DNA from: an uncultured Actinomycetes bacterium
GTDB taxonomy: Bacteria > Actinomycetota > Geothermincolia > Geothermincolales > RBG-13-55-18
Direction of reading: 5' to 3'
Assembly: GCA_937128055.1 (NCBI GenBank)
Contig: CAKZMC010000177.1
Location: forward strand, 1 to 35,399
DNA length: 35,399 nucleotides
Below, one piece after another: positions 1 through 35,399 of this stretch (positions within the stretch are counted from its first letter, which is position 1; each line of letters starts with the position of its first letter). A program made the translations under genes and the position numbers. The notes under the pieces are model-generated. The model was not told where the DNA came from and searched no databases. It worked only from the letters and a program-made list of their open reading frames with translations.

Positions 1-41
1 TCGAGGAAGCCCTTCATCTGCTCGTATCCGCCGTCTCTCAT
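1..41 (-). CDS. Partial CDS, N-terminal 13 codons, function unknown
   Basis: On the minus strand an ATG at 41 to 39 opens a frame that runs off the window; the visible peptide is MRDGGYEQMKGFL. An AGGAGG (complement of 51-56) lies 9 nt upstream of this ATG, which is the main reason for calling a real start. The gene is divergent from the DegV gene. Too little is visible to name a family. Confidence 0.55.
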   Translation of the reverse strand, partial: MRDGGYEQMKGFL

Positions 42-89
42 GAGTATCACCCTCCTGCTTATACCGTAGCGGGAGGGTATGACAATATA

Positions 90-117
90 TTGTGGCTTCC
101 TGAGAAGATGTCATAAT
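90..117 (+). promoter_or_regulatory. Candidate promoter for the DegV gene
   Basis: TTGTGG (90-95), a 16-nt spacer and CATAAT (112-117) lie in a strikingly AT-rich stretch (about 78-140) between two divergent starts. The -10 box matches 5 of 6 positions, the -35 only 3 of 6. The same stretch probably also carries the promoter of the minus-strand gene, but I cannot pick its boxes with confidence. Confidence 0.3.
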
Positions 118-212
118 CGTTTATAAAAATATAAAAAGCGGTTCTGGGAACGGTTGTGTTGGACGGCACGCGGCAGACCTTTAAGGCCTGTTCGCGCCGG
201 GAGGAAAGGGGG

Positions 213-1061
213 ATGGAAATGGCAGGCATCGGTATCGTCACCGACTCCACCGCATACCTCGAGAAGGATTACATCAGGGAGCATGATATCAGGGTCGTGC
301 CCCTCAAGGTGATCATGGAAGAAGCCTCCTACCGGGAGGGCGTGGACATCACCCACGACGAGTTCTACCGGCGCCTGCGCGAGCCGGGGGTCTTCCCCAC
401 CACCTCCCAGCCATCCGCCGGCGAGTTCCTGGAGGCATACCGCGAGATGGCCCAGAAGTACGACTCCCTGATCAGCATCCACATCTCTGCGGGGATCAGC
501 GGCACCTGCGAGTCGGCGCGTTCCGCGGCGATGGACATGGGTGATTTTCCCATCAGGATCATCGATTCCCGCTTTACCAGCATACAGATGGGCATGTTCA
601 TCGACGAACTCGTCGAGGGAAGGGCGGAGGGCAAGAGCCTGGAAGAGCTGGTGGCGATGGTCGAAGAGAAGATCTCGCACAGCACCCTCCTGTTCATGGT
701 GGCAACCCTGGAATACCTCCACCGGGGGGGGAGGATAGGCGGGGCGCAGGCCTTCATGGGTTCCATGCTGCGCATCAAGCCCATCCTCTACATAGACGGC
801 ACCATAGACGCCCTGGAGAAGGTGAGGGGGGCGAACAAGGCCCTGGACCGCCTGGTGGAGGTCGCGGCGGAGAAGGCGGGCGGGCGCAGGGTGAAGGTCG
901 GCTTGACCCATGTCCAGGACGAGGAACGCATGTTCGAACTCATGGAAAAGGTCAAGGCGGCCCTTGACTGCGATCCCGAGGAGATACGCTGGAACGAGAC
1001 GGGTCCGGTTATCGGCTCCCACGTGGGGCCGGGGACGGTGGGCGTAGGCTTCTACTATTGA
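213..1061 (+). CDS. DegV family fatty-acid-binding protein
   Basis: A 282-residue protein of the DegV family, whose members bind a long-chain fatty acid; in Firmicutes the FakB members present it to the kinase FakA for phosphorylation and entry into phospholipid synthesis. Family signatures are visible: TDST at residues 10-13, a HISAGISGT segment at 90-98 that normally contacts the carboxylate, and RGGRIG at 171-176 followed by a conserved K-P-I-L motif. ATG 213 is chosen because GGGAGG (199-204) sits 8 nt upstream; the same frame is open to a GTG at 156, which has no good ribosome binding site. No FakA/DAK kinase gene is in view. The family assignment is firm; the exact ligand is not known. 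Confidence 0.9.
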   Translation: MEMAGIGIVTDSTAYLEKDYIREHDIRVVPLKVIMEEASYREGVDITHDEFYRRLREPGVFPTTSQPSAGEFLEAYREMAQKYDSLISIHISAGISGTCESARSAAMDMGDFPIRIIDSRFTSIQMGMFIDELVEGRAEGKSLEELVAMVEEKISHSTLLFMVATLEYLHRGGRIGGAQAFMGSMLRIKPILYIDGTIDALEKVRGANKALDRLVEVAAEKAGGRRVKVGLTHVQDEERMFELMEKVKAALDCDPEEIRWNETGPVIGSHVGPGTVGVGFYY

Positions 1062-1115
1062 AACCCTTCGCGGCATGGACGCGGCTGGCGCAGCTGGCGT
1101 CCCGCGTCAACATCC

Positions 1116-1155
1116 GGGGTCAGGCCTCAAATGTTGCCTTTTGAGGCCTGACCCC
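1116..1155. repeat. Perfect 16-bp palindrome, REP/MITE-like
   Basis: Arms GGGGTCAGGCCTCAAA (1116-1131) and its exact reverse complement (1140-1155) flank an 8-nt loop. It lies 54 bp after the DegV stop and upstream of smc. A transcript would form a very stable hairpin, so it could end DegV transcription, but no T run follows the right arm. From memory, GGGGTCAGG...CCTGACCCC palindromes recur in many environmental genomes near Y1/REP-associated transposases; no transposase is present here, so mobility is inference. Confidence 0.75.
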
Positions 1156-1172
1156 GTTCTTACTTGCCTATT

Positions 1173-1178
1173 TATAAT
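1173..1178 (+). promoter_or_regulatory. Candidate -10 box of the smc promoter
   Basis: A perfect TATAAT in the DegV-smc gap, about 107 nt upstream of the smc start. The only plausible -35 is CTGACC (1148-1153) inside the right arm of the palindrome, with a long 19-nt spacer. The predicted leader is about 100 nt and ends with AAGGAG (1268-1273) 11 nt before the smc ATG. Confidence 0.4.
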
Positions 1179-1284
1179 AAGGTGACGCAGAGTAAGCGGA
1201 CCTGGCCGGAAGGTGAAAAGGCGAGGCGTAGAGAAAAATAGGCAAAGTTACGTGATGGCCACGAGATAAGGAGACCGGACGCAT

Positions 1285-4200
1285 ATGTACCTGAAATCCT
1301 TGAGCGCGCGCGGCTTCAAGTCCTTCGCCGATCGGGTAACCCTCGAGTTCGAGCCCGGCATCTCGGTGATCGTGGGCCCCAATGGCAGCGGCAAGAGCAA
1401 CATCGCGGACGCGGTGCTCTGGGTGCTGGGGGAACAGAGCCCACGCAACCTGAGGGGAAGCAGGATGGAAGACGTCATCTTCTCCGGCAGCGCCACCCGC
1501 CAACCCCTGAACATGGCGGAGGTTTCGCTGGCCCTCGACAACAGCAGAGGCGGCATAGCGATTGACTTCCCCGAGGTGGTGGTCACCCGCCGCATCTTGC
1601 GCAGCGGAGAGAGCGAGTACCTTCTCAACAACGCCCCCTGCCGCCTGGTGGACATACAGGAGATCCTCTCCGACTTGGGGGTGGGGAGGGAACTGACGGC
1701 GGTGGTGGGGCAGAACAGGCTGGAGAGCATCCTGCGCAGCGGCGCCGAGGAACGCAGGGTCTTTATAGAGGAGGCCGCCGGCCTGCGCAAGCACCGGCGA
1801 AGGAAGGAGAAAGCCCTGCGCAAGATGGAAGCCATGGAGCGCAACCTGGTCCGCGTGAAGGACATCATCTCCGAGGTGAACAAGCAGTTGCGCCCGCTCG
1901 AGAGGCAAGCCCAGCAAGCGCAAGAATGCAACGAGCTCACCTCCGAGATCAGGGACCTTTCCATACGCCTGCTGGTGGCCGAGATGCAGGAGCTGAGGAG
2001 AGAGTGGGAGGACCGCCTACAGGAGGAAGGGGGGCTGCAGGAAAGGCTGGACGCGACAACCGCGGAGGTGAGAGGCAACAAGGAGAGACAGGCCGGCTTG
2101 GAGCTGGAGATAAAGGGGCTGCGCGCATCGCTGGAGGCCTGCCGCGACAGGGACATGAGGCTGCTGGCGCTGAGAGAGAGATTGCGCGCCTGCGAGCACC
2201 TGGGCCGCGAGAGACTCAGGCTTTACGGCGCCCTGTCGGGAGAGGGAGGCGGGGGGGAGAGGTGGAGGTCGCGCAGGGAAGAGGCCGAGGAGAAGAGGGT
2301 TGCCCTGGAAGGCGAGCTGGCGGGCACGCTGGAAGAAATAAACAGCCTGGAGGAAGAGGCGGGTTCTTTGCGCGAGGATCTCCGCCGCATGAAGGAAGAG
2401 CTGGTTTGTGCCCGGGAGGCCAGGGAGGCGCTGCGCCGTTCCCTGCAGGAGTCGAAGGAGCACCTCAAGGAGATAGCGGGAAGGGCGGCGAAAGAGAGAG
2501 AGCTCGCCGCGGCGCTCGCGGAGGAGGCGGGAAAAGCCGACTCGGAGCTGGAGAGCCTGGAAGCTGAGCGAGAGGACCTCGAGGAGGAGATAGGCCGCAA
2601 GGAGGCGGAGCTAAAGGAGGGGAGAAAGCGGCTGCGGGAGTTGGAGGAGAGGATGGCCGCGGCCCGCGAGGACATCGCCCGCCGCGAGGAGGAGCTGGCG
2701 GCGCTCTCGCGCCGGCAGAGGGAGTCCTTTCAGAAGGAAGCCCTGGTGACGGCGAGGCTACGCGCGCTGCAAGAGGTTTTCGACTCCCATATCGATTACT
2801 CAGCCACCGCCGTGCGTATACTGGAAAGAAGCGGCGCCGGGAGCGGCGTGAGAGGGCTGCTCCTGCACGAGGTCAGGATCGAGGAGAGGTGGGAGAAGGC
2901 GCTGGAATCTTACCTGGGGCCATGGCTCTTCTCACTCGTCGTGGAGAAGCTCTCCGATGCCCTGGTGGCGGTGCGCGCCCTTAAAGAGGAAGAGGGAGGA
3001 TTTGCGATCTTCCTACCCCTGGGTGAGCTGGAAGATGTTTCCATGAAGAAAAAGGCGGCGGCGGTCAAGGCGGCGGGAGGCGTCTCCGCCCTCACGGCGG
3101 TGCATTGTTCCCCGGAGATACGGCCCGCCCTCGTGTCCCTGCTGGGAGACGTGGTGCTCTGCGGCGACCTCGCGGAGGCGGAGAGCAGGGCCGCGGTCCA
3201 CCCCGAGCTCACTTTCGTCACCGCGGATGGCGACGTCGTCGCCCCGCGGCGCGCGGTGAAGGGAGGGGCGCGGCGCCGCAGCCCCTTCCATGTCGTGGCC
3301 AGGCGCCGTGAGATGGATGAGCTGAGGGAGAAGGCCGCTCTGTGCGGGCGGGAAGCCGCCGAACTGGAGGTGATGCACGACAGCCTGTCCGCCTCCGTCT
3401 CGGGCTTGCGCGGCGACCTGGAAGGCATGGCCGAGGATAGGCGCAGGTTGGAGGGGGAGATCAGGGAGGGGGAAACGGTCCGGCAGGCCCTGTCGCAACG
3501 GCGCGATAAGAACGAGGAGGCCGCCGGGCGCGTGAGGGAAAAGGCGGAGGCCATGCGCAGGAGGCTGGCCGGGCTGGAGGAGAGCATACGGGGACTGTCG
3601 GAGGAAGAGGAGAAGTTGCGGGAAGCCCTGCGGGGTGCGGAGGCGCCGCTCAGGGAGGCGGAATCCAGGGTGGAGGAGCTGCGTGCCCGGGAGAGGCGCT
3701 TGGCGGAGCGCCTGCAGGAACTGCAGGCGCGCGAGGCTTCCCTGCGCGAGCGCCGCTATCACCTCGAGCAGAGGATCGCCGAGCAAAGGGAGGAGGAGGG
3801 CAGGGCCTCTGCCCCTGCTCGCGGGGAGATCGCGTCCATGGTATCCGCCCAGGAGAGGCTGCTCGACATCATCGCCGCCCTTTGCGAGGCACACGGCAGG
3901 CTGGAGGGGCGGTTGCGGGAGCAAGAGGAGACGACACGGACGAAGCTGGCGGAAGCGGAGGCGGAGCTCGAGGCCCTCAGGGAGCGGCTGGAGGAGCTGG
4001 AGGAGAGCGAGGCCGAGCTGCGCGAGATGGTCCACCACGGCGACCTGGCATCAACGCAGCTGAAGATGCGGGTGGATATGCTGGTCCAGAGGTTGCTGGA
4101 AGAGTTCAAGCTTCCCCTGGAGACGGCGGTGACCGAATACCTGCCGACGGCGGGTATGGATGAGATGCGAGCGAGGCTGGAGAGGCTGGAGCGGCGGCGG

Positions 4201-4833
4201 GAGGCGCTGGGACAGGTGAATCCGAGGGCGGTGGAGGAATACCAGGCGCTGAAGGAGCGGCACGCTTTCCTCATGGAACAGGTGGAGGACCTGCGCGAGA
4301 GCAAGGCCTCGCTCCTCAAGGTCGTGCGGGCCATAGACAGGGAGATCATCCGCATCTTCAAGGAGACCTTCGAGGAGGTGAACGTACATTTCCAGGAGCT
4401 CTTCGAGAGGCTCTTCCCGCAGGGAAGGGCGGAGCTGAGCCTCTCAGACCCCACCGACCTCCTCAACACGGGGGTGGAGATCGAGGCCCAGCCGCGCGGC
4501 AAGCGGCTGAGGAAACTCACCCTTCTCTCGGGAGGAGAGACCGCCCTCATTTCGCTGGCCTTCCTCTTCGCCATATTCAAGACACGGCCCAGCCCCTTCT
4601 ATTTCCTTGACGAGGTGGAGGCGGCCCTGGACGACGTCAACCTGCACCGTTTCCTGAACATGTTGAGGGAGTTCAAGGGCGACTCCCAGCTCGTCGTCAT
4701 CACCCACCAGAAGCGGACCATGGAGATCGCGGACATCATCTACGGAGTTTCCATGCAGGCCTCGGGCATCTCCCGCGTGGTGAGCCAGAAACTAAGCGAC
4801 TCGGAGCGCCTGGAGCGCACCGGCATCGCCTGA
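1285..4833 (+). CDS. smc: Chromosome segregation ATPase SMC
   Basis: An 1182-residue structural maintenance of chromosomes protein, the usual length for bacterial SMC. It forms the ATP-driven core of the SMC-ScpAB condensin that organises and segregates the nucleoid. Visible in order: N-terminal ABC head with Walker A GPNGSGKSN (31-39); a long Glu/Arg/Lys-rich coiled coil; a hinge domain from roughly 508 to 670 with small-residue-rich sequence; a second coiled coil; and a C-terminal head with the signature LSGGE (1081-1085) and Walker B FYFLDE (1105-1110). It is complete with no frameshift. AAGGAG precedes the ATG. It is followed by ftsY after 155 bp, as is common in actinobacteria and Firmicutes; rnc, often just upstream of smc, is absent here. 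Confidence 0.98.
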   Translation: MYLKSLSARGFKSFADRVTLEFEPGISVIVGPNGSGKSNIADAVLWVLGEQSPRNLRGSRMEDVIFSGSATRQPLNMAEVSLALDNSRGGIAIDFPEVVVTRRILRSGESEYLLNNAPCRLVDIQEILSDLGVGRELTAVVGQNRLESILRSGAEERRVFIEEAAGLRKHRRRKEKALRKMEAMERNLVRVKDIISEVNKQLRPLERQAQQAQECNELTSEIRDLSIRLLVAEMQELRREWEDRLQEEGGLQERLDATTAEVRGNKERQAGLELEIKGLRASLEACRDRDMRLLALRERLRACEHLGRERLRLYGALSGEGGGGERWRSRREEAEEKRVALEGELAGTLEEINSLEEEAGSLREDLRRMKEELVCAREAREALRRSLQESKEHLKEIAGRAAKERELAAALAEEAGKADSELESLEAEREDLEEEIGRKEAELKEGRKRLRELEERMAAAREDIARREEELAALSRRQRESFQKEALVTARLRALQEVFDSHIDYSATAVRILERSGAGSGVRGLLLHEVRIEERWEKALESYLGPWLFSLVVEKLSDALVAVRALKEEEGGFAIFLPLGELEDVSMKKKAAAVKAAGGVSALTAVHCSPEIRPALVSLLGDVVLCGDLAEAESRAAVHPELTFVTADGDVVAPRRAVKGGARRRSPFHVVARRREMDELREKAALCGREAAELEVMHDSLSASVSGLRGDLEGMAEDRRRLEGEIREGETVRQALSQRRDKNEEAAGRVREKAEAMRRRLAGLEESIRGLSEEEEKLREALRGAEAPLREAESRVEELRARERRLAERLQELQAREASLRERRYHLEQRIAEQREEEGRASAPARGEIASMVSAQERLLDIIAALCEAHGRLEGRLREQEETTRTKLAEAEAELEALRERLEELEESEAELREMVHHGDLASTQLKMRVDMLVQRLLEEFKLPLETAVTEYLPTAGMDEMRARLERLERRREALGQVNPRAVEEYQALKERHAFLMEQVEDLRESKASLLKVVRAIDREIIRIFKETFEEVNVHFQELFERLFPQGRAELSLSDPTDLLNTGVEIEAQPRGKRLRKLTLLSGGETALISLAFLFAIFKTRPSPFYFLDEVEAALDDVNLHRFLNMLREFKGDSQLVVITHQKRTMEIADIIYGVSMQASGISRVVSQKLSDSERLERTGIA

Positions 4834-4988
4834 CAACCCGGCGAACCTCCGCGGCCCACCCAAACGATCAACAGGCGGGAAGGCGCTTTTCCCCGACGGC
4901 GGGGACGGCAGGTGCGCCGTGGCGCTATGATAGTTCGTGAAGGCGGTGAATGTGGACGGGAGATAAGAGGCTTGCGAGGACATGACCC

Positions 4989-6281
4989 ATGAGCGAGGAA
5001 AAGAAGCGAGACAAGGAGAGGCGGGAGGGCGAGAAGGAGGAGCAGAAGAGGCGCCGGAAGGAGGAGAAGGCGCGCCTGAGGGCGGAGAAGACGGAGCTCC
5101 GGGAGGCGAGAAAGAGGGAGAAGCGGGAGGCCCTGCAGGAGCTACGGGAACTCCCCATGGTGGAGATGGGGACGGGGGAGGAACTCCGCTGCGGTCCCGT
5201 ATCCCTGCACCCGGAGGAGGATTACGCCGGGGTCGCGGCGGAAGAGGAAACCCCTGCCGCCGGCCCGGTTCGGGGGCCGCGGCCCATGACGGGACACGGA
5301 AGGGAGGGAGAGGAAAGGGCCGTTGGGGAGACGGTGTGCGAGGAGAAGGGGGCCGGGGAGGGCTTCGCCGAGGAAAAGGAGAGATGGTTTTCACGCCTGC
5401 GCCGGGGCCTCTCCCGCAGCCGCACCGGCCTGGTCACGCCGCTGGCCAGGGCGATGGCGGCCCGCCGCTTCGACGAGGCCTTCTGGGAGGAGGTGGAGGA
5501 CATCCTGGTGGGGGCGGACGTGGGCATGGAGATGACGTTGCGCCTCGTGGAGCGGGTGAAGGAGGCGGTGGCCAGGGAGAAGATGAGGGAGCCGGAGGAG
5601 CTCATGGCCGCCTTCCGCATGGCGGTGGCCGAGACCCTGGACAGCGGGGACCGCGCGCTCCGCTACGCCGACTCCGGCCCCAGCGTCTTCATGGTGGTGG
5701 GGGTGAACGGCACCGGAAAGACCACCACCATCGCCAAGCTGGCGCACCTCCTTCGCGGCGAGGGAAAACGGGTGCTGCTGGCGGCGGGAGACACCTTCCG
5801 CGCGGCGGGCATCGAGCAGCTGGAGACCTGGGGAGAACGGGTGGGCGTGCACACGGTAAAGCACCGGCAGGGGTCGGATGCCGCCGCGGTGGTGCACGAC
5901 GCCGTAGAGTCGGCGCTGGCGCGGGGAATCGACGTGGTCATCGCCGACACCGCCGGGAGGTTGCACACCAAGACCAACCTCATGGAGGAGCTCAAGAAGA
6001 TCAAGCGCGTGGCGGAGCGCAACGCCCCGGTGACCGAGACGCTGCTGGTCATCGATGCCACCACCGGGCAGAACGGCCTCATCCAGGCGCGGCAGTTCAA
6101 GGAGGCGGTGGAGGTGACGGGGGTGGTGCTCACCAAGCTGGACGGGACCGCCAAGGGAGGCATAGTGGTGGCCATCGCTCACGAGCTCGGCATCCCCATC
6201 AAGTTCATCGGCGTGGGCGAGAGGCTGGACGACCTCCACGCCTTCGACCCGGGTGAATTCGCCGCGGCCCTGTTCTCTTAG
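4989..6281 (+). CDS. ftsY: Signal recognition particle receptor FtsY
   Basis: A 430-residue SRP receptor GTPase. FtsY docks SRP-bound ribosomes to the membrane and Sec translocon, pairing with Ffh through a shared composite GTPase site. The first ~130 residues are highly charged, Lys/Arg-rich and then Glu-rich, like the variable membrane-targeting A domain. The NG domain follows: G1 GVNGTGKTT (238-246), the DTFRAAGIEQL box, DTAGRL (320-325) and TKLDG (382-386). The ATG at 4989 has GAGGA 8 nt upstream. The last nine codons (ending GEFAAALFS) lie in a 37-bp segment repeated just downstream. Its functional partner ffh is the next gene. Confidence 0.97.
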   Translation: MSEEKKRDKERREGEKEEQKRRRKEEKARLRAEKTELREARKREKREALQELRELPMVEMGTGEELRCGPVSLHPEEDYAGVAAEEETPAAGPVRGPRPMTGHGREGEERAVGETVCEEKGAGEGFAEEKERWFSRLRRGLSRSRTGLVTPLARAMAARRFDEAFWEEVEDILVGADVGMEMTLRLVERVKEAVAREKMREPEELMAAFRMAVAETLDSGDRALRYADSGPSVFMVVGVNGTGKTTTIAKLAHLLRGEGKRVLLAAGDTFRAAGIEQLETWGERVGVHTVKHRQGSDAAAVVHDAVESALARGIDVVIADTAGRLHTKTNLMEELKKIKRVAERNAPVTETLLVIDATTGQNGLIQARQFKEAVEVTGVVLTKLDGTAKGGIVVAIAHELGIPIKFIGVGERLDDLHAFDPGEFAAALFS

Positions 6282-6358
6282 GGGACGCCTAACAGGTCAG
6301 CCCGGAGGGACTCACCCCGTAGGGTGAATTCGCCGCGGCCCTGTTCTCTTAGGGGACG
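6251..6358 (+). repeat. 37-bp exact direct repeat containing the ftsY tail
   Basis: The sequence at 6251-6287, covering the last codons and stop of ftsY plus the next bases, is repeated exactly at 6322-6358, an offset of 71 bp. The 34 bp between them end in a small hairpin (TCACCC, loop CGTA, GGGTGA). The second copy would encode the same peptide tail and stop if it were read in frame, but nothing in frame leads into it. It looks like a short tandem duplication or partial recombination scar. The rest of the 6282-6555 gap holds this repeat and the ffh promoter. Confidence 0.9.
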
Positions 6359-6432
6359 GGCGCGGAAACGGGTGGCGGGGGCGGAGGAGACCGATCCCTG
6401 CCCCCCCGTGCCGGTGTGCCTGCGGCCCGGTT

Positions 6433-6461
6433 TTGACATCACCTGGCGTTTCGGATAGTTT
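6433..6461 (+). promoter_or_regulatory. Candidate ffh promoter
   Basis: A perfect TTGACA (6433-6438) is followed after 17 nt by TAGTTT (6456-6461) in a locally AT-rich stretch that continues as TTTTAATAATTTAG. The -10 is weak (3 of 6), so the exact box is uncertain, but the combination stands out in this GC-rich gap. It would give a leader of about 90 nt before ffh. Confidence 0.45.
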
Positions 6462-6555
6462 TAATAATTTAGTGATTGGGCTACGTGTGGCCCTATCCGG
6501 CATCGAGGCCCATCCCGCGGCGTTGCGTGCGGCGGGGGCGGCGGAGGGAAGACGG

Positions 6556-7884
6556 ATGTTCGACAACCTGAGCGACCGCCTGCAGGACATCTTCAAGCGC
6601 CTGCGGGGGCACGGCAAACTGAGCGAGAAGCATGTGGAGGAGGTGATGCGGGAAATCCGCCTCGCCCTCCTCGAGGCAGACGTGAACTTCAAGGTGGTCA
6701 AGGACTTCATCGGCCGGGTGAAGGAAAGAGCGGTGGGGCAGGAGGTGCTGCGCTCCCTCACCCCAGCCCAGCAGGTGATCAAGATAGTGGACGAGGAACT
6801 CACCGCCCTTTTGGGGAGCAGGAACGAGCGCATCAATTTCTCCGGCCGCCCTCCCACGGTGATCATGCTGGTGGGCCTGCAGGGTTCGGGCAAGACCACC
6901 GCCACCGCCAAGCTGGCCCATCACCTGCGCGGCCAGGGGCGCCACCCCCTCATGGTGGCCGCCGACATCTACCGCCCCGCGGCCATCGACCAGCTGGAAA
7001 AGCTGGGGCAGCAGGCGGGGATCGAGGTCCACGCGGAGCGCGGGCAGGACCCGGAGAGTATCGTCGGTCACGGCATCCGCAGGGCGGAGAAGGAGGGCCT
7101 GGACACGGTGATCGTGGATACCGCCGGGCGCCTTCATGTCGACGCGGAGATGATGCAGGAGCTGGTGCGCCTGAAGAAGAAGCACCCTCCCCACGAAACC
7201 CTCCTGGTGGTGGACGCCATGACCGGGCAGGACGCGGTGAACGTGGCGCAGGCCTTCGACGGAGAGGTGGGTTTCGACGGCGTCATCCTCACCAAGCTGG
7301 ACGGCGACGCCAGGGGCGGGGCAGCGCTCTCCATCAAGTCGGTAACGGGGAAACCCGTCAAGTTCGCCAGCGTGGGTGAGAAGATCGGCGACCTGGAGCC
7401 CTTCTACCCGGACCGCATGTCCTCGCGCATCCTGGGCATGGGTGATATGCTCACCCTCATCGAGAAGGCCCAGGCGACCTACGACGAGGAGAAGGCCCAG
7501 GAGCTGGAGAGGAAGCTGCGCAAGCAGCAGTTCACCCTGGAGGACTTCCTGGATCAGATGAACCAGCTCAAGAAGATGGGTCCCCTGGACCAGATCCTGG
7601 GCATGATACCGGGCCTCTCGCCCGCTAAGCTCAGGGGCTTGCAGGTGGACGAGGGGCAGATCAGGAAAACGGAGGCCATCATCCAGTCCATGACCCCGGA
7701 GGAGAGGCGCAAACCGCAGATCATCGGGGCCAGCCGCAAGCAGCGCATTGCGCGAGGCAGCGGCACCAGCACCCAGGACGTGAACCGGCTGCTGCAGCAG
7801 TTCCAGCAGATGCAGAAGTTGATCAAGCAGTTCGGGAAGATGTCCCCTCGCAAGATGGGACAGATGTTCCCCTTCCAGTTGTAG
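6556..7884 (+). CDS. ffh: Signal recognition particle protein Ffh (SRP54)
   Basis: A 442-residue SRP GTPase that, with 4.5S/SRP RNA, binds signal sequences emerging from the ribosome and delivers them to FtsY. N and G domains: G1 GLQGSGKTT (107-115), [11 protein letters not shown] box, DTAGRL (188-193) and TKLDG (246-250). The C-terminal M domain (from about 300) is methionine-rich and ends in a run rich in Met and Gln, as expected for signal-peptide and RNA binding. ATG 6556 is used because GGAGGGA (6543-6549) precedes it by about 6 nt and the protein then begins MFDNLSDRL as in other Ffh proteins; the frame is open further upstream but that part overlaps the promoter. No SRP RNA gene was recognised in the window. 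Confidence 0.97.
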
Positions 7885-7934
7885 CGGGTCCGCGCAAGGA
7901 GCGGGATGGAAAAGAGGAAAGGAGTGCATGTTCT

Positions 7935-8207
7935 TTGGTGAAGATCAGGCTGCGGAGGATGGGAGGGAAGAAGAAGCCCTATTACCGGGTGGTGGCGGCG
8001 GATGCCCGCAGCCCCCGGGACGGGAAATTCATCGAAACCCTGGGGCGTTACGACCCGCGCCTCGAGCCGTCCCTGATCGAGCTCGACGAGGAGAAGATCC
8101 TGGAATGGTTGCGCAAGGGAGCGCAGCCCACGGACCAGGTGCGCAGGCTCATGGAGATCAAGGGCGTCTGGCAGAGGTACCAGGAGGAAAAAAGTGGAAA
8201 GCAATGA
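7935..8207 (+). CDS. rpsP: 30S ribosomal protein S16
   Basis: A 90-residue S16 protein of the small subunit body, with the family pattern [18 protein letters not shown] and the conserved segment [10 protein letters not shown]. The start is a TTG at 7935, followed immediately by a GTG at 7938. AAAGGAG (7918-7924) is 10 nt from the TTG and 13 nt from the GTG, which favours TTG and restores the typical MVKIRL N-terminus. An ATG at 7928 is in another frame and is not the start. The stop overlaps the next gene by 14 nt, suggesting translational coupling. Confidence 0.96.
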
Positions 8208-8460
8208 CGGAAACGACCGGGGGTTGGAGATGAAAGAATTGCTTGAGTACCTGGCGAAAGCCCTGGTGGATAACCCGGATGGCGTGGAGGTCACTTCCGT
8301 GGAGGGCGAGAGATCGGTCATCCTGCAACTGCGCGTCGACCCCTCCGACGTAGGCAAGGTTATCGGCAAGAACGGAAGGATAGCCCAGGCCATGCGCACC
8401 CTCATCAAGGCCTCGGCCACCAGGGAGGGGCGCAACGCCATCGTGGAGATCATCGACTGA
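8194..8460 (+). CDS. khpA: KH-domain RNA-binding protein KhpA
   Basis: A small KH-domain protein (88 residues with the GTG start) of the KhpA/YlqC family, found between rpsP and rimM in actinobacteria and Firmicutes; in Firmicutes KhpA pairs with KhpB in RNA binding and affects cell division. The KH core with the G-x-x-G loop (IGKNGR) and the preceding V-G-K-V are clear. The GTG at 8194 has AGGAGG (8182-8187) only 6 nt upstream and overlaps the rpsP stop. An alternative ATG at 8230 would give the more usual 76 residues ([12 protein letters not shown]) but has GGAG directly abutting it. I prefer 8194 on the ribosome binding site, with real doubt. Confidence 0.88.
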
Positions 8461-8465
8461 AGGCC

Positions 8466-8984
8466 ATGCCGCGGCATTCGGGGGAAGCCGACCTGGTGGT
8501 CGCCGGTAGGGTCCTCAAGCCCTACGGCGTGCTGGGTTGGGTGAAGGTGGAGGTGCTCTCCAGCAATCCCCGGCGCTTCGCCGCCGGCAACTCCTTTACC
8601 CTGGAGGGAGGGGAGGGCAGGCGGCTGGTCCTGCAGGAGGCACGCCAGGCCACGGGGGCCTTGCTGGTGAAGTTCAGGGACGTGGAGACGCGGGAGGACG
8701 CGAAAGGCCTGGCGGGTAAGCACCTCCTCATAACCCCGCAGCAGATGGGGGAGCCGCCGGAGGGTTCCTACTGGGAGCACGACCTGCTCGGGCTGCGCGT
8801 CTTCACCCCGGAAGGCCGCTGCCTTGGCGAGGTGGTGGAGGTGATGGAGACGGGCGCCAACGACGTCCTGGTGGTGAGAGGGGAGCGTGAGTACCTCATC
8901 CCCATGACCGGCGAGGTGGTGGTGGGCATATATCTCGAGGAGGGAAAAATTGCCATCAACCCGCTGCCCGGTTTGCTGGATTAG
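8466..8984 (+). CDS. rimM: Ribosome maturation factor RimM
   Basis: A 172-residue RimM, a 30S assembly factor that binds S19 and aids maturation of the 16S rRNA head. The N-terminal RimM barrel shows VVAGRVLKPYGVLGWVKV, and the C-terminal PRC-barrel-like half shows a YWEHDLLGLRVF segment and NDVLVV followed by YLIPM. It starts 5 nt after khpA with a weak GAAGG and is placed in the canonical rpsP-khpA-rimM-trmD order. Confidence 0.95.
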   Translation: MPRHSGEADLVVAGRVLKPYGVLGWVKVEVLSSNPRRFAAGNSFTLEGGEGRRLVLQEARQATGALLVKFRDVETREDAKGLAGKHLLITPQQMGEPPEGSYWEHDLLGLRVFTPEGRCLGEVVEVMETGANDVLVVRGEREYLIPMTGEVVVGIYLEEGKIAINPLPGLLD

Positions 8985-9051
8985 GGGACTCTTGGGCCCC
9001 GCCGCGCTCCGCGGGCGATGACGGCGTCCTTTCTTTGCGGAGGAAATCACC

Positions 9052-9798
9052 GTGCGCATCGATGTATTCACCATATTCCCGGCGATCTTCGACTCCCCCT
9101 TGCGGGAAGGGCTGCTGGGAAAGGCCGTCCGGAAAGGGATCGTCGAGGTGCGGGTGCATGACATCCGGGAGTACGCCCCGGGCAAGCACCGGCAGGTGGA
9201 CGATGCGCCTTTCGGAGGTGGGGCGGGGATGGTCATGAAGCCGGAACCCCTCTTCAGCGCGGTGACCGGCGCCCTGGGTTACGGAATGGATGAGCTCGAC
9301 AGGTTGCGGAGAGAGGTGTCGGTGATCATGCTCACTCCTCGCGGTGCCCGGTTGACCCAGTCCAAGGTGGCCGCGCTGGCCTCCCTCCCTCACCTCGCGC
9401 TCGTCTGCGGGCGCTATGAGGGGGTCGACGAAAGGGTTCTCGAGCATCTTTGCAGCGAGACCCTCTCCATCGGCGATTACGTTCTCTCCGGGGGAGAGTT
9501 CGCCGCCCTGGTGGTCATCGAGGCGGTGTCCCGGCTGCTGCCCGGAGTGCTGGGAAACGAGGCCTCGCTGCGGGAAGAGTCCTTCAGCGGCGGAACGCTG
9601 GAGTACCCTCAGTACACCCGCCCCGCCGACTTCCGCGGCTGGAAGGTTCCGGAAGTCCTCCTCTCCGGGGATCACGCCGCCGTCGAGAGGTGGCGGCGCG
9701 AGGCGGCCAGGGAGTGGACGAGGAAGGTGAGGCCCGACCTGCTGGGGGAAGAGGTGGAAGCGGGCGGGGAAGGAGGCGCGGAAGGCGGGGAGGAATGA
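9052..9798 (+). CDS. trmD: tRNA (guanine-N1)-methyltransferase TrmD
   Basis: A 248-residue SPOUT-class methyltransferase that makes m1G37 in tRNAs reading CUN, CCN and CGG codons and so prevents +1 frameshifts. The trefoil-knot AdoMet site is visible: MLTPRGA upstream, [10 protein letters not shown] (119-128) and [10 protein letters not shown] (140-149). The GTG start at 9052 is supported by GGAGG (9039-9043) 8 nt before it. The last ~20 residues are a Gly/Glu-rich tail not needed for the fold. It is preceded by a 67-bp gap with no clear signal. Confidence 0.97.
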
Positions 9799-9815
9799 AG
9801 AAGCCGGGGCGCGAG

Positions 9816-9832
9816 GAGGGGCACCGCCCCTC
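9816..9832 (+). promoter_or_regulatory. Short stem-loop after trmD
   Basis: GAGGGGC (9816-9822), loop ACC, GCCCCTC (9826-9832) is a perfect 7-bp hairpin 17 nt after the trmD stop. No T run follows, so it is not a standard intrinsic terminator; it may stabilise the upstream mRNA end or belong to a leader of rplS. Confidence 0.4.
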
Positions 9833-9906
9833 TGGCGGGAGCTGCCGGAGGGGTTCCTTTCCCGCATGGATGGGGTAAGATAGGCGGGATGCCCGCCGGC
9901 GCGCAC

Positions 9907-9936
9907 TTGCCCCGTGGCGGCCCGATGGTTTGTAAT
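9907..9936 (+). promoter_or_regulatory. Candidate rplS promoter
   Basis: TTGCCC (9907-9912) and TGTAAT (9931-9936) are separated by 18 nt in the 158-bp trmD-rplS gap. The -10 matches 5 of 6 and the -35 matches 4 of 6. If used, the leader to the rplS ATG is only about 14 nt, just enough to include AAGGAGG (9945-9951). Confidence 0.4.
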
Positions 9937-9956
9937 AGAACGGAAAGGAGGAAGGA

Positions 9957-10304
9957 ATGCAGAAGACGGATCTCGTGGAGAGCGAATACCTGCGAGATGA
10001 CATACCGGATTTCCGGCCCGGGGACACGGTAAAGGTCCATGTCCGCGTGGTGGAGGGAAACCGCGAACGCATCCAGGTCTTCCAGGGCGTGGTCATCGCC
10101 CGCAAGGGCGGGGGCACGCGCGAGACCTTCACCGTGCGCAAGGTCTCCTTCGGGGTGGGGGTGGAGAGGACCTTCCCCCTGCACTCTCCCATCATCTCCG
10201 GGATTGAAGTGGTTTCCCAGGGGAGGGTGAGGCGAGCCAAGCTCTACTACCTGAGGGACCGCGTCGGCAAGGCGGCCAGGATCAAGGAAAAGCGCAGGAT
10301 CTGA
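9957..10304 (+). CDS. rplS: 50S ribosomal protein L19
   Basis: A 115-residue L19 at the 30S-50S interface. Family landmarks: [30 protein letters not shown], and the C-terminal [11 protein letters not shown] segment. AAGGAGG (9945-9951) lies 5 nt before the ATG. It follows trmD, as in most bacteria, and lepB begins 9 nt after its stop, so the two are probably cotranscribed. Confidence 0.98.
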
Positions 10305-10313
10305 GGTTCGGAC

Positions 10314-11033
10314 ATGACGGGTTTCCACCCCGGCGGTTCCCGCGAGGGTCGTGAACGGGAGGAGAGCGCCGGCTCGCGTCCGGCCTCCGGCGAAGCAGGG
10401 GGGAGCAAGCCGGGTATCCCCTCGCGGTGGAGCAGGGAGCGGAGGAACCTGTTCGGGGCGGTCCTGGAAATCGCCGTACTGTTCATTACCGCCCTGGCGT
10501 TTACCATATTTTTACAGGCCTTTTTCATCAAGCCTTTCATCATTCCCTCGCCTTCCATGGAGCCCACGCTCCAGGAGGGAGACCGCGTGCTGGTGGACAG
10601 GATCACCTATCATTTCCGCAAGCCGCACCGGGGGGAGATAATCGTCTTCCGCTTCAACCCCAACGACGCGGCGAACGCGACGCAGGGCGGCAACCCGTTC
10701 ACCCGCTCCCTTGACTTGCTGGCCGAGGTGCTCAACATCACGCACCAGGAAGCCATGCCCTTCATCAAGCGGGTGGTGGGCGTGGAAGGAGACGTCGTGG
10801 AGTTGCGCGAGGGGCAGCTTTACGTGAACCACGTGCCTTATCAGGTCGAATACGAGTACGTATCCGACGGGAGCAACGGCAGCTGGGAGGTCCCTGCCGG
10901 CACGGTGATGGTCATGGGTGACAACCGCCCCAACTCCAACGACAGCCGGAGATGGGGGTTCGTTCCCTACGGCGCCATCATCGGAAGGGCCATAGCCATC
11001 TGGTGGCCTCCCGGACGCTGGACGAGCCTCTGA
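10314..11033 (+). CDS. lepB: Signal peptidase I
   Basis: A 239-residue type I signal peptidase that cleaves signal peptides from proteins exported by Sec or Tat, working in concert with the SRP proteins encoded upstream. A polar cytoplasmic N-terminus of ~45 residues leads into one hydrophobic segment (about 47-68) and the extracytoplasmic catalytic domain. The catalytic Ser-Lys dyad is S81 in PSPSMEP and K152 in FIKRVVG. The later box is GDNRPNSNDSR. The ATG at 10314 has only a weak ribosome binding site, consistent with coupling to rplS just upstream. Single-TM Gram-positive architecture. Confidence 0.96.
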   Translation: MTGFHPGGSREGREREESAGSRPASGEAGGSKPGIPSRWSRERRNLFGAVLEIAVLFITALAFTIFLQAFFIKPFIIPSPSMEPTLQEGDRVLVDRITYHFRKPHRGEIIVFRFNPNDAANATQGGNPFTRSLDLLAEVLNITHQEAMPFIKRVVGVEGDVVELREGQLYVNHVPYQVEYEYVSDGSNGSWEVPAGTVMVMGDNRPNSNDSRRWGFVPYGAIIGRAIAIWWPPGRWTSL

Positions 11034-11044
11034 GGTCTTGGGAG

Positions 11045-11671
11045 ATGGACCCCGCCTCGGACGCCGCGGAGAAATGGGCACGCAGGCTCGGTTTCCGGAG
11101 GATCGCCGGCACCGACGAGGCGGGAAGGGGAGCCCTTGCCGGGCCGCTGGTGGCCGCCGCCGTGATGCTGCCCCCGGGGGAGCGGCAGGACGGCCTGGAG
11201 GGGCTGGCCGATTCCAAGTCCCTGACGCCGGGCAGGCGCCGGGAGCTCTTTTGCCGCATCACCGCGATCGCGGACTGCTGGTCCTATGCCTGTGTGTCCC
11301 CGTGGGATATCGACATGGCCGGGCTGCAGGCGGCGAACGCGGCAGCCATGCGCCTCGCGGTGCTCTCGCTCGCGCCTCCCCCGGACCTGGTGCTAGTGGA
11401 CTATTACCACCTCGAGGGCCTGGATATACCGCAGTGGAGCCTGGTGCACGGGGACCGCGTTTCCCGCAGCGTGGCGGCCGCCTCCGTCCTCGCCAAGGTG
11501 ATCCGGGACCACCTCATGCTCTCCTGGTGGGTGCGCTACCCGGAATACGGTTTCGAGAAACACAAGGGATACGGGACCTCTTTTCACAGGAAGGCCATAG
11601 CCGAGCACGGGCCGGCGCCGTGCCACCGCGGCTCCTTCCGCGGCGTCTTGCAGATGGACCTGGGGTTGTAG
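11045..11671 (+). CDS. rnhB: Ribonuclease HII
   Basis: A 208-residue RNase HII, which incises RNA in RNA-DNA hybrids and at single ribonucleotides in DNA. Metal-binding acidic residues are in place: D24 and E25 in TDEAGRG, D119 in LVDYY and D155 in VIRDH; DSKSLT and HKGYGT are also present. ATG 11045 is chosen because GAGGT (11032-11036), overlapping the lepB stop, is 8 nt upstream; an open frame extends further upstream inside lepB but is not needed. It lies in the conserved lepB-rnhB-yraN order. Confidence 0.96.
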   Translation: MDPASDAAEKWARRLGFRRIAGTDEAGRGALAGPLVAAAVMLPPGERQDGLEGLADSKSLTPGRRRELFCRITAIADCWSYACVSPWDIDMAGLQAANAAAMRLAVLSLAPPPDLVLVDYYHLEGLDIPQWSLVHGDRVSRSVAAASVLAKVIRDHLMLSWWVRYPEYGFEKHKGYGTSFHRKAIAEHGPAPCHRGSFRGVLQMDLGL

Positions 11672-11761
11672 CCATGCGTTCGGCGCGCGTGCGGCGGCGT
11701 TGCGCGGCTTGGCCCGGCTTCCCGCGCGGGGGTCGGGGGGAGGAGACACGCGGGGTCGCGC

Positions 11762-12160
11762 ATGGCAGCTAACCGGAACAGAAGCACCGGACAGGAAGGG
11801 GAGGAACTCGCGTCCCGCTACCTGAGGGGGCGCGGTTACCGCATCCTGGCGAGGAATTACCGTTCCCCCTTCGGGGAGCTGGACATCGTCGCCGGCAAGG
11901 CGGGGGAGCTGGTCTTCTGCGAGGTCAAGGCGAGGACCGTGGGCGACGCGGAGGAGGCCCTGTCTGCCGTGGACGCGAAAAGGCGCGAACGCATGGCGAG
12001 GGCGGCCTCCTATTACCTCGCCAGCGAGAAGCCGGAGGAATGCGGGTGCCGGTTCGACGTCATAGCCTTGCTGAAGAAGGGCGGGAAGTGGAAAATAGTC
12101 CATGTCAAGGACGCCTTCGCGCTGGAGGATCTTGACGGGGAGGGCCACGCTCTCCCGTGA
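11762..12160 (+). CDS. yraN: YraN/UPF0102 nuclease-like protein
   Basis: A 132-residue protein of the UPF0102/YraN family, a restriction-endonuclease-like fold of uncertain role found next to rnhB in many bacteria. Typical blocks: G-x-x-GE-x-x-A near residues 10-17, GELDIVA with the conserved Asp, and FCEVKAR (the E-V-K of the PD-(D/E)XK core). The ribosome binding site is poorly placed: AGGAG is about 16 nt upstream of ATG 11762. Family firm, function unproven. Confidence 0.93.
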   Translation: MAANRNRSTGQEGEELASRYLRGRGYRILARNYRSPFGELDIVAGKAGELVFCEVKARTVGDAEEALSAVDAKRRERMARAASYYLASEKPEECGCRFDVIALLKKGGKWKIVHVKDAFALEDLDGEGHALP

Positions 12161-12275
12161 AGGCGGAGAGCGCGGCGGAAGGTGGACGCCGTGCTCGTGC
12201 GCAGGCTCCGCGGGAGAGCGAGGGGCGTGCGCGGAAGAAGCGGTCTGCAGAGGCGAACGAGACCGGTAGGTGACC

Positions 12276-12848
12276 ATGAAACCCTGCCCCTGGTGTGGAA
12301 GGAACAACCTGGACAGCGACGACTATTGCTTCAACTGCGAGCGGGATCTCCACGCCGTTCCCGGTCCCGAGGACGAGGTGTGGGTGGAGGAGGAGATGAG
12401 GCGCATACGCGTGCGCAGGCCCCCCTCGCTGCTGCGCATGATCCTCCTCTCCCTGCTGCGCAAGGCCATCTACGGGCTGCTGGCCCTGGGAGGTTTTTTC
12501 ATCTTCGCCCTCATAGCCATCTGGGTCAGCTATGACAACTCGGTTGTCGCGCTGGCGGCGCTCGCCCTGCTGTGCCTCTCGGTGCTGCTGTCCGTGTACG
12601 GTCCCGACGCCAGGCTGTCGCGCAAGATCGGCATTCGCGGGGTGTGGATTTCCGCGGCCAGCAACGCGATCCTGCTCGCCGCCTGCGTCCCCCCCGCCCT
12701 CTGGTTCCTCTCCCACCGCGGCTACATATCGGGTATCCTGCACTTCCTGGCCCGTACCTGGTGGGCGTACGCGGGTTTCCTGGCCCTGGGATGCCTGGTG
12801 TCCTGGCTGGCGGGGAGGAAGGCGCCCACCGAGACGGCGGCCCCCTGA
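12276..12848 (+). CDS. Small membrane protein with N-terminal zinc ribbon
   Basis: A 190-residue protein I cannot assign to a named family. Residues 1-25 hold a zinc-ribbon pattern, CPWC then CFNC about 15 residues later. An acidic linker and a basic stretch lead to four hydrophobic segments (roughly 55-75, 85-102, 118-140 and 155-178), and the end is short and polar. So it is probably a polytopic membrane protein with a cytoplasmic zinc ribbon, similar in build to zinc-ribbon-tethered membrane proteins of other actinobacteria. ATG 12276 is preceded by GGTAGG; a GTG at 12270 in the same frame is possible. It sits between yraN and comM, so it may ride in this operon or end it, because comM has its own control region. 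Confidence 0.7.
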   Translation: MKPCPWCGRNNLDSDDYCFNCERDLHAVPGPEDEVWVEEEMRRIRVRRPPSLLRMILLSLLRKAIYGLLALGGFFIFALIAIWVSYDNSVVALAALALLCLSVLLSVYGPDARLSRKIGIRGVWISAASNAILLAACVPPALWFLSHRGYISGILHFLARTWWAYAGFLALGCLVSWLAGRKAPTETAAP

Positions 12849-12939
12849 GGGCACCCCGCCACCGCGGCCTTCCCGGACGCGACATCCCCGCTGCATGGAA
12901 GCCGCCGGATTCCGCTCCACTTGACGCCGCCCGCCATGT

Positions 12940-12976
12940 CCTCTACATGTTATATAATATATATAACTTGTAGAGG
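12940..12976 (+). promoter_or_regulatory. 37-bp near-perfect dyad over the comM -10 box and ribosome binding site
   Basis: CCTCTACA-T-GTTATATA (12940-12956), centre ATA, TATATAAC-T-TGTAGAGG (12960-12976): 17-nt arms with a single T/T mismatch. The left half contains a perfect TATAAT (12953-12958). The right arm ends inside the comM Shine-Dalgarno AGGAGGTGA (12974-12982). A TTGACG (12921-12926) lies 26 nt before the TATAAT, too far for a normal -35. The element may be an operator for a dimeric regulator, or an mRNA hairpin that partly hides the ribosome binding site if transcription starts upstream. Confidence 0.7.
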
Positions 12977-12986
12977 AGGTGATGAC

Positions 12987-14543
12987 ATGTACGCCAGGCT
13001 GGACAGCTGTTCCATACTGGGCATGGAGGTGATGCGCATCGAGGTCGAGGTGAACACCTCGGGGAGCCTTCCCGGCATCCACATGGTGGGGCTTCCCGAC
13101 GCCGCGGTGCGGGAATCCTACAGGCGCATCAAGGCGGCCATCGCCAACTCGGACCTGCCCTTCCCGCGGCAGCTGATAACGGTGAACCTGGCCCCCGCCC
13201 ACCTGCGCAAGGAGGGGTCCTATTTCGATCTTCCCATTGCCCTGGCCATGCTGGCGGTGGCCGGCTGCCTGGACGCGGGGGCCCTCGCGGGAAGGCTGGT
13301 GGTGGGGGAGCTCTCCCTCAACGGCACGGTGCGCGGCATCAGGGGAGCCCTGGCCATGGCCCTCTGGGCGAGGAGGGAGGGCTGGAAGGAGATCCTGCTC
13401 CCCCTGCCGAACCTCGCGGAGGCGGCGCGCCTGGAGGGCATCGAGGTGGTGGGCGTGGGCAACCTGCGGCAGGCGCTCGACTACCTGCAGGGAAAACCGC
13501 TGGAGCGGCCGTTGATATCCTGGCCCGAGGAGGAAGAGGGGGAAGGCCCCTGTTTTTGCGAGGTGAAGGGGCAGCTGCACGCCAAGCGGGCCCTGGAGAT
13601 AGCCGCCGCCGGCGGCCACAACATCATCTTCATAGGCCCGCCCGGCTCGGGGAAGTCCATGCTCGCGGAGAGGCTGCCGGGCATCCTGCCGCCCCTGGAT
13701 CCCGAGGAGGTGCTGGAGGTATCGAGCATACACAGCGTCGCCGGACTGCTCGACGCGCGGCGTCCCCTGCTCAGGAGGCCTCCTTTTCGCGCGCCCCACC
13801 ATTCCATATCCCACGTGGGCCTGGTGGGGGGAGGGAAGAACTTCCCCCATCCCGGGGAGATAACCCTGAGCCACCGCGGGGTCCTCTTCCTGGACGAGCT
13901 GCCGGAGTTCCGGCGGGACGCGCTGGAGGTGCTCCGGCAACCACTGGAGACCGGGATGGTGACCATATCCCGTTCGCTCGTGAACACCACCTTTCCGGCC
14001 AGGTTTATCCTGGTGGCGGGGATGAATCCCTGCCCGTGCGGTTTCCTGGGGGACAGCATGCGCCACTGTTCATGCCCTCCCGGCAGGATCAAGGGTTATT
14101 ACGGCCGCATATCCGGGCCGCTCCTGGACCGCATCGACCTGCAGGTGGAGGTGCCGAGGCTGACCCCCCGGGAATTGGTGGAGCTCCCGCGCGGGGAGAA
14201 GTCTCGGTCCGTGCGGGCGCGCGTGTTGCAGGCCAGGGAAAGGCAGAAGAGGCGTTGGGGCCCCCGCACGCCGCTCAACGCGCACGTGGACATGGCCAGG
14301 ATGCGCAAGTCCTCCCCTCTGGGGAACGAGGAGAAGGAGTTCATGCTCGCCGCCGCGGGCCGCCTGGGACTTACGGCGCGCGGTTTCGATCGCTGCCTGC
14401 GCGTGGCGAGGACCATCGCCGACCTGGCGGGAAGGGAAAGGATCACCGTCGCTGACCTGGCGGAAGCAGTGCAGTATCGCTCCCTGGAGAGGCTGCAAGG
14501 GGCATGGGCGATGGAGGGGGTGGGCTATGGAAAGGGCCTGTAG
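12987..14543 (+). CDS. comM: ComM/YifB AAA+ ATPase (Mg-chelatase-like)
   Basis: A 518-residue ComM-family helicase; in naturally competent bacteria ComM drives branch migration during integration of incoming DNA. The N-terminal ChlI-like domain contains GSLPGIHMVGLPDAAVRES. The AAA+ core has Walker A GPPGSGKS (217-224) and Walker B LFLDE (300-304), then a Cys-rich insert MNPCPCGF...HCSCPP typical of the family, and a C-terminal helical domain. ATG 12987 follows a textbook AGGAGGTGA; upstream in-frame codons come from the dyad and are unlikely to be translated. It overlaps dprA by 17 nt, pairing two genes for handling internalised single-stranded DNA. Confidence 0.95.
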   Translation: MYARLDSCSILGMEVMRIEVEVNTSGSLPGIHMVGLPDAAVRESYRRIKAAIANSDLPFPRQLITVNLAPAHLRKEGSYFDLPIALAMLAVAGCLDAGALAGRLVVGELSLNGTVRGIRGALAMALWARREGWKEILLPLPNLAEAARLEGIEVVGVGNLRQALDYLQGKPLERPLISWPEEEEGEGPCFCEVKGQLHAKRALEIAAAGGHNIIFIGPPGSGKSMLAERLPGILPPLDPEEVLEVSSIHSVAGLLDARRPLLRRPPFRAPHHSISHVGLVGGGKNFPHPGEITLSHRGVLFLDELPEFRRDALEVLRQPLETGMVTISRSLVNTTFPARFILVAGMNPCPCGFLGDSMRHCSCPPGRIKGYYGRISGPLLDRIDLQVEVPRLTPRELVELPRGEKSRSVRARVLQARERQKRRWGPRTPLNAHVDMARMRKSSPLGNEEKEFMLAAAGRLGLTARGFDRCLRVARTIADLAGRERITVADLAEAVQYRSLERLQGAWAMEGVGYGKGL

Positions 14544-15645
14544 GGCCGCCCTGGCCTGCCTGCCGCAGATGAGCCCGCTCGCACTGCCCAGGCTGCTCGC
14601 CATGGCGGGCGGGGCGGTTGGGCTGTGGGAGCTGATCGCGAAGGACAAGTCCGGGCTGGAAAAGGTGGTCGGGGAAGAGAGGGCGGCGCTCTGGGTAGAC
14701 GCATGCCGGAAGACGGACCCGGTGCAGGTGCTCTCCAGCCTCGCGGAGAAGGGGATAAGGGTTATCCTCCCGGAAGACGGGGCCCTCCCTCAGGGCGTGT
14801 GGTCCATATACGATCCTCCCGCACTGCTCTTCGCCCAGGGGAGGGAGGCGGGGAGCGGCGCCCCCTTCGTCGCGGTGGTGGGGGCGAGGAAGGCCTCGAG
14901 CTACGGGAAGAGGAGCGCCGCCTTCCTCGCCTGCGAGCTGGCACGCTGCGGCGTGGTGGTGGTTTCGGGGGCGGCCTACGGGATAGACGGGCATGCCCAC
15001 CGCGGTTGCCTGGAGGCGGGCGGTTTCACCGTCGCCGTCCTGGGGTGCGGCATCGACCGCGTGTATCCCCCGGAACACGGGCCGCTTTTCGAGCACATAA
15101 AGGAGCAGGGGTGCCTTCTCAGCGAGTACGCTCCGGGGGAGGACCCCCTGCCGTGGAGATTTCCCCACCGCAACCGCATCATCGCCGGCCTTGTGCAGGC
15201 CGTCGTGGTGGTGGAGGCCTCGGAGAAGAGCGGGGCGCTGATAACGGCGGAGTTCGCGCTGGAGGAAGGGCGCGAGGTCCTGGCGGTCCCCGGCCCCATC
15301 GACAGCCCCATCTCCAGGGGGACGAACGCCCTTATACAGAAAGGGGCAAAGCTGGTCGCCGGCGTCGAGGACGTACTCGAGGAACTGCGGTATTTCCAGC
15401 CCCGCTACGAGCCCGGGACGGGGGGAGGGGAAGCTGGCGCGCAGCTCTCGTTCGCAGGCGACATGCACCCCCGGGACAAAGTGCTGCTCGCGCTGCTGAG
15501 GGACGGGTCACAGTCGCTGGATCGCCTGGTGGAGATGGCCGGCGTCTCTCCCGGCGAGATATTGTCGCGCCTCGCCTCGCTGGCGCTAAAGGGGTGGGTC
15601 ACGCAGGAGCCGGGGGGGAAGTACGGTATGTCACGGCCCCTTTGA
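14527..15645 (+). CDS. dprA: DNA processing protein DprA (Smf)
   Basis: A 372-residue DprA, which protects incoming single-stranded DNA and loads RecA in transformation. An N-terminal helical region (residues ~1-75) precedes the Rossmann-like core, with VVGARKASSYGKR, VSGAAYGIDGHAH, VLGCGIDRVYPPEH and PWRFPHRNRIIAGL. The C-terminal ~60 residues form the winged-helix-like DML1 domain expected in many DprA proteins. ATG 14527 lies inside the comM end, so translation is coupled. A DprA without a visible comEA/comEC set nearby does not prove competence. Confidence 0.96.
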   Translation: MERACRAALACLPQMSPLALPRLLAMAGGAVGLWELIAKDKSGLEKVVGEERAALWVDACRKTDPVQVLSSLAEKGIRVILPEDGALPQGVWSIYDPPALLFAQGREAGSGAPFVAVVGARKASSYGKRSAAFLACELARCGVVVVSGAAYGIDGHAHRGCLEAGGFTVAVLGCGIDRVYPPEHGPLFEHIKEQGCLLSEYAPGEDPLPWRFPHRNRIIAGLVQAVVVVEASEKSGALITAEFALEEGREVLAVPGPIDSPISRGTNALIQKGAKLVAGVEDVLEELRYFQPRYEPGTGGGEAGAQLSFAGDMHPRDKVLLALLRDGSQSLDRLVEMAGVSPGEILSRLASLALKGWVTQEPGGKYGMSRPL

Positions 15646-15681
15646 GCGCGCCCGGCCCGCTACCCATACATTAACATTAGT

Positions 15682-15753
15682 TATAATTTTCAACATATAA
15701 TTCAGATATTGACAATAATTAGTTTTAGTATAAAATTATATATAATTTCAACA
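15682..15753 (+). repeat. AT-rich island with repeated TATAATTT(T)CAACA
   Basis: TATAATTTTCAACA (15682-15695) recurs as TATAATTTCAACA (15741-15753), with another TATAATTC at 15696-15703 between them. The copies flank the xer promoter: one is upstream of the -35, the other covers the predicted transcription start. The whole of 15661-15756 is far more AT-rich than its surroundings. The repeats could be operator half-sites, or simply low-complexity sequence. Confidence 0.5.
15709..15736 (+). promoter_or_regulatory. Promoter of the xer gene
   Basis: TTGACA (15709-15714), a 16-nt spacer and TAAAAT (15731-15736) give one of the best vegetative promoters in the window: -35 perfect, -10 five of six. 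Transcription would start near 15743 and leave a ~37-nt leader before the ATG at 15780. This separates xer, and perhaps whiG, from the comM-dprA unit. Confidence 0.65.
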
Positions 15754-15779
15754 GAAAGGCCGGCGAAAAAGGGGGATCA

Positions 15780-16685
15780 ATGAAAGAAGAGGCCGAGGAT
15801 TTCCTGCGCTTCCTGGAGGCGGAGCGCAACCTGTCCCCGGAAACATTGCGGGCTTACCGGGGAGACCTCGGGCTTTTCCTGGAATTCTGCCTGCGCGCCG
15901 GGGCGGAGCGGCCGCAGGCGGTGGATCACCGCCTGCTCAGGCGCTACCTCGCGAACCTTCAGAGCAGGGGATACGCCCGCTCCACCGTCGCCAGGAGGGC
16001 GGCGGCGGTGAAGGGGTTTTTCCGCTATCTCGTGCGCCAGGGAATCCTCGATGTCGACCCCACCCTCTCCCTTTCCCTGCCGCGCCGCGAAAGGAGACTG
16101 CCGAAACTCTTGAGCCTGCGGGAGCTGGAGGCCGCGGCCGAAAGCCGATCGTTGCATGTCTACCGCACGTCCCTGCGGGACATGGCGCTGGTGGAGTTGC
16201 TCTACGCCACCGGGATGCGCGTCGGCGAGCTCGCCGCGCTGGATCTCGGGGACGTGGACCTGGAAAGAGGGGAGGTGAAGGTTCTCGGCAAGGGACGGAA
16301 GGAACGCGTGATACCCTTTCACCGCGTGGCGGGCGAACTGATCGAGGCTTACCTGACCAAGGAGAGGCACGTGCTTGCCGCGAATACAGGAACGGGGGAC
16401 GGGAAGGCGGACCCCCTGTTCCTGAGCGTGAGGGGGGGCAGGTTGAGCGACCGGGGAGTGCGCCGGGTGGTGGAACGCTTCTATCGCGGGCTGGAGGGCG
16501 GGAAAAGGGTGAGTCCCCATACCCTGCGGCACACTTTCGCCACGCACTTGCTGCAGGGGGGAGCGGACTTGAGGTCCGTCCAGGAGCTGCTGGGTCATGT
16601 TGATTTATCGACTACCCAGATATATACTCATCTTAGCAAAAGCCGAGTAAAAGAGGCGTTCTTTCAAGCCCATCCCCGCGCATGA
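15780..16685 (+). CDS. xerC: Tyrosine recombinase XerC/XerD
   Basis: A 301-residue Xer-family tyrosine recombinase, the length of chromosomal XerC/D, which resolve chromosome dimers at dif. The N-terminal SAM-like core-binding domain (about 1-85) starts E-D-F-L-R-F-L-E. The catalytic residues are all present: R147 (TGMRVGE), K171 (LGKGRKE), H247 and R250 (SPHTLRHTF), H273 (LLGHVD) and the nucleophile Y282 (QIYTH). It is therefore an active enzyme rather than a relic. The ribosome binding site is a G-rich GGGGGA close to the ATG. I cannot tell XerC from XerD by eye, so the symbol is provisional. No dif-like site was recognised nearby. Confidence 0.93.
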   Translation: MKEEAEDFLRFLEAERNLSPETLRAYRGDLGLFLEFCLRAGAERPQAVDHRLLRRYLANLQSRGYARSTVARRAAAVKGFFRYLVRQGILDVDPTLSLSLPRRERRLPKLLSLRELEAAAESRSLHVYRTSLRDMALVELLYATGMRVGELAALDLGDVDLERGEVKVLGKGRKERVIPFHRVAGELIEAYLTKERHVLAANTGTGDGKADPLFLSVRGGRLSDRGVRRVVERFYRGLEGGKRVSPHTLRHTFATHLLQGGADLRSVQELLGHVDLSTTQIYTHLSKSRVKEAFFQAHPRA

Positions 16686-16719
16686 TGTCACCGCGAGAGA
16701 CGAGCGTCCGGAAACCGAG

Positions 16720-17550
16720 ATGGGGAGAATGTTGAATACGGCAGACTTTTACAGAAGAGGGGCGAGGTTGGAAGACATAGCGGATGTAAGCGGACTCTGG
16801 AAGCAGTTCAAGGAAGAGGGTTCGCAGGAGGCCAGGGAAAAGCTCATCCTCAACTACGCGCCCTTGGTGAAGTACGTGGCCGGCAGGGTTTCCTCGAGCC
16901 TGCCACCCAACATCGAATACGCCGACCTGGTGAGCTACGGCATCTTCGGCCTCATCGACGCCATAGAGAAGTACGAACCCGAGAGGGGCATCAAGTTCGA
17001 AACCTATGCCCTGGCGAGGATCAAGGGGGCCATCATCGACGAGCTCCGCTCCATCGACTGGGTCCCCCGCTCCATCCGCTTCAAGGCCAGGGAGATGGAA
17101 AAGGCCTACGTGGTGCTGGAGAACGAGCTCAAGAGGTTGCCGGCGGACGAGGAAGTGGCCCGGCACATGAACATCACCCTGGACGAATACCATCAGCTGC
17201 TCCAGCAGATGAGCTTCATCTCCCTGGTGGCGCTGGACGAATTGTGGAACGTGGGCGGCGACAAGGGGGACAAGGTAAGCCTGGTGGACACCCTGGAGGA
17301 CTCCCGGGTCAAGGATCCCTCCAAGACCTACGAGGTGGAGGAGATGAAGCAGATCCTTGCCGGCGCCATCAACCGGCTTCCCGAGAGGGAGAAGATCGTC
17401 ATCAGCCTCTACTACTACGAGGGTTTGACCCTGCGGGAGATAGGGGAGGTCCTGGGGGTCACCGAATCCAGGGTCTGCCAGATGCACACCAAGGCCATCC
17501 TCCGCCTGCGGGGAAGGCTGGCCAGCGCCAAGGGGTCCCTGGAAACCTGA
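16720..17550 (+). CDS. whiG: RNA polymerase sigma factor, WhiG/FliA family
   Basis: A 276-residue group 3 sigma factor. Region 1.2/2 runs from LWKQFKEEG through LVSYGIFGLIDAIEKYEPERGIKFETYALARIKGAI... (about 35-110), region 3 is around LPADEEVARHMNI, and region 4 is a helix-turn-helix LTLREIGEVLGVTESRVCQ near 235-253. The RSIDWVPRSIR box at the end of region 2/3 is characteristic of FliA/WhiG/SigD. FliA directs flagellar genes; WhiG starts sporulation in Streptomyces. whiG lies near rpsB-tsf in Streptomyces too, which argues for orthology by position. No flagellar or anti-sigma gene is in this window. ATG 16720 and ATG 16729 are both possible starts; neither has a well-spaced ribosome binding site. 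Confidence 0.92.
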   Translation: MGRMLNTADFYRRGARLEDIADVSGLWKQFKEEGSQEAREKLILNYAPLVKYVAGRVSSSLPPNIEYADLVSYGIFGLIDAIEKYEPERGIKFETYALARIKGAIIDELRSIDWVPRSIRFKAREMEKAYVVLENELKRLPADEEVARHMNITLDEYHQLLQQMSFISLVALDELWNVGGDKGDKVSLVDTLEDSRVKDPSKTYEVEEMKQILAGAINRLPEREKIVISLYYYEGLTLREIGEVLGVTESRVCQMHTKAILRLRGRLASAKGSLET

Positions 17551-17616
17551 GGCCCCGTCACCGGACCCGGCCAGGTAAGGCAGCGGCGATATCAGGATAC
17601 GTGGAAAGGCCGCACG

Positions 17617-17645
17617 TTGCCTGCGAAATTGCCCTGTGCTATATT
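17617..17645 (+). promoter_or_regulatory. Promoter of the rpsB leader
   Basis: TTGCCT (17617-17622), exactly 17 nt, then TATATT (17640-17645), with an upstream TG (17637-17638) forming an extended -10. The predicted start is about 17651-17652, at the first base of the leader stem. It lies 67 nt after the sigma gene stop. Confidence 0.65.
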
Positions 17646-17650
17646 TTACT

Positions 17651-17739
17651 GGCGCCATCACGCGCTGAAAGGAGGTGGGCCGAGGAGACAGGGACGGAGG
17701 GATGGCGCCGCAAGGCCCGCCGCGGGCGGGATTTTTTTT
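17651..17739 (+). ncRNA. Putative rpsB attenuator leader RNA
   Basis: The ~89-nt leader can form three competing pairings. P1 joins GGCGCCATC (17651-17659) to GATGGCGCC (17701-17709). An antiterminator joins GGTGGGCC (17674-17681) to GGCCCGCC (17714-17721), eight pairs with one G-U. The terminator uses 17716-17721 with 17725-17730. The antiterminator crosses P1 and takes the left arm of the terminator, so P1 would favour termination. A perfect AAAGGAGGTG (17668-17677) with no start codon behind it overlaps the antiterminator. I do not recognise a known leader family. Regulation by S2 or by 30S subunits is inference. Confidence 0.55.
17716..17739 (+). terminator. Intrinsic terminator upstream of rpsB
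   Basis: CCCGCC (17716-17721), loop GCG, GGCGGG (17725-17730), then A and eight T (17732-17739). It is the clearest intrinsic terminator in the window. It sits between a good promoter and rpsB on the same strand, about 100 nt before the rpsB ATG. It therefore either ends the sigma gene transcript and a small RNA, or attenuates rpsB. Confidence 0.85.
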
Positions 17740-17838
17740 GGCCGATAAATTCACACGCTCGCTGACCCTGCGCCCGGGTGCCCGGCTGGGTGGGGGCAGG
17801 GGTGGAGGCGGGCGGAGGAGAGAACCAAGGGAGGAACC

Positions 17839-18651
17839 ATGACCGTCGTTTCCATGAAACACCTGCTGGAAGCGGGATTCCATTTCGGGCACCAGACTCG
17901 CAGGTGGAATCCCAAGATGTCCAAGTACATCTTCACCGAGCGCAACGGGATTTACATCATCGACCTGCAGCAGACCCTATCCCTCATCGAAATCGCCTAC
18001 AACTTCATCCGTGACACGGTCGCCCAGGGCGGGACGCTTCTCTTCGTGGGGACCAAGAAACAGGCACAGGAGGCCATAAGGGAGAACGCTCTCCGCTGCG
18101 ACATGCCCTACGTGACCACCCGCTGGTTGGGCGGCACGCTCACCAACTGGATCACCATCAGGAAGCGCATAGAGAAACTGAAGCAGCTCGAGGAGATGGA
18201 GGTCTCGGGAGAGATAGGCGAGATGCCCAAGAAGGAGGCCACCAGGGTCCGCCACCAGTTGGCCAAGCTGCGCCGCAACCTCGAGGGGCTTAAGAGCATG
18301 GAGCGCCTGCCCGACGCCCTCTTCATCATCGATCCCCGCAAGGAGAACATCGCCCTCATAGAAGCCCGCAGGCTGGAGATACCGGTGGTGGCGGTGGTGG
18401 ACACCAACTGCGACCCCGACCTCGTGGATTACGTGATCCCGGGGAACGACGATGCCATCAGGGCAGCCAACCTCATCTGCAAGATAATCTCCAACGCGGT
18501 GCTGGAAGGGATGCAGCTGGGAGAGGTCATGCGCTCCATGGAGCGCAGGGAGGAGGGCGCAGAGGAAGGAGAGGAGGAGAGCGCGGAGGGGGCAGAGGCA
18601 GCGGTCGCGGCGGACGGGGAGGAGCCGTTGGGGGAAAAGGTGGGGGACTGA
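17839..18651 (+). CDS. rpsB: 30S ribosomal protein S2
   Basis: A 270-residue S2, a late-assembling protein of the 30S subunit needed for S1 binding and initiation. Signature sequences include [19 protein letters not shown] near the start, [11 protein letters not shown], and [12 protein letters not shown]. The last ~35 residues are an acidic Glu/Ala tail, a common variable extension. GGGAGG precedes ATG 17839. It heads the rpsB-tsf-pyrH-frr-cdsA cluster and is preceded by the attenuator-like leader; S2 is known to autoregulate rpsB-tsf in E. coli, though by a different element. Confidence 0.98.
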
Positions 18652-18687
18652 ACGTGACCACGGGGCAACAGGATATAAGGAGGAGAT

Positions 18688-19293
18688 ATGGAGATCAATG
18701 CCGCGCAGGTCAAGGAGCTGAGGGAATCTACCGGGGCCGGCATCATGGACTGCAAGAAGGCGCTGCAGGAGGCGCAGGGGGACATGGGCAAGGCCCTTCG
18801 CATATTGAGGGAAAAGGGTTTGGCCGGCGCGAAGAAGAAGGCGGGGCGCGCCGTGGCGGACGGCGTCGTCGACGCTTACATACATCTCAACAACCGCATA
18901 GGCGTGTTGCTCGAGGTCAACTGCGAGACCGATTTCGTGGCCCGCAACGAGACCTTCCGCGCCCTGGCCCACGATATCGCCATGCACATCGCCGCCGCCA
19001 GCCCGCTCTTCGTTTCCGCCGAGGATATACCCCCGGAGGTATTGGAGCAGGAGCGCGAGATCTACCGCGCACGGGCCTTGCAGGAGGGCAAGCCGGAGAA
19101 GGTGCTGGACAAGATCGTCGAGGGGAGGCTGCAGAAGTATTACGAGGAGGTCTGCCTCCTGGACCAGCCCTTCGTGAAGGATCCCGAGATCACGGTGGGG
19201 GAGCTGGTGCAGCGGGCCATCGCCTCGCTGGGCGAGAACATCGTGGTGCGGCGCTTCGTGCGCTACCGGCTGGGCGAGGAAGCCGGGGGCTGA
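18688..19293 (+). CDS. tsf: Elongation factor Ts
   Basis: A 201-residue EF-Ts, the guanine nucleotide exchange factor for EF-Tu. The N-terminal UBA-like domain has [19 protein letters not shown] and the core begins [12 protein letters not shown], which contacts EF-Tu. At about 200 residues it is the short form (single core subdomain, as in Thermus) rather than the ~280-residue form of E. coli or Streptomyces. AAGGAGGAG lies just before ATG 18688. It follows rpsB by 36 bp. Confidence 0.97.
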
Positions 19294-19412
19294 GGCGCGG
19301 GGCGCGCGGGGCCGGCGGGCGAGGGAGAACATCCGGGATAGCCGCCCGGAAGGGCGCCGGGGAAGTGGCGCGGGCCGCCGGGGAAGGTCTGCAGGCGTGA
19401 GAAATAGAATAA

Positions 19413-20204
<792 letters not shown>

Positions 20205-20207
20205 CGA

Positions 20208-20765
20208 GTGGTCGAGGACGTGCTGAAGGACGCGGAGAAGCGCATGAAGAAAGCGGTGGAACACGTGCGGGACGATTTCGCGGCCATTCGCACCGGAAGG
20301 GCGAGCGCCGCCCTGCTGAACAGGGTTTTCGTGAACTACTACGGGCAGCAAACGCCCTTGAACCAACTTGCCTCCATCGCCGTGCCGGAGCCCAGCCTGC
20401 TGGTCGTCTCCCCCTACGACAAGAGCGTCGTAGGCGAGGTGGAGAAGGCCATCCTCGCCTCCGACCTGGGCTTGACGCCGGTGAGCGACGGCAACGTCAT
20501 CCGCCTGCCCATCCCCAAGCTGACCGAGGAGCGCCGCAAGGAGTTGACGCGGCTGGTGAGGTCCAGGGCCGAGGAAGGAAGGGTGGCCATCCGCAACATA
20601 CGCCGCGATGCCATAGAGGACCTGCGCTCCTTCGAGAAGGAGGGGGAGATCACCAAGGACGACCTGCACCGCGGTCAGGACGAGATCCAGAAGCTCACCG
20701 ACCGTTTCGTGGCCGAGACGGACGAGATGTTGAAGGTGAAGGAAAAGGAGCTCATGGAGGTCTGA
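20208..20765 (+). CDS. frr: Ribosome recycling factor
   Basis: A 185-residue ribosome recycling factor, the usual length. With EF-G it splits post-termination ribosomes. Blocks seen: RTGRASAALLNRVFVNYYG, the P-L-N-Q-L-A loop, and the C-terminal helix ITKDDLHRGQDEIQKLTD. The GTG start at 20208 is preceded by GGAGGT. The stop is 3 nt before the TTG start of cdsA. Confidence 0.98.
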   Translation: MVEDVLKDAEKRMKKAVEHVRDDFAAIRTGRASAALLNRVFVNYYGQQTPLNQLASIAVPEPSLLVVSPYDKSVVGEVEKAILASDLGLTPVSDGNVIRLPIPKLTEERRKELTRLVRSRAEEGRVAIRNIRRDAIEDLRSFEKEGEITKDDLHRGQDEIQKLTDRFVAETDEMLKVKEKELMEV

Positions 20766-20768
20766 GCC

Positions 20769-21650
20769 TTGAGCGGCGAGGAGAGGGCCGAGGACACCCG
20801 TTCCCCCCTGAGGGCCCGCTTCGCGGACCTCGCCGCCAGGGTGGTGAGCGCGGTGGTCCTGGTCCTGGTGATGGTCATCCTCCTCTGGTGGGGAGAGATC
20901 CCCTTCACGGTGGGGATAGCCCTCATCACCGCCGGCGGGCTGTGGGAGTTCTACTCCACCTATGCAAGACACGGTTACCGGCCCGCCGCCGCCGTCTCCC
21001 TGGCCGCCGGCTGCGGGCTGCCGGTGGTCGCCTACTTCATTTCCCGCAGCGAGGGGGGAGAGCTCACGCCGCTGGCCATACTCCTGGCCCTCTACCTTCC
21101 CGTCCTCCTCGCCCGGACGCTCTTCGGCCGCCATTCCCAGTCGCCCACCACGGACATGGCGGTATCCCTCCTGGGCGTGGTGCTGGTCGGTTTCTGCCTA
21201 TCCCACTTCGTCCTCATGCTCCGCTTCGACCAGGTGAGCTGGACGACCCCCTTCGCGGTGATCGTCATGGTCTGGGTCTACGATGCCGTCGCCTATTTCG
21301 CCGGCTCCGCCTTCGGAAAGCACAAGGTGGCCCCGCGCATCAGTCCTGGAAAAAGTTGGGAGGGCACGGCGGCGGGCACCGCTGGGGCCTTCCTGGCCGC
21401 CTACATCCTGCAGGTGACCCTGAACCGCGACTGGCTGTCGGTGGCGGTGGCCATGGAGCTGGCCGCGCTGGTCAGCGTCTTCGGGCCCCTGGGGGATCTC
21501 TCGGAGTCCATGGTGAAAAGGGAGCTGGGGGTGAAGGACATGAGCTCGCTCATCCCCGGGCACGGCGGCATCATGGACCGCTTCGACAGCATGTTCCTGA
21601 CCGCCGTGGTCTGCTACTACTTTCTCCGCTACCTGATCATCAAGGCCTGA
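20769..21650 (+). CDS. cdsA: Phosphatidate cytidylyltransferase (CDP-diacylglycerol synthase)
   Basis: A 293-residue membrane enzyme that makes CDP-diacylglycerol from phosphatidate and CTP, the precursor used by the phosphatidyltransferase encoded at 27609. About eight hydrophobic segments are visible. The C-terminal CDS signature is complete: GDLSESMVKRE, K-D, then IPGHGGIMDRFD ending at residue 273. It starts at TTG 20769 with GGAGGT (20757-20762) 6 nt upstream, overlapping the frr end. It closes the rpsB-tsf-pyrH-frr-cdsA unit. Confidence 0.96.
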   Translation: MSGEERAEDTRSPLRARFADLAARVVSAVVLVLVMVILLWWGEIPFTVGIALITAGGLWEFYSTYARHGYRPAAAVSLAAGCGLPVVAYFISRSEGGELTPLAILLALYLPVLLARTLFGRHSQSPTTDMAVSLLGVVLVGFCLSHFVLMLRFDQVSWTTPFAVIVMVWVYDAVAYFAGSAFGKHKVAPRISPGKSWEGTAAGTAGAFLAAYILQVTLNRDWLSVAVAMELAALVSVFGPLGDLSESMVKRELGVKDMSSLIPGHGGIMDRFDSMFLTAVVCYYFLRYLIIKA

Positions 21651-21704
21651 TCCACGCCGCCTGCCGTGCCTTGTGCTCCGGCTCATGAATACCGCCTGAA
21701 GCAC

Positions 21705-21759
21705 GGGACGGGTTTACGGCGCTCCCTCGCTCCCGAAGCCACGGGAGCGGCGTGCCATG
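21705..21759. repeat. 55-bp repeat with hairpin, copy 1
   Basis: An exact copy of 21834-21888, offset by 129 bp. It holds a perfect 8-bp stem CGCTCCCG (21728-21735) / CGGGAGCG (21742-21749) with loop AAGCCA. There is no T run after it. It looks like a REP-type element rather than a terminator. Confidence 0.85.
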
Positions 21760-21833
21760 GTGAGGGCCGGGGGCTGGCCGTCCGCCGCCCCGCGCTCGAA
21801 ACCCAACCCCCGCGGGAGGAAGGTGCATATCCG

Positions 21834-21888
21834 GGGACGGGTTTACGGCGCTCCCTCGCTCCCGAAGCCACGGGAGCGGCGTGCCATG
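21834..21888. repeat. 55-bp repeat with hairpin, copy 2
   Basis: Second exact copy, ending 42 bp before dxr; its stem is at 21857-21864 / 21871-21878. The 74 bp between the copies show no coding or regulatory signal I can name. Two copies with no further units argue against a CRISPR array. Confidence 0.85.
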
Positions 21889-21917
21889 ATGACGTGCTCC
21901 TCGGTGAGGAAGACCTT

Positions 21918-21923
21918 TATAAT
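21918..21923 (+). promoter_or_regulatory. -10 box of a leaderless dxr promoter
   Basis: A perfect TATAAT ends 6 nt before the dxr ATG (21930), so transcription is expected to start at or next to the A of ATG. No Shine-Dalgarno is suitably placed; the nearest purine run, GAGGA (21906-21910), is 19 nt away. The -35 region is weak (TGCTCC at 21895-21900). Confidence 0.55.
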
Positions 21924-21929
21924 GTTCAT

Positions 21930-23153
21930 ATGAGCGAGGCAAACCGTTCGCGAGGGCTGGCCATATTGGGGTCCACGGGTTCCATCGGGACCCAGGCGCT
22001 GAAGGTGGTTTGCAGGCACCCCGAGCGCCTCAGGGTAGTAGCCCTCACCGCCCATCGCAACCTCGCTCTCCTGGAGGAGCAGGCCAGGCGCTTCCGCCCG
22101 GAGATGGTGGGCATGGTGGGCGAGGAGGAGGCGGCGGAGCTGCGGAGACGCCTGGCGGGCACGGGGATAAGGGTATCAGCCGGGAAGGACTGCCTGCTGG
22201 AGGCCGCACGGCATCCCGGTGCGGAGACGGTGCTCAACGCGGTGGTGGGCTCCGCCGGGCTCCCCCCAACCCTTGCCGCTCTCCAGGCGGGGAAACGCCT
22301 GGCCCTGGCCAACAAGGAGAGCATGGTGGCCGGCGGCGAGCTGGTGAGAGAGGCGCTGGGGCACGGCGGGGAGCTGATACCGGTGGATTCGGAGCACGGG
22401 GCGGTGTTCCATTGCCTGCGCGGCGAGGAAATGGAAAACGTCGCCTGCATCGTGCTCACCGCCTCCGGGGGCCCCTTCCGGGGCCGCAGCCGCGAGGAGC
22501 TGGTTTCGGTGACGGTGGAGGAGGCGCTTGCGCATCCCACCTGGAGCATGGGCAGGAAGATAACCGTGGACTCCGCCACCCTCATGAACAAGGGACTGGA
22601 GGTGATCGAGGCGCACTTCCTCTTCGGCCTGCCCTACGAGAGGATAAAGGTGATCATCCATCCCCAGAGCGTGATCCACTCCCTGGTGGAATTCGTCGAC
22701 GGATCCTTCGCCGCGCAGCTGAGCCTGCCGGACATGCGCCTTCCCATATGCCTGGCCCTTTCCTACCCGGAGCGCTGGGGACCTCCCTTCCGCAGGAGCG
22801 CGGTGGCCGAGCTGGGTTCCCTCACCTTCGAGGAGGTCGACCGCGAGGCCTTCGGCTGCCTCGACCTGGCCTACCGGGCTGGCGGGAAGGGGGGCTTGCA
22901 CACCGCGGTCCTCAATGCCGCCAACGAGGTGGCGGTGGAGGCCTTCCTGGAAGGGCGCATCGCCTTTCTGGGCATAGAGGAGGTCATCGGGGCCACCCTG
23001 GATGATTTCCGCCCTGCCCCGCTGCGCTCCCTGGAGGATATCCTGCGCGCCGAGGAGTGGGCACGTTCGCGTGCCGGGGAAGCCGTGAGGGAGCGGGCAG
23101 GGGAGAAGGGCACAGCGGGGAAGCGGCAAACGGGTGGGGGTGGGAGGAGGTGA
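21930..23153 (+). CDS. dxr: 1-deoxy-D-xylulose 5-phosphate reductoisomerase
   Basis: A 407-residue DXR, the first committed enzyme of the MEP isoprenoid pathway, making MEP from DXP with NADPH and a divalent metal. The NADPH loop GSTGSIG is at 14-20. Metal ligands D153 and E155 (VDSEHGAVF) and E224 (NKGLEVIE) are present; NKESMVAG and HPTWSMGRKITVDSA are intact. The common DSEHSA motif reads DSEHGA here. ATG 21930 gives the normal N-terminus; the frame is open upstream through the 55-bp repeats but has no start signal. About 25 C-terminal residues are Gly/Arg/Glu-rich. It overlaps rseP by 4 nt, and ispG of the same pathway follows. Confidence 0.96.
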   Translation: MSEANRSRGLAILGSTGSIGTQALKVVCRHPERLRVVALTAHRNLALLEEQARRFRPEMVGMVGEEEAAELRRRLAGTGIRVSAGKDCLLEAARHPGAETVLNAVVGSAGLPPTLAALQAGKRLALANKESMVAGGELVREALGHGGELIPVDSEHGAVFHCLRGEEMENVACIVLTASGGPFRGRSREELVSVTVEEALAHPTWSMGRKITVDSATLMNKGLEVIEAHFLFGLPYERIKVIIHPQSVIHSLVEFVDGSFAAQLSLPDMRLPICLALSYPERWGPPFRRSAVAELGSLTFEEVDREAFGCLDLAYRAGGKGGLHTAVLNAANEVAVEAFLEGRIAFLGIEEVIGATLDDFRPAPLRSLEDILRAEEWARSRAGEAVRERAGEKGTAGKRQTGGGGRR

Positions 23154-24247
23154 CTGTAATCGTCTACGTGCTGGCCACCCTCGCTGCCGTCATCCTCATG
23201 GTCATCACCCACGAGCTGGGCCACTTCGCGGCGGCCAGGCTGGTGGGAGTGAAGGCCACCGAGTTCTTCGTGGGGTTCGGGCCGCGCATATGGAGCACCA
23301 GGCGCGGCGACACCGAGTTTGGCATAAAATGGATACTGGTCGGCGGGTACGTGAAGATACTGGGCATGAACCCCGAGGAGACGGTGAGCCCCGAGGACTG
23401 GCCCCATTCATACAAGGGCGTATCCCGCCCCCGCCGCTTCTGGATCATCATCTCGGGGTCGCTGGTTCACGTGCTGCTCGCCCTGCTCATCGCCTTCCTG
23501 ACCGTATGGCTCTTGGGGATCCCCGTGCTCACCAGCACGGTGGGCAGCGTCGGCGAGTACATCGAGGAGACGGGGGAAGAGACCCCCGCCCACATGGCGG
23601 GCCTGCAGAAGGGAGACACCATCCTCTCCATGGACGGCGAGGAGATGAGCGACTGGGAGGACGTGCGGGACTTCATCGTCGACAACCCGGGACGTGAAGT
23701 GGAGGTGCTGGTGGAGCGCGGGGGGCGGGAAACCGTGCTCCCGGTGCGCTTGGCGGAACTGGAGAACGGCAGGGGTTTCCTGGGCGTCAGCCCTGAGCCG
23801 GGAGAAGAGCACCACTCCTTCCTCGCCTCCTTCCCGGAGACGGGGAAGTGGTTCCTCGAGTATTCCAGGGGCGTCTTCTACAGCATCTACCGGGTTTTCA
23901 ACCTCTCCACCCTGAAACAGCTGGTGGGCATCACGGAGCCCACGGAGGAGAGGCCGATGACCGTGGTGGGAATCACCCGCGTGGCTGGCGAGCTGGCGGG
24001 AGAGGGCATGTACTACTTCCTCAACTTCCTGGCCTTCATCCTGCTGTTCCTGGCCTACATAAACCTGCTGCCCCTCCCGCCCCTGGACGGCGGGCACCTC
24101 ATGGTGCTCTTGTTGGAAAAGATTACCGGTAAGGATATCGACATGCGCAAGCTCTATCCGGTGGCGGCCGCGGTGCTGGCCTTCTTCACCGTGATGTTCC
24201 TGCTCGCCCTGCGGCTGGACATCACCAACCCCATCAGCCTGCCATGA
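23150..24247 (+). CDS. rseP: Site-2 intramembrane zinc metalloprotease RseP
   Basis: A 365-residue site-2 protease that cuts transmembrane substrates such as anti-sigma factors within the membrane. HELGH (21-25) lies in the first membrane segment. A single PDZ-like domain occupies about 125-205 with HMAGLQKGDTILSMDGE. The second active-site motif is PLDGGH with LDG at 312-314. The start is probably GTG 23150, which overlaps the dxr stop (GTGA) and sits in a strong GGGAGGAGG context, though the spacing is tight; GTG 23168 is the alternative. The gene is in the usual dxr-rseP-ispG order. Confidence 0.94.
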   Translation: MTVIVYVLATLAAVILMVITHELGHFAAARLVGVKATEFFVGFGPRIWSTRRGDTEFGIKWILVGGYVKILGMNPEETVSPEDWPHSYKGVSRPRRFWIIISGSLVHVLLALLIAFLTVWLLGIPVLTSTVGSVGEYIEETGEETPAHMAGLQKGDTILSMDGEEMSDWEDVRDFIVDNPGREVEVLVERGGRETVLPVRLAELENGRGFLGVSPEPGEEHHSFLASFPETGKWFLEYSRGVFYSIYRVFNLSTLKQLVGITEPTEERPMTVVGITRVAGELAGEGMYYFLNFLAFILLFLAYINLLPLPPLDGGHLMVLLLEKITGKDIDMRKLYPVAAAVLAFFTVMFLLALRLDITNPISLP

Positions 24248-25350
24248 CCGTGCGCAAGATGACCAGGCGGGTGATGATCGGGGACGTCCCGGTGGGGGGC
24301 GGGGCGCCGGTCAGCGTGCAGTCCATGACCAACACGCCCACCGAGGACGTCGTGGCGACGCTGAGACAGATAGGGCAGCTGCAAGAGGCGGGGTGCCAGA
24401 TAGTGCGCGTGGCGGTGACCGGAGCGGGGCGCAGCGGCATGCGGCGCGCCCTGCAGTCACTGCGGGAGATCGTGGAGGGTTCACCCCTGCCCGTGGTCGC
24501 GGACATCCATTTCGACCACCGCCTGGCGCTCGTGGCCCTGGAAGCGGGGGTACACGGCCTCCGCATCAACCCGGGGAACATCGGGGGGGAGGAGAAAGTG
24601 GGCGAGGTGGCACTGGCGGCGCGCGCAGCCGGGGTACCCATACGCGTGGGGGTGAACGCGGGTTCCCTCCCCCGCCACATCTTGGCGAAACACGGCCACC
24701 CCACGCCGCGAGCGCTGGTGGAGAGCGCGCTGGAAGAGATATCCATTCTCGAGAAATACGGTTTCTATGATATAAAGGTTTCCGTGAAGGCCTCCTCCGT
24801 CCCGCAGACCATCGAGGCTTACCGGTTGCTCTCACGGGCGGTGGACTACCCCCTGCACCTTGGCGTTAGCGAGGCGGGACCCCCCTGGACGGGGACGGTG
24901 AAGTCGGCGGTGGGCATAGGGACCCTGCTGGCGGAGGGCATCGGGGATACCATAAGGGTGTCCCTGGCCGGGGATCCCGTGGAGGAAGTGAGGGCCGGCC
25001 TGGCCATCCTGCGGGTGCTGGAGATGGCAGAGGGAGGCGCGGACATCGTCGCCTGTCCCACCTGCGCACGCTGCCGCATAGACGTGGCAGCCATCGCCGG
25101 CGAGCTGGAGCGGCGGCTGGCTGACCTGCGACCTCGCCTGCGCATAGCGGTGATGGGTTGCTCGGTCAACGGTCCGGGGGAAGCTCGCGAGGCGGACGTG
25201 GGTATAGCGGGCGGCAGGGAGCGCGGCCTCCTCTTCCGGCGCGGCGAGCCGGTGGGGTGGTTCCCCAAGGAGGAACTCCTTGCCGTACTCCTGCGCGAGG
25301 TGGAGAGGATGGCCGGGGAACGGGAGAAGGAAAGCGGAGAAGGAACGTAG
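24244..25350 (+). CDS. ispG: 4-hydroxy-3-methylbut-2-enyl diphosphate synthase IspG (GcpE)
   Basis: A 368-residue [4Fe-4S] enzyme of the MEP pathway, making HMBPP from MEcPP. Conserved blocks: VSVQSMTNT, VADIHFDHRLA, LRINPGNIG and VKASSVPQTIEAYR. The cluster ligands are C271 and C274 (CPTC) and C306 (GCSVNGPGEA), with E313 as the fourth ligand. The usual CPxCGR reads CPTCARC here, adding a non-canonical C277. It starts on an ATGA overlap with rseP. Confidence 0.96.
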   Translation: MTVRKMTRRVMIGDVPVGGGAPVSVQSMTNTPTEDVVATLRQIGQLQEAGCQIVRVAVTGAGRSGMRRALQSLREIVEGSPLPVVADIHFDHRLALVALEAGVHGLRINPGNIGGEEKVGEVALAARAAGVPIRVGVNAGSLPRHILAKHGHPTPRALVESALEEISILEKYGFYDIKVSVKASSVPQTIEAYRLLSRAVDYPLHLGVSEAGPPWTGTVKSAVGIGTLLAEGIGDTIRVSLAGDPVEEVRAGLAILRVLEMAEGGADIVACPTCARCRIDVAAIAGELERRLADLRPRLRIAVMGCSVNGPGEAREADVGIAGGRERGLLFRRGEPVGWFPKEELLAVLLREVERMAGEREKESGEGT

Positions 25351-25433
25351 AAGAGCGCGTAACGGGGAGGCTGGAGGGCGGAAGCGGGTAACGGCGGGAC
25401 GGAGAGAGGAAGGGTAGCGAGGGAGCAGGCGCC

Positions 25434-27164
25434 ATGAGACAGTCCAGGACCTTCATCCCCACCTTGCGGGAGAGCCCCGCCGACGCGGAGATAGCCAGCC
25501 ACCGCCTCCTGCTGCGGGCAGGCTACCTCCGGCGGGTGGCCTCGGGCATCTACGAATTCCTCCCCCTCGGGGTAAGGGTGCTGCGCAAGATAAGCGGGAT
25601 CATACGCGAGGAGATGAACGCGGCGGGGGCGCAGGAGATCATGCTGCCCGTCCTGCAGCCGCGGGAGCTGTGGGAGGAGAGCGGGCGCTGGGCCAAGTAC
25701 GGTCCGGAGATGATGCGCCTCAAGGACAGGGCGGAGAGGGATTTCGGCCTGGGGCCCACCCACGAGGAGGTCATCACCGACCTGGTGCGCTCCAACGTGT
25801 CCTCCTACCGTGAGCTGCCCATGAACCTCTACCAGATCGGCAGCAAGTTCCGCGACGAGATACGCCCGCGTTTCGGCCTCATGCGGGCGCGCGAGTTCAT
25901 CATGAAGGACGCCTACAGCTTCGACCGTGACGAGGAGGGCATGCGCGAGTCCTACCGCGGCATGTACGAGGCCTACGGCCGCATATTCAGCCGCTGCGGG
26001 TGCACATGGCGGGCGGTGGAGGCGGCCACCGGGCTCATCGGCGGCGACGTCTCCCATGAGTTCATGGTCCCCGCCGCCGCGGGAGAGGATTGCATAGCTC
26101 TCTGCGACCGCTGTTCCTACGCCGCCAACCTGGACCTGGCGGCATACCGCCGCGGCGAACCTCCGCAGGGGGAGGGAAAGGATGTGGAGGCGGTCCGTAC
26201 CCCCGACCGCCGCACCATAGGTGAAGTGGGCGAATTCCTGGGACTTCAGCCGGAGCGCATGATCAAGTGCCTCATGTACCTGGTTGAGGGGAGGCCGGTA
26301 GCCGTGCTCATACCGGGAGACCGGGAGGCCAACGAGGCGAAGCTGGCCCGCGTTTTCGCGAGCGACGAGTTCCGGCTCTTCCGGGAAGAGGATTGGAAGA
26401 AATATCCAACATACCTGCAAGGCTTCGTGGGGCCGGTGGGCCTGGACGGGGTGGAGGTGGTGGCGGATATCTCGCTGCAGGGAGCCGGGGGGATGGCGTG
26501 CGGCGCCAACCGGGAAGACTATCACCTGGTGAACGTGGAGGAGGGCCGCGACTTCTGCGTGGGCCGCTTCGCAGACATAACTAACGCCAGGGAAGGGGAT
26601 GCCTGCCCGCGCTGCGAGGGGAGGTTGCGAATGGAGACGGGCATAGAGGTGGGACAGGTTTTCCAGTTGGGGCTGAAGTATTCGCAGGCCATGCGCTGCT
26701 ACTATCACGACGAGGAGGGCGTTTCCCGCCCCATGTACATGGGCTGCTACGGCATCGGCGTTACCCGCCTCATGGCGGCCGTGGTGGAGCAGCACCACGA
26801 CGAGCGCGGCATCATCTGGCCGCTTTCCGTGGCCCCCGCCCAACTGCACGTCATCCCCCTCGATTTCCAGAAGGAGAACAGGAGAAGGGCGGCGGAGGAG
26901 CTTTACGAGACCTTCGTGCAAAGGGGCTGGGAGGTGTTGCTGGACGACCGCGAGGAGAGCGCGGGGGTGAAGTTCGCCGACGCCGATCTCCTGGGCATGC
27001 CCTTCCGCCTGGTGATCGGCAGAGGATACGACGAGGATGGCACCGTGGAGCTGCAGGAGAGGGCCACGGGACAGGGGGCGAGGATGGATGCGGAGGATGC
27101 CCTTGCCAGGCTCGAAGAATCCTTCCGGTCCTTCCGGAACCTTGCGGCGAGGGACGATGCTTGA
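25434..27164 (+). CDS. proS: Prolyl-tRNA synthetase (bacterial type)
   Basis: A 576-residue class II ProRS of the bacterial type with an inserted editing domain. Motif 1 is in the first 80 residues (E-I-M-L-P-V-L-Q-P). Motif 2 is FRDEIRPRFGLMRAREFIMKD. The INS editing domain lies around 225-390, with an R-T-P-D-R-R-T entry and K-C-L-M-Y. Motif 3 is GCYGIGVTRLMAA, followed by the anticodon-binding domain. The ribosome binding site before ATG 25434 is weak. It follows ispG by 83 bp, as in many actinobacteria. Confidence 0.97.
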   Translation: MRQSRTFIPTLRESPADAEIASHRLLLRAGYLRRVASGIYEFLPLGVRVLRKISGIIREEMNAAGAQEIMLPVLQPRELWEESGRWAKYGPEMMRLKDRAERDFGLGPTHEEVITDLVRSNVSSYRELPMNLYQIGSKFRDEIRPRFGLMRAREFIMKDAYSFDRDEEGMRESYRGMYEAYGRIFSRCGCTWRAVEAATGLIGGDVSHEFMVPAAAGEDCIALCDRCSYAANLDLAAYRRGEPPQGEGKDVEAVRTPDRRTIGEVGEFLGLQPERMIKCLMYLVEGRPVAVLIPGDREANEAKLARVFASDEFRLFREEDWKKYPTYLQGFVGPVGLDGVEVVADISLQGAGGMACGANREDYHLVNVEEGRDFCVGRFADITNAREGDACPRCEGRLRMETGIEVGQVFQLGLKYSQAMRCYYHDEEGVSRPMYMGCYGIGVTRLMAAVVEQHHDERGIIWPLSVAPAQLHVIPLDFQKENRRRAAEELYETFVQRGWEVLLDDREESAGVKFADADLLGMPFRLVIGRGYDEDGTVELQERATGQGARMDAEDALARLEESFRSFRNLAARDDA

Positions 27165-27253
27165 CGGCGTTGACATAGCGAACGGCAGCCTGCCTGCCGG
27201 GCTTCCCGCGAGGACGGCGCAGGAAGACGATGAGGAGCAGCGGAGGAACGACC

Positions 27254-27595
27254 ATGGACAAGTTCGTGACGCATGAGGACCAGTTGGAGTGGGTCCCCGC
27301 CGATTTTCCCCGCGCCCAGATGAAGGTGTTGTACATGGACCCGAGGGGAGGCGGGCAAATACTCCTGGTCCGTTTCGAGCCCCACTGCGAGATGCCCGCC
27401 CACGGACACGCGGCCTCGGACGAGGCTGCGTACGTCCTGGAGGGAAAGTTGCACCAGCCGCTGGAGGGGGGAGAGGAAGAGGTCTTCCGCAAGGGACATT
27501 TCGTCTTCCTGCCCGCTGGCCTGCGGCACGGCCCCTTCATCGCGGGCGAGGAGGGATGCACCATCATCAGCGTCTTCTACGGGCCGCTGCGCTGA
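27254..27595 (+). CDS. Small cupin-domain protein
   Basis: A 113-residue single-domain cupin. Motif 1 is visible as PAHGHAASDEAAYVLEG and motif 2 as GHFVFLPAGLRHGPF, so His and Glu metal ligands are probably present. ATG 27254 has GGAGG (27242-27246) 7 nt upstream; an in-frame ATG at 27230 lacks this. ChrR-like or sugar-binding roles are possible but cannot be told from sequence. It stops 13 nt before the lipid cluster and may be transcribed with it. Confidence 0.82.
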   Translation: MDKFVTHEDQLEWVPADFPRAQMKVLYMDPRGGGQILLVRFEPHCEMPAHGHAASDEAAYVLEGKLHQPLEGGEEEVFRKGHFVFLPAGLRHGPFIAGEEGCTIISVFYGPLR

Positions 27596-27608
27596 AAGGA
27601 GGTCCGGC

Positions 27609-28244
27609 ATGGGGAGGAGCTGGAGCGTTGACGCCGGCTTGAGGAGATTCTCCAGCACGGTCTTTCATCCCCTGGGGTGGGTCCTGGGCCGCGTCCTCTC
27701 GCCGAATCTGCTCACCACCTGCTCCCTGCTCTCTTCGGTGGCCGTGGGCTACTTCTTCGCCAGGGGGCGTTTCTTCCTGGGGGCGTGGCTCATGTTCCTG
27801 GCGGGGCTCTTTGACATCTGGGACGGGCAGGTGGCCAAGCTGACCGGCAGGGTAACCACCTTCGGGTCCTTCTACGATTCCACCGCGGACCGGGTGGCCG
27901 ACTTCCTCTATTCGCTGGGAGCCCTCTATTACTTCACCGTGGAGAGGATCTTCGACGTCGCCTTCATGGTGGTCGGCTACATGGTGCTTTCCTCGCTCAT
28001 CAGCTACGTGAAGGCCAGGGCGGAGGGGCTGGGTCTCTCCTGCGGGGTGGGCCTTCTCGCCCGCCCACTACGCATGCTCCTCTTCGGCATCCCCCTCTTC
28101 GTCTTCGGTTTCACCGGGAACCTCTGGACTTTCCGCGGGGCTCTCTACCTGGTGCTGGCCCTCGGCGTGGAGACCCTCATGCACAGGCTGCTGGTGATCT
28201 ACCGGGGGGCACGCGACAAGGACGCCCCGGGGCAAGGGGCCTGA
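27609..28244 (+). CDS. CDP-alcohol phosphatidyltransferase, probable phosphatidylinositol phosphate synthase
   Basis: A 211-residue membrane enzyme with about six hydrophobic segments. The CDP-alcohol motif is D69, D72-G73, A76-K77, G86, D90 and D94 with correct spacing, but the usual Arg at 77 is Lys. These enzymes join CDP-diacylglycerol (from cdsA) to an alcohol. The next two genes are an acyltransferase and a PimA-like glycosyltransferase, the order pgsA-patA-pimA known from mycobacteria, so inositol 1-phosphate is the likely acceptor. PgsA (glycerol phosphate) is the alternative. Start ATG 27609 has AAAGGAGG upstream. Confidence 0.85.
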   Translation: MGRSWSVDAGLRRFSSTVFHPLGWVLGRVLSPNLLTTCSLLSSVAVGYFFARGRFFLGAWLMFLAGLFDIWDGQVAKLTGRVTTFGSFYDSTADRVADFLYSLGALYYFTVERIFDVAFMVVGYMVLSSLISYVKARAEGLGLSCGVGLLARPLRMLLFGIPLFVFGFTGNLWTFRGALYLVLALGVETLMHRLLVIYRGARDKDAPGQGA

Positions 28245-28257
28245 GCCGGGGGGCGCT

Positions 28258-29163
28258 ATGCGCAGGGAAGCGCTCTCCGCCGCCAGACTTTCCGGTTACC
28301 TGAACTACTTTTTCCTGCGCTCGTCCTGCTGGCTGGTAGGCAGGTTGCCGGCGCGCGCATCCCATGCCGTGGGCGTGGCGGTGGGCGAGGTCGCCTACCG
28401 CCTCTCGCCCCGCAAGCGCGAGGTGGTTTACGGCAACATGCGCCGCGTGCTCCCGGGCGAAGGGCCGCGCGCCTGGAGGAAGTGTACGCGGCGCTGCTTT
28501 CACGAGTACGCCCGCTACTGGGTGGATTTCCTGCGCTGCTACCACCTCTCCTTCGAGGAGATATACTATTCGCTGGCGGTGCCCCACGGGGTGGAGTGGT
28601 TCGACGAATGCCTGCGGCGGGGCAAGGGAGTGGTGCTGGCGCTTCCCCATTACGGCAGCTGGGACCTGATCGGCGGCTGGGTGGGGCACAATTACCCCTC
28701 CTTCTGGGCGGTGGCCGAGCGGCTCGAGCCGCGGGCCATGTACGAATTCCACACCGAGCTGCGCCGGCGCATGGGCATACGCATCATCCCGCTGGGGGAA
28801 GGGACGGTGGAAAAGGTGATCGAGGTCCTGCTCGCCAACGGTATGGTGGCCCTGCTCTCCGACCGCCTCATCGCGGGGAGCGGGGTGGAGGTGGAGTTCT
28901 TCGGGGAGAAGGTCCTCATGCCCATCGGGCCCGCCCTGCTGGCGGTGAAACTGGGCACGGCGGTGCTTCCCTGCCACATCATCCGCAAGGATGGTGTATA
29001 CCACGGCTACGTGGGGCCTCCCCTGGAAGTGGAGGTCACGGGGGACACCCGGCGTGACGTGCAGGCGAACACCCAGAAACTGGCAAGGGTCTTCGAGCGC
29101 TTCATCCGCGAGGACCCCACCCAGTGGCACATGTTCCAGCCCATTTTCCCCGGGGAAGGGTAA
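28258..29163 (+). CDS. Lysophospholipid acyltransferase family protein (HtrB/PatA-like)
   Basis: A 301-residue LpxL/HtrB-type acyltransferase. The catalytic H-x4-D motif is H131-YGSW-D136 and is followed by substrate-box segments RLIAGSGVEVEFFGE and GPALLAVKLGTAVLP. In the same position in mycobacteria, PatA acylates the mannose of phosphatidylinositol mannosides. The neighbours here (phosphatidyltransferase and PimA-like enzyme) support that role. A Gram-negative lipid A role is unlikely in this context. The start is ATG 28258, 13 nt after the previous stop. Confidence 0.88.
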   Translation: MRREALSAARLSGYLNYFFLRSSCWLVGRLPARASHAVGVAVGEVAYRLSPRKREVVYGNMRRVLPGEGPRAWRKCTRRCFHEYARYWVDFLRCYHLSFEEIYYSLAVPHGVEWFDECLRRGKGVVLALPHYGSWDLIGGWVGHNYPSFWAVAERLEPRAMYEFHTELRRRMGIRIIPLGEGTVEKVIEVLLANGMVALLSDRLIAGSGVEVEFFGEKVLMPIGPALLAVKLGTAVLPCHIIRKDGVYHGYVGPPLEVEVTGDTRRDVQANTQKLARVFERFIREDPTQWHMFQPIFPGEG

Positions 29164-29164
29164 G

Positions 29165-30262
29165 ATGGTCCCCATGAACATCGCGATGGTGACGCCCTAT
29201 TCCTGGGACGTGCCCGGCGGAGTGAACCGCCATGTGGAGCAGTTGTCGAACTGCCTGCGGGAGCGCGGGCACAGCGTGACCGTGATAGCCCCCGGAGGAA
29301 GCACCCGGGAGGACTTCTATTCCGTGGGCGGTTCCTTCGCGGTGTCCGCCAACCGCTCCGTGGCCCACATCGCCTGCGGCCCGCGCATTTACGCGAGGAT
29401 TAGGCGCTACCTGGTGCGACACCGTTTCGACCTCCTGCACCTGCACGAGCCCCTCGTCCCCAGCGCCTCCATGCTCGCGCTGCTGGCGTCGCAGGCGGCC
29501 AACTTGGGTACCTTTCACGCCGCGCGGGAGGGCGGCAGCGCGGGTTACCGGGTCGCCGCTCCCCTGCTGCGGCCGCTGGCCGGGCGCCTGCACGTGCGGG
29601 CGGCGGTGAGCCGCGCCGCCCTGGACCTGGTGTCGCGCTACTTCCCCGGGGAATACCGCATCCTGCCCAATGGCGTGGATACGGCGAGGTTCACCCCCGG
29701 CGGCCCCTCGCTGCCGGGACTGGACCCCCAACGCTTTTACCTTGTTTTCGTGGGCAGGGACGAACCCCGCAAGGGCCTCCAGGTCGTGCTGGACGCCTTG
29801 CCCATGATCCGGCGAGGGCATCCCGAGGTGGAGCTGCTGGTGGTGGGGGCGGAGGGGAGGAGGAGCGGCACGGAGGGCGTGGTGTGGCTGGGAAGGCTGG
29901 AAAGCGAGATGGTGCCGGCCGCCTACCGCTCCTCGCGCCTCATGGTTGCCCCGGCCCTGGGGTGGGAGAGCTTCGGCATCGTGCTGCTGGAGGCCATGGC
30001 ATGCGGGCTGCCGGTGGTGGCCTCGGATATCGCGGGCTACCGTTCCGTTATGCGGCAGGGCGTGGAGGGGACGCTGGTCCCCCCGGGAGACCCGGGAGCG
30101 CTGGCGAGGGCGGTGAACGAGCTGGTGGAGGACGGCGGCAAGAGGGAATCGATGGCCGCGGCCGGCCTGGCTCGAGCGGCTGAATTTTCCTGGGATAAAC
30201 TGGTAGTGGACGTGGAAGCGGCATATGAGGAAGCCGTGCGGGTCCGGGAAGGGTGCGGCTGA
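29165..30262 (+). CDS. pimA: GT4 glycosyltransferase, PimA-like
   Basis: A 365-residue GT-B glycosyltransferase of family 4. In mycobacteria PimA transfers mannose from GDP-mannose to phosphatidylinositol at the inner face of the membrane. The N-terminal loop GGVNRH (18-23), HLHEPLVPS and GTFHA match PimA. The C-terminal donor domain has R198 and K203 (GRDEPRKG) and the E-x7-E pair E268 and E276 (WESFGIVLLEAMACG). ATG 29165 has GGAAGGG 4 nt upstream and lies 2 nt after the acyltransferase stop; the upstream open frame is inside that gene. Sugar and acceptor are inferred from context. Confidence 0.88.
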   Translation: MVPMNIAMVTPYSWDVPGGVNRHVEQLSNCLRERGHSVTVIAPGGSTREDFYSVGGSFAVSANRSVAHIACGPRIYARIRRYLVRHRFDLLHLHEPLVPSASMLALLASQAANLGTFHAAREGGSAGYRVAAPLLRPLAGRLHVRAAVSRAALDLVSRYFPGEYRILPNGVDTARFTPGGPSLPGLDPQRFYLVFVGRDEPRKGLQVVLDALPMIRRGHPEVELLVVGAEGRRSGTEGVVWLGRLESEMVPAAYRSSRLMVAPALGWESFGIVLLEAMACGLPVVASDIAGYRSVMRQGVEGTLVPPGDPGALARAVNELVEDGGKRESMAAAGLARAAEFSWDKLVVDVEAAYEEAVRVREGCG

Positions 30263-30361
30263 GGCCATGCGGTCGGCCGCGTGAGCCGTCGCGGGAAGAG
30301 CGCGCGCCGGGAGCGGCCTGCGGGCCCTTTACCGGCGGAACGAGGGAAGGGATGAGAGGAG

Positions 30362-31324
30362 ATGCGACTGGAGGAGCTGGTGGAGTTCTGCCGCGACCTC
30401 TCCGCCGGGGTAAGGGACCTGGTCCGCCCCCACCTGGGGAAAAAGGAGGCGCGCAGGATGGAGGGAAGGGGGGCCAGCGGGGACTCCACCTTCGCCATCG
30501 ACGAGATGGCGGAACGCATGGTGGAGAAAAGCCTCGCGGACCTGCCCGGCGTGGGGTTCTTCTCCGAGGACCGCGGGCTGGTGGGGTGCGAGGACGCGAG
30601 CTGGGTCCTGGTGGTGGACCCCATAGATGGCACGCGGCCTGCCGCGGCAGGCCTGGAGGCGTGCTGCGTTTCCGTAGCGGTCGCCGCCTATGATCCTCGG
30701 GAGGAGGCGCGCACCGTCCTCGGCGATGTGGTCTACGGGCTGGTCCGGGAGATAAAGAACGATGCCTGGTTCGAGGCGAGACGGGGAGGCGGCTCCCGCA
30801 TGGTCATCGACGGGGAGGAGAGGGAGATCACCATCCACCCCCACCACGACCTCTCCACCCTCTTCTGGACGCTGGGCTTGCGGGGACGCCCCGCCCTTCC
30901 CACCGCCCTGGTCCTCGAGGAGCTCATCGATGCCTCCAGCGTGGATGGCGGCATCTTCGACCTGGGGAGCGCCGCCTTCTGCATCACCCGCCTCCTCACC
31001 GGGCAACTGGACGCCTACGTGGACGTGGGAGACCGCATGCTGAGGGAGGTTCCGCAACTCGAGGGGATGTTCCTGCGTTGCGGGCACGGCCATGCCCTCA
31101 ACAATTCCTCATACGACCTGGCCGCCGCCAGCCTCATAGCCGGCGAAGCGGGGTTGGCCATCGGCGACGCTTTCGGCAGGTCGCTGGACGGGTACCCGCT
31201 GCTGGCTTCGGGAAGGGAGGGGCAGCTCTCCTGCGTCGCCGCGGTCACCCCGCGGCTATACGAGGCGATCGTGGCTTGCATCGACGTGGGAATGGCGCGC
31301 ATGCGGGACCATTACGGATGGTGA
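30362..31324 (+). CDS. Inositol monophosphatase-family phosphatase
   Basis: A 320-residue member of the IMPase/FBPase-like superfamily. Metal-site residues are visible: E69 (FFSEDRG), DPIDGT (86-91) and D252 (YDLAAASLIAGEAG, where the family usually has WD). A GDSTFAIDEMAE segment precedes them. It is longer than the usual ~260 residues. It directly follows pimA after 99 bp that carry no clear promoter. Because phosphatidylinositol phosphate from the upstream synthase must lose a phosphate before mannosylation, this is a good candidate for that phosphatase. Ordinary inositol-1-phosphatase activity is the alternative. Confidence 0.85.
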   Translation: MRLEELVEFCRDLSAGVRDLVRPHLGKKEARRMEGRGASGDSTFAIDEMAERMVEKSLADLPGVGFFSEDRGLVGCEDASWVLVVDPIDGTRPAAAGLEACCVSVAVAAYDPREEARTVLGDVVYGLVREIKNDAWFEARRGGGSRMVIDGEEREITIHPHHDLSTLFWTLGLRGRPALPTALVLEELIDASSVDGGIFDLGSAAFCITRLLTGQLDAYVDVGDRMLREVPQLEGMFLRCGHGHALNNSSYDLAAASLIAGEAGLAIGDAFGRSLDGYPLLASGREGQLSCVAAVTPRLYEAIVACIDVGMARMRDHYGW

Positions 31325-31333
31325 GCGACGCCT

Positions 31334-31969
31334 ATGAGCCTGGCATCCATCTTCTTCGTTTCCCTGGGCGTGGGGCTTTCCGGCGCCCTCATGCCGGGGC
31401 CCTTGCTCACGGTGACCATAAGCGAGTCGTACCGCCGCGGTTTCATCGCCGGCCCCCTGCTGGTGGCGGGTCATGCGGTGCTGGAGGGAAGCCTGGTGAT
31501 CCTCCTCATGCTGGGTCTGGACCGCGTGGTGGGAAACGACGTCTTCTTCGGCCTGGTGGGGGTGGCGGGGGGCGCCTTCCTCTTCATGATGGGATTGGGG
31601 ATGGCCATCGACGTCAGGGACGGCAAGCTGCGCCTGGACCTGCAGGACCGCTCCGCGAGCCGCCTCGGGCCTTTCTTATCGGGGCTCACCATCAGCCTCT
31701 CCAACCCTTACTGGTTCATGTGGTGGGCGACCTTCGGGTTGAGCTGGATGCTGCGCTCGCTGCAGCGCGGGGTCGCGGGGGTGGTTTTCTTCTACTCCGG
31801 ACATATCATGGCCGATGTTCTCTGGTATTTTCTGGTGGCCATGCTGGTGGTCACGGGCAAGCGTTTCCTCTCCGACCGCGTTTACAACTGCGTCATCCTG
31901 GCTTGCGGCGCCTTCCTGCTGGTGCTGGGGGCCAGGTTCGTCGGTGACGGCCTGGCCCACCTGCTTTGA
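31334..31969 (+). CDS. LysE/RhtB-family amino acid exporter
   Basis: A 211-residue polytopic membrane protein of the LysE superfamily, with about six hydrophobic segments and the family motif GALMPGPLLTVTI near residues 17-29, plus SNPYWFMWW in the third or fourth segment. These proteins export amino acids or related small cations. The substrate cannot be read from sequence. It starts 9 nt after the phosphatase and probably ends that transcript. Confidence 0.85.
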   Translation: MSLASIFFVSLGVGLSGALMPGPLLTVTISESYRRGFIAGPLLVAGHAVLEGSLVILLMLGLDRVVGNDVFFGLVGVAGGAFLFMMGLGMAIDVRDGKLRLDLQDRSASRLGPFLSGLTISLSNPYWFMWWATFGLSWMLRSLQRGVAGVVFFYSGHIMADVLWYFLVAMLVVTGKRFLSDRVYNCVILACGAFLLVLGARFVGDGLAHLL

Positions 31970-32144
31970 GGGGACCTGGCGCAAGCGCTCCCGCCGGCGG
32001 TGGCGACCGGTCCGGCGGGCGGCGCGGGGAGGCAAGCACGGGGCGAACGGAGCACCGGGAAGCGATAAAGGGGAAAGGCCGCTCTTTCCGATACCTTTCG
32101 TAGGCCTCGCGGGGCGTACGATAGCCTGCCGTGTTAGGGCGAGG

Positions 32145-32178
32145 TTGGTGGCCGGGTCGCACATGGGTTAATATTAAC
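32145..32178 (+). promoter_or_regulatory. Candidate lemA promoter with palindromic operator
   Basis: In the 357-bp gap before lemA, TTGGTG (32145-32150), 18 nt and TAATAT (32169-32174) form a modest promoter. The -10 is buried in a perfect 12-bp palindrome GTTAATATTAAC (32167-32178), notable for its AT content in a GC-rich gap. The rest of 31970-32144 has no coding signal that I can support. Confidence 0.35.
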
Positions 32179-32223
32179 GCGCGGGGGCGGGCATGCGAGG
32201 AGCATGTGCGTATGCCGTTACGG

Positions 32224-32256
32224 TATCCCGCTCGTGCGGTCAGGGGGCACGGGATA
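32224..32256 (+). promoter_or_regulatory. Leader stem-loop upstream of lemA
   Basis: TATCCCG (32224-32230) pairs exactly with CGGGATA (32250-32256). Inside the loop, GTGC (32234-32237) can pair with GCAC (32247-32250), at the cost of one base pair of the outer stem. It lies about 55 nt before the lemA Shine-Dalgarno. No T run follows. Confidence 0.4.
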
Positions 32257-32326
32257 GGTGCGGGAAGAAGCCGCGCTCGCCGGCGCAGTGTGGAATGCAA
32301 CTACGTGAAGAAAGGAGGTACGGGAA

Positions 32327-32890
32327 GTGGTTTGGGTCATCGTGATAATCGCGGTACTGGTTTTCCTTGTCATATCCTGGATAGTCTACTATTACAATAA
32401 GCTGATACGCGACCGCAACCGCGTGGACAACGCCTGGCACCAGATCGACGTGCAGTTGAAACGGCGCTACGACCTCATCCCCAACCTGGTGGAGACGGTC
32501 AAGGGCTACGCAGCGCACGAAAAGGAGGTCTTCGAGAAGGTAACCCAGGCGCGCGCCATGGGTATAAGCGCGCAGACGGTGGGGGAGCAGGCACAGGCGG
32601 AGAACGCCATCTCCCAGGCCCTGAAGACCCTTTTCGCCGTGGCCGAGAACTACCCGGACCTGAAGGCCAACCAGAATTTCCTCATGCTGCAGGAGGAGCT
32701 CGCCGGGACGGAATCCAAGATCGCCTTCGCGCGCCAGTTCTACAACGACAGCGTGATGTCCTACGACACCGATCGGCAGCGTTTCCCCGGCAATATCGTC
32801 GCCGGCATGTTCTCGGGCACCTTCACCCCGCGCGAGTACTTCGAGATCGAGATCGCCGCGGAGCGGGCCGCCCCCAAGGTGGAGTTCTGA
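32327..32890 (+). CDS. lemA: LemA family protein
   Basis: A 187-residue LemA protein: one N-terminal membrane segment (about 2-23) and a long helical domain with the family pattern [20 protein letters not shown], followed by [10 protein letters not shown] and FPGNIVA. The function of LemA is not well understood; it is often encoded with HtpX, as here. The GTG start at 32327 is backed by AAAGGAGGT (32311-32319) with ideal 7-nt spacing. Confidence 0.95.
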
Positions 32891-33092
32891 GCGGCGGCAC
32901 GCGGGGTAGGCTTTACGGCGCGCGGGCACGAGGGGGATCCTACGGGGCCGTGCGGGGGTAGGGAGCCGGGTGAACCGTACGCTCTGCGCGTGCGTCTCAA
33001 TTCACGTCGTGGCATGTGCCGCGGCGGGGGCGTGAGGCGGGAGCGGGCGCGCCGGCGGGTGGAAGCCGAGGTAGTTTGAAGGAGCGTGGAAA

Positions 33093-34079
33093 GTGACCTT
33101 CTACGACCAGATATCCAAGAACAAGTGGAAGACGGCGGTGCTGGTCTCCGTGTTCATCGCGTTCATCCTGCTCCTCGGCTTCTTAGTCGGCTACATCTGG
33201 GGGCCGGAGAGGGCCCTGGTGGGCCTGATTATCGCCACCGTGGTGGCAACCATTATGGCTTTTGCCAGTTATTACCATAGCGACAAGGTAGCCCTGGCAG
33301 CCGCCGGTGCGCGGCCGGTCACCAGGGAGGAATATCCCTATTACGTGAACACCGTGGAGGGCCTGGCTATCGCCGCGGGATTGCCCATGCCCCGCACCTA
33401 TATCATCGAGACCCCGGCCATGAACGCCTTCGCCACCGGCCGGGACCCGGAGCATGCGGCCGTGGCGGTGACCAGGGGCCTTCTGGAATCCTGCAACCGG
33501 CTGGAGCTGGAGGGTGTCCTCGCCCACGAGATGTCCCACATAAAGAACTACGACATACGGCTCATGAGCATGGTGGTGGTCCTGGTGGGGCTGGTGGTCA
33601 TCTTCAGCGAGGTGCTTTTCCGCATGTTCCTCTTCGGCGGAGGCGGGCGCAGGCGCGACGAGGGCGCAGGCGGGCTCGGCGGGGAGGGCGCGGGCATCAT
33701 CTACCTGGTCATCATGGTTGTCGGGCTCGTCTTCCTCGTCCTCTCGCCCGTCATAGCCCAGCTGCTGCAACTGGCCATCTCGCGCCGCAGGGAGTTCCTC
33801 GCCGACGCCAACGGGGCCATGCTTACCCGCTACCCGGAAGGACTGGCAGGCGCCCTGGAGAAGCTTACCGCGCAGGCCAGACCCTTCCCGCGCGCCAGCA
33901 AGGCCACCGCCCATCTCTTCATCGTGCAGCCCTTCCGCAAGCAGGGAGGCGAGCGCATCCACCGGCGTTCCAGCATCTGGGACACCCACCCGCCCATCGA
34001 GGAACGCATCCGGCGCCTGCGTGCCATGGCCGGCATGGAGGGCATGTATACCCAGGCGCAGAGGGAATCCATGGCCTGA
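33093..34079 (+). CDS. htpX: Membrane zinc metalloprotease HtpX
   Basis: A 328-residue M48-family protease that degrades misfolded membrane proteins. Two N-terminal membrane segments (about 14-36 and 40-60), then HEMSH (145-149) with SHIKNYD, two further membrane segments (about 155-177 and 193-218) and the downstream zinc-ligand Glu in SRRREFLADANGA. A Gly/Arg-rich cytoplasmic loop (about 183-203) separates the last two segments. The GTG at 33093 has AAGGAG (33079-33084) 8 nt upstream. The 202-bp gap after lemA is GC-rich and shows nothing I can call, so both genes may share a transcript. Confidence 0.95.
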   Translation: MTFYDQISKNKWKTAVLVSVFIAFILLLGFLVGYIWGPERALVGLIIATVVATIMAFASYYHSDKVALAAAGARPVTREEYPYYVNTVEGLAIAAGLPMPRTYIIETPAMNAFATGRDPEHAAVAVTRGLLESCNRLELEGVLAHEMSHIKNYDIRLMSMVVVLVGLVVIFSEVLFRMFLFGGGGRRRDEGAGGLGGEGAGIIYLVIMVVGLVFLVLSPVIAQLLQLAISRRREFLADANGAMLTRYPEGLAGALEKLTAQARPFPRASKATAHLFIVQPFRKQGGERIHRRSSIWDTHPPIEERIRRLRAMAGMEGMYTQAQRESMA

Positions 34080-34255
34080 GCGCGATCTTCGGTTCGGCTG
34101 GCCCTCTGGCCTTTTCCGGCGTCGCCGCCTGGTCGCGCGATATCCACGGTCGCGTTCAATATATGGGATGGGGAATCCGAGAGATAACTTAGCGAAAGCG
34201 ACATCGGTAAAGGAGGGGCTGCAGAGCCGAACGCGCACAGGGCTTCGGCGAGAAG

Positions 34256-35122
34256 ATGGCGTTAGGAGACGGCGCGAATGCCACCGCCAGGCCCAGCCGC
34301 ACCATATTCACCCACAGCCTGGCCGGAAGGCTGCAGAGGGAGGGGATCGAGGTGCCCGACCAGATCCTCGACCTCCTCGACAAGCCCTTCGCGTCCTTCA
34401 CGGAGGAGGACAAGCGCCTCTACGAGGAGAAGGTGAAGGGCAAGGAGCTGCTGCTCCTATTCTCCAGGCTGCTGTCACAGATATATGGGCAACAGCCGGA
34501 AGCGAGCAAGCACAGCTGGCGGAGCATGGGATTTCTCCTCAAGGACTGCCCCATCAAGGTCTGCGTTGCCTACGTCTTGAAACAGGCCGAGGAAGGGCCG
34601 GAGAAAGAGGTCGGCATGGTGGCGCAGGAATGGTCGCGCCCCGCCGCCGGTTCGGATGTCCCCCTCGAGGTCGCAGGGGTGGAGGGCGACGCGCCCCGCA
34701 AGAGCTATTTCACCAAGAAGCTGGAGCGCAAGCTCGAGGAGCGGGGGGTGAGGGTACCGGCATCGATAATTGCCCTCCTCGATAAGACGTACGATAAGTT
34801 CACGCCGGAGGACAGGCGCCTCTACGAGCAGGAATTCGAGGGGCGCCAGCTGAAGATCCTCTTTTCTGACCTGCTGGACGAGCTGTTCGAGGAGACGGGA
34901 AGGGTGGCCAGCGGCTGGACCGCCATGTGCCGTTTCCTGAAGGATACCCCCATGAAGGACATCGCCCTTTACGTCATCGCGGAGGAGGAGCGCCTGGAGG
35001 CGGTCTCGCAACCGCCGCCGCTCGGGGGCGAGCAGGAAGTGCCGGTGCGGGAGAAGTTCTACGTCAAACCGTACCGGGATACCGTTCCCGACAAGGGTCC
35101 CAACAGGAAGAAAAAGGCATGA
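34256..35122 (+). CDS. Unknown protein with two tandem ~94-residue domains
   Basis: A 288-residue soluble, charged protein I do not recognise. Residues 14-108 and 148-241 are two copies of one domain, alignable with a single one-residue gap. The shared pattern is Y/I-F-T near the start, a G-x-x-V-P turn, I-x-x-L-L-D-K, F-T-x-E-D-K/R-R-L-Y-E, L-F-S-x-L-L, a Trp, then F-L-K-D-x-P-x-K and Y-V-I/L. The domains look all-helical, with no signal peptide, membrane segment or catalytic Cys/His pattern. The tail is basic (NRKKKA). The ATG at 34256 has only weak GAGAAG before it. The 176-bp gap upstream has an SD-like AAAGGAGG at 34209-34216 with no start behind it. Confidence 0.75.
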   Translation: MALGDGANATARPSRTIFTHSLAGRLQREGIEVPDQILDLLDKPFASFTEEDKRLYEEKVKGKELLLLFSRLLSQIYGQQPEASKHSWRSMGFLLKDCPIKVCVAYVLKQAEEGPEKEVGMVAQEWSRPAAGSDVPLEVAGVEGDAPRKSYFTKKLERKLEERGVRVPASIIALLDKTYDKFTPEDRRLYEQEFEGRQLKILFSDLLDELFEETGRVASGWTAMCRFLKDTPMKDIALYVIAEEERLEAVSQPPPLGGEQEVPVREKFYVKPYRDTVPDKGPNRKKKA

Positions 35123-35253
35123 CGCCCCCGCCGTTCCGCCCGCAGGCTTCCCGTAACCCCGGGGCCGCGACAAGCCGGCCTCGATGGGTCGGGGGGCGAG
35201 GGCGAGGCTTCCGCAGCCGTTTACGGCAGCTGCGCGGGCAGGCCGGCGGCTGC

Positions 35254-35399
35254 CTACTTCGTCATCAGGACGATGCCGCAAGCCCTCTTCCTGAAGAGCC
35301 TCTCCAGCAGGCGCAGCACGCGTACGGGATCGCGCAGGCGCTCGTACTTGAACAGCTTGCGAAGCGGGGGATAGCCGGGTTCGCCGAGGATGGCCTCCA
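35254..35399 (-). CDS. Partial CDS, C-terminal 47 residues, function unknown
   Basis: Reading the minus strand, a frame enters at the window edge and ends at a TAG (complement of 35254-35256). The last residues are basic and Leu/Arg-rich, ending RACGIVLMTK. It is convergent with the duplicated-domain gene; the 131-bp gap between them holds small GC hairpins, including GGCAGC (35225-35230) / GCTGCC (35249-35254), but no T-tailed terminator. Family not recognised. Confidence 0.6.
   Translation of the reverse strand, partial: EAILGEPGYPPLRKLFKYERLRDPVRVLRLLERLFRKRACGIVLMTK

Follow-up and report, generated by a model that had tools for sequence, protein, structure and literature searches.

How is the region between a putative sigma factor gene and the gene for ribosomal protein S2 organized, and to which signal might it respond? 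The question is raised by one locus in the window, by which we mean the whole stretch of DNA that was analysed (35,399 nt). A preliminary description had proposed a regulated transcription-attenuation leader in front of rpsB. Our main reading, to which we assign a probability of about 0.4, is an attenuator that stands in tandem ahead of an S2 autoregulatory leader and is read by 30S subunits, the latter being the signal that we infer.

Locus layout and promoter

All features of the locus are on the forward strand. The ORF at 17839..18651 (270 aa) is taken to be rpsB, coding for ribosomal protein S2; the name follows the preliminary description. The next ORF in the operon (18688..19293) is presumably tsf, which codes for elongation factor Ts, as judged from its sequence and from gene order. 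Upstream is a sigma-factor-like ORF (16720..17550), which we assume to be whiG, again following the preliminary description.

A sigma-70-type promoter with an extended -10 region, which had been noted in front of the leader, was found at 17617..17645 (TTGCCT, 17 nt, TATATT, with TG upstream of the -10 box). The pattern occurs once in the region 17000-20000, compared to 0.4 +/- 0.6 times in shuffled sequences. TATATT is found at the corresponding place in 8 of 12 members of the leader family described below (the exceptions are L009, L010, L012, and L014; the upstream DNA of L013 is incomplete). Judged from the promoter, transcription would start a few bases 5' of the first helix.

Three helices and their predicted folding

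The first helix, P1, consists of nine Watson-Crick pairs between 17651..17659 and 17701..17709. The antiterminator (AT) is formed by its 5' strand GGTGGGCC (17674..17681), which is located inside the P1 loop, and by its 3' strand GGCCCGCC (17714..17721), and it connects this loop with the sequence shortly 3' of P1; it has eight pairs, one of them U-G. The intrinsic terminator (17716..17739) has a hairpin (17716-17730) of six G-C pairs with a 3-nt loop, followed by an A and by eight T (17732-17739). The coordinates of all three helices agree with those reported initially, and it also holds that AT crosses P1 and that the last six bases of its 3' strand (17716-17721) serve as the terminator 5' arm as well. 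The three pairings had been considered mutually exclusive. This is correct for AT and terminator, which both need 17716-17721, but P1 and terminator have no base in common and are compatible with each other, and the bases of P1 are distinct from those of AT, which it crosses.

Helix energies were computed at 37 C without proteins and pseudoknots; for the individual helices they are -16.3 (P1), -16.4 (AT), and -11.6 kcal/mol (terminator). P1 and terminator together evaluate to -27.9 kcal/mol, and the predicted minimum fold contains them jointly (-35.6 kcal/mol with minor extra pairs). Being crossed without common bases, P1 and AT could form an H-type pseudoknot. Over 13 family members, L1 (17-18 nt) and L3 (4-5 nt) are near-constant in length, while L2 (21-32 nt) is variable.

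Progressive folding, in which bases are added singly and nested minimum-energy folds are computed, ignores pseudoknots and kinetics; it predicts that P1 forms first in 13/13 members. AT appears at some intermediate length in 11 of them (never in L006 and L015), and the terminator is part of the full-length fold in 10. The three exceptions at full length are L009, which keeps AT, and L004 and L006, which show neither AT nor terminator. For several members, GGUGGGCC is predicted to pair early with the 5' strand of P1, but in differing registers, and we do not claim this pairing.

Distribution of the attenuator

S2 was located in 58 of 59 related genomes. The attenuator precedes rpsB in 13 of the 15 analysed genomes which belong to the family of the window, and a covariance model (R1) finds one copy in each of these 13. 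The two family genomes without attenuator (L008, L011) represent a single genus, g3, which is nested within the family on an rpsB nucleotide tree (computed without support values); this suggests that the attenuator was lost in g3. None of the 16 other genomes analysed from the class carries the attenuator according to a sequence pattern and to R1; a single pattern match among them (G017) is on a different contig from rpsB. When R1 was applied to 396 genomes sampled from the phylum, with stricter filters from which weak copies can escape, the only other match was in G206. This is an unrelated terminator hairpin, on a different contig from the t44-like leader of that genome, and was judged to be false.

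The pattern AGGAGGTG...TTTTTT matched the rpsB copy in 12 of the 15 family genomes; it fails in G008 due to the six-T rule and in the two g3 genomes, where the element is absent. Other matches are scattered, and several resemble gene ends before terminators upon inspection by eye. For the sequence pattern mentioned above, the matches away from rpsB (G000 contig C50, G005 contig C3, two in G007, and the one in G017) are not found by R1.

In G008, a second, incomplete copy of the rpsB leader is located at a contig end (C71). Contigs C71 and C81 carry the same rpsB leader, and one of them has just the first 27 codons of rpsB. This is probably an assembly split or a duplicate.

Conservation and covariation

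The main alignment (A4) has 13 rows and was model-fitted, with the full G008 copy (L137) in place of the incomplete one (L013). Alignment A1 has 12 rows (without the incomplete L013 and the element-less L008 and L011), and A2 has six. In A4, 96.9% of the P1 and AT cells pair, while sliding the partners by 1-3 columns leaves no more than 49.7% paired. P1 shows changes on both sides at four of seven core pairs, and the covariation score was reached by 0/500 shuffles, which leave relatedness in. Cruder measures were reached more often, in 35/500 shuffles for double-changed pairs and in 340/500 for further pair types. As A4 was fitted to P1, the counts are biased towards P1. On the rpsB tree, the changes in P1 map to separate events: a G-C pair is replaced by A-U in the g5 clade and a C-G pair by U-A in L012, and several events affect the top pair.

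AT is invariant at seven of eight pairs and the terminator at five of six, so that covariation is uninformative for both. All eight AT pairs are exact to the terminator-arm strand in 12/13 members. The near-invariance of this arm is consistent with a double duty in AT and terminator. Mean column identity is only 0.45 in L1 and 0.55 in L2, compared to 0.98 for AAGGA and 1.00 for GGTGGGCC.

Compensatory changes in all three helices had been suggested as a comparative check. They were encountered in P1, while AT and terminator are too invariant to be judged in this way, and the result does not refute the reading as an attenuator. With 13 family members, a covarying P1, a nearly invariant AT and terminator, and a fixed place ahead of rpsB, a regulated transcription-attenuation leader is well supported, and we consider the attenuator to be very probably real.

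A 16S rRNA tail complement in the switch strand

The preliminary description had overlooked that the AT 5' strand is located within an invariant sequence, AGGAGGUGGGCC, which is complementary to the 16S rRNA tail. The complement of the 16S rRNA 3' tail is AAAGGAGGTGGGCC (17668..17681), of which AGGAGGTGGGCC is invariant in 13/13 rows of A4. The invariant motif includes AGGAGGUG (AAGGAGGUG in 12/13), the complement of CACCUCCU(U); the 16S rRNA of this genome ends with GGATCACCTCCTTT. The predicted duplex with the 16S tail has -18.6 to -20.7 kcal/mol in 13/13 members, compared to -7.2 to -15.8 kcal/mol for seven ORF starts in the window.

A complement of this strength is not rare by itself. A pre-filtered scan of both strands of the G+C-rich window gave at least 14 sites with -18 kcal/mol or lower, this one included, and the genome shows no enrichment of AAGGAGGTG (141 occurrences vs. 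172 for the reversed control). The case is thus built on conservation. The AGGA ahead of the AT strand is unpaired in all three helices, yet it is invariant, and none of the 13 members has C-G in place of the U-G wobble in AT. Both would be explained by a further requirement that the strand match CACCUCCUU, which is present in the 16S rRNA of this genome.

The same invariant bases could be required by a protein or a small molecule. Ligand pockets typically have invariant unpaired bases, and a small-molecule riboswitch or a self-contained pseudoknot, in which a ligand stabilizes or breaks an H-type pseudoknot of P1 and AT, would agree with these bases, with the crossing of P1 and AT without common bases, and with near-constant L1 and L3 lengths next to a variable L2. 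However, metabolite riboswitches usually recur ahead of several genes, while R1 finds the element solely before rpsB. In addition, the Rfam matches in 17641-17740 all have E-values of at least 1.3, besides a 21-base CRISPR-repeat-like match (E 5.4). We thus regard such a switch as unlikely.

A very strong Shine-Dalgarno (SD) sequence also brings to mind attenuation by a leader peptide, where a ribosome that starts on a short ORF chooses the structure, and in the window an ORF from the ATG at 17702 across the terminator can be read by eye. There is no conserved start codon after the motif: ATG, GTG, or TTG occurs 2-16 nt after GGAGG in only 1/13 members, and in 5/13 even CTG, ATT, ATC, and ATA are missing at that spacing. 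The GTG within the motif does not give a conserved peptide and meets stop codons in 4/13, and the ATG at 17702 is ACG in L002. Lacking a conserved start codon or peptide, leader-peptide attenuation was rejected as highly improbable.

A survey of rpsB upstream regions covered 108 of 110 loci (two with less than 150 nt upstream were left out) and revealed a terminator-like hairpin in 22. In 12 of these, a strong 16S complement is located ahead of the hairpin, and all 12 are the attenuator described here; in the other 10, the best 16S complement has -11.7 kcal/mol. The hairpin rule failed to catch the G008 copy (L013) and a five-T hairpin in L018.

Relatives without attenuator (the two g3 genomes and one from f2) retain GGGAGGTGAG close to the 5' end, with -16.2 to -19.2 kcal/mol. 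This would fit a 5' stabilizer of the STAB-SD type, a decoy which binds the 30S subunit and shields the 5' end of the mRNA from exonuclease, with another or a constitutive purpose for the attenuator. The exact complementarity of the same strand to the terminator arm (12/13, all eight pairs) would then be left unexplained, and we consider a mere stabilizer to be quite unlikely, even more so than a riboswitch.

The rpsB leaders of L008 and L011 have a 5' hairpin, the 3' arm of which holds the GGTGAGA of the SD-like GGGAGGTGAGA. In L018 (f2, reverse strand), the rpsB leader is a different one, with GGGAGGTGAG near its 5' end. The GGGAGG of this single f2 genome can pair with CUUCCC beside a separate, terminator-like hairpin (-19.2 kcal/mol), followed by AUUUUUA; that hairpin is not included in the full-length minimum fold. 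Judged from this one genome, the f2 leader may follow the logic of the attenuator switch in other letters.

A t44-like S2 leader downstream of the terminator

Also overlooked initially was an S2 leader directly 3' of the terminator, which resembles t44 and the rpsB motif. It extends over 17749..17838, ends with the ribosome-binding site of rpsB, and abuts this gene at 17839. It has two stems (17756-17762/17808-17814 and 17766-17773/17794-17801) and possibly a GGT/ACC pseudoknot (17777-17779/17824-17826). By its sequence, 17749-17838 is a divergent relative of the t44/rpsB S2 leader, with a putative binding site for S2. When 351 bases were searched, the Rfam t44 model gave a match at 17734-17825 (37.2 bits, E 1.3e-6). 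As this score is below the gathering score of 44 bits, the cut-off set by the curators, we call it a divergent relative and not an Rfam member; at the gathering score, there were no matches in the window and 18 related loci. When 17 loci were searched by E-value, t44 was found in seven and the Rfam rpsB family in one (E <=1), all below gathering. Neither family was found in the other nine, one of which (L024) has a chance match to MIR161.

We built a model (R2) from 25 leaders, 24 from this class and one from another class of the phylum, without using E. coli. Of the 30 loci L001-L030, the underlying alignment (A5) uses 25; it omits L019 and L020 (shorter), L021 (with an insert), and L023 and L026 (shorter distant forms). 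Changes on both sides occur at 14 of 15 predicted pairs, each in at least one of the 25 sequences, and in the upper stem, inner pairs fail to form in as many as 9/25. The GGU loop and the ACC/ACU tail, matched by pattern in 24/25, are nearly invariant and hence give no covariation signal.

The rpsB gene of E. coli has a leader of the same kind as that at 17749-17838. When applied to E. coli K-12, R2 matches locus L202 at 577-660 (E 3.1e-6), overlapping the annotated T44 (513-648); the lower-stem pairs are non-standard in this alignment, which means that the match depends largely on sequence. In a search of 25 other loci, out of 80 named ones, R2 gave 15 matches (E <=0.1), and most of the 10 that it misses have actinobacterial names. 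Matches were obtained in 70 of 198 phylum genomes, counted irrespective of an adjacent rpsB and, as for R1, in a sample with stricter filters from which weak copies can escape.

Side observations on the leader region were made by eye. In L021 (reverse strand), an insert of ~190 nt with inverted-repeat-like ends is located in the loop of the t44-like leader between GGTGCC and GGTGG and looks like a small mobile element in the leader RNA; L029 has a stretch resembling it ahead of its leader. In L019-L022, L024, L025, L027, and L028, the t44-like element is preceded by a recurring sequence similar to TATATTAAACTTGTGAAGATTT, perhaps a conserved promoter of another type.

Proposed mechanism

In the mechanism that we propose, P1 would close first and expose AAGGAGGUGGGCC in its loop. 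If this strand stays free, GGUGGGCC would pair with the downstream GGCCCGCC, either as a pseudoknot with P1 or by displacing P1. AT would thus capture the terminator 5' arm, and transcription would continue through the S2 leader to rpsB-tsf. With the strand occupied, the terminator arm would remain free, the terminator would form, and an RNA of ~90 nt would be released. The likeliest occupant of AAGGAGGUGGGCC may be the 16S rRNA 3' tail of free, mRNA-competent 30S subunits. Surplus 30S subunits would then reduce transcription of rpsB-tsf, and the downstream S2 leader would trim translation when S2 is in excess. We infer that termination occurs in the cell, and likewise which signal acts and with which sign. 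The 16S tail or 30S subunit as the signal is a tentative assignment, in part doubtful. Rather doubtful is the full version, in which the SD strand without a start codon in the P1 loop has the 30S subunit as its ligand, so that surplus initiation-competent 30S shuts off rpsB-tsf transcription.

S2 is a late-binding protein and has been suggested to help hold the SD helix, according to the pertinent section of PMC10931766. Subunits poor in S2 might therefore be unable to bind, which would call for additional S2.

Because transcription reaches the S2 leader after it has passed the terminator, the decision on attenuation cannot depend on S2 bound to this leader. A ribosomal protein could act further upstream, as in the attenuator of the Bacillus subtilis rplJL type: S2, S1 with S2, or another protein would stabilize P1, block AT, and cause termination, the match to 16S rRNA being incidental. 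The layout of P1, AT, and terminator is like that of the AAT, AT, and T structures in the part of PMC4538822 that describes them, P1 covaries, and leaders of ribosomal protein genes are usually autogenous (as stated in the relevant part of PMC2704228). On the other hand, P1 and AT do not have a base in common here, the usual type of S2 leader is already present downstream, and protein binding to P1 alone leaves the invariant unpaired AGGA and the U-G wobble unexplained. We consider protein control possible but on the unlikely side.

With the attenuator in tandem ahead of the S2 leader, rpsB-tsf may be under double control by two signals. In the literature covered, the S2 leader is a translational autoregulator, to which one lineage here adds a transcription attenuator upstream. 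Should the signal be the 16S tail, a terminator would let cells gauge free 30S subunits directly, and the way in which ribosomal protein supply follows subunit assembly would become accessible to in vitro tests with few purified components.

Comparison with known systems

In the titles and abstract openings covered and in part of PMC7247131, we found no description that combines attenuation of a ribosomal protein operon, a strong SD responding to 30S composition, and 30S binding by an SD that lacks a start codon; an actinobacterial S2 leader may have been published. In E. coli, the rpsB leader mediates translational repression by S2 together with S1, according to the respective sections of PMC10931766 and PMC2704228. 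The region 17749-17838 agrees with the t44/rpsB motif (RF00127, RF01815; PMC2704228, rpsB section) in its place, its stems, its GGUGCC loop, and its AACC tail, and the likeness is reciprocal, with Rfam t44 matching the window and the class model R2 matching T44 of E. coli. The rpsB section of PMC2704228 does not include Actinobacteria among the lineages that it lists and has no counterpart to the upstream module of P1, AT, and terminator.

The L10(L12)4 attenuator of rplJL in B. subtilis, as far as described in the relevant part of PMC4538822, is likewise the leader of a ribosomal protein operon with three successive structures, an intrinsic terminator being the last. Bases common to antiterminator and terminator are also found here (17716-17721). 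In rplJL, some bases belong both to the anti-antiterminator and to the antiterminator, and the encoded protein complex acts as effector, while P1 and AT cross without such an overlap, and here, unlike in that description, a 16S complement is located in the switch strand.

The STAB-SD of the cry3A mRNA is a 5'-proximal SD without translation start which interacts with the 16S tail; the part of PMC4113751 concerned presents it as an mRNA stabilizer and does not mention a terminator. Judged by sequence criteria and a start site deduced from the promoter, our leader has a putatively 5'-proximal 16S complement and no conserved start codon or peptide. The rpsU gene (bS21) of Flavobacterium johnsoniae, with its extended SD, is another gene for a small-subunit protein with a very strong 16S complement (below -13 kcal/mol), and was shown to respond to 30S composition (PMC9976891, in the part dealing with rpsU). 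According to the same part, translation of rpsU is driven by this SD and activated by subunits without bS21, whereas the complement ahead of rpsB is not followed by a conserved start codon, would act through a terminator switch, and has a proposed sign that is negative.

Follow-up and report, generated by a model that had tools for sequence, protein, structure and literature searches.

In mycobacteria, the synthase makes phosphatidylinositol phosphate (PIP), which must be dephosphorylated. The phosphatase converting PIP to phosphatidylinositol (PI) constitutes a missing step of PI-mannoside (PIM) and lipoglycan synthesis in actinobacteria, mycobacteria included. It was still called unidentified in 2019 (PMC6506517) and in 2022 (PMC9385802), in agreement with an earlier note on the DNA studied here, which had regarded this enzyme as not firmly assigned; this no longer holds for all bacteria, as Bacteroides very probably uses BT_1525, a protein of the PgpA family, as its PIP phosphatase (PMC9246714).

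Mycobacterial-type gene clusters contain the genes for PIP synthase (PIPS), PatA, and PimA in the same order as is found upstream of a gene of the inositol monophosphatase superfamily (hereafter IMPase) at positions 30362..31324 of the window, i.e., of the whole stretch of 35,399 nucleotides that was analysed (all features of the window given in the following lie on the + strand). In those clusters, however, PimA is followed by a NUDIX gene and there is no IMPase, whereas in the window the IMPase comes after PimA. From this context, the earlier note had proposed that the IMPase fills the PIP-phosphatase gap. The lipid-gene neighbours, the presence of Ino1, and the synteny speak for this proposal, but a relative possessing the pathway without the gene (genome G001), the loci of family f28, and carriers of the gene that are devoid of PIPS speak against it; the present survey weakens the case for the adjacent IMPase in this role, and it defines a single-copy IMPase subfamily with signature residues of its own.

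Reading frame, fold and active site of the IMPase

The reading frame (320 aa) begins with ATG, has an AGGAG just upstream and an in-frame stop at 30353, and exhibits a G+C content of 68% (87% at third codon positions). The sole Pfam match of the protein is Inositol_P (PF00459; 70.4 bits, cut-off 27), which places it in the superfamily, and its AlphaFold model (mean pLDDT 93) adopts the IMPase fold. The best Foldseek matches of the model are AF2372 and MJ0109 (target-length TM-score 0.87-0.89), and a profile search of the PDB likewise matched archaeal IMPase/fructose-1,6-bisphosphatases (IMPase/FBPases) best. The earlier note had described an intact IMPase-fold gene with D86, D89, and D252, and this description is confirmed, the residues being exactly those named and the fold a predicted one. 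Judged from its sequence and its orthologues, this is a real, conserved gene for a metal-dependent sugar- or inositol-phosphate phosphatase.

Concerning curated families, none of the NCBIfam equivalog cut-offs is passed by the protein. The closest family is NF009321 (bifunctional FBPase/IMPase), with 88.2 bits against a cut-off of 264, whereas TIGR02067 (HisN) reaches 27.8 bits (cut-off 275), with no aromatic motif 5, and NF008027 (SuhB) 17 bits (cut-off 332), with FDLGSA and no Arg pair in place of the missing RRxGSAAL. PMC5516325 distinguishes five groups of actinobacterial IMPases, and by its motifs the protein fits none of them; as PF00459 is its only match, it does not belong to the PgpA-type PIP phosphatases represented by BT_1525.

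The metal site is fully retained: E69 of the SED motif, a metal ligand of the IMPase fold (codon 30566..30568), D86 and D89, and D252, the third metal-ligand Asp (codon 31115..31117), do not vary in any of the 57 orthologues. In the metal/phosphate motif DPIDGT (D86-T91, codons 30617..30634), D86, P87, D89, and G90 are invariant in the 57-orthologue alignment and T91 is found in 55; D47 is present as well. The subfamily is characterised by FWxxGxRGRP, FDLGSA, an NN pair, and an insertion of around 24 residues. In the window the first of these motifs reads FWTLGLRGRP (F168-P177, codons 30863..30892; W169, R174, and R176 invariant in alignment A1 and in the 57-row alignment), and R225, N247, and N248 are the further invariant pocket residues. 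The insertion is missing from the solved relatives, profile positions 218 to 245 being aligned to 206 to 209 of 9vep and 219 to 246 to 211 to 214 of 9j90; its two helices (residues 223-240, codons 31028..31081), situated beside the metal site, both appear in the model. These signature residues mark the IMPase as a member of a distinct, single-copy subfamily of deep-branching Actinomycetota.

Gene neighbourhood in the window and in its class

The lipid genes are preceded by a cupin-domain gene (27230..27595; PF12973/PF07883), which occurs in families f1-f3 only. The order PIPS (27609..28244), PatA-like PIM acyltransferase (28258..29163; NF005919, 220.6 bits, cut-off 209), PimA-like GT4 mannosyltransferase (29174..30262, with the probable start MNIAMVTPYSWDVPGGV; PF00534/PF13439), and IMPase is as the earlier note had given it. 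The assignment of the first gene, a CDP-alcohol phosphatidyltransferase of the PIP synthase type, rests on several features: its score against NF045883 (PIPSynth) of 116 bits does not reach the cut-off of 170, yet this is the best NCBIfam model, followed by archaetidylinositol phosphate synthase; the catalytic motif D..DG..A[RK]..G...D...D is present, and in an alignment with reference PIPS the residues of the inositol-phosphate pocket (SYxKARAE, RPxR) are kept. Within the CDP-alcohol transferase motif, the PIP synthases of the class exhibit DG..AK, whereas the reference PIPS have DG..AR. The PimA-like enzyme shares around 40% identity over around 365 aa with PimA of mycobacterial-type loci. 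Only 9 bp downstream of the IMPase, a LysE-type translocator gene begins (31334..31969; PF01810), followed by a LemA family gene (32327..32890; PF04011) and, at the end of the conserved array, by a gene for an HtpX-like protease (33093..34079; named from sequence and synteny); LemA and HtpX are found at this place throughout the class and also in f28 loci without IMPase. Ahead of the lipid cluster (19446-27164), genes named from sequence as pyrH, frr, cdsA, dxr, RseP-like, ispG, and proS are situated, of which CdsA (CDP-DAG synthase) would supply the CDP-DAG used by PIPS.

The genome to which the window belongs (2.7 Mb, 99% complete) revealed no second PF00459 gene, such that the IMPase is present as a single copy. 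Ino1 is encoded elsewhere in this genome, which makes its product available as a substrate of the IMPase; it was detected with PF01658, as PF07994 missed even the Corynebacterium glutamicum control. No phosphatase candidate was found in the surroundings of Ino1 and of the GT20 gene. With PIPS, the PatA-like and PimA-like enzymes, and Ino1 all encoded, a capacity of the organism for PI and PIMs is plausible.

Within the class, one IMPase orthologue each is found in 28 of 31 genomes (47-86% identity, far beyond chance), and PF00459 is single-copy in every one of these 28; Ino1 is likewise found in 28 of the 31. In around 25 of the 28 genomes, IMPase and PIPS are located on one contig, usually 3-7 kb apart, and the lipid and IMPase genes in such linked loci often overlap or nearly touch. 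The most constant neighbour of the IMPase is the LysE-type gene, separated from it by a small gap or overlapping with it in nearly every locus of the class. A gene on the opposite strand is situated between PimA and IMPase in six genomes (G002, G003, G004, G008, G009, and G012), and in G006 the lipid genes PIPS-PatA-PimA (L126) and the genes IMPase-LysE-LemA-HtpX (L106) are found at separate loci. In G001 (99% complete), LemA follows around 135 bp after PimA without IMPase, LysE, or any remnant of them, and no PF00459 match exists in the whole genome, whereas Ino1 and PIPS-PatA-PimA are kept; G001 is a single MAG, for which a missing contig with an IMPase copy constitutes a small residual risk. 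Where LysE and PimA part, the IMPase stays with the former, as is evident from the separate loci of G006, the intervening genes in several f4 and f6 loci, and the joint absence of IMPase and LysE from G001.

The short gap between PimA and LemA of G001 is filled by a near-perfect inverted repeat (L125:11861-12040; CTTAACTTTGGGGTCAGGT...), which resembles a small mobile or REP-type element and occupies the place of IMPase and LysE in the relatives. Furthermore, PatA and PimA of families f4, f6, and f7 are separated by a divergently oriented pair, made up of a gene of the PAP2 superfamily and a partner of around 358 aa (PAP2 gene at L099:11705-12349 and L125:10088-10771, equivalents in L100-L104, L124, and L126); the IMPase-less G001 has this pair too. 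As a rival PIP phosphatase, this PAP2 gene is a weak candidate: it exhibits PSN(A/P) in place of PSGH, it is encoded on the opposite strand, and the f1 loci do not contain it.

Distribution across the phylum

Around 57 of 397 genomes contain an orthologue, with a gap in the scores from around 190 down to 76 bits; the orthologue tree was built from confirmed match coordinates. Outside the class, at least 13 genomes of six families (f10, f11, f12, f37, f55, and f63) possess an orthologue without a recognisable PIPS, PIPS scoring 95 bits or more against NF045883 and the best matches of these genomes reaching 45 bits or less. The co-occurrence with PIP synthase genes suggested by the earlier note as a check is therefore not found. 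Conversely, the order in the loci of f28 is PIPS-PatA-PimA-LemA-HtpX with nothing between PimA and LemA, also in G059, whose genome is a single contig; mycobacterial- and streptomycete-type loci continue after PIPS-PatA-PimA with other genes, and all 40 PIPS loci of the control set lack an IMPase homologue. The earlier note had named as decisive against its proposal a relative with the same lipid cluster and without the gene; G001 is such a relative, and f28 and the mycobacterial-type loci lack the IMPase at this place as well. Owing to the carriers without PIPS, its absence from G001, and its absence from all 40 control loci, the IMPase does not track the PIM lipid pathway.

The linkage of the IMPase to PIPS-PatA-PimA recurs in an Acidimicrobiia-like lineage (L197, L198, and L208) and in f13 (L233). 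The simplest reading is that the IMPase, together with LysE, entered an older PIPS-PatA-PimA-LemA-HtpX array; because of this recurrence, the opposite course, i.e., an old linkage to the IMPase that was lost elsewhere, is also conceivable.

Different neighbourhoods are found in Thermoleophilia, where the arrays have the order HtrA, (deacetylase), IMPase, (AmmeMemo radical SAM), TreT, and GT20. The GT4 neighbour there is TreT, and its identification as PimA was rejected. Of the 80 named loci, 29 outside the class (e.g., L071, L078, and L080) have the IMPase together with TreT and/or GT20, often accompanied by an AmmeMemoRadiSam radical SAM gene and HtrA.

Concerning PIPS itself, in families f27, f32, f34, f43, and f46 it is followed (usually) by Ino1 and by a fusion of 620-714 aa between a PimA-like GT4 and a phosphoesterase domain of the PHP type (L266-L274, L276, L277, L279-L286, L289, L290, and L295). 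The PHP metal motifs DLHMHT, TDHN, EExKT, HPFD, and GSDxH are carried by 22 fusions, among which three rows of the motif scan deviate or had one motif missed by the pattern. The fusion occurs in genomes with an IMPase orthologue (e.g., G183, G272, G365, and G373) as well as in genomes without one (G124, G143, G173, G232, G203, G349, and G134), such that PIPS is accompanied by the PHP domain rather than by the IMPase. No homologue of this fused PHP type was found in the loci of the class that were examined, and neither a GT4-PHP fusion nor an actinobacterial PIP phosphatase is reported in the literature searched, outside of which most subscription journals lie.

Candidate roles and comparison with known systems

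The reading that we consider somewhat more probable than its alternatives taken together is that of a soluble inositol- or sugar-phosphate phosphatase belonging to a distinct actinobacterial subfamily. As a phosphomonoesterase of the inositol monophosphatase superfamily, the IMPase would be soluble, Mg2+-dependent, and probably dimeric; metals held by E69, D86, D89, and D252 would activate a water molecule, and this water would hydrolyse the monophosphate of a small soluble polyol or sugar. As the sole enzyme of its superfamily found in the genome, it would most likely have a housekeeping function on soluble inositol 3-phosphate, the product of Ino1, and/or on other sugar phosphates, and would not be a dedicated phosphatase of PIP. 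No single pathway covers all carriers, and a soluble small-molecule phosphatase recruited to varied neighbourhoods fits best. Such a role leaves unexplained the strong synteny with PIPS-PatA-PimA in the class, in the Acidimicrobiia-like lineage, and in f13. Since the pocket is rebuilt, with the invariant W169, R174, R176, R225, N247, and N248 and the insertion, the enzyme may act on something other than a simple monophosphate of inositol or a sugar.

A lineage-specific PIP phosphatase is the next alternative: PIPS would join CDP-DAG and inositol 3-phosphate to give PIP, the 3-phosphate would be cleaved off by the IMPase at the inner surface of the membrane, and the PI so formed would be mannosylated by PimA. 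This scheme appears rather doubtful to us. The order PIPS-PatA-PimA-IMPase in most genomes of the class, in the Acidimicrobiia-like lineage, and in f13 argues for it, as do the presence of Ino1 and the finding that the clusters of f1-f3 and f5 contain no further gene recognisable as a phosphatase; moreover, a PimA-like enzyme of Thermoleophilia is fused to a phosphatase domain of another superfamily, which makes a phosphatase plausible at the spot of the IMPase. A PIP phosphatase of this kind should, however, be present wherever PIPS-PatA-PimA is present and absent where PIPS is absent. The former does not apply to G001, which has the pathway without any PF00459 gene, to f28, in which PimA directly precedes LemA and HtpX, and to the mycobacterial-type loci, and the latter does not apply to the PIPS-less carriers of the six families. 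In Thermoleophilia, furthermore, the orthologue lies with TreT/GT20, while PIPS has its own phosphatase-like partner, and, to our knowledge, all characterised PF00459 enzymes use soluble substrates. G001, f28, and the genomes without PIPS are the informative ones for the PIP-phosphatase question.

By gene-fusion logic, the PHP domain would act on the substrate or the product of the mannosyltransferase to which it is fused, and PIP dephosphorylation would be the obvious missing step for it. It is a better candidate than the IMPase for the missing PIP phosphatase, and a concrete and more testable one, although we put only slightly less than even chances on its supplying this activity in the PIPS-Ino1 operons of the Thermoleophilia type. 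That the PHP domain in the Thermoleophilia type and the IMPase next to PimA in the class of the window are both, as non-orthologous enzymes, PIP phosphatases is a joint assumption which we regard as unlikely; several unrelated solutions would not be surprising, as Bacteroides uses a third, PgpA-type enzyme (PMC9246714).

In other bacteria, enzymes of the IMPase superfamily are known to dephosphorylate histidinol phosphate and the phosphate of a riboflavin precursor. A function in another biosynthetic pathway of this kind is in accordance with the single housekeeping copy and with the precedent of Aquifex aeolicus, in which an IMPase performs the riboflavin step (PMC12051542), the structure 9mmi being the third structural match of the model. 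We nevertheless consider it very unlikely, because the aromatic motif 5 of HisN is missing (TIGR02067, 27.8 vs 275 bits), no riboflavin or histidine gene was recognised in the neighbourhoods read, and G001 lives without the IMPase.

Slightly less credence still is given to a phosphatase of a trehalose-type osmolyte pathway, acting on trehalose 6-phosphate or on a glucosyl-polyol phosphate and kept from a Thermoleophilia-like context: the IMPase adjoins TreT and/or GT20 in the 29 loci mentioned above and a GT20 gene is present in G000, but six carriers of the IMPase (G014, G002, G011, G098, G207, and G246) have no GT20 above the cut-off, such that this role is not general, and the GT20 gene of the window's genome lies on another contig among unrelated neighbours. 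Least probable of all is a gluconeogenic FBPase comparable to the bifunctional enzymes of archaea, to which the closest curated family (NF009321), the closest structures (AF2372 and MJ0109), and the existence in f11, f12, and most of f27 of the orthologue with neither GlpX nor class V FBPase would point; the 88 bits fall far below the cut-off of 264, and for the class this role is rejected, since 28 of the 29 class genomes searched, among them the one to which the window belongs, encode a class V FBPase (around 600 bits), and gluconeogenesis there does not need the IMPase (GlpX was not found in 15 class genomes searched).

Compared with the known systems, the IMPase of the window shares the fold and the residues of the metal site with the archaeal enzymes AF2372, MJ0109, and PH1897 (NF009321), and its N-terminal half can be aligned to archaeal IMPase/FBPases (E down to 1e-19 by profile); the identity amounts to around 20%, and the insertion of around 24 residues and the FWxxGxRGRP and NN motifs distinguish it from them. 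With the actinobacterial SuhB, ImpA, HisN, CysQ, and Cg0911 groups (PMC5516325), it has the superfamily and the metal motifs in common, whereas at motif 5 it reads FDLGSA where those groups have RRxGSAAL or RxR, motif 6 of the subfamily mostly has Ala in place of Gly, and the aromatic motif of HisN is missing. The reaction of BT_1525 is the one proposed for the IMPase of the window, but the two proteins belong to unrelated families (PMC9246714).
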